Positions 1-56,515 of a stretch of DNA of 56,515 bases are shown here, piece by piece. Each line of letters opens with the position of its first letter. The stretch's first letter is position 1. Origin of the DNA: an uncultured Oscillospiraceae bacterium (lineage in GTDB: Bacteria; Bacillota; Clostridia; Oscillospirales; Oscillospiraceae); assembly GCA_947628315.1 (NCBI GenBank), contig CANQZJ010000006.1, positions 1-56,515 on the forward strand, given 5' to 3'. Under the pieces are notes generated by a model. It had not been told where the DNA came from, ran no database searches, and saw only the letters and a list, made by a program, of their open reading frames with translations. The translations under genes were made by a program, and so were the position numbers.

Positions 1-812
1 AAAAGGTCCACGCCCCTCCAGACGCCCTCGATGATGTTCCCCGGCGTGCCCACACCCATGAGGTACCGGGGCCGGTCTGCGGGCATGTGCTCCTGCACAA
101 GCTCGATGGTGTCATACATTTCCTGGTGGGTCTCCCCTACCGCGAGGCCGCCGATGGCGTAACCGGGCAGGTCCAGCTCCGCGATGGCCTTCATGTGCTC
201 CACCCGCAGATCGGGATATATGCCCCCCTGGTTGATGCCGAAGAGCATCTGCCCGGGATTGACCGCGCCGGGGGCGGCGTTATACTCCGCCAGGGCCTTT
301 TTGCACCGCACCAGCCACCGGGTCGTCCGGGCGCAGGACTGCTCAAAATACTCCCGGGGCGAGGGTATCTTCACGCACTCGTCGAAGGCCATGGCGATAT
401 CGCTGCCCAGATTGGCCTGGATGCGCATGCTCTGCTCCGGGCCGATGAAGAGGTGCCGGCCGTCCACATGGCTCTGGAAGGCCACGCCCTCCTCGGTGAT
501 CTTCCGCAGGCCCGCCAGGGAGAAGACCTGAAACCCGCCGCTGTCCGTGAGGATGGGCCCGTGCCAGCCCATGAACCTGTGCAGGCCCCCCATGTCCCGG
601 ATGAGCTCGTCCCCGGGCCGGACATGCAGGTGGTAGGTGTTGGAAAGCTCCACCTGGCAGCCCAGGTCCTCCAGGTCTCTGGCGGAGAGCCCGCCTTTTA
701 TGGCGGCCACGGTGCCCACGTTCATAAAGGCCGGGGTCTGGACCACCCCGTGGGGCGTGGCGAATTCCCCCCGCCGGGCATGTCCCTCGTCCTGTTTCAG
801 CAGCTTATACAT
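1..812 (-). CDS. tgt: queuine tRNA-ribosyltransferase, 5' part
   Basis: This is the N-terminal 270 codons of the tRNA-guanine transglycosylase, which exchanges guanine 34 for a queuosine precursor in tRNAs with GUN anticodons. The reading starts MYKLLKQDEGHARRGEF and contains the family motif TDSGGFQVFSL and, further on, GINQGGIYPDLR. The 3' end lies beyond the left edge of the window. The ATG at 812 is preceded by GGAG about ten bases upstream. It is a host gene. Normally it would follow queA, whose remnant lies just upstream, but the prophage now separates the two. Confidence 0.97.
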   Translation of the reverse strand, partial: MYKLLKQDEGHARRGEFATPHGVVQTPAFMNVGTVAAIKGGLSARDLEDLGCQVELSNTYHLHVRPGDELIRDMGGLHRFMGWHGPILTDSGGFQVFSLAGLRKITEEGVAFQSHVDGRHLFIGPEQSMRIQANLGSDIAMAFDECVKIPSPREYFEQSCARTTRWLVRCKKALAEYNAAPGAVNPGQMLFGINQGGIYPDLRVEHMKAIAELDLPGYAIGGLAVGETHQEMYDTIELVQEHMPADRPRYLMGVGTPGNIIEGVWRGVDL

Positions 813-844
813 GGCGTCCTCGCTCCAATTTAGTCGCAAGGGGT

Positions 845-872
845 ATTGTAACAGATTTTCCCCATATGTCAA
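845..872 (-). promoter_or_regulatory. sigma-A promoter of tgt
   Basis: On the minus strand TTGACA (867-872) and TACAAT (845-850) are 16 bp apart, about 33 bases before the tgt start codon. This is nearly consensus and lies on the tgt side of the prophage junction, so tgt should remain expressed when the prophage separates it from queA. Confidence 0.8.
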
Positions 873-874
873 AT

Positions 875-902
875 AAAAGGCCGGGAGCGCTCCCGGCCTT
901 TT
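875..902. terminator. bidirectional terminator between queA end and tgt
   Basis: A perfect 28-bp palindrome with a GC-rich centre (GGCCGGGAGCGCTCCCGGCC) is flanked by AAAA and TTTT, so it can end transcription on either strand. It lies between the leftover queA stop codon and the tgt promoter. Confidence 0.85.
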
Positions 903-933
903 GTAACGAACGGGGCCTATGCCCGTCTAACTG

Positions 934-963
934 TCAGTGGATGAACATGGCGTCCCCAAAGCT
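934..963 (-). pseudogene. queA: detached 3' tail of queA
   Basis: The minus strand reads SFGDAMFIH and stop. This matches the C-terminal motif of QueA and the reading at the right edge of the window ([12 protein letters not shown] and stop). It is the original 3' end of the host queA gene, left next to tgt after integration. It has no start and should be silent. Confidence 0.85.
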
Positions 964-989
964 CACGGGAAACATGATGTAATTCGTAA
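941..989. other. attL: left prophage junction
   Basis: Positions 941-963 match 56427-56449 at 20 of 23 bases. The three mismatches fall at queA wobble positions, so only the central crossover need be shared, as expected for a serine integrase. The phage-side arm carries ACATGATGTAA at 972-982, an exact inverted copy of TTACATCATGT at 56411-56421. The centre of symmetry of the rejoined phage site falls on the dinucleotide TC at 953-954, which is identical in both junctions. Confidence 0.85.
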
Positions 990-1048
990 CATTCTGCCGC
1001 CGCAACACCCATTTTACCATGGCACCGGCGGATGTCAATGCCGCTCTT

Positions 1049-1141
1049 TCACCGCCGGACGATGGCCCGGAGCATGGCGGCCAGGATGGTGACTGGCAGC
1101 AGCGTGATCCTGACTGCGGCCTTAAATATGCGGGCCATCAT
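1049..1141 (-). CDS. small membrane peptide (30 aa)
   Basis: A 30-residue reading frame starts at an ATG that overlaps the stop of the preceding gene (ATGATGG context). It encodes a hydrophobic segment (ITLLPVTILAAML) framed by arginines at both ends. It is the last gene of the leftmost operon, next to attL. Small arginine-flanked membrane peptides are common in phage accessory regions, but I cannot name this one. The overlap with the upstream gene is the main reason to call it. Confidence 0.45.
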   Translation of the reverse strand: MMARIFKAAVRITLLPVTILAAMLRAIVRR

Positions 1142-1470
1142 TCCAGCCACTCCGACATGTGCATGGCGAACGAGTCGAAGCCGTCGTAGGCATCGCTCCA
1201 GCCGTTCATCTCCCTCTCAAGATCGGCCTTCTCGTCATACTCGTCTGTAAAACGCCTGGGCAGAACGTCCCATATCTCCTCGAGGCCGCACTCGGCATTT
1301 GCGCTTCCGGGGTCGACGTTCCACCGGAGGCAGTACGCAGTCCACAGCGCCGCGATCTGGTTCATCCACAGAACATCGTTCTTCGGCTCCCGGGCGTACT
1401 CAAGGATGGTATTAAACTCCTTCTTGGCGTCAATCGACAGCGGACCGTCCCTTCCGTTGGTCAGATTCAC
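1138..1470 (-). CDS. hypothetical phage protein (110 aa)
   Basis: I do not recognise this family. The protein is acidic and Trp-rich with no membrane segment. It probably uses a GTG start at 1470 that overlaps the stop of the preceding gene; the upstream ribosome binding site AAGGAGG fits this start. It is one of nine tightly packed genes read from the promoter near 4.7 kb. Confidence 0.65.
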   Translation of the reverse strand: MNLTNGRDGPLSIDAKKEFNTILEYAREPKNDVLWMNQIAALWTAYCLRWNVDPGSANAECGLEEIWDVLPRRFTDEYDEKADLEREMNGWSDAYDGFDSFAMHMSEWLE

Positions 1471-1619
1471 TGGGCACCTCCTTTCTGCGGTTCATCAAAG
1501 ACGAACTTCTCCCCATGGGTGCAGGCATCCTCATACGGGCACCCATCTTCCATGCTGTCCTGGTGGTTCTTGCAGCCGGCACAGCCGACGCTGTTGTACA
1601 ACTCCATTCTCTCGTCCAT
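1467..1619 (-). CDS. small Cys-rich protein (50 aa)
   Basis: The 50-residue product starts MDERMELYNS and has cysteines in the pattern CAGC, then single Cys residues in CPYEDAC, which suggests a small metal-binding knot. The second of two nearby ATGs (1619) is chosen because AGGAGG lies seven bases upstream; the first ATG is too close to it. Its stop overlaps the GTG start of the next gene, so the two are translationally coupled. The function is unknown. Confidence 0.6.
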   Translation of the reverse strand: MDERMELYNSVGCAGCKNHQDSMEDGCPYEDACTHGEKFVFDEPQKGGAQ

Positions 1620-1631
1620 TGTCATGCCTCC

Positions 1632-1901
1632 TCACACGGTCACGTCGTCCAGCGTGTCTACGTCGAAGTATGCGTAGGTCCGCCGCGGGCCAAGCGGGTG
1701 CTTTTTCTGCAACCTGCTCAGGACGTAGCACTCGTGCTCCTCCCCGCAGATGTCCTTGATCTTCACGGTGCCTTTCAGCAGCCGCATGGTCGACAGCGAC
1801 TCCCCGAAGAATTTCAGCGTGTCGCGGTCGAAGAAGTGACCGCCCGGGTGCTTCCCATAGTACCGGCTCACGAGGCCGTACACGTCTCTCGGCCTGCCCA
1901 A
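1632..1901 (-). CDS. hypothetical protein (89 aa)
   Basis: This gene uses a TTG start at 1901, supported by GGAGG eight bases upstream; there is no competing ATG. The product has a basic middle (QKKHPLGPRR) and an acidic end (DVDTLDDVTV). I recognise no domain. It follows the preceding gene with no gap, as is typical of this operon. Confidence 0.6.
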   Translation of the reverse strand: MGRPRDVYGLVSRYYGKHPGGHFFDRDTLKFFGESLSTMRLLKGTVKIKDICGEEHECYVLSRLQKKHPLGPRRTYAYFDVDTLDDVTV

Positions 1902-2078
1902 TCACTTCACCTCCTCTCTGATAGCTTTGGACATATCGTAAAGCAACTGTCTCAGGGTCCCTTTATCTTGGTTTACAAGGCCGCACTCCTTATACGTCGC
2001 GTGATGCAGGAAGTCGTCAATGGTCTCGCAGGCATCAAGGACAAGGCACTTCTTGTGCTTATCGTAAAAATCGTCCAC
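1902..2078 (-). CDS. hypothetical protein (58 aa)
   Basis: A 58-residue frame with a GTG start at 2078, which abuts the stop codon of the preceding gene and has GGAGG eight bases upstream. It reads VDDFYDKHKKCLVLDAC at the N-terminus and ends in a charged helix (MSKAIREEVK). No family is recognised. Its ribosome binding site and junctions on both sides support it as a real gene. Confidence 0.6.
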   Translation of the reverse strand: MDDFYDKHKKCLVLDACETIDDFLHHATYKECGLVNQDKGTLRQLLYDMSKAIREEVK

Positions 2079-2708
2079 TCATATCACCTCCGCTATGATG
2101 TTCTCGTCGTCGTCGACCCAATACTCCTTGTGGCCGAGCTTCCCCTTCTTGTACCCCTTCTTGGTCATTTGGTACTCCTGCTCAGCGGAATCGTCATGCC
2201 AGTGCAGGCCACGGGCATTATAAAGCGGCACCCAATGCTCCTCGAAGAAGCTATACCCGGCGCCGTCGATGCCAAAGACATATCCGAGGTCCTCCTGCTC
2301 GTAGATGCGGAAGCCGCAGTCAGCCATCTTTCGCAGGCCATCCTGCTCATCGTCCTCCAGCCAACAGTTGTCGATGTTGTCTCCGAACGTCCACATCGTC
2401 CCCCACATCGGCAGGCAGCCGTCATGCTCGACCTCGAACAGGTCATCGCCGAGCTTTATCTCATCGCCGCTGTCGAGCCTCACGATGTACATGTCGTTCT
2501 CGCTGTCACGGCCGACGATGTCCCCATACTCACCATCATGCTTTCCGCTGGTGACGTACACCCTGTTGTTCACCGCAGGCGGCGTGATCTCCTGGACATC
2601 ATAGGTGTCGAGCTGCATCAGCTTCTCGATGACGCCCTGCGGGATGGCGTTGAACTCCCGTACCCACTCCTCCGCCGCGGCGCGGACAGTCATACCCTCA
2701 CGTTTCAT
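2079..2708 (-). CDS. hypothetical protein (209 aa)
   Basis: The product starts MKREGMTVRAAAEEW; the ATG at 2708 is preferred because GGGAGG sits nine bases upstream. The middle part (NRVYVTSGKHDGEYG, then VRLDSGDEIKLGDDLFEVE) resembles a small beta-barrel of the KOW/SH3 kind, but this is only a pattern impression. It is acidic and Trp-rich. It overlaps the preceding gene by 11 bases. The function is unknown. Confidence 0.65.
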   Translation of the reverse strand: MKREGMTVRAAAEEWVREFNAIPQGVIEKLMQLDTYDVQEITPPAVNNRVYVTSGKHDGEYGDIVGRDSENDMYIVRLDSGDEIKLGDDLFEVEHDGCLPMWGTMWTFGDNIDNCWLEDDEQDGLRKMADCGFRIYEQEDLGYVFGIDGAGYSFFEEHWVPLYNARGLHWHDDSAEQEYQMTKKGYKKGKLGHKEYWVDDDENIIAEVI

Positions 2709-3255
2709 GGTACACATCCTCCCTTCTCAATTCCCCGCATGTCCAGGCTCCCTTGTACGTCCCGATTCTCGGGAGCCGGTCGAGCAGACACTTCTTCATG
2801 CCGTCCAGGTACTTCTCGAACAGCGCCTGTTGGAGATTCTCCATCCACGGCTCGCCATACGGCTCCTTCTTCTGCACCAGCTCGATGGCCACCGACCATT
2901 CGTTGTCCTCGATACAGACGTAGAACAGGCCGCTCTCCAGTATCACCCGCCTGGACGCATCGCCGTATGCGCCATTCTTCAACAACTTATTCGGGTGCAC
3001 CCGACAGAAGCTGCGGAACATCCTCGTGAAGCCGTCCATGAAGCACTCCTCGATGTCGTCCTGCTCCTCCTCGGTCTCTACTTCATCCATATACCACTCG
3101 CCGCCGGTGAGCTCTGCATACTCAAGATCGTCCATCAGCCTGGTCTCAGGGTCCTCGTCGTTCGGGTCGTCGCGCCGGTACACATGGAACAGGTCGTTGT
3201 CGATATAGAACAGGCCCTCGCACCGGCCGGTCACGCACACATTCCCGCGGCCCAT
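2698..3255 (-). CDS. hypothetical acidic protein (185 aa)
   Basis: A strongly acidic protein with an Asp/Glu-rich stretch (DDPNDEDPETRLMDDLEY, then EVETEEEQDDIEE). The ATG at 3255 follows GAGGAGG. I recognise no family. Acidic, surface-charged proteins in phage accessory operons are sometimes DNA mimics that block host enzymes, but nothing here proves that. Confidence 0.6.
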   Translation of the reverse strand: MGRGNVCVTGRCEGLFYIDNDLFHVYRRDDPNDEDPETRLMDDLEYAELTGGEWYMDEVETEEEQDDIEECFMDGFTRMFRSFCRVHPNKLLKNGAYGDASRRVILESGLFYVCIEDNEWSVAIELVQKKEPYGEPWMENLQQALFEKYLDGMKKCLLDRLPRIGTYKGAWTCGELRREDVYHET

Positions 3256-3256
3256 A

Positions 3257-3652
3257 TCATACCTCCTCCTGAAGGCCGACGTTTCCTCTGCCGGTCCTTC
3301 CTATCATCCCGGTCTTATCCCGCCACCTGATCTCTTTCCGCGTGATGACGGCAGCGGTCGCTTCCTGCTCTCGAAGGAATCTCCTGACCTTCACTTTGTC
3401 GGCGGCCAGGAATTTGTGATCGGCCATATACCGCTCGACGTTCTGGAAGGTCTCGTTGCTCCTTTTGCCGGGAACGAGGTCGTAGTCGTCAGCCTCCTTC
3501 TCGGTGAGCGGTGTATCGTAGTCGACGTAGCCCCATGCCTCGCGGCCAATAGCGGGAACGAACGTCCGCTGGTCGAAGTTTTGGACGTGCGTCCAATCCT
3601 CATTCGGCAGCGTCCCTGGCCCAATAGGCCGGAGCGTGCTGTAATACCTCAT
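3257..3652 (-). CDS. conserved mobile-element protein, MRYYSTLRP type (131 aa)
   Basis: The N-terminus MRYYSTLRPIGPGTLP followed by WGYVDYDTPLTEKEADDY is a pattern I recognise from many Firmicutes phages and integrative elements, where it remains of unknown function. AAAGGAGG precedes the ATG. The C-terminal half is basic (KVKVRRFLREQ, then RKEIRWRDK) and may bind nucleic acid. It sits in the middle of the leftmost operon. Confidence 0.7.
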   Translation of the reverse strand: MRYYSTLRPIGPGTLPNEDWTHVQNFDQRTFVPAIGREAWGYVDYDTPLTEKEADDYDLVPGKRSNETFQNVERYMADHKFLAADKVKVRRFLREQEATAAVITRKEIRWRDKTGMIGRTGRGNVGLQEEV

Positions 3653-3655
3653 GGC

Positions 3656-4192
3656 TCACTCCTCCTTTCCGACCGTCAGGTCATACAGCTTCGCCTTCAG
3701 GCGCATGATCTCGTTCTCGGCGGCCTCCGCCTTGTGGATGGCCTCCTCCAGGATCGCCAGCTTTTCGTCGATGTAGGCTTCCCTATCGGCCCGCTCCTTG
3801 TTGAATCTCTCCCGGTCAACCTCCGCCTGCTTTGCTATCGTCTTAAGGGCGGCGTTCTCGGTGCGGAGTTCTGCGAGCCTCTCGTGCTCAGGGTTGGTGT
3901 GGGCGTTCCAGAAGCGGGTAGCGTCCTCCCAATTCCAAATCTGGAACAGGATGGAGTAGAAGGTCCCGCGGGTGGCCCGACGGCCGCTGCACATCGTCCC
4001 CTTCGGGTCCGGGTTCCCGTCCTTGTCGTCCCGGCCGATGTCGTTCGCCAGGAAGGCCAGCTCCTCGATGGTGCTGTTCCCGAAGATGTCCTGCGCCCGG
4101 ACCACGTCATCAGTCTTAGTGCTGAAGCCGTGGACCATGACGTGGTTCACCAGCTCCTTTGCGGTCTTGATCTTGTCGTACTCGCTGCTCAT
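3656..4192 (-). CDS. hypothetical protein with C-terminal coiled coil (178 aa)
   Basis: The first 100 residues are a mixed-charge globular part (GTFYSILFQIWNWEDATRFW). The rest is a long helix rich in Glu, Lys and Ala (ELRTENAALKTIAKQAEVDR onward) that should form a coiled coil. A related coiled-coil tail occurs on the PemK-like protein at 5923-6504. The ATG overlaps the stop of the preceding gene (ATGA). The function is not recognised. Confidence 0.6.
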   Translation of the reverse strand: MSSEYDKIKTAKELVNHVMVHGFSTKTDDVVRAQDIFGNSTIEELAFLANDIGRDDKDGNPDPKGTMCSGRRATRGTFYSILFQIWNWEDATRFWNAHTNPEHERLAELRTENAALKTIAKQAEVDRERFNKERADREAYIDEKLAILEEAIHKAEAAENEIMRLKAKLYDLTVGKEE

Positions 4193-4359
4193 CAGAAATC
4201 CTCCTTATCAAACTGGATGTGGACCACATAATCAGGGGTCCCAAATGCGTCAGGCTTCTCTAACATCTTGATGTCGGACAGGGCCTTTTCAAGGCTGCTG
4301 TACCAGACATCCCATACACACTTCGCGTTCAGGCCATATACCCATACGTGATACTTCAT
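4192..4359 (-). CDS. hypothetical protein (55 aa)
   Basis: A 55-residue frame reading MKYHVWVYGLNAKCVWDVWY and ending HIQFDKEDF. An AGGAGG box lies upstream of the ATG at 4359, and the stop overlaps the next start as ATGA. Alternating hydrophobic residues suggest a small beta-alpha fold. No family is recognised. Confidence 0.6.
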   Translation of the reverse strand: MKYHVWVYGLNAKCVWDVWYSSLEKALSDIKMLEKPDAFGTPDYVVHIQFDKEDF

Positions 4360-4374
4360 ACCCGTGTCCTCCTA

Positions 4375-4647
4375 TCAGTCCTGTACGGTGTAGCCGTTGT
4401 ACTTGAAGTTCTTGATGGCCTCGGAGGCGGCAAGCAGGATCGTCGCGGCCTCAACAGCCCTGTCAGCGGAAATCTTTCCGCCGTTGAACATCGCCCTGAG
4501 CTCCACCACATCGCCATCGTCGAAGGAAACCAGCTCAAGGTTCACGCCCCAATTCATCGGAGAGGCAGGCAGCAGGCCATATTCTTTCTCAGCCTCTCTA
4601 ATAGCGTTCCTGACCTCGCGGTAGCTCACAGTCTTGCGGTTCTCCAT
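4375..4647 (-). CDS. hypothetical protein, first gene of leftmost operon (90 aa)
   Basis: The ATG at 4647 (MENRKTVSYREVRNAIREAE) is chosen over one at 4662 because GGAGGGCG lies just upstream of it. The product is a soluble alpha/beta protein with no recognised domain. It is the first gene after the early-type promoter at 4694-4722, so it should be the best expressed of this operon. Confidence 0.65.
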   Translation of the reverse strand: MENRKTVSYREVRNAIREAEKEYGLLPASPMNWGVNLELVSFDDGDVVELRAMFNGGKISADRAVEAATILLAASEAIKNFKYNGYTVQD

Positions 4648-4693
4648 TTTTTCGCCCTCCATTGTTACGTGTGTAGGTTTATTTTGTAATTCT

Positions 4694-4722
4694 ATTCTAA
4701 CTTAAATTCGTAAGTTTTGCAA
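4694..4722 (-). promoter_or_regulatory. early-type promoter module, copy R1
   Basis: Minus-strand TTGCAA (4717-4722) and TAGAAT (4694-4699) are separated by 17 bp. The flanks match the copies near 10.86, 13.10 and 54.15 kb: AAAACGC before the -35 box and ATTACAAAATAAACC after the -10 box. It drives the genes from 4647 leftward. Confidence 0.85.
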
Positions 4723-4751
4723 GCGTTTTAGCAAAAAAATATACGCATAAA

Positions 4752-4794
4752 CGAAAAAATTTTTGCCCTCTCCATCCTTCGGAGAGGGCAAAAA
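4752..4794 (-). terminator. terminator after the glf gene
   Basis: A 14-bp stem (GCCCTCTCC with its complement, extended by five A:T pairs; 4760-4794) has a seven-base loop and a run of T on the minus strand. It ends the operon that finishes with the UDP-galactopyranose mutase gene, just upstream of promoter copy R1. Confidence 0.9.
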
Positions 4795-4795
4795 C

Positions 4796-5911
4796 TTACA
4801 CCAGTTCGTTCGCCAAATCGAGCGCCGCCATGATGGCATCGTCCATGTCGATGTACCTGTACATCCCAAGGCGGCCGCCGAAGTGTACACGGCTCTTTAC
4901 TGCTTCGGCAGCATCCTCATACTTCCTCAGCATCTGGCAGCTCTCTATGTCGCGCACGGGGTAGTACGGCTCCATTCCGGGCTGGCACTCGGCGCTGTAC
5001 TCCTTCGTGATGATCGTGAACGGCGGCGAGCCTTCATCGTCTCCTCCGCTGTACGCGAACCATTTATGCTCCGTGATCCTGGTCCACGGGACATCTCCGG
5101 CGGTGTAGTTCACCACGGCGCAGCCCTGGAAGTTCCGCACGCCAATCCGGTGGCTCTCGAAGCTCAGCGTGCGGTATGCGAGGTGGCCAAACACGTAGTC
5201 GAAATACGCATCTATCGGCCCGGTGTAGATCACATGCCTGGCCATCTTGTCGAGCCAGGCGCGGCTGGACAGGTACTCCACGTTCAGCCGTACCTCAACG
5301 CCATCCAGCATGCGTGCCACCATCGCGGAATACCCGTACTCGGGGATGCCCTGGTACCGGTCAGTGAAGTAGCTGTTGTCATACGTGAACCGGACGGGCA
5401 GCCGCAGGATGACGTGCGGCGGCAGGTCGGTGCACGGGCGGCCCCACTGCTTCTCGGTGTACCCCTTCACCAGCTTCTCGTAGATGTCGGTCCCGACCAT
5501 GGAGATCGCCTGCTCCTCCAAGTTCTTCGGGTTGGTGATACCGGCGGCCTGGCGCTGCTGATCTATCTTCGCCCTGGCCTCCTCCGGCGTCACCACGCCC
5601 CACATGCGGTTGAACGTGTTCATGTTGAACGGCATGTTATACATCTCACCGTCGCAGCGTGCCATCGGCATGTTCGTGAAGCGGTTGAACGACGCGAATC
5701 GCCTCACGTAGTCCCACACCAGCTTATTGTCGGTATGGAAGATGTGCGGCCCGTACCGGTGGACGATGATGCCGCCGTCGTCCTCGGTATATGCGTTGCC
5801 GGCGATGTGCGGCCTCTTGTCGACCACCAGCACCTTCTTCCTGTTCTCGTGAGCCACCTGGGCGAACGTGGCCCCAAACAGCCCGGCACCGACCACCAAA
5901 AAATCGTACAT
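4796..5911 (-). CDS. glf: UDP-galactopyranose mutase
   Basis: This FAD enzyme converts UDP-galactopyranose to UDP-galactofuranose, the donor for galactofuranose-containing surface sugars. The N-terminal FAD motif is VVGAGLFGATFA. Further family segments are GGIIVHRYGPHIFHT, MPFNMNTFNRMWG and KGYTEKQWGRPC, and FGGRLGMYRYIDMDDAI lies near the C-terminus. The length, 371 residues, is normal for the family. ATG 5911 is chosen because GAGGAGG lies just upstream. It lies in a phage accessory operon and ends at a strong terminator, so it is cargo, not a structural gene. A role in altering the host surface or supplying a sugar donor is inference. Confidence 0.93.
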   Translation of the reverse strand: MYDFLVVGAGLFGATFAQVAHENRKKVLVVDKRPHIAGNAYTEDDGGIIVHRYGPHIFHTDNKLVWDYVRRFASFNRFTNMPMARCDGEMYNMPFNMNTFNRMWGVVTPEEARAKIDQQRQAAGITNPKNLEEQAISMVGTDIYEKLVKGYTEKQWGRPCTDLPPHVILRLPVRFTYDNSYFTDRYQGIPEYGYSAMVARMLDGVEVRLNVEYLSSRAWLDKMARHVIYTGPIDAYFDYVFGHLAYRTLSFESHRIGVRNFQGCAVVNYTAGDVPWTRITEHKWFAYSGGDDEGSPPFTIITKEYSAECQPGMEPYYPVRDIESCQMLRKYEDAAEAVKSRVHFGGRLGMYRYIDMDDAIMAALDLANELV

Positions 5912-5922
5912 CGGCTTCCTCC

Positions 5923-6504
5923 TCATTTAAGCGCAAGCTCGCTCATCTCGCTGTACATCCTGGCGGCCATACGGAGCTGGTCCTTCAAGCGTGCGTTCTC
6001 CTTCTCCACGGCGGCAAGCCTTGTACCGGTCTCGACGCACTTCTTCTCCAGGTCGTTCTTGCACGCTACGGCGGCATCGCGCTCGGCCTTCAAAGAGGCC
6101 ATCTTCTCTGCGCCGGCGCCATCTACGACATCGTATTCTCCTGCCTGTCCACCCCCCCTGGTCGTCAGGTCGAGGGAGACCAGCAGGGCGATGTCGATGC
6201 GGGTCATCTCGTCCTTCGTGATGCTGCCAAAGTAGTTTCCGAGGCGTTCCAGGGCCACATTGTCGATCTGCTCGCACAGGGCGATGCTCTCGCGGGCAGA
6301 GCTGCTTATGCGGACGTGCGTGGGAAGCTCCGGCCTAATCCGCGTCGTCAGGTAGACGACCTCGACGGTCGCGCTGTTCTCGTTGATCTCGTTGTTAGAC
6401 ACAACGATGGCCGGCCTGCCGGTATGTATCTCGCTCCCGACGGTCGGGAAGCGGTTCACGTAGAATATATCGCCTCTGCGTATGTCGAAGGTTCCGTTGC
6501 TCAT
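5923..6504 (-). CDS. PemK/MazF-like protein with coiled-coil tail (193 aa)
   Basis: The first 115 residues have the PemK/MazF pattern: RRGDIFYVNRFP, then TGRPAIVVSN, VVYLTTR, IALCEQIDNV and a closing region ITKDEMTRIDIALLVSL. Members are usually mRNA-cutting toxins. The last 60 residues are a Glu/Lys/Ala coiled coil not found in classic MazF. ATG 6504 is chosen because AAAGGAG precedes it; the frame stays open to 6585 without such a site. No obvious antitoxin lies beside it, although the next upstream gene is a small XRE protein. It may be a toxin, a regulator or an anti-host factor. Confidence 0.75.
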   Translation of the reverse strand: MSNGTFDIRRGDIFYVNRFPTVGSEIHTGRPAIVVSNNEINENSATVEVVYLTTRIRPELPTHVRISSSARESIALCEQIDNVALERLGNYFGSITKDEMTRIDIALLVSLDLTTRGGGQAGEYDVVDGAGAEKMASLKAERDAAVACKNDLEKKCVETGTRLAAVEKENARLKDQLRMAARMYSEMSELALK

Positions 6505-6581
6505 GGCTTCTCCTTTCTCAATTCGCCGCATGGCGGCGTATGCCGTGGGGTCGTTGTACCCATCATTGTTTTGCCAGTCTT

Positions 6582-6800
6582 TCACTCTTTCACACTGTCA
6601 CCAAGCAGGGAGTCAAGCGGCTCCCCGAGAACGTCGGCCACCGCTGCCGCGACGTGCAGGCTCGGGTTCCAATCGCGATTCTTCATGTGGGACAGATACC
6701 CGGCGGATAACTGAGCGCCATCCTCTATCCTCTGGATCGTGATACCCTTCCTCTTTGCTGTGGCATAGACGTTCTGGGCGAATACGCTTATGTCTCGCAT
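6582..6800 (-). CDS. XRE-family small regulator (72 aa)
   Basis: A single helix-turn-helix fills the protein: ITIQRIEDGAQLSAGYLSHM is the DNA-binding core and VLGEPLDSLLGD the closing helix. ATG 6800 has GGAGG seven bases upstream; a TTG six bases earlier is less likely. It precedes the PemK/MazF-like gene, so it could be a local repressor or a non-classical antitoxin, but its place inside the operon gives no further clue. Confidence 0.75.
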   Translation of the reverse strand: MRDISVFAQNVYATAKRKGITIQRIEDGAQLSAGYLSHMKNRDWNPSLHVAAAVADVLGEPLDSLLGDSVKE

Positions 6801-6988
6801 TTCCAAGCCTCCATGATGATCATCTCAGCCTTCCGGCGGATTTCATTCGCAAGCTCCTCACCGGTCTTTCTCTCGCCAAACTCGTTCATGACATCGACCG
6901 TTATTATCAGCTCGCGGCCGGGGATGTCCTTCGTTACGGAGGCGAGCTTCCTCATGGCGCATATCTTGTGCAGCATATCAATGCTCAT
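6788..6988 (-). CDS. hypothetical protein (66 aa)
   Basis: The frame reads MSIDMLHKICAMRKLASVTK and contains a hydrophobic strand (RELIITVDVMNEFG). Its start lies inside the end of the MazG-like gene and its end overlaps the XRE gene, as expected in a coupled operon. A later ATG (MLHKIC) is possible. No family is recognised. Confidence 0.55.
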   Translation of the reverse strand: MSIDMLHKICAMRKLASVTKDIPGRELIITVDVMNEFGERKTGEELANEIRRKAEMIIMEAWKCET

Positions 6989-7448
6989 GGCTATCTGATG
7001 CTCCCTGTTTGGCGGTCTTGCGAACGATCTCAGCATCAATGCGATTGGCCAGCCGGTCGAGCTTTGCTGCTTTGTACTTAGACACGGAGCCACTGCATCT
7101 GAACAGCTTCATCATCTGCGTGAGGACTATATCAACGTCTGCGATCTCCTCGGCTATGGCCTCCACATACTCGCCGGAGGTGCGACTGTTTCCGCCGAAC
7201 CTTTTCCAGCGCCGGTACTTAAGCAGGGCCTTGGTCAGCTCGCTCATCTCCTCGATCATCATGTCGATCTGCGGGTCCTCGCCAAAGACGTATATGGCTT
7301 TTTCATAGAGACGGTCTGCGGCCCCCTTGTGCTCCTTCATGCAGGCGATGGCCAGCTCCAGCGCGTCGTGGTAGTTCTCCAGGCTGGCGCTCTCCTTGAT
7401 CGGAGTCAGGTACTCGACAGCCTCATTCAGCGTCATCGTGTTCGGCAT
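6978..7448 (-). CDS. MazG-like nucleotide pyrophosphohydrolase (156 aa)
   Basis: All-alpha NTP pyrophosphohydrolases bind Mg2+ through an EExxE motif followed by ExxD. Here the pattern is MMIEEMSELTKALLKYRR, then a second helix EEIADVDIVLTQMMKLF. The enzyme probably hydrolyses a nucleoside triphosphate. Phages carry such enzymes to clean non-canonical nucleotides or interfere with alarmone signalling; which applies here is unknown. The start follows AAGGAG. It is in the middle accessory operon. Confidence 0.75.
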   Translation of the reverse strand: MPNTMTLNEAVEYLTPIKESASLENYHDALELAIACMKEHKGAADRLYEKAIYVFGEDPQIDMMIEEMSELTKALLKYRRWKRFGGNSRTSGEYVEAIAEEIADVDIVLTQMMKLFRCSGSVSKYKAAKLDRLANRIDAEIVRKTAKQGASDSHEH

Positions 7449-7602
7449 CTAACGATTCTCCTTTCGTCGCTCTCTTGTAGAACGGGCACATCCGTCCTCC
7501 GAAGTCGTTTCTGTTGAGTGCGTTGCATCGCCCGTCGTCCCACGCGGCGCACCGGGGGAACAGGTTGCACTTCGGCCTTCTGTCGCGGTTGCTTCTTCTC
7601 AT
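7423..7602 (-). CDS. small Cys-containing protein (59 aa)
   Basis: Reading MRRSNRDRRPKCNLFPRC, it has five cysteines in all and ends near MCPFYKRATKGE. The spacing of Cys residues and the closing CPFYK resemble small zinc or iron-sulfur knot proteins common in phages of this group. The start at 7602 is chosen from its position just after the preceding stop; the ribosome binding site is weak. Confidence 0.55.
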   Translation of the reverse strand: MRRSNRDRRPKCNLFPRCAAWDDGRCNALNRNDFGGRMCPFYKRATKGESLDAEHDDAE

Positions 7603-7603
7603 A

Positions 7604-7942
7604 TCACGGAACCACGGTCCCATCCGGCAACTCGGTCAGGTCCTCGATGTTCTTCTCCCCGGAGATGTACGCCTCGAACTCGGGCCGCCTGTTCAGGTAG
7701 ACGAGCGCCTCGCCGTTCGGGCCGTTCATGGCGTAGTAATTCCGGGCATAGACGAGGCTGCCCTTTGTCGGCTTCATCTGCGACGGAGACGAAGTGTCAG
7801 GCTGCTTATACTGTCTGGCTGGCATCGGCGCAGAGGACAGGGCCATCATCACCGCTACGGCAACAATTGCGACGGCTCCCTGCCTGCGCCTGCGCTTCCT
7901 GGCCATCTGCCGGGGCCCGACGTACTCTTTATAGCTTCTCAT
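7604..7942 (-). CDS. hypothetical membrane-anchored protein (112 aa)
   Basis: After a basic N-terminus (MARKRRRRQG) comes one hydrophobic segment (AVAIVAVAVMMALSSAP), consistent with a signal anchor. The rest is soluble and would lie outside the membrane. GGAGG lies seven bases before the ATG at 7942. No family is recognised. A membrane protein in an early accessory operon could act in superinfection exclusion, but this is only a suggestion. Confidence 0.6.
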   Translation of the reverse strand: MRSYKEYVGPRQMARKRRRRQGAVAIVAVAVMMALSSAPMPARQYKQPDTSSPSQMKPTKGSLVYARNYYAMNGPNGEALVYLNRRPEFEAYISGEKNIEDLTELPDGTVVP

Positions 7943-8187
7943 TCAGACACCTCCGATTCATCCTGTACTTCCTCAGCCTTCACCGCGGTCCCGGGGACGT
8001 GCTGGTACAGGTCGCGCTTGCGTGTGCGCCCGTTCCTGGCGCAATTCCAGCAGCAGTCTTGGTCGCGGTCAGCCTTCTCGTTCACACAGCCGGCGCAGCC
8101 TTCCATAGGGCTCCCGCACACCCAGCAGAACCGGGCACCGCTCATGTGCGGGTACGAGCCGCATACCGGGCACGCCTCGCGGCTCAT
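7939..8187 (-). CDS. zinc-ribbon protein (82 aa)
   Basis: Cysteine pairs in CPVCGSYP, FCWVCG, CAGC and CCWNCARNGR suggest two zinc-binding knuckles in the first 55 residues, followed by an acidic tail. The start overlaps the stop of the preceding gene by four bases. It is one of several zinc-ribbon proteins in the left arm. The function is unknown; nucleic acid binding is the usual role of such folds. Confidence 0.65.
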   Translation of the reverse strand: MSREACPVCGSYPHMSGARFCWVCGSPMEGCAGCVNEKADRDQDCCWNCARNGRTRKRDLYQHVPGTAVKAEEVQDESEVSE

Positions 8188-8672
8188 TGTTCAACCTCGA
8201 ACTGGCTGGCGCCGGACTCCACGGACATCAGGCTGTTCATCCATGTGATACAGTGGCTGGCCCGTTCAAACTCCTTGGTCCTAACCTCGCCTTCCCTGTT
8301 GTCGACGCCGATGTATCTTCCGGTCTCCGGGTCGTAGGCCCACATCAGGCCAAGAGGCAGCCGGCTGTTGATGACGCCAAGGAGCTTGTTGTAGCTCGTT
8401 CGCATCGGGTGGTACATCAGCTTCCGGGGGCACCATACAGGCACGGTCTTTATGGCGGGCGTGTCAGACGCCCCCACCGTCCAGCAGATGCCGACGCCGT
8501 TCTTGTTCTTCGATACGTAGTGCCCGCGAAGCCCGAGCGCCTCCCGGGCGCCAACGTGGGTACAGTAGCAGTACCCACGCGGACGCTCAAGGTGCGCGTT
8601 GTTCTTCGTCTTGCTGGACCGTTCCGGCACATTCACACAGTCGCAGGTCACGCAGCGTATATCGTCCATCAC
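8184..8672 (-). CDS. hypothetical protein with Cys-rich N-terminus (162 aa)
   Basis: The first 40 residues carry CVTCDC and CYCTHVG, a likely metal site. The rest is a mixed fold (VWCPRKLMYHPMRTSYNK, then LMWAYDPETGRYIGVDN). It overlaps both neighbours by four bases. I recognise no family. Confidence 0.6.
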   Translation of the reverse strand: MMDDIRCVTCDCVNVPERSSKTKNNAHLERPRGYCYCTHVGAREALGLRGHYVSKNKNGVGICWTVGASDTPAIKTVPVWCPRKLMYHPMRTSYNKLLGVINSRLPLGLMWAYDPETGRYIGVDNREGEVRTKEFERASHCITWMNSLMSVESGASQFEVEQ

Positions 8673-8914
8673 TCGTCCTCCAGCATGCAGTCGTCGAACT
8701 CGACATACTCGGGGCAGCTTATCGTGTCATCCTCGCCGTCGACGCCGATCAGCTTGTCCGTGCCGCCATTCCCACAGTAGGCGCCGATGCCGGTGAACAT
8801 CTCATGCGCCCTGTCGATGATGCCCTCCTCGTCGAGCTCCTCGTCGTCATCGACCTCTACCACGGTGGTCACCAGGACCTCGGCGTGGCCCATAACACGG
8901 TATCTTTTGCTCAT
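8669..8914 (-). CDS. hypothetical acidic protein (81 aa)
   Basis: The protein begins MSKRYRVMGHAEVLVTTVVE and then becomes very acidic (VDDDEELDEEGIIDRAHEMF). The pattern is close to small phage proteins of one alpha/beta unit seen in gut phages. An AGGAGG box precedes the ATG at 8914, which also overlaps the stop of the preceding gene. No function can be assigned. Confidence 0.6.
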   Translation of the reverse strand: MSKRYRVMGHAEVLVTTVVEVDDDEELDEEGIIDRAHEMFTGIGAYCGNGGTDKLIGVDGEDDTISCPEYVEFDDCMLEDE

Positions 8915-9336
8915 TTTGCTTCCTCCTTATATTCAACTCGTCTTATCTGGCCTTCACGCAGCCGCGTGGCGGCCCATCTCAACTGCCAGGAGCCGAACCA
9001 TCCATTGTGATACGCCCTGCCCATCCACCAAATGAGCTTCTGCTCCAACAGCTCGTCCAACGACGTGATCACGCTGCCGGGCACCAGCTTCCGCCGGACC
9101 TTCTTCGCAGGCAGGTTGAACCGGCATGTGCCCGTGTCGCCGTCGTAGTCGCAAGGACCGATCGGTCCTCCATCGGGGCCGCTGTGCTGGCACTCGTCGC
9201 AGAGCATCAGCGTCTCGCCGCAGACCGGGCAGATGGCTTTGTAGCCCCGCGTGTCGGTGTCCCAGCGCATTTCGATCTCGTTCTCGCAGTGCGGGCAAAC
9301 CTCCGTGACGATATAGGTACGGTCATTCATGCTCAT
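8911..9336 (-). CDS. zinc-ribbon protein (141 aa)
   Basis: The N-terminal 45 residues form a clear zinc ribbon (VCPHCENEIEM, then ICPVCGETLMLCDECQ). Two more cysteines follow (PCDYDGDTGTC). The C-terminus is basic and Trp-rich (WWMGRAYHNGWFGSWQLRW). The start overlaps the preceding stop. Nucleic acid or protein binding is likely, but the function is unknown. Confidence 0.65.
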   Translation of the reverse strand: MSMNDRTYIVTEVCPHCENEIEMRWDTDTRGYKAICPVCGETLMLCDECQHSGPDGGPIGPCDYDGDTGTCRFNLPAKKVRRKLVPGSVITSLDELLEQKLIWWMGRAYHNGWFGSWQLRWAATRLREGQIRRVEYKEEAK

Positions 9337-9725
9337 CCGTACACCAGCTCTCCGAACACGGCGTACTGGACGATACTGTCAGCCATCCCAGCGTCGATCT
9401 TGCTGGTGTCGATGCCGTCGTAGAACACGCAGTCAGCGCCGCCGTTCTCGATGTACATTTTCAGTCCGGCCAGGAACTTCTCCAGGTTCAGCTCCAGGCT
9501 GTCGCCCTCCTGGTAGTCATGCAGGACGAGGACGCCGCCGCGAGCGATCTGTTCGTGGCCCCACTCGGCCACTCGCTTCTCCTCGACGACCTTGGCCTCG
9601 TCGCACCAATAGGTGATGCCGCCCTCTAGGGCGCTGACCATGATGTCGTCGATGTCCTCGGTCGTGACCTTCGCGTGCAGCTCGGCGCGTACCTCGAACA
9701 CCTTGCACTCATTATCGCCTGCCAT
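9333..9725 (-). CDS. hypothetical protein (130 aa)
   Basis: The start at 9725 (MAGDNECKVFEVRAELHAKV) is chosen because GGTGACGGAG precedes it and it overlaps the end of the previous gene. The beta-strand at the N-terminus is followed by TTEDIDDIMVSALEGGITYW, a pattern I have seen in phage hypothetical proteins. No enzyme motif is visible. Confidence 0.6.
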   Translation of the reverse strand: MAGDNECKVFEVRAELHAKVTTEDIDDIMVSALEGGITYWCDEAKVVEEKRVAEWGHEQIARGGVLVLHDYQEGDSLELNLEKFLAGLKMYIENGGADCVFYDGIDTSKIDAGMADSIVQYAVFGELVYG

Positions 9726-9873
9726 CTCCGTCACCTTCCTTTCCAGTGAACTCCGCGGCCATTTCATCGGCCGCCTGCCGGTCGATGCAAGCGTTCTCCA
9801 GGTTCCGATATGCCTCCTCCCGGTCCTTCGGGTCGGTCGCTGTCACCAGCTCCATCACCAGATCGGTCAACAT
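9712..9873 (-). CDS. hypothetical helical protein (53 aa)
   Basis: The 53-residue product (MLTDLVMELVTATDPKDREE onward) is entirely helical and amphipathic. It lies between two better-supported genes and its end overlaps the start of the next one. The ribosome binding site is weak (GGTGGTG). Confidence 0.5.
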   Translation of the reverse strand: MLTDLVMELVTATDPKDREEAYRNLENACIDRQAADEMAAEFTGKEGDGDGRR

Positions 9874-9877
9874 AGCA

Positions 9878-10624
9878 TCACACCACCGCGTCGGGCCGCA
9901 GCGCAGAGTCTACCGTGTGGCCAAGCCCCTGGTCGACACCCTTCTCGGTGAATCCAGGCTCGAACTCGTCGTACTCGGCCGCCTCGACGGGGAGCTGCGT
10001 GCATACCTCAATCTGATCAGACGTGTCGCACCAGCTTCCAACGTACTCATACCCGGCGTTGCCCTCACGGAAGTCTCCGCCTCCCCGGTCATTCCCCATG
10101 GCCAGCAGCAGGGAGATCGCCGCTATCCGGGTGACGCCGGACTCGCCGTTGTCGTCGTCGTGCCACGTCCACTCCACGGGGCATTTCCGCAGGTCGATGT
10201 ACTGCCGCGTGCCGTGATTCACGACGAACACAAGACCATTGTCCTTGGTGTCTGCCCGGCAGTCAGCGACGATGGGCGTACTGGCGTCGACCATGAAACG
10301 GTCGCGCACATTCGGGTCTCCGCGTTCCGGGACGATCTTGTCGCACTTCTTGCTGGCCCACTCATACAGGTCGTCGGTGTGAAGCTCCTCCATCAGCTTC
10401 ACCACAGCGTTGTGACACGGCTCGTCGGGGTTCTCGGCGTCGGCGTAGTCGCCAATGACGAACACCCGGTCCCCGGCCCAGCGGTCGGCCAGCAGGTTCA
10501 TCAGGGCGAGCACCATGGGGTTGCGGTCATACGACCACTCCATGAGCTTCATGCCGTTCCCGTAGTCGAACGGCTCCAGCATCTCACGCTTGTCGACGTT
10601 GACGATTTTGTAGTACTGTCCCAT
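9878..10624 (-). CDS. conserved mobile-element protein, MGQYYK type (248 aa)
   Basis: The N-terminus MGQYYKIVNVDKREMLEPFD followed by GNGMKLMEWSYDRNPMV is a signature shared by many phage and integrative-element proteins of unknown function in Firmicutes and Actinobacteria. Start 10624 is preferred because AAGGAAG sits seven bases upstream. The middle carries VFVIGDYADAENPDE and later VFVVNHGTRQYIDLRK. No catalytic motif is evident. Confidence 0.7.
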   Translation of the reverse strand: MGQYYKIVNVDKREMLEPFDYGNGMKLMEWSYDRNPMVLALMNLLADRWAGDRVFVIGDYADAENPDEPCHNAVVKLMEELHTDDLYEWASKKCDKIVPERGDPNVRDRFMVDASTPIVADCRADTKDNGLVFVVNHGTRQYIDLRKCPVEWTWHDDDNGESGVTRIAAISLLLAMGNDRGGGDFREGNAGYEYVGSWCDTSDQIEVCTQLPVEAAEYDEFEPGFTEKGVDQGLGHTVDSALRPDAVV

Positions 10625-10670
10625 GCTCATTCTTCCTTTCGTTTTACGGCCAGTGGCCGGTATTCACAGG

Positions 10671-10814
10671 TTACTTCCGCTCGCCGCGCATCAGCGGGAG
10701 CGTGTCGATGTACCTCTCCACCCAGGGCAGGCGGGGGAGGATTTTGTCGGCCACCAGGCACCCGGCAGCCAGGACGAACATTACGATTCCAAGCACAAAA
10801 AGCACAGCAGTCAT
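10671..10814 (-). CDS. small membrane protein (47 aa)
   Basis: The 47-residue product has one N-terminal membrane segment (VLFVLGIVMFVLAAGCLVA) and a short basic tail (LPLMRGERK). AAGGAG precedes the ATG at 10814. It is the first gene after promoter copy R2, so it should be produced early and in quantity. The function is unknown. Confidence 0.65.
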   Translation of the reverse strand: MTAVLFVLGIVMFVLAAGCLVADKILPRLPWVERYIDTLPLMRGERK

Positions 10815-10853
10815 GGCGTTCTCCTTTGCGGTGTAGGTTTATTTTGTAATACT

Positions 10854-10882
10854 ATTCTAGCTTAAATTCGTAAGTTTTGCAA
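10854..10882 (-). promoter_or_regulatory. early-type promoter module, copy R2
   Basis: TTGCAA (10877-10882) and TAGAAT (10854-10859) on the minus strand are 17 bp apart. The flanking sequence is nearly identical to copy R1 at 4.7 kb. It drives the genes from 10814 to the glf gene. Confidence 0.85.
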
Positions 10883-10914
10883 GCGTTTTAGCGAAAAATT
10901 ATGCGTTTTTAGGC

Positions 10915-10955
10915 AAGAAAAAAGAACGCCTGTAAGCAGCACGCTCACAGGCGTT
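10915..10955 (-). terminator. terminator of the third accessory operon
   Basis: A nine-base-pair stem (AACGCCTGT with ACAGGCGTT) is followed on the minus strand by CTTTTTTC. It ends the operon read from 13047 and lies just upstream of promoter copy R2. Confidence 0.85.
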
Positions 10956-10957
10956 TG

Positions 10958-11353
10958 TTACCCCAGGGAGACGGTGCCGGTCAGCCTCCAGGTCGGCCGG
11001 CGCCCGGTGCCGGTCACGCGCACAGGCTCGGTCAGAGCGCGGTCGACGGGCCATCCAAGGTTCAGGCGCTTCACCAGGGTGCAGTCGAGCATGTCGAGCC
11101 GCCTGGCCCACTCCGCAACGGTCATGCGCTCTCCGTTATGCTCGATCACGGTCCCACGGCCGAACCGCTCGCTGCAACCGCACAGCTTCACGAAGGCTTT
11201 GTCGATCAGTCGCTCCTGCTCATCGTCCGGCAGGAACGGGAACAACATAGACAGGGCCTCCTGCGGCCCGTAGTCGTCGATCAGGCAGTCCAGGAGCACC
11301 CTGGCCTTATCAGCATGCCGGGCGACGGCGTTCAGTTTCTCATTCACGTTCAT
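10958..11353 (-). CDS. putative helix-turn-helix protein (131 aa)
   Basis: The C-terminal third reads MTVAEWARRLDMLDCTLVKR then GWPVDRALTEPV. This is the small helix-turn-helix found at the end of many phage HNH and hypothetical proteins (pattern EWAxxxG, LxxRLxxGWxxxxAL). The N-terminal 70 residues are helical and include LLDCLIDDYGPQEALSMLF. ATG 11353 has AAGGAGG upstream. It probably binds DNA; the target is unknown. Confidence 0.6.
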   Translation of the reverse strand: MNVNEKLNAVARHADKARVLLDCLIDDYGPQEALSMLFPFLPDDEQERLIDKAFVKLCGCSERFGRGTVIEHNGERMTVAEWARRLDMLDCTLVKRLNLGWPVDRALTEPVRVTGTGRRPTWRLTGTVSLG

Positions 11354-11363
11354 GTGGGCCTCC

Positions 11364-11642
11364 TTAGTCGTCATCGTCGGCGTTCGGGCAGTACGCCAGG
11401 TAGAACATGAAGTCGAAGTCGGTGTCGGTCAGCAGCTCGCACACAACCTCGGTGTGCTTGCTATACGCGACATTGACAATCAGCCCGATCATATCGTGGT
11501 CGTTGGTCAGGTCGACACCTATCATCGCTCCGATCTCCGCGAACGAAAAATGGTAGTTGCCGCTCATGGTCCTCGCAGTGCCGACCTCCACCATGTAGTC
11601 AGCGGCAGCCTCGGCCAGCTTCTTTCTCTTTTCTTGGTCCAT
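11364..11642 (-). CDS. hypothetical protein (92 aa)
   Basis: The product starts MDQEKRKKLAEAAADYMVEV and ends in an aspartate run. It is mixed alpha/beta with a hydrophobic core (MIGLIVNVAYSKHTEVVCEL). A GGAGGG box upstream supports the ATG at 11642. No family is recognised. Confidence 0.55.
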   Translation of the reverse strand: MDQEKRKKLAEAAADYMVEVGTARTMSGNYHFSFAEIGAMIGVDLTNDHDMIGLIVNVAYSKHTEVVCELLTDTDFDFMFYLAYCPNADDDD

Positions 11643-11661
11643 TGTTACCCTCCTATCAATA

Positions 11662-12057
11662 TCATACGTCAAACGCGACGCTGTGGTAGAACCACCAGGA
11701 CCCACGCCGCCGGAACGACCTGGCCCAGCAGGAAAATGCCTTGCCGGTGCAGTCATACATGGACATCGGCGCCTCCATCCAGCACTTGTGCATGAACCAC
11801 TCCACGGCATCGTCCCGGCAGCGGCCGTCGAACTCGTGCGGGAGCCGGACCAGCTCAATGTAACCGTCCATGCCGGCGTCACGCACGATGCGCCGGTACT
11901 CCAGGGGTCCGTAGGCTGGTGGCCGATTCACGAACTGCCGGATCGCCTTCTTCAACTCGATGGTCTTTGGCGATGCTCCAAGGCCGTCCTTCTCGTACCG
12001 CCTGAGCAGCCAATACCAGAGCTTCAGATCATCTCGGTTCCGAATGGTGACTGACAT
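11662..12057 (-). CDS. hypothetical basic protein (131 aa)
   Basis: A basic, Trp-rich protein (LKLWYWLLRRYEKDG, then SFRRRGSWWFYHS). GAGGAGG lies upstream of the ATG at 12057. I recognise no domain. The charge suggests nucleic acid contact, but no known motif confirms it. Confidence 0.55.
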   Translation of the reverse strand: MSVTIRNRDDLKLWYWLLRRYEKDGLGASPKTIELKKAIRQFVNRPPAYGPLEYRRIVRDAGMDGYIELVRLPHEFDGRCRDDAVEWFMHKCWMEAPMSMYDCTGKAFSCWARSFRRRGSWWFYHSVAFDV

Positions 12058-12072
12058 CAGCTCGGCACCTCC

Positions 12073-12348
12073 TCACGATATGGTCAGCCGCATGGTGCTT
12101 CCGCAGACGGTGTACTCCTCGTACAGGTCGGCGTGGTCCTTCTTGAACCGGCGGCTGTTGAAGCTGTGGCTCACGATCTCCTTGAAGCGGACCGTGAAGT
12201 TCTTCGTCCTCCGCTCGGCAAGCTGCCGGGCGGTCATGTCGGCTCGGATTTCATCCTTCAGCGAGTCGATCTGCTTGTCCAGGGCCTTCCGCTGGGCCTC
12301 CAGGTCCTTGATCTTGCGGATGCGGTTCTCCAGAGCACGGTCTCCCAT
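12073..12348 (-). CDS. hypothetical coiled-coil protein (91 aa)
   Basis: The first 45 residues form a charged helix (RIRKIKDLEAQRKALDKQID) predicted to be a coiled coil. The second half is strand-rich (NFTVRFKEIVSHSFNSRRF). GGAGGCGTGAG precedes the ATG. The arrangement resembles small phage nucleic-acid-binding proteins, without a named family. Confidence 0.6.
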   Translation of the reverse strand: MGDRALENRIRKIKDLEAQRKALDKQIDSLKDEIRADMTARQLAERRTKNFTVRFKEIVSHSFNSRRFKKDHADLYEEYTVCGSTMRLTIS

Positions 12349-12349
12349 C

Positions 12350-12526
12350 TCACGCCTCCTTCTTCTTCCGGTCAGCCATGCGGATGAGCACGGCGGCCAC
12401 GTTGCGGAACATATCGTACTTCGAGCATTTGAACACGGCGCTGAACTGGTCGTCGCTCATCATCCGGGCGGTGTGCAGCGCGGCCTCAGCACTCATCAGG
12501 TCCTCACCGATCTTCACGCTGTCCAT
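12350..12526 (-). CDS. hypothetical protein (58 aa)
   Basis: The 58-residue product starts MDSVKIGEDLMSAEAALHTA and ends with a basic tail (RMADRKKKEA). GGAG precedes the ATG at 12526 and both neighbours abut it. It is helical throughout. No family is recognised. Confidence 0.55.
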   Translation of the reverse strand: MDSVKIGEDLMSAEAALHTARMMSDDQFSAVFKCSKYDMFRNVAAVLIRMADRKKKEA

Positions 12527-12527
12527 C

Positions 12528-12797
12528 TCAGCACTCCTCCCCCTCGACGATGTAACAGGTGGTCACGGCCTCGTTGGCCAGGATGTACATGACGTTGCTC
12601 ACGGTCTGCTGGACGCTGTGCGCCGCGATGTCGGCGGCCACCTCATACAGGTTCTCCAGCGTCGGGTGAGTCTGGGACACCTTGGAGAGCATCTTGTCGT
12701 AGTCATCGCAGGTCCCCCGCGTGTACAGGCGGTTGTCGATGCAAGCCTGGCGGACAGAGATGATTCCCCAATACTTCTTCTCGGTGATGTTCGGCAT
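12528..12797 (-). CDS. hypothetical protein (89 aa)
   Basis: Start 12797 (MPNITEKKYWGIISVRQACI) is chosen for the AAGGAGGAG upstream. The product is helical with several cysteines and ends VEGEEC. It is packed between genes of the same operon. The function is unknown. Confidence 0.55.
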   Translation of the reverse strand: MPNITEKKYWGIISVRQACIDNRLYTRGTCDDYDKMLSKVSQTHPTLENLYEVAADIAAHSVQQTVSNVMYILANEAVTTCYIVEGEEC

Positions 12798-12798
12798 T

Positions 12799-13047
12799 TC
12801 AAAACTCCTCCTTTTCGTTATCATCGGGGCGGGCCATCACATCGTCGATGTCGTACCTGCCGGCGGGGAACTGGTTGCGGTACTCGTTGACGGCATCGTC
12901 TATATCCTCGACTCCGTGAAGGTATATCCAGGGGGCGTTCTCATACGCCCTTTCAAATCCCTCGCCGGTGCCGTCGTAGTTCCGGGTGTCGATCAGCTTG
13001 AAGCGTACCGTGTACGTCTCCTTCTTGATCTTCGCGTTACGTGCCAT
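12799..13047 (-). CDS. hypothetical protein, first gene of third accessory operon (82 aa)
   Basis: The product starts MARNAKIKKETYTVRFKLID and ends acidic (MARPDDNEKEEF). The ATG at 13047 lies after GGAGG; an earlier ATG at 13062 is part of that leader. The beta-strand start followed by an acidic helix is similar in shape to the proteins at 8669-8914 and 9333-9725. It follows promoter copy R3 directly. Confidence 0.6.
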   Translation of the reverse strand: MARNAKIKKETYTVRFKLIDTRNYDGTGEGFERAYENAPWIYLHGVEDIDDAVNEYRNQFPAGRYDIDDVMARPDDNEKEEF

Positions 13048-13092
13048 CGTCGTGTCCTCCATGTTTCATGTGTAGGTTTATTTTGTAATTCT

Positions 13093-13121
13093 ATTCTAGC
13101 AAATATCCTTTCGTTTGACAA
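13093..13121 (-). promoter_or_regulatory. early-type promoter module, copy R3
   Basis: TTGTCA (13116-13121) and TAGAAT (13093-13098) on the minus strand are 17 bp apart. The 20 bases downstream of the -10 box match copies R1 and R2, while the spacer has diverged. It drives the genes from 13047 to 10958. Confidence 0.85.
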
Positions 13122-13129
13122 GCGTTTTA

Positions 13130-13480
13130 ACAAAAATATTTTAGCGATTGCACCGATTTTTTGCAGGTCTGCGAAAATTCGTGAGTATATATATTATATC
13201 TAAATATACTGGTTAGGTTAGGTTACGTGCGGACTGTCCTGCGGAGTGTCCGCGTGACATTTGCACTTTTTTAATGATAATCAATAAATATTTACTGTTT
13301 TTCGATAAAATCTAAGTCGGTGCATTTTTGGTGCAAATTGGCTGTTGCACCGGGTCTAATTTTTGCACCAAAGCGTGACAGTCCGCAGGACAATCCGCGT
13401 GACACAGCTGTTTTTTATCGTTTTTCGATATGTCATTTGTCACGCGGACGGTCACGCGGAAATTCCATCGGACGCCAGAA
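13130..13480. repeat. AT-rich intergenic region with dispersed iterons
   Basis: About 350 bases without a gene. GCGTGACA or its complement occurs at least five times between 13248 and 13462. Two long segments are imperfect inverted copies of each other: around 13230 and, about 150 bases on, around 13385 (both based on GCGGAnTGTCCTGCGGAnTGTC). Between them TTTGGTGCAAAATT-like and complementary segments also alternate. The AT-rich core with repeats could be a replication origin or a protein-binding array. No coding frame is convincing. Confidence 0.55.
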
Positions 13481-13483
13481 AGC

Positions 13484-13514
13484 AAAAAAGCGCCGCCCTC
13501 TACGGGCGGCGTAT
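13484..13514 (-). terminator. terminator downstream of the toxin transcript
   Basis: GCCGCCC and GGGCGGC flank a five-base loop, followed on the minus strand by CTTTTTTG. It would stop any minus-strand read-through from the toxin mRNA before the iteron region. Confidence 0.85.
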
Positions 13515-13542
13515 TGACAAAACGGACTCCAGAGATTATACT
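13514..13542 (+). promoter_or_regulatory. promoter of antisense RNA
   Basis: Consensus TTGACA (13514-13519) and TATACT (13537-13542) on the plus strand have a 17-bp spacer. There is no plus-strand gene downstream, only the 3' end of the toxin gene on the other strand. Confidence 0.8.
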
Positions 13543-13548
13543 ACAAAT

Positions 13549-13640
13549 GAAAGGTGCTGCCGATGGACGGTCGGCCTCCTCTCATTGAGTTACAGAAGTA
13601 ACCGCTTGCTTGGAGGCTGGGCGGTTACTTCTTCTTACAG
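13549..13640 (+). ncRNA. candidate antisense antitoxin RNA
   Basis: A short plus-strand RNA from the promoter at 13514-13542 would run into a perfect 11-bp stem, GAAGTAACCGC with GCGGTTACTTC (13597-13632). This stem overlaps the last codons and stop of the small toxin gene on the minus strand. Overlap of the two transcripts at their 3' ends is the layout of TxpA/RatA-type type I toxin-antitoxin pairs. The transcript ends are inferred. Confidence 0.6.
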
Positions 13641-13711
13641 ACCCCTATAACGAGGCCGATGACACCAATGATGACCAGCGAATACTGAAACAGCTCCGCA
13701 AACGAAACCAT
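13625..13711 (-). CDS. small hydrophobic type I toxin-like peptide (28 aa)
   Basis: The 28 residues start MVSFAELFQYSLVIIGVIG and end in CKKK. This is the shape of the holin-like and TxpA-like toxins of Firmicutes: short N-terminus, one membrane helix, basic C-terminus. AAAGGGGGG lies eight bases before the ATG. A long leader with a stem of AGAGGGC and GCCCTCT may hide the ribosome binding site. The antisense RNA from the opposite strand covers its 3' end. It would depolarise the membrane if unrepressed and so stabilise the prophage; this role is inferred from the family. Confidence 0.65.
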   Translation of the reverse strand: MVSFAELFQYSLVIIGVIGLVIGVCKKK

Positions 13712-13807
13712 CGGGCAGCCCCCCTTTCTGTCGATCAGAGGGCAAAGAAGCTGCCCTCTCCGTCGAGAGGAGCAACCGTCCATCGTGGGCTTGGCAGCAC
13801 CATCGAC

Positions 13808-13836
13808 ATCATACCACGGCGATAGACAGAACACAA
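13808..13836 (-). promoter_or_regulatory. promoter of the toxin mRNA
   Basis: Minus-strand TTGTGT (13831-13836) and TATGAT (13808-13813) have a 17-bp spacer. The transcript would have a leader of about 90 bases before the toxin start at 13711. Confidence 0.65.
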
Positions 13837-13874
13837 CAAAAAAATGCCCCTCCCTGCGTCATGCAGAGAGGGGC
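13837..13874 (-). terminator. terminator of the late operon
   Basis: A 12-bp stem (GCCCCTCCCTGC with GCAGAGAGGGGC, one G:U pair on the RNA) is followed by seven T on the minus strand. It ends the structural and lysis operon after the gene at 13880. Confidence 0.9.
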
Positions 13875-13879
13875 GTAGA

Positions 13880-14176
13880 TCATTCATCGGGAGGCGGCCT
13901 GGCCACGGCCATCTTGCTGGCCTGTATGGCCTGCACGCGGGCGATCTCCGCCTCCAGGCGCCGGATGCGGCTCTGGTACTCGGACATCTCCTCCATCTTT
14001 CCTTCAATCACGTTGGACAACAGCTCGAGCGGCAGGCTCTGCCACAGCTCCTCGCCGGTCAGTGGCGGGCTAGGCTCTGCGACATCAAACCGCACGGCAT
14101 TGGGGCTGGTCGCCGTGCCGACAGCAACGAGGAAGGCGGCAATGACCAGCACGATCAGAACACCCTTCCACTTCAT
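13880..14176 (-). CDS. small membrane-anchored lysis-region protein (98 aa)
   Basis: The N-terminus is one membrane segment (MKWKGVLIVLVIAAFLVAVG) and the rest is outside, ending in a helix (ARVQAIQASKMAVARPPPDE). It follows the endolysin gene and precedes the terminator. Size, topology and position fit a spanin-like or accessory lysis protein, but Gram-positive phages rarely need one. I cannot name a family. Confidence 0.6.
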   Translation of the reverse strand: MKWKGVLIVLVIAAFLVAVGTATSPNAVRFDVAEPSPPLTGEELWQSLPLELLSNVIEGKMEEMSEYQSRIRRLEAEIARVQAIQASKMAVARPPPDE

Positions 14177-14187
14177 CGGGGCACCTC

Positions 14188-14997
14188 TCAGTTCAGGGCC
14201 GTCAGCAGCTGCTTCCAGGTGTCCTTGCCCACAATGCCGTCCTGGGACAGGCCCAACTGCTTCTGCAAGCCGATGACGCCGGCCTTGGTCGCGTCGCCGA
14301 AGGCGCCGTCGACCTCAATGCTCTTGTTGATGCCCCGGGCGAATATCAGCCGCTGGATGGTCTTGACCTCCGGGCCGGCGCAGCCCTTGGACAGCTGGTG
14401 CAGGCCGATGTCCTTGTAGACCACCGCGCCGTACTGGTCCGCAGGAGGCAGCGCCGGGTCGTCGCCGGACGACGCAGCATAGGCGGGCCGGATATAGCCG
14501 TAGATGTAGGTGTCGGTCAGCAGGTACGACCGCTTCTTGCACATGTTGGAGCTGTTGCCCTCAATGGTGTAGACGTAGGTCTTGTCGACGGCATACACCA
14601 TGCCGGTATGCACCCGGGAGCCGTTCTTCGTGAACACGATGATGTCACCGGGCTGCGGGGTGAAGGACCCGCGGCGGCCCTTCATGCTCGCCGGCGCGGC
14701 GTCATAGACCTGGCCGCAGTTCGTGTACGGCCATACCCCATGCATGATGGCCTTGGCCTCCGTCGCGCTGTTGCCGCACGCCTCGTAGATGGCGAGGCTC
14801 ACCTGCATGGCACACCATGCCGCCTCCGGGCCGTTCAGGCCGCATTTGTACCCGGCATAGGTGTAGTTGTTGGAGCCAGCGTTCCGCGTGAACACGGACT
14901 TGTCCCGGCTGGTGGAGTAGGCAGACGTGGCCTTCTCCATATAGCCGATCCAGTATTCCATGGCCACAACGGCCTGGGCTGCTGTACATTTGCTCAT
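14188..14997 (-). CDS. CHAP-domain endolysin with peptidoglycan-binding domain
   Basis: This enzyme should cut the host cell wall at the end of the lytic cycle. The CHAP catalytic domain spans about residues 20-165. Its likely catalytic Cys is Cys62 (EAAWCAMQVS) and the His is His130 (GSRVHTGMVY); TPQPGDIIVF is the family strand before the His. A peptidoglycan-binding domain of type 1 follows (GCAGPEVKTIQRLIFARG, then VDGAFGDATKAGVIGLQKQ). There is no signal peptide, so release depends on the holin upstream. Total length 269 residues. AAGGAGG precedes the ATG. Confidence 0.92.
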   Translation of the reverse strand: MSKCTAAQAVVAMEYWIGYMEKATSAYSTSRDKSVFTRNAGSNNYTYAGYKCGLNGPEAAWCAMQVSLAIYEACGNSATEAKAIMHGVWPYTNCGQVYDAAPASMKGRRGSFTPQPGDIIVFTKNGSRVHTGMVYAVDKTYVYTIEGNSSNMCKKRSYLLTDTYIYGYIRPAYAASSGDDPALPPADQYGAVVYKDIGLHQLSKGCAGPEVKTIQRLIFARGINKSIEVDGAFGDATKAGVIGLQKQLGLSQDGIVGKDTWKQLLTALN

Positions 14998-15015
14998 GGC
15001 CTTACCTCCTTAAAC

Positions 15016-15040
15016 CTGCATTTTTTCGTCAAAAATGCAG
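15016..15040 (-). promoter_or_regulatory. hairpin in the endolysin leader
   Basis: CTGCATTTTT and AAAAATGCAG form a perfect ten-base stem with a five-base loop, between the holin gene and the endolysin ribosome binding site. There is no T run after it, so it may be an RNA processing or translation-control element and not a terminator. Confidence 0.5.
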
Positions 15041-15060
15041 ATAACGGCGGAATAACTTGC

Positions 15061-15342
15061 TCAAATTCCGTCATTACCTGCATCTATGTTTGTATCGTCG
15101 GACTGCCGGGCCGACTTCTTCTTCCTTGCTTGGACGAACACCTTGGCGACCTGGATGGCCCCCATAAAGCCACACTCGCCGGTGAACGCCCGGTAGAACT
15201 CTGTGACGAGGGTGTCGGGGATGGCCTGGTACTGCTCGTATATCCGGATCATCTTCACCGTGAACACGATGACGGTGATGAACACGACGACGAGCATGAC
15301 GGTCAGCGTCCCGACGCCGCTCCCCTTCTCATGCTTTCCCAT
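15061..15342 (-). CDS. holin-like small membrane protein (93 aa)
   Basis: A single membrane segment (VGTLTVMLVVVFITVIVFTV) follows a short charged N-terminus (MGKHEKGSG). The C-terminus is basic (VQARKKKSARQS). GGAGG precedes the ATG at 15342, which overlaps the end of the LLH-type holin gene. Position directly before the endolysin suggests a second holin or a holin partner. Confidence 0.65.
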   Translation of the reverse strand: MGKHEKGSGVGTLTVMLVVVFITVIVFTVKMIRIYEQYQAIPDTLVTEFYRAFTGECGFMGAIQVAKVFVQARKKKSARQSDDTNIDAGNDGI

Positions 15343-15919
15343 CGACGGGCACCTCCGAGGGGCCCGCGCCAGTCTCCGGCGACGGGTTGCCGCCATCCTC
15401 GCCGATCAGGGCCTTCAGCACCTTGGCAAAGCTGTCGTCCAGGCCAAGCACGGCGGCCTCCACCATATTGTCAATCTCCTCGGTAATTTCGATGCCGCGG
15501 GCACGCAGCAGGCCCAACACATACTCCTTCTTGGCCTGCTTCGCTATCTGGCCCGCGTCGCCCTTCTGTTCGGCGCCCTGTACCAGGCCGGCGATCAGCG
15601 AGCGCAGGTGTTTCTCCTCCAGCCAGGGAATGACCGTTTTCTTCAGGAACGGGACGACCACGATGGTGACGACCGCGGAGATGACAGCCAGCACCAGCTT
15701 CACGCCGGCCGAGATGACATCCATGATAGGGTCGCCAGTGGGCTCATCCTCGGACAACACCGCGTCGACGACATCGTTCACGTCGATGTCGGTCGCAGCA
15801 GCGTCCGCCGGGATGCCGGTATCGGGGCCTTCGGGCGCAGCCAGGGCCGGGGCGCAGATGGCCGCCAGCAGGCAGCTGCACATGGCCAGTGTCACGATCA
15901 TGCTCAGAATCTTCTTCAT
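15329..15919 (-). CDS. LLH-family holin (196 aa)
   Basis: The protein has an N-terminal signal-like segment (MKKILSMIVTLAMCSCLLAA), an acidic linker, a second membrane segment (VISAGVKLVLAVISAVVTIV) and a long helical C-terminus (QAKKEYVLGLLRARGIEITE). The second segment plus a helical tail containing the ALI/EDG region is typical of phage LLH holins, which permeabilise the membrane for the endolysin. GGAGG lies eight bases before the ATG at 15919. It could be annotated as superfamily 6 holin. Confidence 0.75.
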   Translation of the reverse strand: MKKILSMIVTLAMCSCLLAAICAPALAAPEGPDTGIPADAAATDIDVNDVVDAVLSEDEPTGDPIMDVISAGVKLVLAVISAVVTIVVVPFLKKTVIPWLEEKHLRSLIAGLVQGAEQKGDAGQIAKQAKKEYVLGLLRARGIEITEEIDNMVEAAVLGLDDSFAKVLKALIGEDGGNPSPETGAGPSEVPVDGKA

Positions 15920-15943
15920 GGGATATTCCTCCTTCAAAAAATT

Positions 15944-16213
15944 TCAGGTCGAGCCAAAACGCCCGGCCTGTTTTTCCAGATCGTCGATGCGGTGGTTCGC
16001 CACCTTGATCTTCTCCTCCTGGACCTCGGTGCGCTCCTCCAGCTTGTAGGTGCGCTCCACCAGGTTGTTGTGCGCCTGCACCTTCATCTCCAGCTGCTCC
16101 AGCCGGTAGGCGATGAGCGCGGTCGACTTCTTGTTGGCGAAGTACGCGCCGATGCCGGCACCGCCCACACTGGCCGCGCCAGCGATGAGCGCGACGATGA
16201 TACCCTCACTCAT
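15944..16213 (-). CDS. XhlA-like membrane protein (89 aa)
   Basis: One glycine-rich membrane segment (GIIVALIAGAASVGGAGIGA) is followed by a helical, charged tail with heptads (YRLEQLEMKVQAHNNLVERT). The order is reversed compared with classic XhlA (tail first), so this may be a different holin accessory family. GGAGGGC precedes the ATG at 16213. It lies between tail and holin genes. Confidence 0.6.
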   Translation of the reverse strand: MSEGIIVALIAGAASVGGAGIGAYFANKKSTALIAYRLEQLEMKVQAHNNLVERTYKLEERTEVQEEKIKVANHRIDDLEKQAGRFGST

Positions 16214-16475
16214 GCTCCTGCCCTCCATTTGCATTAAGCGTACTCGGGACGGACGAATCAGGAAGCGGAGGCGGTGCCTCCGGACTGATCTCTCCGCCAA
16301 CGGCGGAGTCTATCGCCTTTACCTCCTCGGTTATAGCGGCGGCCCGGGCCGTGGCTTCTTCCACTCCCGGGCCGGTCAGGTATGCCTGCTCGACAATTCC
16401 GTACAGGTCGTAAATCAGGTCAGACTGGTCCTTGATGACGCGCCGCATGCGGTCGATGACTTCGAGGTTACTCAT
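16206..16475 (-). CDS. hypothetical tail/lysis region protein (89 aa)
   Basis: The first half is helical (MSNLEVIDRMRRVIKDQSDL) and the second is Pro- and Ala-rich. It starts inside the end of the XkdX gene and its stop overlaps the next start. No family is recognised, though small helical proteins after XkdX are common in this type of tail cluster. Confidence 0.6.
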   Translation of the reverse strand: MSNLEVIDRMRRVIKDQSDLIYDLYGIVEQAYLTGPGVEEATARAAAITEEVKAIDSAVGGEISPEAPPPLPDSSVPSTLNANGGQEHE

Positions 16476-16626
16476 CGAGATAGCCCTCCCCGGTGATCTC
16501 CTCGTACTCCTCGGGCGTGATACCCTTGCCGGGCTTCGCCTCGTTCAGAGCCACCCACCCACGCAGCGTCTCCTTGGTGATGTAGCCCTTCTTCCACTTG
16601 GCCGCCAGCTCCTCTTTCTTACTCAT
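16468..16626 (-). CDS. XkdX family protein (52 aa)
   Basis: The product fits the XkdX pattern: KWKKGYITKETLRGWVALN followed by ITPEEYEEITGEGYLDE. XkdX proteins lie near baseplate genes in PBSX-like and related phages and are of unknown function. The ATG at 16626 follows a GGAGGGCC box. The last codons overlap the next gene. Confidence 0.85.
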   Translation of the reverse strand: MSKKEELAAKWKKGYITKETLRGWVALNEAKPGKGITPEEYEEITGEGYLDE

Positions 16627-16640
16627 GTCCGGGCCCTCCT

Positions 16641-16904
16641 TTACAGCATAGCGATTGCCAGCTCCAGGGCGCTCATGCTCTGCTGGATGCCCTGGACGGC
16701 CGGCGAGGTCATCTGCTCGTACTCAGCACGGGTATATTCCCGCTGCTCGTACACCCACTGCGTAAACTCCTCTCCGGTCATGGTGTCGGGCTCCGTCTCC
16801 TGCCGGATGTTCCGCCGCTCGTACACGGTGGTCTGACTGGAGACGGTGTCCACCTCCGGGGGGCGTTCCTCCCGGCTGTCATGCACAATATGCCAGTCTA
16901 TCAT
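16641..16904 (-). CDS. hypothetical tail-associated protein (87 aa)
   Basis: Starting MIDWHIVHDSREERPPEVDT, with the later segment EEFTQWVYEQREYTRAEYEQ and a hydrophobic end (SALELAIAML). GGAAAGG precedes the ATG, which lies inside the end of the reverse transcriptase gene. Its place before XkdX matches XkdW in PBSX, but I see no clear similarity. It does not look like the DGR accessory protein Avd, which is a longer four-helix bundle. Confidence 0.6.
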   Translation of the reverse strand: MIDWHIVHDSREERPPEVDTVSSQTTVYERRNIRQETEPDTMTGEEFTQWVYEQREYTRAEYEQMTSPAVQGIQQSMSALELAIAML

Positions 16905-18048
16905 TTTCCATCCTTTCCCGCTTCGCAAGCACTGAGATGCGGCGCCTGCAATAGCGCATTGACACGTTCGGCTTGATGTACTTCTGGAAATACTTGTATG
17001 TGTTCGTGTGGTCGAACCACCCCTTGTAGGCAAGCATCGTCGCGGCGTCGATACGCCGGCAGCGACGTAGGCGGGCCATGCGGAGCGCCTTGGCCCTGGC
17101 ACGCTCCAGTATACCCTTCCTCATCGTTATCCTGTTCCTGTGCACGACGTAGCCCAGGGCGTTTATCGGTCGCCCTCGGTCGCGCTTTTTATCCGGCTTT
17201 CGCCTGGGCCCGGCGTAGTACCGGGACGGATCATCGCGGCGCGGTGGCCTTTGGAACGGCTTCGGCTCGTACTCATAGCGGAACACCTGCCAGCCCTCGT
17301 TGAGGTGCATGTGCAGGCGTTCGCTCAGGAACTCCTCGACGGCATCTACCATCGCGTGCAGCTCCTTCTTGTTCGTGGAGAACAGGTACAGGTTGTCGAC
17401 GAACCGCAGGTAATGGTCCGGCTTCAACTGCTGGACGATGTAGTAGTCCAGCGACGATATGTAGAACGTGGCCAGCCAGGGGCTGGTGTAGAATCCTTTC
17501 GGCAGGCCGGGGCCGGAGTTGTCGATGACCCTGAACAGCACAGACAGGAACCGCTTATCGCGGATGGTTTTTGACAGCATCTTCTTCAGCAGCTCAAGGT
17601 CGATGCTGTCGTAGTTCTTCTTCACATCCAGCTCTGCGACGTAGAACTTCTTCCCGTGGTACGAGTCTGCCCACCGTTTCAGCGCTCGGGCAGCGAACAG
17701 CGCACCGCGCCCTTTCAGGACGCCGCACGCATAACGGTATGTCCTCGGGATGATGATCTTCTTGAGCTGTCGCACCAGCATGTGATGAACGATCTGCTCG
17801 CAGTCCCAATTCGGCTTCTCAATGGTCCGCTCTTTCTTGTGGCTCCCCTCCCGCCGGGTCTTACGTGGATGGTATGGGGGCTTCCACACAGGCAGATTCT
17901 TCTTGATCTCAGCGGCCTTCGCTGGCTTATTCGCCAGCGCCCGCTTCACCGCCGACCGCTTCTTCTTCCGCTTGGCGGCCTCCTCGATGGACGCTTCTAT
18001 CTCCTCGTTCTCGGTCATGGCCTCGTACAGGCCGTTGAAACTTTTCAA
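16879..18048 (-). CDS. DGR-type reverse transcriptase (389 aa)
   Basis: This RNA-directed DNA polymerase should copy the template repeat RNA with errors at adenines and pass the cDNA to the fibre gene. Motif A is LDVKKNYDSID (Asp141), motif B GLPKGFYTSPWLATFYISSLD region (181-201), motif C RFVDN (215-219), and a motif E-like segment is ALGYVVHRNRITMR. The TTG start at 18048 has AGGAAG six bases upstream; no ATG competes. Odd points: FVDN instead of YxDD, and SP where DGR enzymes usually have SQ in motif B. The first 80 residues are a very basic extension. No maturase or endonuclease domain is present. Confidence 0.9.
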   Translation of the reverse strand: MKSFNGLYEAMTENEEIEASIEEAAKRKKKRSAVKRALANKPAKAAEIKKNLPVWKPPYHPRKTRREGSHKKERTIEKPNWDCEQIVHHMLVRQLKKIIIPRTYRYACGVLKGRGALFAARALKRWADSYHGKKFYVAELDVKKNYDSIDLELLKKMLSKTIRDKRFLSVLFRVIDNSGPGLPKGFYTSPWLATFYISSLDYYIVQQLKPDHYLRFVDNLYLFSTNKKELHAMVDAVEEFLSERLHMHLNEGWQVFRYEYEPKPFQRPPRRDDPSRYYAGPRRKPDKKRDRGRPINALGYVVHRNRITMRKGILERARAKALRMARLRRCRRIDAATMLAYKGWFDHTNTYKYFQKYIKPNVSMRYCRRRISVLAKRERMENDRLAYCA

Positions 18049-18163
18049 GAGGGTCTTCCTTTCTTATTCCCTTCACGGCCCTGGGCGGCTCCAGCCGCTT
18101 ACTAGCCGTGCCTCTATACAGGATAATTTTCAGCTAGGGCTGCGGAAATACGGTCACATTGTT

Positions 18164-18180
18164 GGAGCGGCAACCGCTCC
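18164..18180 (-). other. hairpin in the TR-to-RT spacer
   Basis: GGAGCGG and CCGCTCC flank a three-base loop, 18 bases downstream of the template repeat on the minus strand. In the Bordetella phage DGR the RNA following TR binds the reverse transcriptase, so this stem may belong to that RNA. It lacks a T run. Confidence 0.55.
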
Positions 18181-18197
18181 GTACAAATGAAAGGAAA

Positions 18198-18309
18198 AAG
18201 ATGGCGAGGCCCCGATGTTCCAGTTCGCCCTGGACGCCGCATTGTTGCAGTTCAGGTAGCGGGCGCCGCATTGGGAGCCGTTGTTGCAGTTGCCCCCGGC
18301 GATAGCCAC
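18198..18309 (-). repeat. DGR template repeat (TR)
   Basis: The 112-bp segment matches VR at +255 bases with no gap. Of 23 minus-strand adenines in TR, 17 differ in VR; all 89 other positions agree. Read in the VR frame, the adenines fall in 14 codons, eight of them AAC or AAT (Asn), which can vary at two positions without giving a stop. It lies between the fibre gene and the RT gene, in the same orientation. It should be transcribed as a non-coding RNA template. Confidence 0.97.
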
Positions 18310-18407
18310 CCAGGCACAACGGGCCACAGACGTGAGCCGTATTCCCTACAAAACTCAGAGATTTGCGTTCAGCTTCTTTCGCGCTGCCGGCGGTCACGAA
18401 GGCTTCT

Positions 18408-18427
18408 CCGGGGGATGAATCCCCCGG
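18408..18427 (-). other. hairpin downstream of VR
   Basis: CCGGGGGAT and ATCCCCCGG form a stem of up to nine pairs with a very short loop, 25 bases after the end of VR and just past the fibre stop codon. Hairpins or cruciforms in this position assist mutagenic homing in studied DGRs. It lacks a T run, so a terminator role is less likely. Confidence 0.7.
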
Positions 18428-18432
18428 ACCCC

Positions 18433-20301
18433 CTAAATAGAGGGACCTTCACAAGAAGGCGAGGCCCCGAAGATCCAGTGCGCCCCGGACGCCGCAGCGT
18501 TGCAGAGCAGGGAGCGGGCGCCGCAAGGGGAGCCGCTGTCGCAGGCGCCCCCGGCGAGAGCCACGGCGGTGATGCCCTGGTTCCACCAGAAGAAGTCGCC
18601 GTCGTTCGTGGAGTCGTTGCCATCGAAGGGTCCGATGGGCACGCGGCCCAGCGGCGAGTTGCAGGTGTTGTGCTGCCAGCCGGAGCCGGATGCTGCCAGC
18701 CCCTCCAGGCTCTTGCTGATCGGGGTGTACCCCACGCCCGTCAGGTTGTACCCGCCGCCCTCCGGGGTCATCTTGGCCAGGTACACGCCGCCGCGCTGAA
18801 TCAGGCCCACGAGGCGGTCCCAGCGGCCGCCCCAAAAGCTCTCGACGTGGAACACCTTGACCTGCTGGGTCGTGGTGTTGTAGCCGAAGAACTGGCCCAT
18901 CTTCATCAGGGTGCCAGTCTGGAGGTGGCCGTAGTGCTGCTCCGCGTTGTTGACATAGCCGCTCGTCTGGCCCTGGCCGAAGGCGTTCTGGCTGTGGTCA
19001 TTCTTGGAGATGAGTGTGCACAGGTCGGCGATCAGCTCATTCAGGGCCCAGGAACGGATGTTCCAGAGTGCGCCGTTCTTCTTGGCAGCGTCGATCTCAG
19101 CCTGCGCCGCGATGCTGTACTGCGGGTACTGCCCGGCAATAGACCGCAGGCGGCCCTCAGTGTCCAGGCAACCCTTGAAACACGGGGCGTAGGTCACGCG
19201 GGCGATCTTGCCGTCGGTTCGGGTGTGGGCGTAGGCTTTGTAGCTGTCATCGTACTGATCCTCACAGAACACCGTGTACTCGTAATCGCCTTCCTCCCAG
19301 CGTTTTACCCAGACCAACGGGAAGGCGGCCATGGCGTTCATCGTGCTGGTCAGATCGGACACAGCGGAGTCCGCCGCCGTCTCGCCCAGCTTCTTCGTGT
19401 AGTCGTTCGGGTCGAGCCTGTACGCCTCAGTGCCGTCCAAGTTCAACATGCACGGGTAGTTGTCGCGCACGAGCCAGATGTCCTGCCAGCTCCCGTAGTT
19501 GAACGAGCCGCCGGAGAAGTCCATCTTGGCCGGGGTCATGCTCTCGGCGTCGTAGATGTACTCCACGCGGTCGAACGAGTTGGCCTCGGACTTCTTGATG
19601 CGGTAGCCGTACCGCTTGGGGCGCTGGCCGGTCAGCGTAAGCAGAATCTTCTCCGCGGACTCCTTCACCCCGGCCACGTCCGTCTTGACCCCAGCGACAT
19701 CTGTTTTCACACCAGCCACATCGGTCTTGACGGCTCCGACATCCTCCTTCACGCCAGCAACATCGGTCTTGACGGTGCCAACATCTTCCTTTACGCCAGC
19801 CACGTCCTCCTTCACGCCTGCGACATCAGTTTTCACCGTGCCGACATCAGACTTCACATCGGCAACGTCAGTTTTCACGCTGCCAACATCCGTCTTTACC
19901 CCGTCGACATCCTCCTTGATCTGGGTCGCGTCGGTTTTGAGCTGCGCGGTATCGGCAAGAATTTTCTCCGTGTCCTCCTTGACGGGCGCGGTCGCCTCGG
20001 CCGCGGCCTTCTCCGCGTAGGCGTACACGTCCGACTTCTTGCCATGCGGGTCATAGTCTTCCGCTGACATGTCTCCGACGCCCATATCGCCCTTGGCCGC
20101 GACGAGCATCCAGTCCTCGCCCTCGGTCGGGGTCACGCCGATCACGTCCCGCTTGGCAACGTAGCTGCTGCCCTCGTGCTGTACCAGGTCGAGCCGCGTG
20201 TACTGAGTTTCGGGGTCGTAGGGCCCCTTCGGTACGACTGTGACCTTCCCCAGCGGAGTCGAGACCTGACCCTCCAGGTTATTCCTTGCCATTTCCGGCA
20301 T
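18433..20301 (-). CDS. receptor-binding tail fibre diversified by the DGR (622 aa)
   Basis: Residues 1-75 resemble a small carbohydrate-binding module of the phage fibre type (GPYDPETQYTRLDLVQHEGS, then SYVAKRDVIG). Residues 95-215 are a coiled coil of seven-residue repeats (VKTDVAG/VKEDVGT). The C-terminal 400 residues end in a C-type lectin-like fold: FFWWNQGITAVALAGG, CGARSLLCN and HWIFGASP. The variable repeat covers residues 580-616. ATG 20301 has GGAGG nine bases upstream. The protein should sit at the tail tip and bind the host surface; the DGR changes its contact surface. Confidence 0.92.
   Translation of the reverse strand: MPEMARNNLEGQVSTPLGKVTVVPKGPYDPETQYTRLDLVQHEGSSYVAKRDVIGVTPTEGEDWMLVAAKGDMGVGDMSAEDYDPHGKKSDVYAYAEKAAAEATAPVKEDTEKILADTAQLKTDATQIKEDVDGVKTDVGSVKTDVADVKSDVGTVKTDVAGVKEDVAGVKEDVGTVKTDVAGVKEDVGAVKTDVAGVKTDVAGVKTDVAGVKESAEKILLTLTGQRPKRYGYRIKKSEANSFDRVEYIYDAESMTPAKMDFSGGSFNYGSWQDIWLVRDNYPCMLNLDGTEAYRLDPNDYTKKLGETAADSAVSDLTSTMNAMAAFPLVWVKRWEEGDYEYTVFCEDQYDDSYKAYAHTRTDGKIARVTYAPCFKGCLDTEGRLRSIAGQYPQYSIAAQAEIDAAKKNGALWNIRSWALNELIADLCTLISKNDHSQNAFGQGQTSGYVNNAEQHYGHLQTGTLMKMGQFFGYNTTTQQVKVFHVESFWGGRWDRLVGLIQRGGVYLAKMTPEGGGYNLTGVGYTPISKSLEGLAASGSGWQHNTCNSPLGRVPIGPFDGNDSTNDGDFFWWNQGITAVALAGGACDSGSPCGARSLLCNAAASGAHWIFGASPSCEGPSI
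18453..18564 (-). repeat. DGR variable repeat (VR)
   Basis: The last 112 bp of similarity to TR lie inside the fibre gene. Compared with TR the encoded changes include Asn to Ala (twice), Asn to Asp, Ser, Leu, His and Ile, Gln to Pro, Tyr to Ser, Arg to Gly, Ile to Leu and Ile to Phe. One Asn codon is unchanged and one change (Pro) is silent. The 3' end is GC-rich and nearly invariant, as expected for the site where homing begins. Confidence 0.96.
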
Positions 20302-21454
20302 ACAGTACCACCTCCAAATATCCATCGTCTGTGAGCCGGAAGTCCGGCCCGTCGTACTCGTCGTCGGTGCACATGTAGAGCACGCCGTCGACCATATCAA
20401 CGAAGAAGGCCGCGTAAAGGATGTTGCCGCGAGCCGTCCAGCCCGTGTCCTCATAGGCTGACGACTCGCTGCTCCAAATCCACCAAGTACCGTTCTGGAT
20501 GATCGGCGGGTGCGTGGCCGCGTCAACGGCATCCTCAGTGGCCTCCTGCGCTTCCTTCATCATTTGCTCATGTTCTTCGACCCGGCCGGCCTCGGCTTCG
20601 ACCCGGCTAGACTCTGCTTCCTGGCGGGCCGTCTCATTGGCCTTGCGGTCAGCCTCGTTCTGCTCTCTGACCTTTTCTGCCGCGACGCGGGCGGCTTCCT
20701 GGTCGTTGCGGGTATCTTCATCGGTGGCCCGCTGAGCTTCGGCGGCCGCCCGGTCATCCTCCGCGGACTCCCGTGCCTCCTCATTCGACTGGCGGGTGGT
20801 CTCGGCGGCAGCCCGGTCGCTTTCTGCTGACACGCGGCCCTGCTCAGCGGTATCACGGCCTTCCTCCGCTGTGACGCGCCCAGCTTCGTTCTGAGTGCGG
20901 GTTTTCTCAGCGGTATCTCTGCCCTCCTCTGCCGCCTGCCGCAGCGCCTCGGCTTCGTCAGCCTTGTTCCTGGACTCGTCAGCTTCTTTGGCGGCGGTGT
21001 TGGCCTTTTCGGTCGCTGCTTTGGCCTCCTCAGTTGCCTTCTGCGCCTCCTTGGTAGCTTCGGTCAGAACCAGGAACTCGTTGTCGCTCGCAACAGCCTT
21101 CCCGACAGGAGCCTTCTCGACCTGGATACGGAACGACAGGACGGACAGCACCTCGTCGCCCTTCATCAGGGACACGTCGGCGTCGACCATGCCGGGGCAT
21201 GCCAGGGCCTGCTCAGTCAGCTCAACCGTGACGGTGCCATCCTCGTTGATGGTGGCGGGGTTGAATACGCTCTTGCCGTCCTCCTTCAGGGCCCGGAAGT
21301 ACGCCGTCACCCCCTCCTCCGGCTTTATCTTCTCGCCGTCGGCGGTCATCGCGATCTTCACGAACCGGGTGATATTGTCAGCCTGCTTCGCGTTGATGTA
21401 GCGGTAGGTGTTCTGGCTGAAGATGTCCAGCTCCAACTCCTGTATGTACTGCAT
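20279..21454 (-). CDS. BppU-like baseplate upper protein with long coiled coil (391 aa)
   Basis: Residues 1-115 match the N-terminal domain of phage baseplate upper proteins (NITRFVKIAMTADGEKIKPE, then GMVDADVSLMKGDEVLSVLS). Residues 130-300 are a very Ala/Glu-rich coiled coil with an 11-to-14-residue rhythm (AEEGRDTAE, AETTRQSNEEARESAEDD). The last 80 residues form a compact domain with Trp pairs (TWWIWSSESSAYEDTGW). It would connect the tail tip to the fibre. The stop overlaps the start of the fibre gene. Confidence 0.82.
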   Translation of the reverse strand: MQYIQELELDIFSQNTYRYINAKQADNITRFVKIAMTADGEKIKPEEGVTAYFRALKEDGKSVFNPATINEDGTVTVELTEQALACPGMVDADVSLMKGDEVLSVLSFRIQVEKAPVGKAVASDNEFLVLTEATKEAQKATEEAKAATEKANTAAKEADESRNKADEAEALRQAAEEGRDTAEKTRTQNEAGRVTAEEGRDTAEQGRVSAESDRAAAETTRQSNEEARESAEDDRAAAEAQRATDEDTRNDQEAARVAAEKVREQNEADRKANETARQEAESSRVEAEAGRVEEHEQMMKEAQEATEDAVDAATHPPIIQNGTWWIWSSESSAYEDTGWTARGNILYAAFFVDMVDGVLYMCTDDEYDGPDFRLTDDGYLEVVLYAGNGKE

Positions 21455-21468
21455 CGGGTGTCACCTCC

Positions 21469-21678
21469 TCAGAACATCTCGTAGAGCTTCACAGACCATA
21501 CGCCGGTCGCAGGATCATACTGCACCGGGACACCCAGGGCCCGGAGGTCCTCACCGTACCGCTGGTTCTTCTGCTCCAGCTCCATACGCTCCACGGGGGA
21601 AGCCATGCGCCATGCCGCGCTGTTGCGCTTCATCTTCTCGACGATCTCCTGCACGGTCTGAAGTGTCTTGGTGTTCAT
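21469..21678 (-). CDS. hypothetical small baseplate-region protein (69 aa)
   Basis: The product reads MNTKTLQTVQEIVEKMKRNS and later LGVPVQYDPATGVWSVKLYEM. AAGGAGG precedes the ATG at 21678. Small proteins of this size between Tal and the upper baseplate protein are frequent in related phages; no function is known. Confidence 0.65.
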   Translation of the reverse strand: MNTKTLQTVQEIVEKMKRNSAAWRMASPVERMELEQKNQRYGEDLRALGVPVQYDPATGVWSVKLYEMF

Positions 21679-21691
21679 TGAGACCCCTCCT

Positions 21692-24550
21692 TTAATCAAC
21701 ACGTGTTAAGACGTGGTATGTCGTTCCGTTTATGCTGATGTCTTGCCAGGCGCACCGGGCCAGGTTTGTACCATAACGACCGACCTGAATGGCCGGCGTA
21801 TCATAGCTCATTCTTCCAATGTAAACGGTATTTGTGCCGGAGGATTTTCCTATATTTACGGTTGAGCCAAACATGCTAGAGGCGGACGTACCGGTTGTTC
21901 CGATATTGACATTTCCACCATTCAAAACAGTACTTGCACCGTTCGCCCCGAAGTAGTCATATCCATTGGACGAGCTTATTGCAGAGCTGCCGTTCAGGAG
22001 GTATTTTAAGGCGTCGACCGTATTGAAGCTGAGCCCGGAAATACTATCCGCAAACGAGAAGTCGACAGCGCCGCGAAGATATACATCCGTTCCGCTCTGG
22101 CCCACATATACAGGGTCGCCGCCGATATAAGAGATGCCTTGCCCGCCGAACTGCACCGCTCCGTTTGTATTCAGCAGGGCGAGGAGCTTTCGACTTGAAC
22201 CTGAACCTACATAGAACTCGACGCCATACACATTCTTATCCGAACTAATGCTGCCTTCAGCTGTGATTGCGCCACGGACAGTTTCTGAGCCGACGACCTC
22301 GAATACGCCGTTTGTCATATTCGCTTGATGGTCAGAATCAGACTGGAGCCTGATGCCGGCATTTGTGACGATGATGTACGGCGGGTTTGCATATCCAGAG
22401 CTGTTCACGCCGTTTCCGTATAGGACAATTCCCCGGGTGGTCGCTCCGCTCTTTGTGGCACCATATCCTTGCATGAGGCCACAGAGCGTTCCTATGAGCT
22501 TCAGAAACTCCAGGCTTATCGTGCCGGACTGGATGTAGGAGGCATTGATATACACCATGCCCTCCTTCAGGTAGATGCCCTGGTTCTTCCCGCCGTTGGT
22601 CAGCTTATTGAAGATGTCCTCCTGGGTCTGCGCCTTCACAGCATTCGCCGCGGCATCGTCAGCTTGCTTCTGGCTGATGTAGTAGTCGTACTTTATCCAG
22701 TCCTCGTCGTGGAACTCGCCTTCCTCGCGGGTCAGAATACAAATCTTGATCTCGGACTCTGTACCGCCGAACCACAGATCGTTCTCGTGATAGGGCGGCT
22801 TCGGCTGGGAGGCCCATATCTGTGCTTTCCCGTCTATCTCGTCGAACACGGCCTGCGGGGGGTTCGCCGTCATGTCCACCCACTTGGAGCCGTCCCACTG
22901 CTTTGTCACGTCCTGCCCTGGGACCTTCCACATATCACCCTTGTGCTCGGCTTTCTGTTCAGGCGTGGTCCAGCCGGTAGACGGGTCCTCAGCCTGGAAC
23001 CAGGACTCGGCCTTCTTATCCAGCTGGGTCTCCAGGTCCTTTATCGTGTCGGCAAAATCCCCTTCGACGAACTGCTGGAGAACCTCAGAGGACGCATGTT
23101 CAGCAGCATTGTCCACGATGTCGTTTATGCTGCCCTGGCCGGCGATCTCCAGGTCTGTCGCCTTCATTTTCAGAACACCATTATCCAGGTCGAGATAGAA
23201 CGTCTCACCGTCATAGCTCTTGAGGATGCCGGTGTTGATGATGGAGGCGTTTATCACCATCGCCGTGATGATGCCGGTGATGAACTCGTCGTTCCAGAGC
23301 ATCGCCGTGGTGTACGGGCCGTTAATACCGGAGGACGATTTGGCGAAGCCGTTTACGTTCCACCGCCATACGACCTTGGCCGCGTCGGGGTCAGGATTGT
23401 CCATCATGAACAGCTCGCCGTTGGCGGTGTACAGGTGGCTGCCGAAGGCACCAGTCATCATAGCTGTAGCCATCATGATCTTCTCGTTCATCAGCGCCTG
23501 GGCGCTTTCGACCTTTCGGTCAGCCTCCTCGCTGGCGCTGCTCACGGCACTCTTAATGGCTCCCTTGATCGACCCCTGAATGGTATCGGGGACGCAGGAC
23601 AGCGTGACGGTGTTTCTGGTGTTCTCGTCCGGCCACTCGGAATACTCGACGATGCGGTGCTCAACCTTGATGCCCCGGTCCACGTCCACCAGGGTCAGCC
23701 GCCGGTGCATGACGAACTCCAGGAAGGCGTATTCCGGGGACATCTTGGCGAGGTCTACCACCTCGCACTCATACGACCGCACGGGGTTGGCCAGCGTCTC
23801 CAGGCGCTCCACGCCGTCCTCGTACAGGCTCTCAGGGATGGTGTACCGCTCATCGCTCCAGTAGCCGCACACGATCTTGTCGCTGTACTTGCGGTTCTCG
23901 ATGTACTGGAGGCCGTACCGCTTCTTTCCGCCGGCGCCGTCGTCCACCATGGCGTCCTCGATGGTCATGCCCTCCTTGCCGTAGCAGTACAGCCTGGTGC
24001 AGAACTCGGTCGTGTCGCCCTTGAAGGACAGGCTCCGCAGGTTCAGCTCGCTGGTCAGATACTCGCCGGTGCTGGGCAGGTTCTCCGGGACGACCACCGT
24101 CACGCACTTCTTCATCATGTTCCAGATGAAGAACACCTTGTACGTGCTCATGCACTCGTAGATCACGTCGTAGTCGGTGCAGAAGTCGAACTCGATGGTC
24201 CGGCGGATAACGCTCTGGCTGGCCCCGTAAACCGTCCAGCCCGCCGGAAGGTGGGCGGCCAGCACCTCGGCAAGCAGTTTCGTCTCGCTCCTGAACGACC
24301 GGTAGAACCGCTCACGCAGGAAGTCGAAGTCCAGCTCGCAGTCGAACTTCTCGTCGTCGATCTTCTTTATCAGCCAGCAGTTGTCGTCCGTCTCGACGCG
24401 GCACTCCTCGTACAGCATCTTGTACAGCTCGTGCTTCACGTCAAGCTGGAAGGTCATGGTGTCGCAGCCGTCCTGCTTATGCGTGATACAGAACTCCTCA
24501 TAGCCGGTCAGCGGGAGCTTATCGCCAGAAGCAGTGTAGAAGGAAATCAT
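21692..24550 (-). CDS. tail-tip protein Tal, prophage endopeptidase type (952 aa)
   Basis: Residues 1-320 form the Tal N-terminal ring domain (ISFYTASGDKLPLTGYEEF, then RLYCYGKEGM and PVRSYECEVVDLAKMSPEY). A helical link follows (VSSASEEADRKVESAQALMN). Further on, a segment between 480 and 640 contains a small Trp-rich motif repeated (KHGDMWKVPGQDVTKQWDG is one copy; NDLWFGGTESEIKI another). The C-terminal 300 residues are Gly/Ser-rich beta structure. It attaches to Dit at the tail tip. No clear peptidase catalytic motif was found. Confidence 0.85.
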   Translation of the reverse strand: MISFYTASGDKLPLTGYEEFCITHKQDGCDTMTFQLDVKHELYKMLYEECRVETDDNCWLIKKIDDEKFDCELDFDFLRERFYRSFRSETKLLAEVLAAHLPAGWTVYGASQSVIRRTIEFDFCTDYDVIYECMSTYKVFFIWNMMKKCVTVVVPENLPSTGEYLTSELNLRSLSFKGDTTEFCTRLYCYGKEGMTIEDAMVDDGAGGKKRYGLQYIENRKYSDKIVCGYWSDERYTIPESLYEDGVERLETLANPVRSYECEVVDLAKMSPEYAFLEFVMHRRLTLVDVDRGIKVEHRIVEYSEWPDENTRNTVTLSCVPDTIQGSIKGAIKSAVSSASEEADRKVESAQALMNEKIMMATAMMTGAFGSHLYTANGELFMMDNPDPDAAKVVWRWNVNGFAKSSSGINGPYTTAMLWNDEFITGIITAMVINASIINTGILKSYDGETFYLDLDNGVLKMKATDLEIAGQGSINDIVDNAAEHASSEVLQQFVEGDFADTIKDLETQLDKKAESWFQAEDPSTGWTTPEQKAEHKGDMWKVPGQDVTKQWDGSKWVDMTANPPQAVFDEIDGKAQIWASQPKPPYHENDLWFGGTESEIKICILTREEGEFHDEDWIKYDYYISQKQADDAAANAVKAQTQEDIFNKLTNGGKNQGIYLKEGMVYINASYIQSGTISLEFLKLIGTLCGLMQGYGATKSGATTRGIVLYGNGVNSSGYANPPYIIVTNAGIRLQSDSDHQANMTNGVFEVVGSETVRGAITAEGSISSDKNVYGVEFYVGSGSSRKLLALLNTNGAVQFGGQGISYIGGDPVYVGQSGTDVYLRGAVDFSFADSISGLSFNTVDALKYLLNGSSAISSSNGYDYFGANGASTVLNGGNVNIGTTGTSASSMFGSTVNIGKSSGTNTVYIGRMSYDTPAIQVGRYGTNLARCAWQDISINGTTYHVLTRVD

Positions 24551-24559
24551 ACGCTCACC

Positions 24560-25252
24560 TCACATATACAGCGGGTAGTAGTCGCACCGCACATCAACGT
24601 CCCCAACGACGTTCACGGTGTTCAGCCCGGGCTCCAGGACCGGGAACTGGGTCATGGTGGCGTCCAGGTACTTATTCATGCCGTCCTGCGTAACCTTCCC
24701 GCGGATGCCATCAATGACAACATCGGCGGCACCGACGTTGGCAATGGCGATGTCGCCCACGGAGAAGCTCTTGGCACCTTTCGGGGAGACGGTGTAGACC
24801 ACCGGCGCCCGGTAGTTTCCCTCGATGAACACCTTCTTCGCCCCGGCCCCGGACGGCAGCTTCACGGAACACATCCCGCCGTGCCGTAGCCCGGAGAAGG
24901 TGTACTCGACCTGCATTATCCACGGGGCCTTCTCCTCCGGCGTGGACTGCTCGTCGAAGCAACACAGGTAATGGAAGCCGTCCGGCAGGAACAGATCGGC
25001 TTCCTTGTGGAGCTGCGCGGTCAGGTTGGAGATGGCCATGGCTATCTGCCTCATGTTCGGCCCCTCGAAGTCCAGCTTTATCTGCACCCTACGAAGGCCG
25101 ATGTCTGCGTCCAGCCGGACCGGGAACATCGAACGGGGCGGCCGGTAATATCCGTTCTCATAGGAGACGGGGCCGACGCTGTACTCCAGCATCTTGGCCC
25201 CGTAGACATCCAGCAGCGCACCGTTGATCTTGGGCTGTATGACATTCATCAC
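24560..25252 (-). CDS. distal tail protein (Dit) (230 aa)
   Basis: It lies between the tape measure and Tal genes, the normal Dit position. The pattern FPVRLDADIGLRRVQIKLDF and SGAGAKKVFIEGNYRAPVVY matches the two-domain Dit of siphophages, which forms a hexamer at the end of the tail tube. The ATG overlaps the stop of the tape measure gene. Confidence 0.85.
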   Translation of the reverse strand: MMNVIQPKINGALLDVYGAKMLEYSVGPVSYENGYYRPPRSMFPVRLDADIGLRRVQIKLDFEGPNMRQIAMAISNLTAQLHKEADLFLPDGFHYLCCFDEQSTPEEKAPWIMQVEYTFSGLRHGGMCSVKLPSGAGAKKVFIEGNYRAPVVYTVSPKGAKSFSVGDIAIANVGAADVVIDGIRGKVTQDGMNKYLDATMTQFPVLEPGLNTVNVVGDVDVRCDYYPLYM

Positions 25253-28200
25253 TTATCCCTCCAGTTCAGCTCTTTCTCGATGTACGGCGTGGCCGTCCTG
25301 GCGAACACCTTGCCGTCCATCTCCAGGACGTTGTAGACGTACACGGGCTTCTTCTCGTCCTGGTCGTTGCTGGCGGTTCCGTCGTCATCTCCCTTGCTGT
25401 ACGACTGCGATGCGGAACCGGCGCTCACGGCCCTGCCGGTGGTCGCTGCGGTGGCGTTGACCGTGCCACGCACATTGGCCATGATGGCGTCGAAGTCATA
25501 GTCGTCCGGGTCGAAGTCGACCTTGGGCGCCTTCACCTCCGGGGTCTGGATGCCGAAGCTCACACCGGCCAGATCGCTTGCCAGGTCCTCGGCCGCGCCG
25601 ATGGCCTCCTTCGCGTTGTCGGTCAGACCTTCGGCCAGGCCAAGCACCAGGTTCTTACCGATGCTATCCCTGAACAGCTTGGACGGGGACGCAATGCCGA
25701 AGAAGCTCTTGACAGAGCTCCAGATGTTCGATGCAACCGCCTTTGCCTTGGCCACCACCGTGCCGACGGCGTTGGCGATGCCCTGACCGAGGCCGAGGAG
25801 CAGGTTCTTGCCGACCTCGACGAACTTCCCGACGAAGCTGCTGAAGGAGCTAATCAGCGCCGAGATTATCTGCGGGATGGCTCCTACCAGCTTCGATATG
25901 ATGCTCGGCAGGTTGGTGATGAGGCTCCCGAGCAACTGAACGCCGGCGGCCGCGATCTTCCCCACGTTGCCGACGATGGCGCTCACCAGCGAGGCCACGA
26001 TCTTTGGGATGGCTGACACGATGGTGACGATGATGCTCGGCAGGGACTGTATCAGCGACGTGAGCAGGTTGATGCCAGCCTGGACGATCTGCGGGATGCT
26101 GTCGATGAGCGCCCGCACAATGGCCATGATGATCTGCGGGATGGCCGCCACGATGGTCAGGATGATCTGCGGCAGCGCCGAAATCAGCGACGTCAGCAGC
26201 TCGATGCCGCACTGGATGAGCTGCGGTATCATCCCTACGAGCGTGGAGATTATGGCGGCTATGATCTGCGGCAGGACCGAAACGATGTCGTAGATGATCT
26301 CGGGGAGCGCCTGGACCAGCGCGACGAACAACTGAACGCCGCAGTCCACTATCAGGGGCAGCATCTCAAGCAGCGCCCCTATGATGCTGTTGATCAGCGT
26401 CGGCAGCACCGCGATTATGGAGTTGATGATGCCAGGGAGCGCCTCGACGATGGCCATGACTATCGTCATTACGCACTCGATGAACACCGGGATGAGCTCG
26501 CCAATGGCGGCGACTATGGTGTCGATCAGCCCGGGCAGGGCCTCCACAAGAATGGTGATCAGCTCCGGCAGGGCCTCCGCCAGCATGGTGATGATGTTGG
26601 CGATGCCTTCGGCCAGTATCGGGTACCACTCGATCAGCGCGTCAGCGTACTCCTGAATCATGCCGGGGAGCATGTCGACCAGCATCTGCAACATCCCGGG
26701 GAGGTTGTCGACGATGAGCTGGACGATCTCCGTCACCGCTGTGAGTATCGTCTGCGCCGATGCCCGGATGGCTGCAAGGAGCTGCGTGAACAATGCGGGG
26801 ATGGCCTCCAGGAGCTTTGGCGTGGCCTCTGCGATGCCCTGCACGAACGAGACGAGCAGGTCTGCGCCGGCCTGGATCACCTGCGGGAAGTAGTCGATGA
26901 TGGCCGTCACGAGGCCGATCAGGCCATCCGTGATGGTCGTCAGGATGTTCCCCATGTTGGCGGACAGACCCTCGCACAGCGCGATAATCAGCTCGCCTCC
27001 GAGCTTTACCAGGTCGGTCGTGATGCTCAGCACGGAATCCAGGAAGATGTCGAGCAGGCTGGCAGCACTCTGCGCTATGGAGCCGGCGTTGGCGGTCAGG
27101 CCCTGCACGAGCGAGGAGACCAGCGAGCTTGCCGCCCTGAACAGCGTCGGCATATACGACACGATCTTCTCGGTCATATTGGCCAGCACTTCACCGAGCG
27201 CGGACACCATGCCTTCAAAGCCGCCCTCGTCGAAGGCGGCCTGGAGAATCCCTATCTGCTCCGTACCGAAGTCAACGAAGTCCTTCAGTCCGCCCTTGCT
27301 CTCATTCAGGGCGTTGTACAGCGATATGTACAGGCCGTCCGTGGCGGACTTCAGGATGGTGATGCTTCCCTTCAGATTGTCGAGCTTGGTCTTGGCCATC
27401 TCCTTGGCAGCATTGTCGCAGTTGACGAGCTGGTCGTGAAGGCCCTTGACCTCCTCGGCGGTCTTTTTCGTCAGCAGGCCATAGGCGAGCGTGCCCTGGC
27501 CGGTGAAGATCATGTTGACGTAATTCGCCTTCTCCTCCTCGGTCAGGTCGGCCATGGAGGCTTCGAGGTCGGTGATAACGTCACGGAAGTTCCGCTGCTT
27601 GCCTTCGGCATCGTAGGCGGAGACGCCAAGGGCATCCATGGCCTTCCTAGCCTGGTCGGTCGGCGTGTACAGGTCACGCATGGCCCGGTTCAGGTACGTG
27701 CCTGCCTGGGACCCCTGCATACCGCCGTCGGCCATGACCAGCAGTTCTGCGGCCATGTTTTCCAGCGTCTGGTTGAACTGGCCACCGATGGGTGCTGCCC
27801 GGGACACGGCGTCACCGAACTCAGCGGTGGAGGTCATGGCCAGCGTGGCGCCCTTGGCGTACACGTCAGCGATGTGGTCGGCCATGTTGCCGTTGCCTTC
27901 CATCTCGCTGGTCATTGTTTTCAGGGAGACGGAGACGTACTGCGCCGCGTCTGCCATGCTCATCTCGCCGGCGGAGGCGAGGCTCAGGACGGAATCAATC
28001 GAATAGAGCTGGTCCTCAACGCTGAAGCCAGCCTGGGCCAGGATATTCAGGCCCTCGGCGGCCTCCGTGGCCGTGAACTTGGTGGTGCGGCCAAGCTCCT
28101 GGGCCTTTGCGGACAGTTCAGGTATCTGGTCGACAGTCTTGCCCATCGTGGCGGCCACGTTGGACATGGCCTCCTCGAAGTCAGCGCCGACAGTGACCAC

Positions 28201-28347
28201 CTGCTTGCCGAGGCCAACCAGGGCGGTGCCTGCGGCTGCCAGGGCAACGCTGATGCCTTTCGTTACCTTGCTGCCCAGCTTGGAGAGTCCGGTCCGTAGA
28301 CCACTCTCGTCTATCTTGGTGTCGAAAATAACAGAGCCGTCAGCCAT
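25249..28347 (-). CDS. tape measure protein (1032 aa)
   Basis: The N-terminal 360 residues match the phage tail tape measure core (DFEEAMSNVAATMGKTVDQI, then KAQELGRTTKFTATEAAEGL). The region between residues 430 and 870 is a run of hydrophobic helices with repeated LPxII units (ALPQIILTIVAAIPQIIMAI and similar). The C-terminus contains SFFGIASPSKLFRDSIGK, common at the end of these proteins. Its length predicts a tail of about 150 nm by the usual 1.5 A per residue rule. Start MADGSVIF at 28347 is chosen over an ATG ten codons upstream. Confidence 0.93.
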   Translation of the reverse strand: MADGSVIFDTKIDESGLRTGLSKLGSKVTKGISVALAAAGTALVGLGKQVVTVGADFEEAMSNVAATMGKTVDQIPELSAKAQELGRTTKFTATEAAEGLNILAQAGFSVEDQLYSIDSVLSLASAGEMSMADAAQYVSVSLKTMTSEMEGNGNMADHIADVYAKGATLAMTSTAEFGDAVSRAAPIGGQFNQTLENMAAELLVMADGGMQGSQAGTYLNRAMRDLYTPTDQARKAMDALGVSAYDAEGKQRNFRDVITDLEASMADLTEEEKANYVNMIFTGQGTLAYGLLTKKTAEEVKGLHDQLVNCDNAAKEMAKTKLDNLKGSITILKSATDGLYISLYNALNESKGGLKDFVDFGTEQIGILQAAFDEGGFEGMVSALGEVLANMTEKIVSYMPTLFRAASSLVSSLVQGLTANAGSIAQSAASLLDIFLDSVLSITTDLVKLGGELIIALCEGLSANMGNILTTITDGLIGLVTAIIDYFPQVIQAGADLLVSFVQGIAEATPKLLEAIPALFTQLLAAIRASAQTILTAVTEIVQLIVDNLPGMLQMLVDMLPGMIQEYADALIEWYPILAEGIANIITMLAEALPELITILVEALPGLIDTIVAAIGELIPVFIECVMTIVMAIVEALPGIINSIIAVLPTLINSIIGALLEMLPLIVDCGVQLFVALVQALPEIIYDIVSVLPQIIAAIISTLVGMIPQLIQCGIELLTSLISALPQIILTIVAAIPQIIMAIVRALIDSIPQIVQAGINLLTSLIQSLPSIIVTIVSAIPKIVASLVSAIVGNVGKIAAAGVQLLGSLITNLPSIISKLVGAIPQIISALISSFSSFVGKFVEVGKNLLLGLGQGIANAVGTVVAKAKAVASNIWSSVKSFFGIASPSKLFRDSIGKNLVLGLAEGLTDNAKEAIGAAEDLASDLAGVSFGIQTPEVKAPKVDFDPDDYDFDAIMANVRGTVNATAATTGRAVSAGSASQSYSKGDDDGTASNDQDEKKPVYVYNVLEMDGKVFARTATPYIEKELNWRDK

Positions 28348-28400
28348 ACAATCACACTCCTTGCTTTGTGATCGCACGGCTCAACGGCTCAATGTGCAGA

Positions 28401-28434
28401 TAAAAACCTCCCGGCCAAATTCAGGCCAGGAGGT
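28401..28434 (-). terminator. terminator of the moron gene
   Basis: ACCTCCCGGCC and GGCCAGGAGGT form an 11-bp stem (one G:U pair in the RNA) followed by five T on the minus strand. It sits between the moron stop codon and the tape measure gene. Confidence 0.8.
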
Positions 28435-28448
28435 ATATTATTCAGTTT

Positions 28449-29738
28449 TCAGTAACACTTTTTACACGGGGTAAACCCCAACGCAGTTGCTTCAGAAACG
28501 GTCACTTGTCTTGGGCCATCCATATTGCTGCATCCACTATTGGAATGGTATTTATGCCCGCCCTTTGTAGGAATCCATACCAACTGCTCGGTCCTTTGTT
28601 CAGGAGCAGCTGTCACAGGCGGGTCCGTTGGTGCAGGTGGCGATGTCATAATCGGTGGGCTTGTATATCCTATATCCGGTGCATCTGAGCCAGTGGAAGT
28701 GGCAATAACAGCAGCAGCCAACGCCTCACCAGATACAGATTCGTGATCAACTGCATCAGCTTGAAAACTACCTGGAACAATCTCGCTCGTCCATCCGGGG
28801 AAATACCGACCTCCGCTCTCAAGCTCCTCAATGTGGAACCTGTCGTTGACGACCTTCCCGTACTCACCGAAGTCCATCGTGATGGTTCGCCACAACATAT
28901 CGTACTGCTCTCCAAGGTCAAGGATTGCCTCGGCGGTATTGTCAAAACGCTGGAGAAGCAGGTCGTCGATGGTTTCGGGTGTCTCGGATGCCACAGCGGT
29001 GGAGCCTGACATATCGACCGTGATGGTCAGCGCGTCGCCGTTCAACGACACATCGATGATGCTTTCACCGTCGCCGACTGTCTTTCCAATAGTCGCATCC
29101 TTAGCGAGCTTTATAAACTCTTCCTCATCATTCTGTGGAAGCCGCGCTTCTATGTCAACGATGGGATTTGTTGTTGAAATAACCCCCCCCCCGCTGGATT
29201 TAGTCGTATTTCCATCAAACAGTAGGGCTATTCCGCCAACCCCAAGCAGGACCGCATAAAGCGCGACAACTCCAATTATGATTCTCTTGATTTTACTCCT
29301 TTTGGCGGGCCTCCGACGAGTAGTACGGGCGGACGCATCATATTCAGGGCAAACACCAGAATGTGGTCTGGGCGGCCTTTGAGCACTACGCCCAGCACTG
29401 GACGAGACCATGGCAGCTGGCTGGAACATATCAAGCGGAGGAAGGGCTGTATGGCGCCCTTCCATCATTGTATCAAATGCCACTTTGAACTGTACGGCTT
29501 CGCCGTACTGCTCATCGTCAAAATACAAGGTGTTCTCCATGGATGCCAACCGCTCTCCATTCAGCAGGACGGTGATACTACCATCGTCCCCGAAAAGAGG
29601 CTCGGAAACCTCCAGGGCCGCAATCTCCGCCACAGGCATGATCCTCCCACGGTCCTCATCACGCTTCTGTATTTTCAGCGAGGACGCAGAGAAAGCTATA
29701 CCACCGTCATACGATACAAACTTCGCAATAGCCGCCAT
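28449..29738 (-). CDS. membrane-anchored moron protein with surface domain (429 aa)
   Basis: Residues 1-92 resemble the PH-like domain of DUF4429-type proteins (KFVSYDGGIAFSASSLKIQK). A basic stretch (RRRPAKRSKIKR) precedes one membrane helix (residues 152-174, IIIGVVALYAVLLGVGGIAL). The extracellular part has a globular domain (ITVDMSGSTAVASETPETID), a Pro/Thr linker and a C-terminal Cys/His motif (KYHSNSGCSNM, then GFTPCKKCY). It has its own consensus promoter and terminator and lower GC than its neighbours, so it is an inserted cargo gene. It may change the lysogen's surface or block superinfection; this is inference. Confidence 0.75.
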   Translation of the reverse strand: MAAIAKFVSYDGGIAFSASSLKIQKRDEDRGRIMPVAEIAALEVSEPLFGDDGSITVLLNGERLASMENTLYFDDEQYGEAVQFKVAFDTMMEGRHTALPPLDMFQPAAMVSSSAGRSAQRPPRPHSGVCPEYDASARTTRRRPAKRSKIKRIIIGVVALYAVLLGVGGIALLFDGNTTKSSGGGVISTTNPIVDIEARLPQNDEEEFIKLAKDATIGKTVGDGESIIDVSLNGDALTITVDMSGSTAVASETPETIDDLLLQRFDNTAEAILDLGEQYDMLWRTITMDFGEYGKVVNDRFHIEELESGGRYFPGWTSEIVPGSFQADAVDHESVSGEALAAAVIATSTGSDAPDIGYTSPPIMTSPPAPTDPPVTAAPEQRTEQLVWIPTKGGHKYHSNSGCSNMDGPRQVTVSEATALGFTPCKKCY

Positions 29739-29771
29739 GACACAAACCTCCACAACCGCACTATTGCAAGT

Positions 29772-29800
29772 ATTATACTGGACGCTGGATGATTTTTCAA
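29772..29800 (-). promoter_or_regulatory. promoter of the moron gene
   Basis: TTGAAA (29795-29800) and a perfect TATAAT (29772-29777) on the minus strand are 17 bp apart, 33 bases before the start codon. It overlaps the end of the upstream tail gene and differs from the early-type promoter modules. Confidence 0.85.
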
Positions 29801-29985
29801 GACGTTGCCAGATCATCCGGGTTGAGCTGCACACCATCCTCGATGACCAGCTCAAACTCCTGCTTGCACCCTCTGGTGCAGAGGAGGAAAACGCCGTGGC
29901 ACTCCGCGGCGTTGGAATAGAGGCTGTGCTTCGCGCCGCAGTGCGGGCAGCGAATCCACTTCCTCTCGACTTCGGGCTTATCCAT
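29797..29985 (-). CDS. Com-like zinc-ribbon protein (62 aa)
   Basis: The 62 residues contain WIRCPHCGAKHSLYSNAAEC and LLCTRGCKQEFELVIEDG, two Cys pairs that should bind zinc. This recalls the Mu Com translation regulator family. GGAGG lies upstream of the ATG at 29985. It follows the Gp15-like gene and is the last gene before the moron. Confidence 0.7.
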   Translation of the reverse strand: MDKPEVERKWIRCPHCGAKHSLYSNAAECHGVFLLCTRGCKQEFELVIEDGVQLNPDDLATS

Positions 29986-30578
29986 CAAAAGGCACCTCCA
30001 AATGCGGCGCCGGCCATCGCTATGCGCTCTTCGACGGTCAGCTTCTCCGGCAGGGCATATATGCGTTGCAGCCGGGCGATGCGGTTCCGCTCGGCCTTGT
30101 CCTTGATCTTGCCGAGGTCTGTGCTTCGATAGCTGATGATCTCAACTATCTTGTTGCTGCTGTTCAGGCTGCGGAACAGCGCCTGGAACTTCCACCAATG
30201 CAGGAACTCGATGTCGTTCAGGTCGATGCCGTACTGCGCCAAAAACGCCCCGTAGATGTACGGGGCGTCGTATTCGTAGTCGAACACAGGCTTCTGGCCT
30301 ATCTCGATGTTGCCGTTCTTCCTGGCCTTTCTGGGAGGCTCCGGCGGGCCTCCGCAGCGATACATGGTAAGTATCTCCTCGATGGCCGCCTGGGGGTCCG
30401 GCGGCTGCTCGTCCGTGTAGAACAGGTCAATCAGGTCGAGCACGCGCTGCCGGTTGTCCTTCGTCTTATCGTCCAGGATTTTCTCCATGATGATGAACGT
30501 CCTGAAGTCGGCATCGAAGGGGTACTCCCTGCCGTCTATCGTCACATAGTCCGGCAGGGTATCGAGCAGCAGATTCAT
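29985..30578 (-). CDS. Gp15-family tail assembly protein (197 aa)
   Basis: The pattern MNLLLDTLPDYVTIDGREYP and later FLHWWKFQALFRSLNSSNKI, with closing AERNRIARLQRIYALPEKLT, fits the phage Gp15 family. Together with the preceding gene it corresponds to the tail assembly chaperone pair that often uses a frameshift. Here the two frames overlap by four bases (ATGA-type), with no obvious slippery site, so separate translation is more likely. Confidence 0.85.
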   Translation of the reverse strand: MNLLLDTLPDYVTIDGREYPFDADFRTFIIMEKILDDKTKDNRQRVLDLIDLFYTDEQPPDPQAAIEEILTMYRCGGPPEPPRKARKNGNIEIGQKPVFDYEYDAPYIYGAFLAQYGIDLNDIEFLHWWKFQALFRSLNSSNKIVEIISYRSTDLGKIKDKAERNRIARLQRIYALPEKLTVEERIAMAGAAFGGAF

Positions 30579-31009
30579 TTCTTGCCGCCATTGCCATTAC
30601 GGCCGGGCCGCGCATTGGCCGGGGCCGGGATGGCGTGCGGCTGGTTCGGCTTCCGCCGGGACCGATTGGAGTACTTGGCGAACGTATTCTTCGCGCTCAC
30701 GATGCCTGCACGCTGGACGCTCACCATTTTCAGGAAGGCGTCGTATGCGGCATAGCACTCGTTCACGTTGTCCTTGGTGCCGCAGACGGCCTCCCCAGCG
30801 CCCTCTCCAAAGCAATCATCGAAGAACGCCTTGATGAGCTTGCAGTGGGCACGTATGATCGCGGACACCTTGCCGTCCCGTGGGGCGGCCTTCTCCGCCT
30901 TGTCCATATTGGCCAGGGCGGTCTCCAGACGCTCCGAGCTTTCAGCGTCGGCAACGTCGAACTCGTACTCAGCTCCGTTATAGCGGAAGATGGTTTCAGC
31001 TTGGCTCAT
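30575..31009 (-). CDS. tail assembly chaperone-like protein (144 aa)
   Basis: A helical protein (ETIFRYNGAEYEFDVADAES, then RAHCKLIKAFFDDCFGEGAG) with a basic, unstructured C-terminus (NRSRRKPNQPHAIP). Position between the tail tube and Gp15 genes matches the first tail assembly chaperone. It overlaps the next gene by four bases. Confidence 0.75.
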   Translation of the reverse strand: MSQAETIFRYNGAEYEFDVADAESSERLETALANMDKAEKAAPRDGKVSAIIRAHCKLIKAFFDDCFGEGAGEAVCGTKDNVNECYAAYDAFLKMVSVQRAGIVSAKNTFAKYSNRSRRKPNQPHAIPAPANARPGRNGNGGKK

Positions 31010-31038
31010 GTGCTCATAGCTCCTTTCATGTCATAGGA

Positions 31039-31064
31039 CAGCGGGGGCCATCAGACCCCCGCTG
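31039..31064 (-). promoter_or_regulatory. hairpin after the tail tube gene
   Basis: CAGCGGGGG and CCCCCGCTG form a nine-base stem just after the stop codon of the major tail protein gene, with no T run. It may stabilise the abundant tail tube mRNA or partly stop transcription. Confidence 0.5.
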
Positions 31065-31070
31065 CAATCG

Positions 31071-31586
31071 TCAGTCCGCGCCGTCTGCGGTGAACTCGCA
31101 GGTCGTCGTGTCGAACTTGCCGGTGGTGATGTCACCAGCGGCCTTGAACGTGCCGGTGTAGATCAGGGCCTCGGTGCCGTCGCCCTTGCCGCCGGGGATG
31201 ATGGCGTACTCGCGCATCACAGCGGGGCACTTGCCGTCCTCGCCCTTCTCCCACAGGTTGACGTTGACCACCTGCCGGTGCGTGGCGTTGCCGACCAGCT
31301 CGCCATCGGTGATAGCCACGATCTCCTTGACCACGGGGTCGCCGGAGATGCAGTCGCAGCTGTACTCGACGGAGGGAGAGTAGCCGATAACGTCAGACTT
31401 CTCGGTCTGGTAGTTGATGTACTTGCGGGTGTACTCCTGGGGGTTCTTGGACTCCGGGAACGACGTGAAGCCCTCACCGATCAGGTGGAACTTGCCGTCC
31501 GGCTTGTCCTCCTCGCCGAGCAGACACTTCATGTAGCTGGCGAGCTGGTATCTCATTACGAGATCATTAGCGGGTGCAGTGGGCAT
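31071..31586 (-). CDS. major tail tube protein (171 aa)
   Basis: The protein starts MPTAPANDLVMRYQLASYMK and contains KSDVIGYSPSVEYSCDCISG and VVNVNLWEKGEDGK, which match siphophage tail tube proteins of the Firmicutes type. It lies between the minor capsid/tail terminator gene and the tail chaperones, the normal place. AGGAGG-type site upstream. Confidence 0.85.
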   Translation of the reverse strand: MPTAPANDLVMRYQLASYMKCLLGEEDKPDGKFHLIGEGFTSFPESKNPQEYTRKYINYQTEKSDVIGYSPSVEYSCDCISGDPVVKEIVAITDGELVGNATHRQVVNVNLWEKGEDGKCPAVMREYAIIPGGKGDGTEALIYTGTFKAAGDITTGKFDTTTCEFTADGAD

Positions 31587-31592
31587 ATTGCG

Positions 31593-32048
31593 TTACCTCC
31601 TGGCTTTGTATTCGAGGGAGAACAGCGCCTGATAGTCCTCCACCCCATCGTCCCCTCGGTTGGCGATGGAGGGCGTGGTGGTCATTTCGATCTTCGTGGC
31701 CGCCCTCGTCTCGTCGATTTCGGGCAACCTCTTGTAGCGTCCGTCAGTGTCCTTCTCGGACAGCCACGAGCCAAGCTCCTCCAGGATGCTCACAGCATCG
31801 AATCTGGTAGCCGTGTCCTCCGCGTTGATGCGGACGTACACGGCAAAGTTCCAGACGCCGATATAGGAGCCGTTCACGTAGGTTTTCAGCCTCTCCGCCG
31901 CGGAGAGCTGCTGGAGGACCATGCAGGGGCACTCCCTGCCGGGGTCCTCAACGAGCAGCTTCACGGGTATCTCGGGCCAGGACGCTATCAGATCGCGCAT
32001 GACTTTGGAGATCAGAACGCCATCATTGGTAAAAATCCTGTCTGCCAT
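31593..32048 (-). CDS. tail terminator / minor capsid-like protein (151 aa)
   Basis: It contains MRDLIASWPEIPVKLLVEDP and CMVLQQLSAAERLKTYVNGS with FAVYVRINAEDTATRFDAVS, typical of the small protein that closes the tail tube at the head side in this phage group (often named minor capsid protein). The start at 32048 is supported by GTGAGGGC upstream. It follows three connector genes. Confidence 0.75.
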   Translation of the reverse strand: MADRIFTNDGVLISKVMRDLIASWPEIPVKLLVEDPGRECPCMVLQQLSAAERLKTYVNGSYIGVWNFAVYVRINAEDTATRFDAVSILEELGSWLSEKDTDGRYKRLPEIDETRAATKIEMTTTPSIANRGDDGVEDYQALFSLEYKARR

Positions 32049-32056
32049 TTCAGCCC

Positions 32057-32401
32057 TCACCTTCCGTTGGCGATCTTGTTCACGCCGTCATTCCAGGACT
32101 TCAACTTCACGGCCTTTGCCTTCTCAAACCACTGAGCGCACGCCTGCGGGTGCTTCTCCTTCGAGAAGTTCCTGCCGACGCCGTAGTAGTTCGGCTTGGC
32201 ATACGGCGCGTTGTAGATGACCTGGCCGCTCCCGATGACAGTGCCGGTGTTGCCGCTGTTCATCAGGTTGCCGGTGCGGAACGGGACAAACGGGCCGCAG
32301 TCTTTCAGCACCTCGCTGTCGAGCCACTTCTGCGCGGCCGCGTAGTACGGTTTGTGCCTGCTGATGCAAGCCTCGGTGTGGATCACGAGCCTGTACTTCA
32401 T
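32057..32401 (-). CDS. minor capsid / head-tail joining protein (114 aa)
   Basis: The pattern KPYYAAAQKWLDSEVLKDCG, PFVPFRTGNLMNSGNTGTVI and YNAPYAKPNYYGVGRNFSKE matches the minor capsid protein family that corresponds to HK97 gp10-like neck proteins. It sits between head closure and tail terminator genes. The start at 32401 overlaps the preceding gene. Confidence 0.8.
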   Translation of the reverse strand: MKYRLVIHTEACISRHKPYYAAAQKWLDSEVLKDCGPFVPFRTGNLMNSGNTGTVIGSGQVIYNAPYAKPNYYGVGRNFSKEKHPQACAQWFEKAKAVKLKSWNDGVNKIANGR

Positions 32402-32802
32402 TTGCCGCTCACCTCGAAATGCCACATCCGTTTGGTCCCGGCGACCTTGTGGGAGAAGCTGCGGATGGACACCCGGTCGTCCCGGTCAGTGACCTTGTAG
32501 AAGTCCCTGCCGTCGTCCGAGAGCGTCCAGTACTTATCCTTCTCCTCCGAGGCCATCCATTTATCATGCGGGAGATACGTTCGCGCAGAGCCGTCAGGGG
32601 AATACGCCTTGCTCCTCCCATCGAAGATGTAGAGGTCTCCCGAATCGGAGGACCGCCTGCCGGGGTTGCTCGCAACAACGCCAACCTTCAGCGGGGCATA
32701 ACAGTGGCGGATGACCGTCGGCTGGTATTGCGCCCGGTCATTCTCCTCTCCGACGTAGTTGTACAGGGTGACGGTGTGCGGCAGCATCCTTTTCGTCGCC
32801 AT
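32398..32802 (-). CDS. head closure-like protein (134 aa)
   Basis: A basic N-terminus (MATKRMLPHTVTLYNYVGEE) is followed by HCYAPLKVGVVASNPGRRSS and FYKVTDRDDRVSIRSFSHKV. Order and size fit the head closure protein that joins the connector to the tail. GGGAGTGGTGAT precedes the ATG. Confidence 0.7.
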   Translation of the reverse strand: MATKRMLPHTVTLYNYVGEENDRAQYQPTVIRHCYAPLKVGVVASNPGRRSSDSGDLYIFDGRSKAYSPDGSARTYLPHDKWMASEEKDKYWTLSDDGRDFYKVTDRDDRVSIRSFSHKVAGTKRMWHFEVSGK

Positions 32803-32803
32803 A

Positions 32804-33232
32804 TCACCACTCCCTCGGCTCCCGGAATCCGGCGTATGCCCATCTCTGCATGAGACCGAGCTGTTCGAGCAGCGCATACGCCAGCGGGGAGATCGGGATG
32901 CCGTTGACGACCTTCATGGCAGAGCCGTCTGCGGCGGACCCGGAGCCACCGCCGGACACGCTGTAATCACCAAGGGACTCGCTCCCGCCAGTCTGCGACA
33001 GCTCGGACGAGCCGGTGATGGCATCCACCCCGCCCTGCTCATAGAGCAGTTCGAGCTGGTAGGCGACAGCCCGCTTGAATCTCTTGTCGGTCAGGATTTC
33101 TCCCTCCGGCTTGATATAGCAGATGCTGTCGATAACGTCGGAGGCTATGTCGGCCAGACGAGGGAAGTCTGCGGCCGGTATCGGCCGGCCGCAGAACTTG
33201 GTATTGTAGAACGTCTCGTTGATGTACGCCAT
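32804..33232 (-). CDS. head-tail connector protein (142 aa)
   Basis: The product starts MAYINETFYNTKFCGRPIPA and contains RLADIASDVIDSICYI and RAVAYQLELLYEQGGV, which match the gp6-type head-tail connector family. It follows the capsid gene, as usual. GGAGGTGGCGGC precedes the ATG at 33232. Confidence 0.8.
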   Translation of the reverse strand: MAYINETFYNTKFCGRPIPAADFPRLADIASDVIDSICYIKPEGEILTDKRFKRAVAYQLELLYEQGGVDAITGSSELSQTGGSESLGDYSVSGGGSGSAADGSAMKVVNGIPISPLAYALLEQLGLMQRWAYAGFREPREW

Positions 33233-33250
33233 GCCGCCACCTCCGGGCAA

Positions 33251-34648
33251 TCAGCCCCGGGACAGGATGCGGGCGATGGGGATGGCCTTGTGGTCGATGT
33301 ACTGCTTGCCCTCTTCCTCGACGCTGTTGACCAGCTCCCAGTTCTTGCCGTTGGCAAGCTCGGCGTCGGTGGGGGACAGCGCCTTCATCTCCTTCTGGAT
33401 GAAGGAGATGCCGTAGGGGGCGTAGCAGTGCCGCTGGCGGCTGTACAGGGTGTCCTGGCCGCCGTTGGTCTTGGCGTCACGCGCCACCTCGTAGGGTACC
33501 TTCGCGCCGCAGTCGGTGAACTCGATGGCGCCGTTGCCCAGGACGTAGGTCGTGAAGGCGGTCACGACCACGCGGGCCACGCCAGGGGTGGTCTGGGCGA
33601 CAGTGACCTTGCCAGTACCGGTCTGGGAGTTGGAGGGCTTATCGCCGGTGCCGCCGATGATCTGCGTCAGGGTGACGGTATCGGTGGCGACGGTGACGGC
33701 GAAGGTGCCGGCGTACTGCGTGGCCAGGACGGTCTGGAGGGCAGCCGCCTGATCGTTGGCGGACTCGCCCACGGCCAGGGTCTTTTTGCCAGCGTCGGTG
33801 GCCTCACCGAAGGTGTACTTCACGCCGCCGATGGTCACGGTGTCGCCGGAGACGAACTGCGTGCTCACCTTGATGGTGTAGACGCCCTTGACCTCAGCGG
33901 TGATCTCGCTCTCCACGGAAGGCATGCCATCGTCCACCAGGACGATGCGGCCATTCCAGGTCGCCAGACCGATGTCGCGCTCGATGCCGTTGGCGTCGTT
34001 GTACTTCATGTAGGTGAGCAGCTTCAGGTTCTCCAGGTTCGTGGCGACGGTGGAGTGCATGATCACCAGGGAGAACGCACCCTTGTTGTCACCGCACGCC
34101 TTCTGCATGGCGGTGTTCAGGGTGGTGCCGTCCATGTGGCCGACGACCTTCTCGGAGTTCTCGACCGCGCAGATGTCCAGGGTGTGCGCGTTGACGAACT
34201 TCAGGCCCTCGGTGTCGGACATGCTGAAGATGCCGGACAGGATGTTCAGGATGGTGTCCTGGTCGATCTCCTGCCAGTACTCAGCGATCTGCTGGGCGAC
34301 GTTCTCCAGGAAGTCCTGGCCGCCGGTGATGTCGTAGCTGAAGTCGCTCTCCGTCCAGGAGTTCGCACGGCCGACGACCACGCGGCTGTGCCGGAAGGTC
34401 ACGGTCTTGTTGGTGGGGATGTCGGTCTTGCCGTCGTAGTTGACGGGCTTGGAGCCGCTGATCAGGCCACGCAGGGGCGTGGTGATGTAGTTGCCGCCCA
34501 CCTCGTCGGACATCAGGGTGGCCAGATCGGGGCGGGGGGCGATGGCACGGGAGCGCACCAGCTCGGTCCGCTTGGTGTTGGGGATGCGAGCAACATACTG
34601 CTCGAACACCTCCGCGTTGAAAATCTTGCTGTCGAAAATTCCGGGCAT
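33251..34648 (-). CDS. major capsid protein with inserted domain (465 aa)
   Basis: Residues 1-255 and 360-465 read as one HK97-like capsid (TLMSDEVGGNYITTPLRGLI, NVAQQIAEYWQEIDQDTILN, YSRQRHCYAPYGISFIQKEM). Between them residues 257-358 form a beta-rich segment (VYTIKVSTQFVSGDTVTIGG, FGEATDAGKKT, FAVTVATDTVTLTQIIGGTG). This is an extra domain of about 100 residues, likely displayed on the capsid surface. The gene follows the scaffold gene. The insertion explains a length greater than that of related capsids (around 350-370). Confidence 0.88.
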   Translation of the reverse strand: MPGIFDSKIFNAEVFEQYVARIPNTKRTELVRSRAIAPRPDLATLMSDEVGGNYITTPLRGLISGSKPVNYDGKTDIPTNKTVTFRHSRVVVGRANSWTESDFSYDITGGQDFLENVAQQIAEYWQEIDQDTILNILSGIFSMSDTEGLKFVNAHTLDICAVENSEKVVGHMDGTTLNTAMQKACGDNKGAFSLVIMHSTVATNLENLKLLTYMKYNDANGIERDIGLATWNGRIVLVDDGMPSVESEITAEVKGVYTIKVSTQFVSGDTVTIGGVKYTFGEATDAGKKTLAVGESANDQAAALQTVLATQYAGTFAVTVATDTVTLTQIIGGTGDKPSNSQTGTGKVTVAQTTPGVARVVVTAFTTYVLGNGAIEFTDCGAKVPYEVARDAKTNGGQDTLYSRQRHCYAPYGISFIQKEMKALSPTDAELANGKNWELVNSVEEEGKQYIDHKAIPIARILSRG

Positions 34649-34668
34649 GGGTTATACCTCACTTTCTG

Positions 34669-35355
34669 TCAGTCGAATTTGATCGGTTCGTTGGGGTGCT
34701 CGTTGTGGTACTTCATGATCTCCCGCAGGCTGCGCTTCTTCTCGGAGGGTGCAGGGGGCTGCTGGGGGGCGAAGTACGGCTTGGGCTGCGCCGGCACAGG
34801 AGTCGGAGCAGGCGCGGGCTCAGGTGCGGGGGCGGGTGTCGGCTCGTCCGGGACGAAGAACGTGGGATGGTCCTTCTTCATCTCGGCCATGAAGTCATCA
34901 GCGCCCAGGAACTTCTCGTTCTCGCGGGCAAACTTCTTCTCCATGAACTTGCCGAAGATGACCTCCTCGGCCAGCGGGTCTGCGAACTTGAAGTGGGCAA
35001 GGTAACTGCGGGCGGCAAACTCCGTCTCCTTTGCGGCGAGCTGGTTTTTCAGCTCAGCGGTGTCGTCCTCATACTTCTTCTGCCACTCCTCGGCGGACTT
35101 CTTGATGCCGTCGATGTCCATGTCCGTGTAGGACTTGATGGTGTCGTTCGCCTCGCAGAGCTGCTTCTGGACGGCCTTCAGCTCCAGGTCCTTCTTGTCG
35201 AACTTCTCCTTGGCGATGTAGCCGCCGTCAGCGATGTTCACGATCTTGAACTTATCGCCGCCGGCCGCGATTTTCGCTTCGAGCTGTTCGAGTGTCAGGG
35301 CCTCTGCCTGGCCATCCTCCGTGGTGCCAAAGAGTTCCTTCAGAAATTCGAGCAT
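34669..35355 (-). CDS. GP20-type scaffold protein (228 aa)
   Basis: The protein starts MLEFLKELFGTTEDGQAEAL and has a central coiled coil (LELKAVQKQLCEANDTIKSY, then EEWQKKYEDDTAELKNQLAA). After SYLAHFKFADPLAEEVIF comes a Pro/Ala-rich linker (APAPEPAPAPTPVPAQP) and a short basic end. This matches minor structural protein GP20, which acts as the internal scaffold during capsid assembly. It directly precedes the capsid gene. Confidence 0.85.
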   Translation of the reverse strand: MLEFLKELFGTTEDGQAEALTLEQLEAKIAAGGDKFKIVNIADGGYIAKEKFDKKDLELKAVQKQLCEANDTIKSYTDMDIDGIKKSAEEWQKKYEDDTAELKNQLAAKETEFAARSYLAHFKFADPLAEEVIFGKFMEKKFARENEKFLGADDFMAEMKKDHPTFFVPDEPTPAPAPEPAPAPTPVPAQPKPYFAPQQPPAPSEKKRSLREIMKYHNEHPNEPIKFD

Positions 35356-35493
35356 GTGTTTGATCCTACCTTTCTTGCAGATTTTTTTAATCGTCGGTTC
35401 ACTCCGACATTTGCTCAACCGGCATTTATATCTCCGCCGGTAGGAGAACAGGGCGGTTTAACCGTCATGCCCCAGGACAGGGTTGCGGGTATG

Positions 35494-35518
35494 AAAAAAG
35501 CGGCGCTCTCACGCCGCT
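35494..35518 (-). terminator. terminator before the scaffold-capsid genes
   Basis: AGCGGCG and CGCCGCT flank a six-base loop, followed on the minus strand by TTTTTTC. It lies between the minor capsid gene and the scaffold gene, so the packaging and capsid genes may be separate transcription units or the stop may be partial. Confidence 0.8.
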
Positions 35519-35525
35519 CGTTCCA

Positions 35526-36716
35526 TCATGTACGCTGGGCCTTCCTGTTGGCCCACACAGCCTTGCTGCTCACGCTGCGGTTGAAGCCGCCGACCATCTC
35601 ACGCTCGCGCTGCCGCCGGCGCCCGGTCTTATCCAGGTACTCTTGCAGAGCAGCCTCGCGCCGTTTCAGGAGCACGGAAGCGTTGGTGAAGTCCTCCCTG
35701 TATGCCGCCTCCTCCCCTGCCGTAGCGGCCCCTTTGACGGCCGCGTCGTAGACGGTGCAGGCCCTCTTGGCCTCCCGGACGCGCCGCTCATAGTACCGCT
35801 GCTTCTGCTGGCGGAGATACTCCTCATCGTTGTTCCGTCCGGCATCTGCCGCCGGGTCATGGGAGAAGGACCGTGTGGACAGCCCCTCGTAGAACGGGAA
35901 GAAGCTGTGGTAGCAGTTCCAGCCGCACAGCCCGTCTCCGCTCCCGTAGTCGGTCTCCCGGTAGAAGTTGCCGTACTCCCGGGACGAGCCTTCGAGCATG
36001 AACACCATGCCCTGCCACTCTGCGTGGGTCGGCCTCGCCCCGGCGTGGCTGCTGGTCTCCACCAGGTTGGTCCCAGTCTCCTCCATACGGGCGAGCTGGA
36101 GCTTGGCCACGGACTGATTCACGCCGGTGGTCACACAGCGCCGGACGGCCCCCTCGATGGAGATCGACCGGTTGCCGCCGTATGCTATCGACGTGACGCC
36201 GCCGGAAGCAAGCTCGCGTATGGCCGCGTGGATGGCCGATTGTGGCGAGTATGCTCCAGAGTGTATCTTGATAAAGGCCTTGTCCAGAGAAGCGATGAAC
36301 GCGCTGTTTGACGCACCTAGAGTCGTCTTGGTGAAGTTGTTGAGGAGTTTCATCGTGGAGTCTACTCCCTGGAGCAGGATGGCCTGCATCGCCGGGGACT
36401 CCGCGAGGGGGATGACTTCGAGGCCGGCCAGCCGGTGGATGGCATCATCGTAGGCCAGCGACTTCACGCCGGCCTCTGCCATGAGCTTGCTGACGGTCCG
36501 CTTCGATTTTCCGGTGGCGGCGGACAGGGCGCCCACGACATCCTGGGATAACAGGCCAAGCTGCTGCGCTCGCTGTATCTGCCACTTCGATGCGCTCGTG
36601 ATACTCCCCATGCGGAGGATGCGGCGGGCCACGTCTGCGGTGATCTCCTGTTCGACCTCAGCGAAGATTTCGACCACCTCGGTGGAGACGCCGGTCAGGT
36701 ATGCGGCACTAAGCAT
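35526..36716 (-). CDS. phage minor capsid protein 2 (396 aa)
   Basis: Conserved segments are SSHAGARPTHAEWQGMVFML, GLCGWNCYHSFFPFYEGLS and DEEYLRQQKQRYYERRVREA, which define the minor capsid protein 2 family. It is associated with the portal and enters the capsid with it. A mu F-like region precedes (RRCVTTGVNQSVAKLQLARM). It lies between the portal and scaffold genes. Confidence 0.9.
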   Translation of the reverse strand: MLSAAYLTGVSTEVVEIFAEVEQEITADVARRILRMGSITSASKWQIQRAQQLGLLSQDVVGALSAATGKSKRTVSKLMAEAGVKSLAYDDAIHRLAGLEVIPLAESPAMQAILLQGVDSTMKLLNNFTKTTLGASNSAFIASLDKAFIKIHSGAYSPQSAIHAAIRELASGGVTSIAYGGNRSISIEGAVRRCVTTGVNQSVAKLQLARMEETGTNLVETSSHAGARPTHAEWQGMVFMLEGSSREYGNFYRETDYGSGDGLCGWNCYHSFFPFYEGLSTRSFSHDPAADAGRNNDEEYLRQQKQRYYERRVREAKRACTVYDAAVKGAATAGEEAAYREDFTNASVLLKRREAALQEYLDKTGRRRQREREMVGGFNRSVSSKAVWANRKAQRT

Positions 36717-36726
36717 AGGGCATCAC

Positions 36727-38235
36727 CTACTTCTCGCTCTCGCCGGCCTCCTCGCCGCCGCCCTCTTCATTGCCGGGTGCTTTGTTGGCGTTCACGGCAG
36801 CCTGGGTCTGGATGAGCTTCAGGATTTCGTCGTCGGTCTGCTCGTCCTCCTCGCCCACCATCTCCTTGGCCTTCTGCTCGGTCTCGCCGTACCACTTCAC
36901 CCGGAACTCCCACTTCTTCATGAGCCCGGCAGCCACTTCCTGCTGATCGCGCAGGCGCTCGGCCTCGGCGTCCACGATGATGGAGTCGTCGAACTCGAAC
37001 GTGACCTCGTACTTGCCCTCCGGGGCCAGCTCGTACAGCGTGGCGAGGGTGTCGATGGAGTACACCAGATGCTCAAGGGCCTTTTGCAGGGCCTTCTGGA
37101 TGTCGCTCACGGTGGAGTACGACCGCTGCTTCGAGTGCTGGATTTCGGTGGCAGTCTTTTCGATGTCGGGCGGGTCGGAGATCGTGCCGTAGGCAAGCCC
37201 GCACAGGAACTCCACGCGCATGAGCATCTTATTCAGGCCGTTGAACAGCGAGCTGTCCCGGAACGCCGGGTTGAACACGTCGGCCTTCTCCATCTTGTCG
37301 CTCTCGATGGTACGGTACAGCCGCTCCTTGCCGGCGGGCAGGATGGGCATGCCGTACTTGGTCCTGGCGAACAGCTTGGTCGGGGCGTGGACGGCCAGTT
37401 CGCCGCCCTCGTACTCCCAGAGTATCTCGGACCACTGGCGGTCGACCTTCTTGATCTGGTCGATGGCCCGCGAGTAGATCGAAACCCCGAGCGGCGACCG
37501 CGGCTCGACGTGGTTGGCGAACGGCATCCTGAAGTATGCGAACAGGGCGTGCTCAACGTCCGCGATCTCGATGACCGGGGCGATGTTGGCCCACTCAGGA
37601 ACCTCTGCCAGGGACACCTCGTTGCCGAGGGCGTCATCATTGGTGCCAGACACCTCGCTCACATAGATGCAGAAGGCCTTATTCGTGATGGTCAGCCTGT
37701 TGCCGTCCAGCCGGTGATACTCCAGGCGCGTGTACTTCTTGTTGCCGATGTACCGGTACTCCGTGAACACGGCCGATGTCACGTCGCCGTCGGAATCGAA
37801 GTCAACCGGGTAGAAGTCCTCCGGCTGGACCACGGTCACGCCAATCTTTGCCTTATCGCCTACAATGGAGATGAACGGCTTCAGGGCGACGCCACCCTTG
37901 GCGCAAGCGTACTCCGTGAAGTTCCGCACCTTGTCGATGACGGGCTGATACTGTTCGTTGATGAAGTCGGCCCGCGGGCTGCCGGCCACCGTAGACTTCA
38001 TCTCGATTGTCACGAGACGTGACACCTCAGCGGCCAGGGCGGCCGGGGTGTTGGTCGTGAACATGCCGTCCTTTTCGCTTTTCCAGGCGGGCTCGTCCTC
38101 GTACATGTCAGCCCATAGCTTCATCGCGGCCTCCATGCGGGAGGATATTGCGATGTCGATGCCGAAGGTGCTGCCTATCTTCGCTTTCCCAAACAGCTTA
38201 CTCAGCCCCTTTCTTATCATGTTGAACACATTCAT
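36727..38235 (-). CDS. portal protein (502 aa)
   Basis: The product matches A118/SPP1-type phage portals: NTPAALAAEVSRLVTIEMKS, GGVALKPFISIVGDKAKIGV, PEDFYPVDFDSDGDVTSAVF and KMLMRVEFLCGLAYGTISDP. It forms the dodecameric DNA entry gate. The C-terminus is acidic with a Gly/Glu tail. The start overlaps the stop of the large terminase gene. Confidence 0.93.
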   Translation of the reverse strand: MNVFNMIRKGLSKLFGKAKIGSTFGIDIAISSRMEAAMKLWADMYEDEPAWKSEKDGMFTTNTPAALAAEVSRLVTIEMKSTVAGSPRADFINEQYQPVIDKVRNFTEYACAKGGVALKPFISIVGDKAKIGVTVVQPEDFYPVDFDSDGDVTSAVFTEYRYIGNKKYTRLEYHRLDGNRLTITNKAFCIYVSEVSGTNDDALGNEVSLAEVPEWANIAPVIEIADVEHALFAYFRMPFANHVEPRSPLGVSIYSRAIDQIKKVDRQWSEILWEYEGGELAVHAPTKLFARTKYGMPILPAGKERLYRTIESDKMEKADVFNPAFRDSSLFNGLNKMLMRVEFLCGLAYGTISDPPDIEKTATEIQHSKQRSYSTVSDIQKALQKALEHLVYSIDTLATLYELAPEGKYEVTFEFDDSIIVDAEAERLRDQQEVAAGLMKKWEFRVKWYGETEQKAKEMVGEEDEQTDDEILKLIQTQAAVNANKAPGNEEGGGEEAGESEK

Positions 38236-39683
38236 TCTTGCACCACCTGTCCATTCCCGTCGTGGTAGTCTCTCATGGCCTGCTCGCTCACGTAGTAGCG
38301 GATGTCCCTCTCGTAGGTGTACTCGAAGGCGTCCAGCGAGTCGATGTCCGACGTGCCATCATCCAGGCGCTCCATGACCTCGATGCGCTTCGGGTTCCAT
38401 GTGGCCGTCCGCAGGGCGTCCACCAGGGTCTCGCAGTCGGTCGTGTACAGGAACCTGTCCTGCGCCGTCAGGCTGGTCATGGTGAAGATACGGTCGTTGA
38501 TCCTGGTCTTGAGCGCGTAGCTCACGGGGATATTGCCGAGGGCGTGCTGGGCCAAGGCCTTGCGTATGCCCCGGATGAGCACCGGCTCTGCCGAGTCGCA
38601 GTAGACCTGGGTGACGTAGCCGTAGGTCTGAATCATCCGCATGACGAACGATACCAGAAGCTCCCCGAGCGCCTCCGGGTCGATGTCCGGGTCCTTGTGC
38701 AGTTCCGAGGACAGCGCCAGGAGCTTCTCATTCCCGATGGTGGACGTGGTACAAACAAAGGCGTGGCCGGAGCTTGTGCCTCCGAAGTCCACGCCTATGA
38801 CGATTTGCAGCGTCTGGCCGCTGTCGCACATCTGCCGCGCCTGCTGGACGGTGATCATCAGGTACGGGTTCTCGGACGATGCTATGGCGGCAAACTTTGG
38901 GTACACCAGGCCCTCAGCGATGCTGCGCTTGCCAAGGATGTCCCGGATGTACCATATACTGCCGGGGTCATACTGGCTGACGATCTCGTCAATGCGCTCC
39001 TTCGTGATGTTGATGTTGTCGAAGATCGTCATGTGCTGGTAGTTGTAGCCGCCAAGCAGCTTCCCGGCCTTATCCAGCTCCGCGTACTTGTCGATGTAGT
39101 CGGTGTATATCTTCGCCTTCGGGTGGCACGGGTTCAGGTCCCAAAAGATTTTACGGCGCTTCGCGGCGAGCTGCCGGTTGAACGCCTCCTTGATGCTGTT
39201 GTCGTGGTGCAGGTTGATCTCCGTGGCAATCCACATGCCGTAGGAGTTACCACGAATCTTCTGGTAGCTGTACTGGTTGCCGGCCCCAGCGAAGATGACG
39301 ACCTTCGACCTGAAGTTGGTCGACGGCCCCTTCACGATCAGGGCATCCAGGTTGTGATACTTGCCCCAATGGCACTGGCCCCGGAATATCCACTCAAGGC
39401 CAAAGCCATTCGCATCCCCGATGTTCAGCTTCGCGTTGCCCATCGTGCTCCCGGTGGCCAGGTGGATGCGGTCGGGCGTTGTCATCAGCTCATGGGCGAA
39501 GGCGAAGATGTTGTCGACGGTCTTGCCGGAACGGACGGCGCCCTCCAGGAAGTTGAACGTGCAGAACTGACATCGCCGGATGTACTCGATGTGCTTATCA
39601 CTGAAGCGGTACGGTATCGTCTTGCGGCGCGGTATCTGCGTCAGGTCTACCTTCTGGACGACCTTGTTCGACTGCTTCGCCAC
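38232..39683 (-). CDS. terL: terminase large subunit (483 aa)
   Basis: This motor pumps DNA into the capsid and cuts it. The Walker A motif is EGAVRSGKT (residues 47-55), the ATPase region includes GMWIATEINLHH, and the nuclease domain begins near IGVDFGGTSSGHAF, with IDSLDAFEYTYERDIRYYVS near the end. The sequence belongs to the PBSX-type large terminases. The GTG start at 39683 is supported by GAGGGAG nine bases upstream. It overlaps the small terminase gene by 86 bases. Confidence 0.94.
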   Translation of the reverse strand: MAKQSNKVVQKVDLTQIPRRKTIPYRFSDKHIEYIRRCQFCTFNFLEGAVRSGKTVDNIFAFAHELMTTPDRIHLATGSTMGNAKLNIGDANGFGLEWIFRGQCHWGKYHNLDALIVKGPSTNFRSKVVIFAGAGNQYSYQKIRGNSYGMWIATEINLHHDNSIKEAFNRQLAAKRRKIFWDLNPCHPKAKIYTDYIDKYAELDKAGKLLGGYNYQHMTIFDNINITKERIDEIVSQYDPGSIWYIRDILGKRSIAEGLVYPKFAAIASSENPYLMITVQQARQMCDSGQTLQIVIGVDFGGTSSGHAFVCTTSTIGNEKLLALSSELHKDPDIDPEALGELLVSFVMRMIQTYGYVTQVYCDSAEPVLIRGIRKALAQHALGNIPVSYALKTRINDRIFTMTSLTAQDRFLYTTDCETLVDALRTATWNPKRIEVMERLDDGTSDIDSLDAFEYTYERDIRYYVSEQAMRDYHDGNGQVVQE

Positions 39684-40134
39684 CGTATATCACTCCCTCG
39701 ATCTCGTCCATATCTTCGATCTCATATTCGAGGCCAGCCTCCTTCTGCTTCCTGTACTCGAACTCAGCATCCCGCCGGTCAGCCTCGCGCTTCTCGAGCG
39801 CATACTGACGGTTGCTGCTATGATTCTCCCCGGCGGTGTCCCGCAGGAACTCCGCCGCCCGAATATTACCATTCAGGGCTTCCTTGAACACGGAAACGAC
39901 CAGGGCCATCTGGTTGGTCAGGTCGTCCTCCTCTATGCCGAATATCTGCGCCATCTGCTCAGAGACAGAATCAATGCCGACGGGCATGTCCAGGAGCATT
40001 TTCGCCGCCTGTTTCATGCTCCTTTTCTTGCGACGAACCTCTCCAGATTTGATTCCGCCCTTTCTGCCGCGCTCTCTTGCTTCTTCCGTGCTTCGTACCG
40101 GCTTCAGGTTTTCCTCTCGACCGGGCAAGCTCAT
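39598..40134 (-). CDS. terS: terminase small subunit (178 aa)
   Basis: The N-terminus KPVRSTEEARERGRKGGIKS followed by GEVRRKKRSMKQAAKMLL is typical of small terminases in Firmicutes phages, which recognise the packaging site. The middle is helical (MALVVSVFKEALNGNIRAAE) and the C-terminus acidic. It directly precedes the large terminase gene. Confidence 0.85.
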   Translation of the reverse strand: MSLPGREENLKPVRSTEEARERGRKGGIKSGEVRRKKRSMKQAAKMLLDMPVGIDSVSEQMAQIFGIEEDDLTNQMALVVSVFKEALNGNIRAAEFLRDTAGENHSSNRQYALEKREADRRDAEFEYRKQKEAGLEYEIEDMDEIEGVIYGGEAVEQGRPEGRPDADTAPQDDTVPLQ

Positions 40135-40158
40135 CGCCTCCCTCCGACGCCCGTCCTC

Positions 40159-40641
40159 CTATTTTTCGGGCATGAACTCAAGCCCAAGACGGCCATCGTT
40201 CCACGGGAAACTACGACCTGTCAGAAGCCATCTGGCCGCTGTCAGCGAACGAATGGACGCCGTGTTCTCCGCGTCCGTGACAGCCGTGATGTTTTCGACC
40301 CTCCATGCCTTGCAGTAGTCCTCGATGAGCCGGAGCAGGACCGGGGCATACAGCCTGCCGCGCTTCGACGGCCTGATGTAGTAGCCGACCTTCCCGTTCG
40401 CCTCATTCCTGGGGGCCGGTGTCACCCGCGCCACCCCTACGAGGTTCCCGTCCACCCGGAAGGCAAGCTGCCTCTCCTTCCCGATGCAGAACTCCTCCGC
40501 CTCTTTCAGCCACCCCCTGACGCCCACGTCGTAGGCCCTCCAGATGGCGTTGCAGAACTCTCCGCGCTCACTGAACTCCGCGATCATGGCCTCCCACTCC
40601 TCCGCGGGGACCAGCGAGCAGTTCACCAGATCGTATGTCAT
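40159..40641 (-). CDS. GNAT acetyltransferase (160 aa)
   Basis: The GNAT core is visible as ERQLAFRVDGNLVGVARVTP, the acetyl-CoA strand-loop GKVGYYIRPSKRGRLYAPVL and the closing strand ENITAVTDAENTASIRSLTA. Start 40641 (MTYDLVNCSLV) has GGAGG just upstream. It lies between the enzyme cassette and the terminase genes. Acetylation of a DNA base, a sugar or a small metabolite is possible; the substrate is unknown. Confidence 0.8.
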   Translation of the reverse strand: MTYDLVNCSLVPAEEWEAMIAEFSERGEFCNAIWRAYDVGVRGWLKEAEEFCIGKERQLAFRVDGNLVGVARVTPAPRNEANGKVGYYIRPSKRGRLYAPVLLRLIEDYCKAWRVENITAVTDAENTASIRSLTAARWLLTGRSFPWNDGRLGLEFMPEK

Positions 40642-40659
40642 ACCTTCCTCCATGCAGAA

Positions 40660-40690
40660 AGAGGGCGCCCGCTACCGGACGCCCCCTCGC
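40660..40690 (-). terminator. possible terminator between helical protein and GNAT genes
   Basis: AGAGGGCGCCC and GGACGCCCCCT pair with mismatches, followed by TTTCT on the minus strand. It is a weak candidate, but it fits with the separate promoter at 41452-41481. Confidence 0.45.
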
Positions 40691-40703
40691 TTCCTTCTTC
40701 AGC

Positions 40704-41408
40704 TCATTCCCCGCGCATGTCAGGCGGCCAAACCGTCCCGTTGTGCGTGGGGTCAGTCTCCTTCCCGGCCTGGAACTTCCTCAGCCGGGCCTCGTCAGAT
40801 CTGGACAGCTTCCCCTCCTCGCGCTTCTTCCCGTACCAGCCACCGAAGTCGCCATTGTCGAACAGGTTGTACTGGTGCGGGACCAGCGCCTCGTTCTCCT
40901 CGCGGAAGAAGTCCATCCTCGTAGCGCCCCTGGCCCGCCCGCGGGCCGTGTGGCAGTCGAACACATAGTCCGGCACCCGGAACTGGTCTACCTCCTTCAG
41001 CCTCTCGACCGCCTCGTAGTCGACGAACTCGTCATACTCCTCATCCGTCAGCGGCCGGTCGTTCCACATGAAGTTGCAGGCGACGTAATCGGCATCCCTG
41101 TTCTTCCGGGCCATACATAGCAAAACGACCGCCTTTGCAATAAAGAGGTCGTTCGTTTCTCCGGGCTTATAGTTGGCGTTCACGATCTCGTCGGCCTGCT
41201 CCAGCGCGACGATCTCCTTGGTGATGATGCCGTAGCAGTCCTCGGCCGATACGGTCAGGAGCCGCCGCCATAGATACTTTCGGTACTTCACCGACAGCTC
41301 ATTGGCGGCGTATGCCGCGTGCGGCACATCGCTCCTCCGTATCGCCTTCTGAATCATCGACGACATCTCGTACATACTGTACCCATTCTTCGTTACCGGG
41401 TAGCTCAT
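40704..41408 (-). CDS. clamp-loader-like (MgsA C-terminal-like) helical protein (234 aa)
   Basis: Residues 10-75 (EMSSMIQKAIRRSDVPHAAY, AANELSVKYRKYLWRRLLTV, SAEDCYGIITKEIVALE) follow the pattern of the helical C-terminal domain of MgsA/RarA and clamp-loader subunits. The second half has ARKNRDADYVACNFMWNDRP and a Phe/Gly-rich end (NLFDNGDFGGWYGKKR). The ATPase domain is absent. It has its own promoter of the early type. Iyer and colleagues placed such domains near phage base-modification genes; the role is unknown. Confidence 0.7.
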   Translation of the reverse strand: MSYPVTKNGYSMYEMSSMIQKAIRRSDVPHAAYAANELSVKYRKYLWRRLLTVSAEDCYGIITKEIVALEQADEIVNANYKPGETNDLFIAKAVVLLCMARKNRDADYVACNFMWNDRPLTDEEYDEFVDYEAVERLKEVDQFRVPDYVFDCHTARGRARGATRMDFFREENEALVPHQYNLFDNGDFGGWYGKKREEGKLSRSDEARLRKFQAGKETDPTHNGTVWPPDMRGE

Positions 41409-41451
41409 GTGGCAAACATCCCTCCCATAGTGATGGTTTTTTGGTAAGTAT

Positions 41452-41481
41452 ATTCTACCACATATAGTGTGCGAGCGTCAA
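41452..41481 (-). promoter_or_regulatory. early-type promoter module, copy R5
   Basis: TTGACG (41476-41481) and TAGAAT (41452-41457) on the minus strand are 18 bp apart. The segment TTGGTAAGTATATTCTA (plus strand) differs at one base from the early promoter near 54.15 kb, and the base before the -35 box also matches (AAGCG). The GTGTAGGTTTA part is missing. Confidence 0.7.
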
Positions 41482-41489
41482 GCGAACTA

Positions 41490-42788
41490 CTACATGATGT
41501 GTCCAGAGAGATTCGCAGCGTTGATCTCTCCGTGGTCTGGCGCGGTACGGCCGTAGATCGAGACGCCCCTATCGGAGATCACGTACCTGCCTCCACTCGG
41601 GAGGAACATATCCTCCTCCTTCTCCGGGTACCTCAGCACCTCGCGGGTGTGCTTATCCAGGACGGCTAGCCGCGGGACGATGAACTGCCGGGACGCGCTT
41701 ATGGAATATGCGCCGACGTTCTCGAAGATGATGGTGTCGCCCACGCGGATGTCGTCCGTGAAGTGCTGCCGGATGTAGTCATACTCCAGGCAGGTGCTTC
41801 CGGCCAGCGTGGCGTCCTCCACGTGGACCACATCACCGTCCCCGGTCGGCACCACCCGATAGGTGATCTCCCGGCACTCGCACAGCATCCCGATGTGGTT
41901 TGACGTGCAGTCCAGGGTGACGTAGGTCTTGCCCCGGACGTTCTTGATATTGACGACGTGGGCCTCCAGCTCGAACGTGTTCCCCACCAGGGCCGTCCCG
42001 GGCTCCAGGATCAGCTTCACCCTCTCGTCCGGGAAGGCATCCTTCATGGTCCGGGCCACCACTTCGGCGTACTCGTCGAACTCCCCGACGTAATCGGAGA
42101 ACTGGCCGGCCAGGGCCGCCGGCATCTTGCCGAACATCCCGCCGCCCAGGTCCAGGTACGCCGCGCCGTACTCCTTCGCCAGCCAGATCATCGTGTCCAC
42201 CTTGCGCTTCCAGTAGATCGCCTGGCGGGACGTGCCGATGTGGCAGTGGAAGCCGCGCAGCTTCACGAACTCGTCCTGCCTGATCTCCTCCATGAGCGTC
42301 TTGAACTCCTCGCCGTTGATGTCGACGCCGAACCGGGAGCAGAGACCGTTCCCCACATCGAAGTTCACCCGGACGCCCAGGCAGATGGGCTTGTGCAGCT
42401 CTCCGGCGAGCCTGGACAGCGCCTGGTATTCCTCGATGTTGTCCACGTTGACGTAGCCTCCGGCACGGGCCAGCTCGAACTTCTCCTCCGGGTCGGGAAT
42501 GACCCCGTTGTAGACGATGCACTCAGGCAGATACCCAAGCGCCTGCGCGTAGGAGTACTCATACGGAGAGACGACCTCGGCCATGCAGTTCATGCCAACA
42601 TCCTCGCATATCTGCTGGAGGTAGTTGGTTTTGAAGCTGTACGCTATTTGGAAATTCGTGTACAGCGATGTGAACGCTTTTCCAAGCCTGGAGATGTTGT
42701 TGTATAGGGCTGCGCGGTCGAACGTGTAGACCGCAGAATCAGCGTTTGACGAGAATCTGCGGGATGTTTCGTTTGTGGTTATACCCAT
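41490..42788 (-). CDS. PLP-dependent decarboxylase, alanine racemase fold (432 aa)
   Basis: Group IV decarboxylases for diaminopimelate, ornithine or lysine bind PLP through a Lys at the end of the first strand; here it is Lys53 (AYSFKTNY). Further family elements are EVVSPYEYSYAQALGY, FHCHIGTS, LDLGGGMFG, LILEPGTALVGNT and, in the C-terminal barrel, STCLEYDYI, where Cys matches the catalytic Cys of the CESxD motif. The substrate is not clear from sequence. It overlaps the glycosyltransferase-like gene by 50 bases, which ties it to the cassette. Confidence 0.85.
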   Translation of the reverse strand: MGITTNETSRRFSSNADSAVYTFDRAALYNNISRLGKAFTSLYTNFQIAYSFKTNYLQQICEDVGMNCMAEVVSPYEYSYAQALGYLPECIVYNGVIPDPEEKFELARAGGYVNVDNIEEYQALSRLAGELHKPICLGVRVNFDVGNGLCSRFGVDINGEEFKTLMEEIRQDEFVKLRGFHCHIGTSRQAIYWKRKVDTMIWLAKEYGAAYLDLGGGMFGKMPAALAGQFSDYVGEFDEYAEVVARTMKDAFPDERVKLILEPGTALVGNTFELEAHVVNIKNVRGKTYVTLDCTSNHIGMLCECREITYRVVPTGDGDVVHVEDATLAGSTCLEYDYIRQHFTDDIRVGDTIIFENVGAYSISASRQFIVPRLAVLDKHTREVLRYPEKEEDMFLPSGGRYVISDRGVSIYGRTAPDHGEINAANLSGHIM

Positions 42789-43464
42789 AGTACTTCCCCC
42801 ATTTATTTTTCAGGGCATCTATCAGAACGAGGTGCCCCTTCCTCGTCCGGGCCGCTCCATCGTTCGTGTCCATGCTTGCCTTCACACAGATGTAGCGAGG
42901 CTGGAGTATCACCCGGTTCTTGAGCAGCTCCTGCATCATCATGTCCACGTCGGACGCCGCAGGGTCTGCCGGGTCGTAGGTGGCCTTGAACGCGGCCTTA
43001 TTTATCCACCGCAGGTGGCCGGGGACGCCGACGAACTTGAACTCCTGGTCGTAGGCATACGGCGCGATGGAGTTCTGGTCGAAGGCATAGCCGATGCCGA
43101 GGTCGGAGATCAGCTGGGCTATCCTCTCCACCTCGGCGGTTATCGTCTCCTTGTCCGGCTGCCCGTCCTCACCCTGGATGTACGCAGTCGTGTCCAGGCG
43201 GTACACGAACTGCTCGATGTCGTCGTCTGCGACGAAGATCACAGGCTCCGGCGTGTTTTCGATGATCCAGTACAGCGTCGACATGAAGCTCCTGACGGCG
43301 CCATCGGGGATGACGAGCATATCGTCGATGCCAGCGGCCCTGTACGCATCCGCCTCCTCCTCCCGCACCACGTAGGTGCAGTACTCGAAGCAGTTCTTGG
43401 TCAGGATGGCGTTGGGCCGCCGGTACGACATGCAGTAGATGTTAAACGAAGTACTCGGACTCAT
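42739..43464 (-). CDS. TAGT/GREB1-like glycosyltransferase (241 aa)
   Basis: The N-terminus NIYCMSYRRPNAILTKNCFE and the segment YVVREEEADAYRAAGI, then LVIPDGAVRSFMSTLYWI and VIFVADDDIEQF (Asp80-82, a metal/nucleotide-sugar motif) fit the TET/JBP-associated glycosyltransferases. Iyer and colleagues described these as enzymes that put sugars on modified DNA bases in phages. The gene overlaps both neighbours. The exact start is uncertain (ATG 43464 or 43431). The acceptor is unknown and no TET/JBP enzyme is in the window. Confidence 0.75.
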   Translation of the reverse strand: MSPSTSFNIYCMSYRRPNAILTKNCFEYCTYVVREEEADAYRAAGIDDMLVIPDGAVRSFMSTLYWIIENTPEPVIFVADDDIEQFVYRLDTTAYIQGEDGQPDKETITAEVERIAQLISDLGIGYAFDQNSIAPYAYDQEFKFVGVPGHLRWINKAAFKATYDPADPAASDVDMMMQELLKNRVILQPRYICVKASMDTNDGAARTRKGHLVLIDALKNKWGKYYGYNHKRNIPQILVKR

Positions 43465-44467
43465 AGTTCTTGCTCATGCGGAGCGCGTAGTTGATGTCGA
43501 ACTTGCGGTCCTTGACATCGCGCCCGAGGAGCTGGAGGCACCGCAGGTACGGCAGGTTCAGGCCGGCCTTGGCGATGAACGGCAGCGTGGCGCTCAGCCG
43601 GGGGTTCACCTCCAGCAGCTTCACGGTGCCATCAGGCTTCAGCATGAAGTCGCAGCACAGGTTGCCGTCCAGGCCGGTGTCCGCAATAATCTGCTCGGAG
43701 ATTTTGAGCGCCTGCTCGTTCTGGCATATCTCAGCGAACATGGCAGAGCCGAAGGCCATCAGGGACGCCTTGAAGCCGAGGCCGTACAGCAGCTTCCCTT
43801 TCTCCGCGAGGCAGCACATACTGTAATCCTCGCCCTCCTCGTACTCCTGAAGGATTATGTCGCCCTCGTGGTGCTGAATCAGCGCGGTCAGCATGTCGAA
43901 GGTGATGTAGCGGTTCAGGCCGAACTTGTTGAACAGCGTCATGTCCAGGCCCTTCTCCTCGTCCACCACGCTGAAGCCGAGGCCGCCGCAGCGGTCGGGC
44001 AGCTTGCAGCAGATTTTCTTTTCCGGGTAGCCCACGTCCTTTGCGAACGCGACCGCCTCGGCTACGGACGACACCGTGGTCTGCCGGGGCATCAGGTCCG
44101 GGTACATCTTCCCCAGCAGCACCTTGTCACCAGCCATCAGCAGGGACTCCATGCTGGAGACGGACACCTTGATGCCGTTCTCCTCCAGCTCCTCCTTGTT
44201 GGCCGCCATGATCGGCAGCTCAGCAGTGATGAACGGGAAAACGACATCCACGTGCTCCTTCTTGCAGATGTCGATGACGGTCGGGATGTAGTCAGGCTCG
44301 GTGATGCGGGGGACGACGTAGCCGGCGTCCACACCCTTGCGAAGCAGGGCGGTGTCCTCGCAGTTGATACCGACGACGTGAATCTCCTCGCCGTCGTAGT
44401 TGTCCCGCAGCACGGAAATCAGGTCAGCAGAGTGCATCGAGCACCCGGTAATGAGAACTCCTATCAT
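43442..44467 (-). CDS. ATP-grasp ligase (341 aa)
   Basis: The N-terminal pre-ATP-grasp domain starts MIGVLITGCSMHSADLISVL. The ATP-binding loop follows ICCKLPDRCGGLGF, then ILQEYEEGEDYSMCCL, and the metal site is DGTVKLLEVNPRLSATLPF. This is a carbamoyl-phosphate-synthase/PylC-like arrangement that activates a carboxylate and joins it to an amine or other nucleophile. GGAGG precedes the ATG at 44467, which overlaps the end of the ParB-like gene. Confidence 0.88.
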   Translation of the reverse strand: MIGVLITGCSMHSADLISVLRDNYDGEEIHVVGINCEDTALLRKGVDAGYVVPRITEPDYIPTVIDICKKEHVDVVFPFITAELPIMAANKEELEENGIKVSVSSMESLLMAGDKVLLGKMYPDLMPRQTTVSSVAEAVAFAKDVGYPEKKICCKLPDRCGGLGFSVVDEEKGLDMTLFNKFGLNRYITFDMLTALIQHHEGDIILQEYEEGEDYSMCCLAEKGKLLYGLGFKASLMAFGSAMFAEICQNEQALKISEQIIADTGLDGNLCCDFMLKPDGTVKLLEVNPRLSATLPFIAKAGLNLPYLRCLQLLGRDVKDRKFDINYALRMSKNYESEYFV

Positions 44468-45090
44468 TGCTCTTCCTCCAGTTTTTTCGTTTCGGCGTCC
44501 GAGGCCGGTTGTTTCGGGATGATCTGCGCGGCGATGTCGTCGAACCATACGGCCCGGGCCTTTATCTTCCGCCGCTTGGCTATGGGCACCTTCGCATTTT
44601 CGATGCCCAGCAACCGTATCAGGTTCAGGTAGTCCACCTCGTTCTTACAGGCGATGAGAACGTAGTCGTACTTCTCGTACCTGATCAGCTCCATGTTCTT
44701 CACCTTCCTGTCTCCCGGGTTCGACGCCTTCGGGTCTATCCCCAGGTCGACGTTCAGGTCTGCCGTCCAGTCGGCGAGCAGGTCAAGGTCCCACTCACCG
44801 GCGTGCGTGTTCGCCTTGATGTTGATACAGCGCAACTCTGCCTCGCTGTACCCACACAGGCGCTTGCATAATACCTCAGCATCCGGGTCCTTCGCTGCGA
44901 GGGCCTTCACGCGCTGGTTGCCGGAGATGATGTTGTTCTCCTCGTCGATGACGATGACCCCAAAGTCTCCGTACATGTCCAGCGACCGCTCAAGCTCCTC
45001 CCGGTTCTTCTTGCGAATCTTTCGGGGGTTGCCAAATCCCGTCGACAGCTCGCTCACCTTCAGCGTTACGACCTCGATGTGTTTAGCCAT
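44464..45090 (-). CDS. ParB-like nuclease-fold protein (208 aa)
   Basis: The first 95 residues match the ParB/Srx N-terminal fold: VVTLKVSELSTGFGNPRKIR, then ELERSLDMYGDFGVIVIDEE and IISGNQRVKALAAKDP (GxxR motif). The rest continues with WDLDLLADWTADL and RRKIKARAVWFDDIAAQIIP. Phage ParB-like proteins often sit beside DNA-modifying enzymes and bind CTP, DNA or both. AGGAG precedes the ATG at 45090. It opens the cassette and is the first gene after the late promoter. Confidence 0.85.
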   Translation of the reverse strand: MAKHIEVVTLKVSELSTGFGNPRKIRKKNREELERSLDMYGDFGVIVIDEENNIISGNQRVKALAAKDPDAEVLCKRLCGYSEAELRCINIKANTHAGEWDLDLLADWTADLNVDLGIDPKASNPGDRKVKNMELIRYEKYDYVLIACKNEVDYLNLIRLLGIENAKVPIAKRRKIKARAVWFDDIAAQIIPKQPASDAETKKLEEEQ

Positions 45091-45130
45091 AACACCTCTC
45101 CTTCCCAAAAAATATCCTCCCCTCGGAACA

Positions 45131-45162
45131 CTCCACGGGGCGGCAGGACCCCGTGGAGCACT
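45131..45162 (-). promoter_or_regulatory. long stem in the cassette leader
   Basis: CTCCACGGGG and CCCCGTGGAG form a perfect ten-base stem with a loop of about eight bases, with partial pairing beyond. The nearest T run is 17 bases further, so a simple terminator is doubtful. It lies between the late promoter and the ParB-like start codon. Confidence 0.5.
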
Positions 45163-45206
45163 CCTGGGAAGGAATGAGCAGCCAAACTCGCGGTTTGACC
45201 GCCTAC

Positions 45207-45235
45207 ATCATAGCACGCCGTTTTTTCGGACGCAA
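45207..45235 (-). promoter_or_regulatory. candidate late promoter
   Basis: TTGCGT (45230-45235) and TATGAT (45207-45212) on the minus strand have a 17-bp spacer, inside the last codons of the ArpU-type regulator gene. A small inverted repeat, GCGGT and ACCGC (45190-45202), follows the -10 box. The ArpU-type protein encoded directly upstream may act here. Confidence 0.6.
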
Positions 45236-45840
45236 TTCGGTCTTTTTTCAATCCACAGCCCGTCGGCCCCAAAAAACAGGACGGCGAGATCGCTGTACGC
45301 CTTGTTTATCGTGGCATACAGGGTCGTCAGACCGATGTGCTCCTCCTCGGCGAGGTCATAGGTCGATGTCGGCTCGTCCGCGATGAACAGGGCGTAGACG
45401 ACCCGGTACCGGCGCTGCTCATCCTGGTTCAGCGAACGGGCGCAGCGTACCCGGTACGCCTCGATCATCGTGTCGACGTGGCGCATGAGAGCGACAGTCC
45501 GGTACACCCGCTTCTTGTTGCTCACGATGTCGAGCTCGCGCTTATCGACACCGTACTGCATGAGCTGGTTGATGACATCGACAAGGTACTCCGGCGAGTC
45601 GGCGTCCTCCTCGATGCTGTCGGCGTCGACGACGGCCTTCTCGGCCATGACCTTGAAATCCCGGTACTTTTTCAGCAGGACCTTCGTGGCGTTGAAGGCG
45701 TCCCGGCTTCTCTCGCTGTGGTGCTTGGCAGCCGTCTCGATGTAGGCGGAAACGCCGGCCTCTGCACCACGCCGCGCAGCCTCGGTCAGCATAGCCTCCA
45801 GCTTGTCCTCCTGGATGGTGTACATCTTGCCCTTTCCCAT
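45208..45840 (-). CDS. ArpU-type late transcription regulator (210 aa)
   Basis: The N-terminal half is helical (EDKLEAMLTEAARRGAEAGV). The C-terminal part contains STYDLAEEEHIGLTTLYATI and NKAYSDLAVLFFG, which is a sigma-region-4-like helix-turn-helix. This matches ArpU/RinA-type phage regulators that switch on packaging, structural and lysis genes. AGGAGG precedes the ATG at 45840. Its place directly before the late region fits the role. Confidence 0.82.
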   Translation of the reverse strand: MGKGKMYTIQEDKLEAMLTEAARRGAEAGVSAYIETAAKHHSERSRDAFNATKVLLKKYRDFKVMAEKAVVDADSIEEDADSPEYLVDVINQLMQYGVDKRELDIVSNKKRVYRTVALMRHVDTMIEAYRVRCARSLNQDEQRRYRVVYALFIADEPTSTYDLAEEEHIGLTTLYATINKAYSDLAVLFFGADGLWIEKRPNCVRKNGVL

Positions 45841-45930
45841 AGCGTTCCTCCTCGATAAAACACGACCGGCGAAGCGCCTCGCCCCCGGAGGGGCAAGGCA
45901 CACTTCCCGTTCAGTTTTCCTTCTGGTCTC

Positions 45931-46440
45931 TTACTCGTCCGCGTCCGGCTCGTCGTAGCCGTAGTCGTCGTCAGGCGCCGGCAGGCCGTTCTCGACGGGC
46001 TCCGGCAGGCCGGGAGCGCCGTCCATGACTTCCTGGTCGGCCTCGGTGTACTCGGCCTCATAGACGCCGTCCTCGTGGTCGAAGATGGAGGTCTGGCCGT
46101 TGTCGATCTCCCTCATGACCCACTCGCCGGTCTCCTCGTCCCACACCAGCTCGAAGTTGCCGCCCTGCTGTCCGCTGCGCTCGTCCTTGAGCTGCATGAC
46201 CGTGCTCATCTTATGGGTGAACAGGGGCTTGGTGATGTCGCGCATGGCGCCGTCCGTGGCGGACTGGAGGTCACGGGCCTGGCCGGGCGTGAGCGTCACG
46301 TTCAGCTTGATCGTCAGGCTGCCGTCCTGGGAGCCGCGCTTCTTCATCTCCGTCAGGAGATTCTGGAGCATCTGCTCGAAGTCCATCTTCAGGTTGTTGA
46401 AGGTCTCGCCGCTCAGCGAGAGGGTGTACGTGCTATCCAT
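45931..46440 (-). CDS. hypothetical acidic protein (169 aa)
   Basis: The protein begins MDSTYTLSLSGETFNNLKMD and has a basic middle and a very acidic C-terminus (TEADQEVMDGAPGLPEP, then PDDDYGYDEPDADE). ATG 46440 is chosen because GGAG lies seven bases upstream; another ATG at 46446 is too close. No family is recognised, though the arrangement recalls phage regulators of recombination. Confidence 0.6.
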   Translation of the reverse strand: MDSTYTLSLSGETFNNLKMDFEQMLQNLLTEMKKRGSQDGSLTIKLNVTLTPGQARDLQSATDGAMRDITKPLFTHKMSTVMQLKDERSGQQGGNFELVWDEETGEWVMREIDNGQTSIFDHEDGVYEAEYTEADQEVMDGAPGLPEPVENGLPAPDDDYGYDEPDADE

Positions 46441-46442
46441 TG

Positions 46443-46760
46443 TCATTCTCCTTTCGTGCTGTCGATCTTTTCAGTGTTGAACATATCGGGGTTATCCTCT
46501 ATCACCATGTAGAGGGCGTGGGCAAGCTCGTCTATCTTTTTCTCGTCGTGCTGGTCGTAGCCGAGGTGCTCATAGATGCCGCGCATCAGCTCGTGGAGGA
46601 AGTCGACCTCCATCTTCTTCTGGGCGTTCGGGCATACACGGATGGCGAGGTTGCAGTAGTCGATCTCGCCGGAGTAGCTGACCTTTCCAAGGTCCAGCTT
46701 ATCGGTGATCTCGACGGTATACGTGACACCGCCGATTTTGACTGCGCTCGGGATATTCAT
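46443..46760 (-). CDS. degenerate metallopeptidase-like protein (105 aa)
   Basis: The pattern KIGGVTYTVEITDKLDLGKV, SGEIDYCNLAIRVCPN and FLHELMRGIYEHLGY matches small phage metallopeptidase-fold proteins that normally carry HExxH. Here the second His is Arg (HELMR), so zinc binding and catalysis are doubtful. It ends at an overlap with the next gene. It may have a structural or regulatory role. Confidence 0.7.
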   Translation of the reverse strand: MNIPSAVKIGGVTYTVEITDKLDLGKVSYSGEIDYCNLAIRVCPNAQKKMEVDFLHELMRGIYEHLGYDQHDEKKIDELAHALYMVIEDNPDMFNTEKIDSTKGE

Positions 46761-47338
46761 GACCGGTCCCCCTTCTTCACGTCGTAGTAGGCATCGAACA
46801 CCAGGTCGTAGCCAGCCTTGCCATGAGCACCGCACTTCGGGCAGGAGAAGCTGACCACCGTGCCGTCGTCAACGATCTCCTGGTCCCCTCCGTACTCTAT
46901 CTCCGCCCCACATACCGGGCAATGGCCCTCCCGGTCGAGGGCTTCTTTGGCTGCGGCGAAATCATCTGGAGTGAGGCCGGTGTCCTCGAACGCCTTGAGC
47001 CGCTCACGCAGCTCGGCGAAGGCCCAGCCGGCGGTGTGGATGATGGCGAGGATGCCCTCCGGCTCCTCCGGCCCTTCGTCCATCATGTCAGTTATGAGCG
47101 CGTCCAGGTCACGGTCGTCCTCCGGCAGTTTCAAGGAGAACAGGCCCAGGGTCTTTGCCGCCAGGCGGATGAAGTCCGTGAGCTTGATGTCCTCGCACCC
47201 GGGCCATGGCCCGCCGTTGCGGACCCACGTCTCGTTGTCTTTGGCGAAGAACAGGTTTAGGGCCATGCTCACGTTGCAGTCAGGCTGGTCAGTCGTCAGC
47301 CTTCGGCTACTCCAGCTCTTTTTCGGTCTGTAGCTCAT
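46757..47338 (-). CDS. hypothetical protein with zinc ribbon (193 aa)
   Basis: The N-terminus is basic (MSYRPKKSWSSRRLTTDQ). A segment ERLKAFEDTGLTPDDFAAAK is a motif shared with many phage hypothetical proteins (xYEDTGLTPE). A zinc ribbon follows (CPVCGAEIEYGG, then FSCPKCGAHG). It is in the early operon. The function is unknown. Confidence 0.65.
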   Translation of the reverse strand: MSYRPKKSWSSRRLTTDQPDCNVSMALNLFFAKDNETWVRNGGPWPGCEDIKLTDFIRLAAKTLGLFSLKLPEDDRDLDALITDMMDEGPEEPEGILAIIHTAGWAFAELRERLKAFEDTGLTPDDFAAAKEALDREGHCPVCGAEIEYGGDQEIVDDGTVVSFSCPKCGAHGKAGYDLVFDAYYDVKKGDRS

Positions 47339-47354
47339 TCCTTACCTCCCAAGT

Positions 47355-47780
47355 TCAGATTTCGTTGATGGTGACGACCACCCGCGGATGCTCGGCATAG
47401 AACTTTCGGACCATGCCGTCTACCACCTGGGCGTCGTCCCGATATGCGATACCGTTCAGGCTGTCGCAGATCACCTTGCCGATGTTGTCGAAGTCGGGCT
47501 TCTTCGTGGGCCGTATCTTCTTTTCGAGCATGGCCTTCCGCTTCTTCTTGCTGACAGACGACGGGATGGCGTAGAAGGCGTACACCCGCACGTCCAGCAT
47601 GGCGTCATCCGGGAAGCGGACGCCCGGGCACTGCTGCCGGAACTCCGTTTTTACCAGATTCTCATAGAGCACCGTCTCGTCTGGCGTCCGGGTGATGACC
47701 CGGCCACGCTGCGTGGAGAACCGGGGGCGGCCCTTGCCTTGCGGCTCTCCGGGGATTACAAAGCTGACGCTCTTTGTCAT
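47355..47780 (-). CDS. RusA-like Holliday junction resolvase (141 aa)
   Basis: RusA enzymes cut four-way DNA junctions. Family motifs are IPGEPQGKGRPRFS near the N-terminus and KPDFDNIGKVICDSLNGIAY followed by RDDAQVV, which holds the acidic active-site residues. Start 47780 overlaps the previous stop (GAATGAC). It works with the recombination genes at 50.4-52.7 kb. Confidence 0.9.
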   Translation of the reverse strand: MTKSVSFVIPGEPQGKGRPRFSTQRGRVITRTPDETVLYENLVKTEFRQQCPGVRFPDDAMLDVRVYAFYAIPSSVSKKKRKAMLEKKIRPTKKPDFDNIGKVICDSLNGIAYRDDAQVVDGMVRKFYAEHPRVVVTINEI

Positions 47781-47941
47781 TCCTCGGCCTCCTGTTTCAG
47801 CCACCGCCGCACACACTCCCTACAGCTTGTGCTCACGTCATTATGCGCGAGGCACTCTCCAGGGTCTGCATACGGGCAGATCAGATCACTTTCAGCCAGT
47901 TCCTCGTCGGTCGAGGCGCGGATTTTATCTCCGTTGGTCAT
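47777..47941 (-). CDS. conserved small phage protein, MTNGDKIR type (54 aa)
   Basis: The product starts MTNGDKIRASTDEELAESDL and has four cysteines (ICPYADPGEC, SCRECVRRWL). This is a very common small protein in Firmicutes phages and of unknown function; the cysteines suggest zinc binding. It overlaps both neighbours. Confidence 0.75.
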   Translation of the reverse strand: MTNGDKIRASTDEELAESDLICPYADPGECLAHNDVSTSCRECVRRWLKQEAEE

Positions 47942-48186
47942 GCTGTCTCCTCCTTCTTCTCGCTCTCCCAGGTGAGCTTCCCGACGCCGGGCCAGACATA
48001 TCCAAAACGGCCTGGGTGCTCTTTGTTGGCATCGGCGTTGATTTTCATGTGCTGCGCCACAGCGTCGATACACTCATCGGTCCTGTCTTTCCTGTCACCG
48101 GTCATCACACCGGGCTTCTTGCTCAGCACGGCATCGTAAATCGTTCCGAAGCACCCACATACGAGCTTCTTCCGTGTCTCAGCCAT
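47938..48186 (-). CDS. hypothetical protein (82 aa)
   Basis: AAAAGGAGG precedes the ATG at 48186. The product contains KKLVCGCFGTIYDAVLSKKP and KINADANKEHPGRFGYVWPG. It is small and basic at the N-terminus. No family is recognised; neighbours are early replication and recombination genes. Confidence 0.6.
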   Translation of the reverse strand: MAETRKKLVCGCFGTIYDAVLSKKPGVMTGDRKDRTDECIDAVAQHMKINADANKEHPGRFGYVWPGVGKLTWESEKKEETA

Positions 48187-48568
48187 CGCTGACCTCCTTT
48201 TCGTCCCACCAGTTGAATCCCTTGTCGATCTCCCCGTACTCGATGGCAGTTTTCGGCACAAACGAGTCCTCGTCTCCAGGGCGGCACGGGTTGTGCTGCA
48301 CGGCATATCCAAGTTCCTTCATGCGCTCGATGTACTCAGGCGCGACGCCGATAAACGCCAGCTCCGGCTTTCCATGTCCGCAACAGCACCCGGTCGTTTT
48401 TATCCCCATCTCCCACAGACCGACAACCTCCTTCAGCAGGCACTTGTCTATGGCAACATACTTCCCACGCCGCTCGCTCTCGTCCTCCCATGGAAACTTC
48501 GTCAGCCACGGGAGCATGATGTTGTACGCACAGTCGTATGTCCCAAAGCCTATGTCTCCGCACATCAT
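48179..48568 (-). CDS. hypothetical Cys/His-rich protein (129 aa)
   Basis: It contains WEMGIKTTGCCCGHGKPELA, a CCCGHG motif that may bind metal, and FIGVAPEYIERMKELGYAVQ. The pattern is known to me from other phages as a conserved hypothetical protein with this Cys-rich loop. The function is unknown. Confidence 0.65.
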   Translation of the reverse strand: MMCGDIGFGTYDCAYNIMLPWLTKFPWEDESERRGKYVAIDKCLLKEVVGLWEMGIKTTGCCCGHGKPELAFIGVAPEYIERMKELGYAVQHNPCRPGDEDSFVPKTAIEYGEIDKGFNWWDEKEVSDG

Positions 48569-48759
48569 CAGGCGCCGCCTCCTTTCTCCATGTCTGCCGG
48601 CGTGCTGGGACCGGGTTCATAGCCGACATAGCACTCGTTCTTGCTCTTGTTCGGCCGCTTCTGCCGGCCGATCATCACCGTGTACCCGTTCTTCGCAAGG
48701 ATGCTGACCACGGCGAGTCGGTCATCCTCGCGGTCGATGAATAACTTCTCCAAGCTCAT
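48568..48759 (-). CDS. small hypothetical protein (63 aa)
   Basis: The product starts MSLEKLFIDREDDRLAVVSI and includes a basic strand (MIGRQKRPNKSKN). The ATG overlaps the stop of the DnaC-like gene (GAATGAG). It is probably a single beta-alpha-beta unit. No function is known. Confidence 0.6.
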   Translation of the reverse strand: MSLEKLFIDREDDRLAVVSILAKNGYTVMIGRQKRPNKSKNECYVGYEPGPSTPADMEKGGGA

Positions 48760-49610
48760 TCCTCCAAAAACGCCTTCATCTCGTCGTACCGCTTCGCGGC
48801 GTCGGCCTTCCTCCATGACTTCCCGGCAAACGTGACGGGGTAGCACAGCTCGAATATCCTGTCGTAGATGCGGGAGAATCGGACATCCGTGTTCCCCTTC
48901 ATATCGACCATGCTCAGGTTCGTCGTGAAGATCACCGGCCTCCTGGACCGGTACCGGCTGTCGACGATGTTGTACACTCGCTCCAGCGCGTAGTCCGTAC
49001 TCCGCTCGGCCCCGAGGTCGTCGACGATGAGCAGCTTTGCCCGGTTCATGCGGGCTATCAACTGCTCGTCGTCCTGGTTCTGCATGGACAGCAGCTTCAC
49101 GAACGAGGTCATCACGACGGAGACCTTCCGGGCCAGCAGGTAGTTTGCGATGCACGCCGCAGCGAACGTCTTGCCGGTGCCGGTCTCCCCATGGAACAGC
49201 AGCCCCTGGTTCTTCTCCAGCATCTCGTCAAATCCCTCGGCATACCTCTTGCACAGCCGCAGCACGCGGGCGTTGTCAGCCGTCACCTGGAAGCTGTCGA
49301 ACGTGGCACCGAGAAGCCGCTCGTCCATGAGACTTTGCCGCCTCATGGACTTCACGACCTCCATATCCTCCTTCCGCTTCCTGTCCGCCTCCTCGCGCTT
49401 GCGCTCCTCGTCCCTGCACTCGCAAAGGGCGGGGACAACCATCTCGACGGGGCCATTCCGGCTCTGCACGACCATCCTGATCTGCCGGCGGGTGCCGCAG
49501 CGTCCGCACACAAGCAGTCCCTCGCTGTCGGTATAGTCTCCGTCCTCCGGCACGTTGGCCTTGGCCGCGGCCTTCACCACCGGTCGTATCAGTTCCATCT
49601 GGCTCTCCAT
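48756..49610 (-). CDS. DnaC-like helicase loader (284 aa)
   Basis: This AAA+ ATPase should load the host replicative helicase on the phage origin. An N-terminal zinc motif (CGRC and CEC) precedes the ATPase core: Walker A GETGTGKT (residues 141-148), Walker B LLIVDDLGAE and the arginine-finger region NTDVRFSRIYDRI. It matches the IstB/DnaC group of phages. Start 49610 overlaps the preceding stop. It works with the DnaD-like protein encoded upstream. Confidence 0.92.
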   Translation of the reverse strand: MESQMELIRPVVKAAAKANVPEDGDYTDSEGLLVCGRCGTRRQIRMVVQSRNGPVEMVVPALCECRDEERKREEADRKRKEDMEVVKSMRRQSLMDERLLGATFDSFQVTADNARVLRLCKRYAEGFDEMLEKNQGLLFHGETGTGKTFAAACIANYLLARKVSVVMTSFVKLLSMQNQDDEQLIARMNRAKLLIVDDLGAERSTDYALERVYNIVDSRYRSRRPVIFTTNLSMVDMKGNTDVRFSRIYDRIFELCYPVTFAGKSWRKADAAKRYDEMKAFLEE

Positions 49611-49611
49611 C

Positions 49612-50394
49612 TCACGTTCTCCAGTCAGCGTATGGATTCTCCTCGTCAACGGCCTCACGCGCTCCGCCGGCCTTCGGCAGATAGTCAAGGAACGGGAGCC
49701 CACTTCCAAGGAACGTCTTGGCGTGCTTCTTATACCGGTCCTCGGTGTTGTACCTCTGGCACTCGGAGGCGTAGGCGGCCGCAGCCGCGAGCAGATCATC
49801 TGCGGTATGCCCTTCCTTCCGGCGGGCGTTGTACTTCTTGAAGGCCTCTACCTTCCCTTTCTTCAGCGGATAGACGCTCCAGAACTTCTCAAACTCCTCG
49901 CCGTACTTCTCCGCCTGCTTCGCCTTGGACGTTACGCTCTCTTTCGGCTTGGCCGGTTCAGGCTCCTCGCCAGGGCTGGTGTCGCCGCGCTTCGCGTCGC
50001 GCTCACGGCGCTTCCTCTCGGAATCTTTCGCCCGCCGGTCGAGCCGGCTGTACCAATACGACTGCCACTCAGCCCAATCGTGGATGTAGATTCCATCCTC
50101 TGTCCTATCCAGGTAGCCGCACTCAACGAGCTGTTCGACCACCGTCTGCGGGTCGATGCCGGGCGCGTGTCCGAGGCTCAAGGCCCCGGCGATTTCGGCT
50201 TCGTCGACATACAGCACCTTTCCATCTCTATCCGCATTTATCAGCCCCCACAGCCACAACCGGACCAGGATGCCGATAACCTCATTCTGCGAGCACCCGA
50301 TGGCGGACGCAAGTTTCCGGGACTTAGTGCCGAGAACCTGATCGTGAACAGCCACCCACAAATCGACCACCTGCCTTGTCGTAAAATGGTGCAC
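49612..50394 (-). CDS. DnaD-like replisome organiser (260 aa)
   Basis: The N-terminal 115 residues (LVRLWLWGLINADRDGKVLY, then VVEQLVECGYLDRTEDGIYI) form the winged-helix domain of phage replisome organisers. A charged linker (RAKDSERKRRERDAKRG) and a C-terminal helical domain (FEKFWSVYPLKKGKVEAFKK) follow. It should bind the phage origin and recruit the DnaC-like loader. Confidence 0.82.
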   Translation of the reverse strand: MHHFTTRQVVDLWVAVHDQVLGTKSRKLASAIGCSQNEVIGILVRLWLWGLINADRDGKVLYVDEAEIAGALSLGHAPGIDPQTVVEQLVECGYLDRTEDGIYIHDWAEWQSYWYSRLDRRAKDSERKRRERDAKRGDTSPGEEPEPAKPKESVTSKAKQAEKYGEEFEKFWSVYPLKKGKVEAFKKYNARRKEGHTADDLLAAAAAYASECQRYNTEDRYKKHAKTFLGSGLPFLDYLPKAGGAREAVDEENPYADWRT

Positions 50395-50403
50395 TGCTTA
50401 AGC

Positions 50404-51336
50404 TCAATCCTCTGCGCCCACCTCAGTGACCGGGCCTTCCGCGGCGTCCTGCATATCGGAGTCGTGCTTGGCCTCGATCACCTCAGTGAGGCGGTCCAGG
50501 ACCTTCTTGAACACGGACTCGCGCATGTTGACGGTGGACTCGATCTCGAACTCCCCGAGGATGGACTTCAGGACGGCGTTGCCTTCCTCTCTGCCGAAGC
50601 ACCGCTTGGCCATGCCGAACAGCATCTGCCGCTGCTCCTGCGTGATCACGGGGTCGACATCGTTGCCGGAATCGTCGTCCACGTCTGTTCCGGCATCTGC
50701 GCCCCCTACGGGCGTCACATCCTGGAAGTCTGCCGGGATGGCGCCGGAGGCCACCATCTCCTCCTCGGAGTACACGCCCTCGTAGTCCTTCGGGAAGGCT
50801 GCGCGGACGCACTGGCTGATGGCCACCTTGTTGATCATCGTCGCGGGCTTGGACTTCCAGTTCGCCTGCCCCTTGTTGTACTCGTCGAACGACACCTCTT
50901 TGAAGGCGGACCGCTCTTTGCCGTTTCTGACAAAGAACACGCGGCACCAGCCGCCCACCAGGTGCTCGCCGGGGTACACGCAGCACCCTTCCTTCTGAAC
51001 GATCTCATTTCCGCGCTGGACGGTGATGCCGTCGTTCATATACAGGAAGTCAGGGTGGCTGAACGCCCGCCGGAGGTAGGCGTCCTTGCCGACCACCAAC
51101 TGCGCCGGGTCACTCCCGAACTTGATGCAGTACACCTCGCCGGCCACCAGGGGGTTCAGGCCCTGCATCTTGCAGGTGTTCATGAAGAACACGATCTCCT
51201 GGTCCGTGACCTTATCTGCCTGACCGCGCACCAGGTACTTCTTGACGAACGGCAGGTCCAGCTCAACGTGCGTCCCCAGCACATCATAGCTGACGGCCAG
51301 CGCGTTGCTCTCTGCCTTGCTCATGGCTGTGGTCAT
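50404..51336 (-). CDS. Bet/RecT family annealase (310 aa)
   Basis: This single-strand annealing protein has the RecT-family core: VTDQEIVFFMNTCKMQGLNP, YCIKFGSDPAQLVVGKDAYL and KPATMINKVAISQCVRAAFP. The C-terminal 90 residues are acidic and helical. GGGAGGG precedes the ATG. It should work with the PD-(D/E)XK nuclease encoded just upstream for recombination-based repair and replication. Confidence 0.92.
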   Translation of the reverse strand: MTTAMSKAESNALAVSYDVLGTHVELDLPFVKKYLVRGQADKVTDQEIVFFMNTCKMQGLNPLVAGEVYCIKFGSDPAQLVVGKDAYLRRAFSHPDFLYMNDGITVQRGNEIVQKEGCCVYPGEHLVGGWCRVFFVRNGKERSAFKEVSFDEYNKGQANWKSKPATMINKVAISQCVRAAFPKDYEGVYSEEEMVASGAIPADFQDVTPVGGADAGTDVDDDSGNDVDPVITQEQRQMLFGMAKRCFGREEGNAVLKSILGEFEIESTVNMRESVFKKVLDRLTEVIEAKHDSDMQDAAEGPVTEVGAED

Positions 51337-51337
51337 C

Positions 51338-52078
51338 TCATTTCCCTCCCCTGAAAATCATCCTGGTCTTTTCCCGGAAGCTGACGCCGGGAATCGTCAC
51401 GTTGCCCTTCATGGCCCGGATGAGCCGCATGGCGGCGGCGGTGTCCACCGGGCGGAGCACCACGCCGTTGAGCATGACCGGGACCTTGCTCTCGTCGATG
51501 GCGGTGATCTCCCAATCCTTCGTCGTGCTGACGCCGGCGGGCTTCGGGGTGGCTATGGCCGGCTCGCTGTATGCAGTAGCAGCATCCATGGCCACGGCCT
51601 CGTCGAGGGCTACCTGGGCACCGGCGGCATCTCCGGCGGAGTCAAGCTCGGCCGCCTCGTCGAGCTTCCGCTCGCGCTCTCGCTCGGCTGCTTTCCGGTA
51701 CATCTCCTCCAGCTCACGACGTTTCCGCTCGCGCTCGTCGTTGTAGGCGCCCATCGCCTTCCTGACGGCATCCTCCCCTGCCTTCAGCGGGGCCAGCATG
51801 GCGTTCTCACGGTCGCAGATGGACTTGTGCGTCTGGTGCGCCGCATCCTTCAGGGGCTTGAAGAACGCCTTGACCTCGGCAGCCTTCTTCTTGAGAAGGA
51901 CGCCGAGCTGGCCTGCCACCTCATAGTCTGCATCGTTCGTGATGACAACGCTCTCGGCCCGCTGGCCGATATCGGTCACAGACCGCCCGATGCTCTCCTC
52001 GTCTGCCTGAACTTCCACGCTGGGGGTCATCGCCACCGCTCCAGGCACCACGGCAACGACGGTTTCGGTTTCTGACAT
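51338..52078 (-). CDS. coiled-coil protein in the recombination cluster (246 aa)
   Basis: The middle is a long coiled coil (KAAEVKAFFKPLKDAAHQTH, then RERKRRELEEMYRKAAERER). The C-terminus KVPVMLNGVVLRPVDTAAAM, ending SFREKTRMIFRG, matches a protein found next to RecT in many phages (DUF1351-like). The ATG at 52078 has GGAGG eight bases upstream. It may act as an accessory factor of the annealase. Confidence 0.75.
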   Translation of the reverse strand: MSETETVVAVVPGAVAMTPSVEVQADEESIGRSVTDIGQRAESVVITNDADYEVAGQLGVLLKKKAAEVKAFFKPLKDAAHQTHKSICDRENAMLAPLKAGEDAVRKAMGAYNDERERKRRELEEMYRKAAERERERKLDEAAELDSAGDAAGAQVALDEAVAMDAATAYSEPAIATPKPAGVSTTKDWEITAIDESKVPVMLNGVVLRPVDTAAAMRLIRAMKGNVTIPGVSFREKTRMIFRGGK

Positions 52079-52090
52079 GCTCATTCCCTC

Positions 52091-52699
52091 CTAAAACTTG
52101 TTCTCGTATTTGCGTATGGTCAGCAGGGCTGACAGCACGGTAAACAACTCAGATGTCCGCGGGAACTCGATCTCCTCGAAGCTGCCATTGCGCTTCAGGT
52201 GGAGGATCAGCCTCGTGTCGACATTGAATCCGTGGCTCTCATAGGCCCTGTCATACCCCTCTAGCTGGACGCCGCAGAGCATGGAGTTCACGGAGGCCGA
52301 CGTCTTATAGTCGACCAGCGCGATCCTGTCTCCTATCCGGCACACCAGGTCCTCAGTCCCGGCGTAGCGGAGGACCTTGTGGTACACCCGGCACTCAGTC
52401 CCGAGCGCCTCCGGCTTCCGCAACGACCACCACTTCTTGAACGCCTCCAGGTACCCTGCATACGCAGGCTCGATGTCCTCGACACCGAACTGGACAAAGT
52501 TTTCGATGGCGTTGTGAACTATCGTCCCCCGCCGGGAGGCGGCCGCCAGGATGTCTGGGTCGATGCCGCCGTAGTGCTTCTGTGACAACGGCTCCATAAG
52601 GGCGGACACACTCGGTATCTCGACACCGTTCAGCCGGTATATGTGGTCGTGCTCGAAGAACTCAAGCTCCTGGAAGATGGGCGCGGCGCTGATCACCAT
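52091..52699 (-). CDS. PD-(D/E)XK exonuclease (202 aa)
   Basis: The Cas4/RecB-like nuclease fold is visible: RRGTIVHNAIENFVQFG for the first part, then the core AGTEDLVCRIGDRIALVDYK with Asp in ALVDYKTS, and QLEGYDRAYESH with the conserved Gln. It should resect DNA ends for the annealase encoded downstream. It overlaps the preceding zinc-ribbon gene. Confidence 0.85.
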   Translation of the reverse strand: MVISAAPIFQELEFFEHDHIYRLNGVEIPSVSALMEPLSQKHYGGIDPDILAAASRRGTIVHNAIENFVQFGVEDIEPAYAGYLEAFKKWWSLRKPEALGTECRVYHKVLRYAGTEDLVCRIGDRIALVDYKTSASVNSMLCGVQLEGYDRAYESHGFNVDTRLILHLKRNGSFEEIEFPRTSELFTVLSALLTIRKYENKF

Positions 52700-52923
52700 A
52701 TATCCACCTCCGCAGTCTGCAAGCTGATACCAAGCTCCTCAAGCAGGTCGTTCATGGTCATATTGTCGAGGCAGCACTCACAAACGATGTCACCATCGGG
52801 CTCCTCGATGAACTTGTCCCCGGCTACGATGGATTCGCCGCAGCGATCACACCTGTATATCTCCGGCGGCTCGTTGTTCGGGCACCCGGGCAGGCAAGGG
52901 TAGCTCCCACAGATGTCACACAC
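52693..52923 (-). CDS. zinc-ribbon protein (76 aa)
   Basis: A GTG start at 52923 has GGAGG eight bases upstream. The product has CDICGSYPCLPGCPN and CDRCGESIVAG with CECC, two zinc sites, and ends in a helical tail (MTMNDLLEELGISLQTAEVD). It is a common early phage protein; function unknown. Confidence 0.7.
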   Translation of the reverse strand: MCDICGSYPCLPGCPNNEPPEIYRCDRCGESIVAGDKFIEEPDGDIVCECCLDNMTMNDLLEELGISLQTAEVDIW

Positions 52924-53134
52924 AGACAGCACCTCCAATCGCGTTGATGGCGAGCCGCATGGCAAAGTCGCGCAGCTCATTCTCATACAGCACGGGCAGG
53001 TAGTCTGCCGGCTTCTCGATGACCTTCAGCTTTCTCCAGGCATACATGAGCACGTCCCTGGCGGCCGAGTCAGGCAGTCGCAGGCCAATCGCATGCTCCG
53101 CGCACTTCCTGGCCTCCATCAGCTTCTCTCTCAA
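52916..53134 (-). CDS. hypothetical helical protein (72 aa)
   Basis: A TTG start at 53134 has GGAGG seven bases upstream; ATG 53152 is an alternative. The product is helical (EARKCAEHAIGLRLPDSAAR, then LYENELRDFAMRLAINAIGG). It overlaps the upstream gene by 65 bases in another frame. No function is known. Confidence 0.55.
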   Translation of the reverse strand: MREKLMEARKCAEHAIGLRLPDSAARDVLMYAWRKLKVIEKPADYLPVLYENELRDFAMRLAINAIGGAVCV

Positions 53135-53279
53135 TTCCTTCCCTCCGTTCATCAGCTCCGGCGGTGAACACGGCGATGTTGATGCCGTGCATCCCCTTCA
53201 TCGCGGCATCCAAGGCGCGGTCAGTCGTTATACCGAACTCCTCCGCCAGATACCGCCGTAGGTCGTTGACACCAAGCAT
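53070..53279 (-). CDS. conserved small phage protein (69 aa)
   Basis: The N-terminus VNDLRRYLAEEFGITTDRAL, followed by GINIAVFTA, is a pattern seen in small phage proteins of this group. The C-terminal 25 residues overlap the next gene and are less conserved in type. It follows the XRE regulator gene directly. Confidence 0.6.
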   Translation of the reverse strand: MLGVNDLRRYLAEEFGITTDRALDAAMKGMHGINIAVFTAGADERREGIEREADGGQEVRGACDWPATA

Positions 53280-53280
53280 T

Positions 53281-53778
53281 TCATCCTCCGTTCATCGCCT
53301 TCAGTCCTATCACTCGCAGCTCGCCGGCCGTCTTGATGAGCTGGTCTATGTACTCCAGGATTTCTGCCAGACCGCACTTCTCATCCTCGGACACGGTTCC
53401 ATCCGCCGTGATCTCTACCAGGGCATCGACCACATCATCCACGGTCGAGCTCCGCAACAGTCGGAGCAGCCGCAGGGTCGTTCTCTCTATGGTCGATATG
53501 CGCTCGCCGGTCATCGGGAGCAGCTTCCCAATGGGACACTCGCTCGCACAGTACCACGCCATCAGCTCAGGGGCATTGTACAGGTCTGCCATCAGCACGA
53601 TCTTGTCTGACGGGATGACCTTCGTTTTCCCAAGCTCGTAGTCAGCCAGCGTCGACTCCGACAGGCCAAGCGCCTCTGCCGCACTCAGCCGGCTCGATAG
53701 CCTTGAATCGCGCATCGCGGCCGCTTTCCTGCACTCAAAGCACGGATTGCCGCACGCCTTCGTGGCATCACGTCCCAT
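53281..53778 (-). CDS. XRE-family regulator with helical C-terminus (165 aa)
   Basis: The helix-turn-helix is in SRLSAAEALGLSESTLADYE (residues 30-50); the pattern CGNPCFECRKAAAMRD before it adds three cysteines. The second half is a helical domain (RTTLRLLRLLRSSTVDDVVD). Such proteins in early phage operons control the switch to lytic growth. It is the second gene of the early operon. Confidence 0.8.
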   Translation of the reverse strand: MGRDATKACGNPCFECRKAAAMRDSRLSSRLSAAEALGLSESTLADYELGKTKVIPSDKIVLMADLYNAPELMAWYCASECPIGKLLPMTGERISTIERTTLRLLRLLRSSTVDDVVDALVEITADGTVSEDEKCGLAEILEYIDQLIKTAGELRVIGLKAMNGG

Positions 53779-53810
53779 TTTCTTTCTCCTTCCCAGCCGG
53801 TATAATGAGC

Positions 53811-54017
53811 TTACATGGGTTCGCCAGCATCATCCGGCAGGCCAAGGTACGAGAGAATCTTTTCCTTCGCCTGCGAGGAGAGCACACGGCCGTTGATGAC
53901 GCTGGACAAGTACACCCGGTTCATGCCGAGGGCGTCAGCGAGATCGGTGATCGACATATCCTTGTCGATGAGCGCCTTCTTCGCTTCCTTCGCCCACAGA
54001 GGCATCGTTGCTACCAT
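53811..54017 (-). CDS. Cro-like XRE regulator (68 aa)
   Basis: The helix-turn-helix MSITDLADALGMNRVYLSSV and NGRVLSSQAKEKILSYLGL covers the whole protein. It is the first gene read from the early promoter, divergent from the repressor gene, as Cro is in many phages. GGAGG precedes the ATG at 54017. Confidence 0.85.
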   Translation of the reverse strand: MVATMPLWAKEAKKALIDKDMSITDLADALGMNRVYLSSVINGRVLSSQAKEKILSYLGLPDDAGEPM

Positions 54018-54049
54018 CGCTTTTCCTCCTTTACTTTTTAACTTGAATC

Positions 54050-54115
54050 TGCTATACTTACAAACGTAGGCATCGCGTAAACGCAGGCTTACGACGTTTT
54101 GCGGTTGCGTTTGTA
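54050..54115. promoter_or_regulatory. cluster of operator-like repeats in the switch region
   Basis: Between the Cro-like start and the early promoter lie three related units on the minus strand: GCCTACGTTTGTAAG, GCCTGCGTTTACGCG and CCTACAAACGC. They are likely binding sites for the two divergent regulators. The last unit reaches into the segment downstream of the -10 box that is shared by promoter copies R1-R4. Confidence 0.55.
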
Positions 54116-54133
54116 GGTTTAATTGGTAATTAT

Positions 54134-54162
54134 ATTCTAGCTTAAATATGTAAGTTTTGCAA
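54134..54162 (-). promoter_or_regulatory. early promoter, module copy R4
   Basis: TTGCAA (54157-54162) and TAGAAT (54134-54139) on the minus strand have a 17-bp spacer. It drives the Cro-like gene and the early operon. It is the copy from which the other four modules (4.7, 10.9, 13.1 and 41.5 kb) were probably duplicated. Confidence 0.88.
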
Positions 54163-54199
54163 GCGTTTTGCGAAAAAATTTTTGCTGGTGGTGAATACG

Positions 54200-54547
54200 A
54201 TGACTATATGCGAGCGCATGTTCAGCACGATGGAGGCCAAGGGCAAGGTCCCGGCCAAGCTCTGCCGCGTCCTAAACGTGGGCACCGGGCAGATGACGGC
54301 GTGGAAGCGCAGGAACGTGGACCCGCCGGCCAAGTACATGAAGCAGATCGCAGACTTTCTCGAAGTGACCCTTGACTACCTGATCACGGGCGACGACTCG
54401 TACAGGCCGAAGCTATCGTCGGTCGAGGCCGACATTATCGCCATGCTCCGGCAGCTTCCTGTCGAGCAGGTCTACGAGTTCAAGGGCGAGCTGAAGGGCT
54501 ATATGCAGGCGACTACATCCCCCCGCGAGGACAGCGAGGCCGTGTGA
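54200..54547 (+). CDS. XRE-family repressor (115 aa)
   Basis: The helix-turn-helix is in LCRVLNVGTGQMTAWKRRNV (residues about 20-45), with KYMKQIADFLEVTLDYLITG closing it. The C-terminal part is helical (VEADIIAMLRQLPVEQVYEF), with no protease domain. ATG 54200 is preferred; a TTG at 54182 is possible. Divergent orientation to the early operon and adjacency to the integrase support a repressor that keeps lysogeny. Confidence 0.8.
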   Translation: MTICERMFSTMEAKGKVPAKLCRVLNVGTGQMTAWKRRNVDPPAKYMKQIADFLEVTLDYLITGDDSYRPKLSSVEADIIAMLRQLPVEQVYEFKGELKGYMQATTSPREDSEAV

Positions 54548-54628
54548 TCAGCATCGCCAGGTTCATAAAATGACAAAAGACCGGCTCCGCTTATGCAGAG
54601 TCGGTCTGTGGTATCTGGGAGGTCTATC

Positions 54629-56350
54629 ATGGCAAAGGCAAAGCAGCAGTCTCTCGTCGACCAGAAGAAGGCGGCCATCTACATCCGCGTCTCGACACAG
54701 TACCAGGTAGACAGGGCAAGTCTCCCGGTGCAGCGCGAGGAGCTGATCAACTATGCGAAGTTCGCCCTCGACATCGACAGGTACGACGTGTTCGAGGACG
54801 CCGGCTATTCGGGCAAGAACATGGACCGGCCGGCATATCAGCAGATGATGTCCCGCGTGCGTATCGGCGAGTTCTCTCACATCCTGGTCTGGAAGATCGA
54901 CCGGATCAGCCGTAACCTCCTGGACTTCGCCGGGATGTACGCCGAGCTCAAAAAGCTGGGTGTCACCTTCGTCTCCAAGAACGAGCAGTTCGATACCTCG
55001 TCGGCCATGGGCGAGGCCATGCTGAAAATCATCCTGGTCTTTGCGGAGCTGGAGCGCAACATGACATCGGAGCGCGTGTCGGCCGTGATGATCTCCCGGG
55101 CGAACGACGGCCAGTGGAACGGCGGCCGCGTCCCATTCGGCTACAACTATGACAGGGACACAAAGACGTTCTCTGTCAACGATGACGAGGCGAAGGTCGT
55201 CAACCTGATATACGACCTCTACGAGCAGGAGAGATCGCTGGTCCGCGTTGCGAAGATACTGAACGACCGCGGCCTGCGCCAGCGGAGCGGCATCTCATGG
55301 AGTCCGAACACGGTCAGGGCCATCCTGGTCAATCCGTTCTACATAGGCACCATGCGGTACAACTACCGAACAGAGAGCGCCAAGACGTTCTCCTACAAGC
55401 CGAAGGACGAGTGGGTCATGATCGAGGAGCACCACGACGGCATCATCGACCAGAAGCGGCAGGACAGCGTTGTCATGATGCTGCGGGACCGGAAGCGGGG
55501 CTATCCGGGGGCCAACATCTACCAGCGGAAGAACGTGCACATCTTCTCTGGTCTCCTGATATGCGATTACTGCGGAAGCAACATGTCCGCAGCCCTGGAC
55601 CGGGAGCGTGCAGACGGCTGGCAGCCGTCGAGGTACATCTGCACCAGGCACCGCAGGTTCAATGACTGCCCAAACAAGTACATCTCAGACGTTGTTATCG
55701 GGCCGTTCGCCTTCAACTACATCGCCAACATGATAAAGGCGGCAAACAGCTTCGGCAAGACCACCAGCATCGAAACGCTGGAGAAGAAGCTGCTCCGGGG
55801 CAGCGTGTTCTCGGATGTCGACCACATCGGCCGGCCGGGCCTGGAGGAGCTGTACAACCTGCTCCGGTCCGGCATCGGCATCATGGAGTACAGGCAGCCG
55901 GAGAAGCCGGACGAGTCTGTCGCCCAGGAGCGTGATCTCCTCCTCTCGGAGAAGCGGAGGCTGGAGCGAGCACTCAACCGCCTGAAGGCGCTGTACCTGT
56001 ACAGCGAGGACACCATGAGCGAGGCGGACTACATCATCGAGCGGAAGTCGCTGACGGACTCTCTGGAAGATGTCTGCACCCGCCTGGACCAGCTCGAGGC
56101 GTCAGAGGCATGGGCCACGTCCATGTCGGACGAGGAGTTCATCGCCAAGGCCAGCTACTTCATCATGGCCCAAAACCTGCTCGACCGGCGGCACGTCAAC
56201 TACGAGAATTTCGTCCGCCATATCGACCCCGCGGTGCCCAAAAACTTCATCGGCTCCATCGTGCAAAACTTTTGTATTCGAGACGGCAAAATCGTGGCCA
56301 TCCTTTTCAAAAACGGCATAAAGCACCAGTTTTTCTACAAAGCCGACTGA
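54629..56350 (+). CDS. int: large serine integrase (573 aa)
   Basis: This enzyme inserts and removes the prophage through a Ser-DNA link. The catalytic Ser is Ser22 (YIRVSTQYQ), within the resolvase domain that also has DRISRNLLDFAGM and ELERNMTSERVSAVM. The recombinase domain follows (GRVPFGYNYD, PNTVRAILVNPFYIG). A zinc ribbon lies near residues 311-352 (CDYCGSNMS, CTRHRRFNDC), and a coiled coil near 440-500. GGGAGG precedes the ATG. The gene lies beside attR, as is usual. Confidence 0.95.
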   Translation: MAKAKQQSLVDQKKAAIYIRVSTQYQVDRASLPVQREELINYAKFALDIDRYDVFEDAGYSGKNMDRPAYQQMMSRVRIGEFSHILVWKIDRISRNLLDFAGMYAELKKLGVTFVSKNEQFDTSSAMGEAMLKIILVFAELERNMTSERVSAVMISRANDGQWNGGRVPFGYNYDRDTKTFSVNDDEAKVVNLIYDLYEQERSLVRVAKILNDRGLRQRSGISWSPNTVRAILVNPFYIGTMRYNYRTESAKTFSYKPKDEWVMIEEHHDGIIDQKRQDSVVMMLRDRKRGYPGANIYQRKNVHIFSGLLICDYCGSNMSAALDRERADGWQPSRYICTRHRRFNDCPNKYISDVVIGPFAFNYIANMIKAANSFGKTTSIETLEKKLLRGSVFSDVDHIGRPGLEELYNLLRSGIGIMEYRQPEKPDESVAQERDLLLSEKRRLERALNRLKALYLYSEDTMSEADYIIERKSLTDSLEDVCTRLDQLEASEAWATSMSDEEFIAKASYFIMAQNLLDRRHVNYENFVRHIDPAVPKNFIGSIVQNFCIRDGKIVAILFKNGIKHQFFYKAD

Positions 56351-56356
56351 CATGGC

Positions 56357-56390
56357 AAAGCCCCGGAACCTTGCAGTTCCGGGGCTTTTT
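56357..56390 (+). terminator. terminator of the integrase gene
   Basis: AAAGCCCCGGAAC and GTTCCGGGGCTTT form a 13-bp stem with a six-base loop and a run of T. It may also work on the minus strand for queA, which ends at 56411. Confidence 0.93.
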
Positions 56391-56403
56391 CCGGGCGTTA
56401 CCC

Positions 56404-56449
56404 TTACACTTTACATCATGTCTCCTATGAACATAGCATCGCCAAAGCT
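56404..56449. other. attR: right prophage junction
   Basis: Positions 56427-56449 match attL at 20 of 23 bases. The phage-side arm contains TTAC (56404-56407) and TTACATCATGT (56411-56421), inverted copies of the left arm (972-982 and GTAA at 986-989). The predicted crossover dinucleotide is TC at 56439-56440. Confidence 0.85.
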
Positions 56450-56515
56450 GAAAAAGCGGTACTCCCGCTCCACGGCCTCGGCGTAGGCAGCAAGGATGTT
56501 CTCCCGCCCCGCCAG
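56411..56515 (-). CDS. queA: tRNA ribosyltransferase-isomerase QueA, 3' end
   Basis: The minus strand reads [19 protein letters not shown], then [15 protein letters not shown] and stop, which is the conserved C-terminus of QueA (SAM-dependent synthesis of epoxyqueuosine in tRNA). The N-terminus lies beyond the right edge. Integration replaced the original ending FIH with FIGDMM taken from the phage arm, so the gene stays intact. Confidence 0.92.

What the first reader, a model, noticed from the sequence alone, without database searches (positions are those of the whole stretch)
18198..18564. Diversity-generating retroelement aimed at the tail fibre
TR (18198-18309) and VR (18453-18564) align without a gap over 112 bp. 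TR has 23 adenines on the coding strand and 17 of them differ in VR, while 89 of 89 non-adenine positions are identical. That is the signature of adenine-specific mutagenic homing. VR encodes the last part of a C-type lectin-like domain in the fibre gene, and a reverse transcriptase gene follows TR. The phage can therefore vary its receptor-binding surface; 14 codons can change, eight of them Asn codons that cannot become stops.
Basis: partly seen in the sequence, partly recalled or inferred. Interest (0 to 1): 0.95.

Follow-up and report, generated by a model that had tools for sequence, protein, structure and literature searches.

The report
Tail-fibre hypermutation cassette with unusual enzyme
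A virus integrated in a gut bacterium carries a known kind of machine that scrambles the tip of its own tail fibre, but the copying enzyme belongs to a branch whose active site has lost features thought to be universal, while the scrambling stays confined to the letter A.

The parts
18198..18309 (-). Template repeat (TR), 112 bp, 23 adenines
18453..18564 (-). Variable repeat (VR), codons 577-613 of the fibre
18433..20292 (-). Fibre gene (619 aa), DGR target; C-terminal domain of the DGR variable-protein fold
   Evidence: (phrog_5302)
18407..18428 (-). Hairpin after VR, 9-bp stem, loop TTCA, just after the fibre stop codon
16879..18048 (-). Reverse transcriptase, 389 aa (TTG as first start codon)
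   Evidence: RVT_1; phrog_1423
17479..17499 (-). RT motif 4: Lys184 (17497-17499, opposite bRT Ile181) to Pro190 (17479-17481, opposite Gln187)
17392..17394 (-). RT Asn219, in place of the second Asp of YxDD
16641..16904 (-). 87-aa acidic ORF overlapping the RT 3' end by 26 nt; DGR-linked family phrog_20201, function unknown

Best explanation
This is a prophage DGR of a gut-type bacterium of the family that holds Oscillibacter. TR RNA is copied by the RT with errors at adenines, and the cDNA replaces VR at the 3' end of the fibre gene, at a site marked by the hairpin after VR, so that 13 residues of the fibre's lectin-like tip can vary. Shown: TR/VR adenine signature, hairpin, predicted target fold, open RT frames under purifying selection in the clade, recent A-only VR turnover in a relative with the same kind of RT. 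Inferred from established knowledge of DGRs: RNA template, cDNA transfer, receptor binding, activity of this copy. What sets it apart is the RT: the clade has Lys for the aliphatic residue of motif 4, Pro for the SQ Gln and Asn for the second catalytic Asp, and still mutates at adenines. On the tree Asp-to-Asn most likely came first, because the sister RTs L079 and L081 have LGxxxSQ with DN; Lys and Pro followed.
For: TR/VR. Fibre fold. RT family. Motifs: K, SP and DN together in 17 of 89 clusters made from 121 RTs, no cluster with K lacking SP or DN (58, 59). Tree built without five motif columns: K clade 0.999, sister to L079/L081 with 1.0. Repeat finder blind to base: 13 of 17 clusters, 175/291 TR adenines and 6/1147 other positions differ; the 4 representatives without a repeat are on contigs that begin 134-445 bases before the RT match. 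L054/L055/L056: VR differences 11/11, 11/11, 13/13 at TR adenines, 1, 1 and 2 mismatches elsewhere in 6559, 4000 and 3968 aligned bases. dN/dS 0.075-0.141 in 11 of the 12 closest pairs, one saturated. Hairpin after VR in 14 of 14 clade clusters with a VR (72).
Against: No read data for the window's prophage, so its present activity is unproven. No near-identical relative of the window was found (closest RT 61%, L045). The active-site changes come from alignment only; no enzyme of the clade has been assayed. The loop TTCA departs from the GRNA consensus reported for phage DGR hairpins. L056 has two non-A differences at positions 3 and 6, the 5' edge of its repeat. L049, L059, L069 and L075 have one non-A mismatch each; the sister L079 has 14 of 16 and L081 7 of 10 mismatches at adenines. 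The first TR/VR finders selected for A-bias; one search did not.
Confidence: 0.9

Rival explanations
1. A decaying DGR: the Lys, Pro and Asn changes are inactivating, and the TR/VR signature is a relic of an earlier active enzyme.
For: DiGReF says both aspartates are 100% conserved in its DGR RTs and that odd SQ motifs could be very recent inactivations. No reads show activity in this prophage.
Against: The same three changes are in 17 of 17 clusters of a diverged clade, frames are open, dN/dS is about 0.1, and L054-L056 show A-only VR variation with little else changed.
Confidence: 0.05
2. The window's TR/VR is worked in trans by a different, canonical RT, and the FVDN enzyme has another job.
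For: Two further RT-like places occur in the genome (L002, L003; E 9e-6 and 1.7e-4), and the assembly is 77% complete.
Against: Those two are weak matches over less than half of the query, in larger frames of 655 and 639 aa. The FVDN RT gene lies 149 bp from TR, and RT-beside-TR is kept across the clade. In G206 (one contig) no other place matched at E 1e-20, a strict limit.
Confidence: 0.03

Closest known systems
Bordetella phage BPP-1 DGR (mtd-avd-TR-brt)
   Same: VR at the 3' end of the fibre gene, TR then RT on the same strand, GC-rich hairpin after VR, related target fold
   Different: No Avd of PF22296 found; RT identity 21%; K/SP/DN in place of I/SQ/DD; loop TTCA instead of GAAA
DGRs of Faecalibacterium phage FP_Epona and Butyrivibrio phage Arawn
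   Same: Fibre-TR-RT order, no Avd found, small ORF overlapping the RT end; homologous fibre C-termini
   Different: RTs 32-34% identical, with LGxxxSQ and RYMDD
Epsilon crAss-like phage DGR (crAssE-Sib, PMC11054128, passages)
   Same: GxxxSP in place of GxxxSQ, as in its abstract (another passage of that paper states it the other way round)
   Different: The paper reports a YxDD motif for it; I did not compare its sequence
Thermus aquaticus DGR variable protein TaqVP (5vf4)
   Different: Not compared beyond the fold

Membership tests
Diversity-generating retroelement | TR/VR pair with mismatches confined to TR adenines | tested here: met
   17 of 17 mismatches at adenines
Diversity-generating retroelement | RT gene beside TR | tested here: met
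   RVT_1 RT 149 bp from TR
Diversity-generating retroelement | RT falls in the monophyletic DGR RT clade | tested here: inconclusive
   Best solved chain is the BPP-1 RT and it groups with RTs that have TR/VR, but no group II, retron or DRT outgroup was in the tree
Diversity-generating retroelement | VR at the 3' end of a target with a lectin-like fold | tested here: met
   Codons 577-613 of 619; model matches TaqVP, Treponema variable protein and Mtd
Diversity-generating retroelement | Hairpin/cruciform downstream of VR | tested here: met
   18407-18428; the loop is not GRNA
Diversity-generating retroelement | VR variation in the population opposite TR adenines | tested here: inconclusive
   Shown for the clade member L054/L055/L056, not for the window
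Canonical SQ-motif DGR RT (DiGReF description) | (I/V/L)GxxxSQ in motif 4 | tested here: not met
   KGFYTSP
Canonical SQ-motif DGR RT (DiGReF description) | YxDD with both aspartates | tested here: not met
   FVDN
BPP-1-type DGR | Avd accessory protein (PF22296) | tested here: not met
   No match in G000 (77% complete), G206 (one contig, 99%) or G154; BPP-1, Lagaffe and Mushu positive in the same kind of search

The most novel reading that the evidence does not exclude
A clade of gut-phage DGRs runs adenine-specific mutagenic retrohoming with a rebuilt RT active site. Neither the second catalytic Asp, nor the aliphatic residue of motif 4 (BPP-1 Ile181), nor the SQ glutamine is needed; Lys184 and Pro190 were fixed after Asp-to-Asn and compensate for the changed metal site. 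Instead of Avd the enzyme works with an acidic, RT-overlapping small protein.
Probability: 0.3. Interest if true: 0.8.

Novelty: new variant of a known kind. Interest (0 to 1): 0.6.

Why it matters
What makes DGR RTs err only at adenines is an open question. DiGReF proposed the SQ motif as a fidelity determinant. Here nature has run the substitution: a clade lacks the aliphatic residue, the Gln and the second Asp, and its adenine specificity is intact. That limits models tying adenine specificity to those residues and gives a natural test set. There is a practical side: the authors of PMC11054128 blamed a GxxxSP motif when myDGR missed a DGR (passages), so surveys that lean on the canonical motifs may undercount this kind. 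The linked small ORF is a concrete candidate for the 'another small protein' that Cornuault et al. suggested for DGRs without Avd (PMC5883640, passages).

Tried and rejected
Close viral relatives of the window RT: one search matched 7 stretches, none confirmed; the fibre as query gave 2 viral loci. Small ORF as an Avd homologue: no bAvd match in Pfam or NCBIfam, and pI 4.2-4.6 against 9.5-9.7 for three Avd proteins, so it is not Avd-like; whether it serves the DGR is open. Control search for the related family phrog_18126 in 196 genomes rang nowhere, which the tool says shows nothing. G075 (E 1.8e-5) ends at a contig edge before an RT could be seen; G913 (E 0.0037) showed no RT and was not confirmed by my profile. 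In the phages collection the window's small ORF matched 1 record, MT835666, which has an RT. A fixed IMH/IMH* difference at the last TR adenine: 6 T, 2 C, 2 G, 4 unchanged in 14 clade clusters, not established. L020, L039 and L044 gave no credible TR/VR; the repeats that one search shows for L020 and L044 are not A-specific. The Fisher tests on clade against DD RTs are not used: I entered 5140 instead of 5190 for the DD non-A total, and repeat calls differ in quality between the sets. The A-to-G/C/T spectrum does not differ clearly (p 0.066). Foldseek searches of the models were not accepted; the fibre model went through pdb_via, and the RT model was not compared by fold. Literature: YMDN with DGR, 0 papers; a search with YADN, YVDN and aspartate/asparagine terms listed 15 of 222 papers, none of those with the DGR term containing YADN or YVDN; motif terms (15 of 29 listed); Oscillibacter with DGR and prophage terms, 0. 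Three papers looked up by DOIs from memory are not held. So 'not in print' means only those searches of an open-licence library.

Full report
OBSERVATION. On the minus strand the window holds a fibre gene (18433-20292), a 112-bp VR at its end (18453-18564), a TR 143 bp further on (18198-18309) and an RT gene (16879-18048). TR and VR align without a gap: 17 of 23 TR adenines changed (7 C, 5 G, 5 T), 89 of 89 other positions identical; p = 1.9e-15 that all mismatches fall on adenines. 14 TR codons hold adenines, 13 can change the residue, none can become a stop, and about 2.5e12 proteins are possible.

SETTING. The contig (56,515 bases, one of 198 of a genome 77% complete) carries terminase, portal, major head protein, tape measure, tail, fibre, endolysin and integrase genes by PHROGs and Pfam: a siphophage-type prophage. 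L047 is from Oscillibacter sp. MSJ-31 (contig of 82,307 bases); L019, from G154, lies on a contig of the same length and gives the same TR/VR counts, and G154 is in the window's family. The closest RT, L045 (61%), is in an uncultured Dysosmobacter.

HAIRPIN. A perfect 9-bp stem with loop TTCA lies at 18407-18428, just after the fibre stop codon. Within 80 nt downstream of VR a perfect stem of 7 bp or more occurs in 14 of 14 K-SP-DN clusters with a VR (13 of them starting 22-31 nt after VR; L061's is at 47 with a 3-nt loop), 5 of 5 other DN clusters and 29 of 54 DD clusters; shuffles give about 2%. Downstream of TR the figures are 5 of 14, 0 of 5 and 2 of 54. BPP-1 needs its hairpin for homing, and phage loops follow GRNA (PMC3240598, passages). 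The clade's loops (TTCA, TTTA, GCCA, GCTA, GCAA and others) mostly do not.

THE RT. By sequence the closest solved chain is a DGR-type reverse transcriptase, 8ub7 (E 1.6e-12; it is the BPP-1 RT by my recall, and the printed residues agree with L065). The model has pLDDT 92.4. In the alignment Lys184 stands opposite bRT Ile181 and Pro190 opposite Gln187; YMDD of bRT is FVDN here. DiGReF (PMC3521204, passages and section 10) describes (I/V/L)GxxxSQ as characteristic, with the last two residues varying in 15 of 155 (SP among them), and both aspartates as 100% conserved. That Ile181 affects bRT fidelity is recalled (paper not held). SP in a DGR RT was also reported for crAssE-Sib (PMC11054128, passages).

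SURVEY. I took 124 sources (the window and 123 loci) from phage-collection hits, genome hits by similarity to the window RT, and viral or genome contigs found with patterns from alignments A1 and A2. 122 gave an RT ORF, 121 with both motifs (L063 is cut short; L064 and L141 gave none). Some loci are the same contig fetched twice, so I count the 89 clusters at 95% identity: 17 K-SP-DN, 6 SQ-DN, 2 CQ-DN, 63 SQ-DD, 1 CQ-DD. The patterns bias motif 4, not motif 5, and the sample is centred on the window, so these are not population frequencies. A tree without five motif columns puts the 17 K-SP-DN clusters together (0.999), sister to L079/L081 (LGxxxSQ with DN; 1.0). A second DN group (L020, L021, L022, L040, L043, L044) is separate and contains one DD member, L024. 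By my reading of the tree the least number of Asp/Asn changes is three.

STILL ADENINE-SPECIFIC. To avoid circularity I searched for the best direct repeat upstream of each RT without using base identity. K-SP-DN: 13 of 17 clusters; TR adenines 175 of 291 changed, other bases 6 of 1147. DD: 55 of 64 clusters; 772 of 1575 and 136 of 5190. DN without K: a repeat in 8 of 8, but those of L020 and L044 are not A-specific; L021, L022, L040 and L043 have 15, 11, 17 and 14 mismatches, all at adenines, L079 14 of 16 and L081 7 of 10. The four K-SP-DN representatives without a repeat (L051, L052, L053, L058) are on contigs that begin 134-445 bases before the RT match; L053's cluster mate L054 does have the pair, so with the A-biased finder 14 of 17 clusters have one.

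ACTIVITY IN THE CLADE. Three IMG/VR contigs (L054, L055, L056; three sample ids; RT KGFYPSP/RYMDN) agree over 6559, 4000 and 3968 aligned bases with 1, 1 and 2 mismatches outside VR. Inside VR, leaving out its first 7 positions and the part missing from L054, the pairs 54-55, 55-56 and 54-56 differ at 11, 11 and 13 positions, all opposite TR adenines. TR shows no mismatch between L055 and L056 in the BLAST alignment; the 'False' printed came from a wrong offset of mine. dN/dS of RTs is 0.075-0.141 in 11 of the 12 closest pairs, but 8 of those 11 dS values exceed 1, so this is rough.

ACCESSORY. Avd (PF22296) was not found in G000, G206 (one contig) or G154, nor in Arawn, Epona and LBR48; it was found in BPP-1, Lagaffe and Mushu, and in G575. 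G605, the genome of L045, gave 20.7 bits, below the cut-off, near a DD-type RT (L151). A small ORF overlapping or abutting the RT 3' end is present in 17 of 17 K-SP-DN, 2 of 8 other DN and 43 of 64 DD clusters. Within 2.5 kb of the RT it never occurs with an Avd by my three-sequence profile (0 of 62); Avd occurs in 5 of the 27 clusters without it. Searching from the small ORF alone: 18 of 18 viral loci have the RT just upstream (15 are contigs already known), and phrog_20201 matched 4 of 196 genomes, each beside an RT. In L100 it is fused to the RT frame. It is acidic (pI 4.2-4.6 in 11 members). It may be a DGR factor or a tail-module gene inherited with the cassette; the data do not decide.

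VERDICT. The finding is real, and as a DGR on a phage fibre it is ordinary; many gut-phage DGRs are described (PMC11792537, abstract and section 30; PMC8144416, passages). The RT clade is the new part: a DGR enzyme with a changed catalytic core and intact adenine specificity.

Noticed in passing
16641-16904: 87-aa acidic ORF overlapping the RT end; member of a DGR-linked family (phrog_20201), fused to the RT frame in L100.
   Followed up: partly
L020, L021, L022, L040, L043, L044: A second, separate group of DGR-type RTs with YxDN but SQ or CQ in motif 4; L021, L022, L040 and L043 have A-only TR/VR pairs.
   Followed up: partly
19639-19911: 21-nt tandem repeats encoding seven-residue repeats in the fibre stalk.
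   Followed up: no
54593-56350: Integrase (phrog_95; also phrog_125, DNA invertase) at the far end of the prophage contig.
   Followed up: no
L037:8011-8125 and 8259-8342: Two VR-like copies matching one TR, the second with three non-A differences.
   Followed up: no
L019:8635-10056: The TR is readable in frame with the RT ORF, so the predicted RT begins with translated TR; the true start is probably downstream.
   Followed up: no
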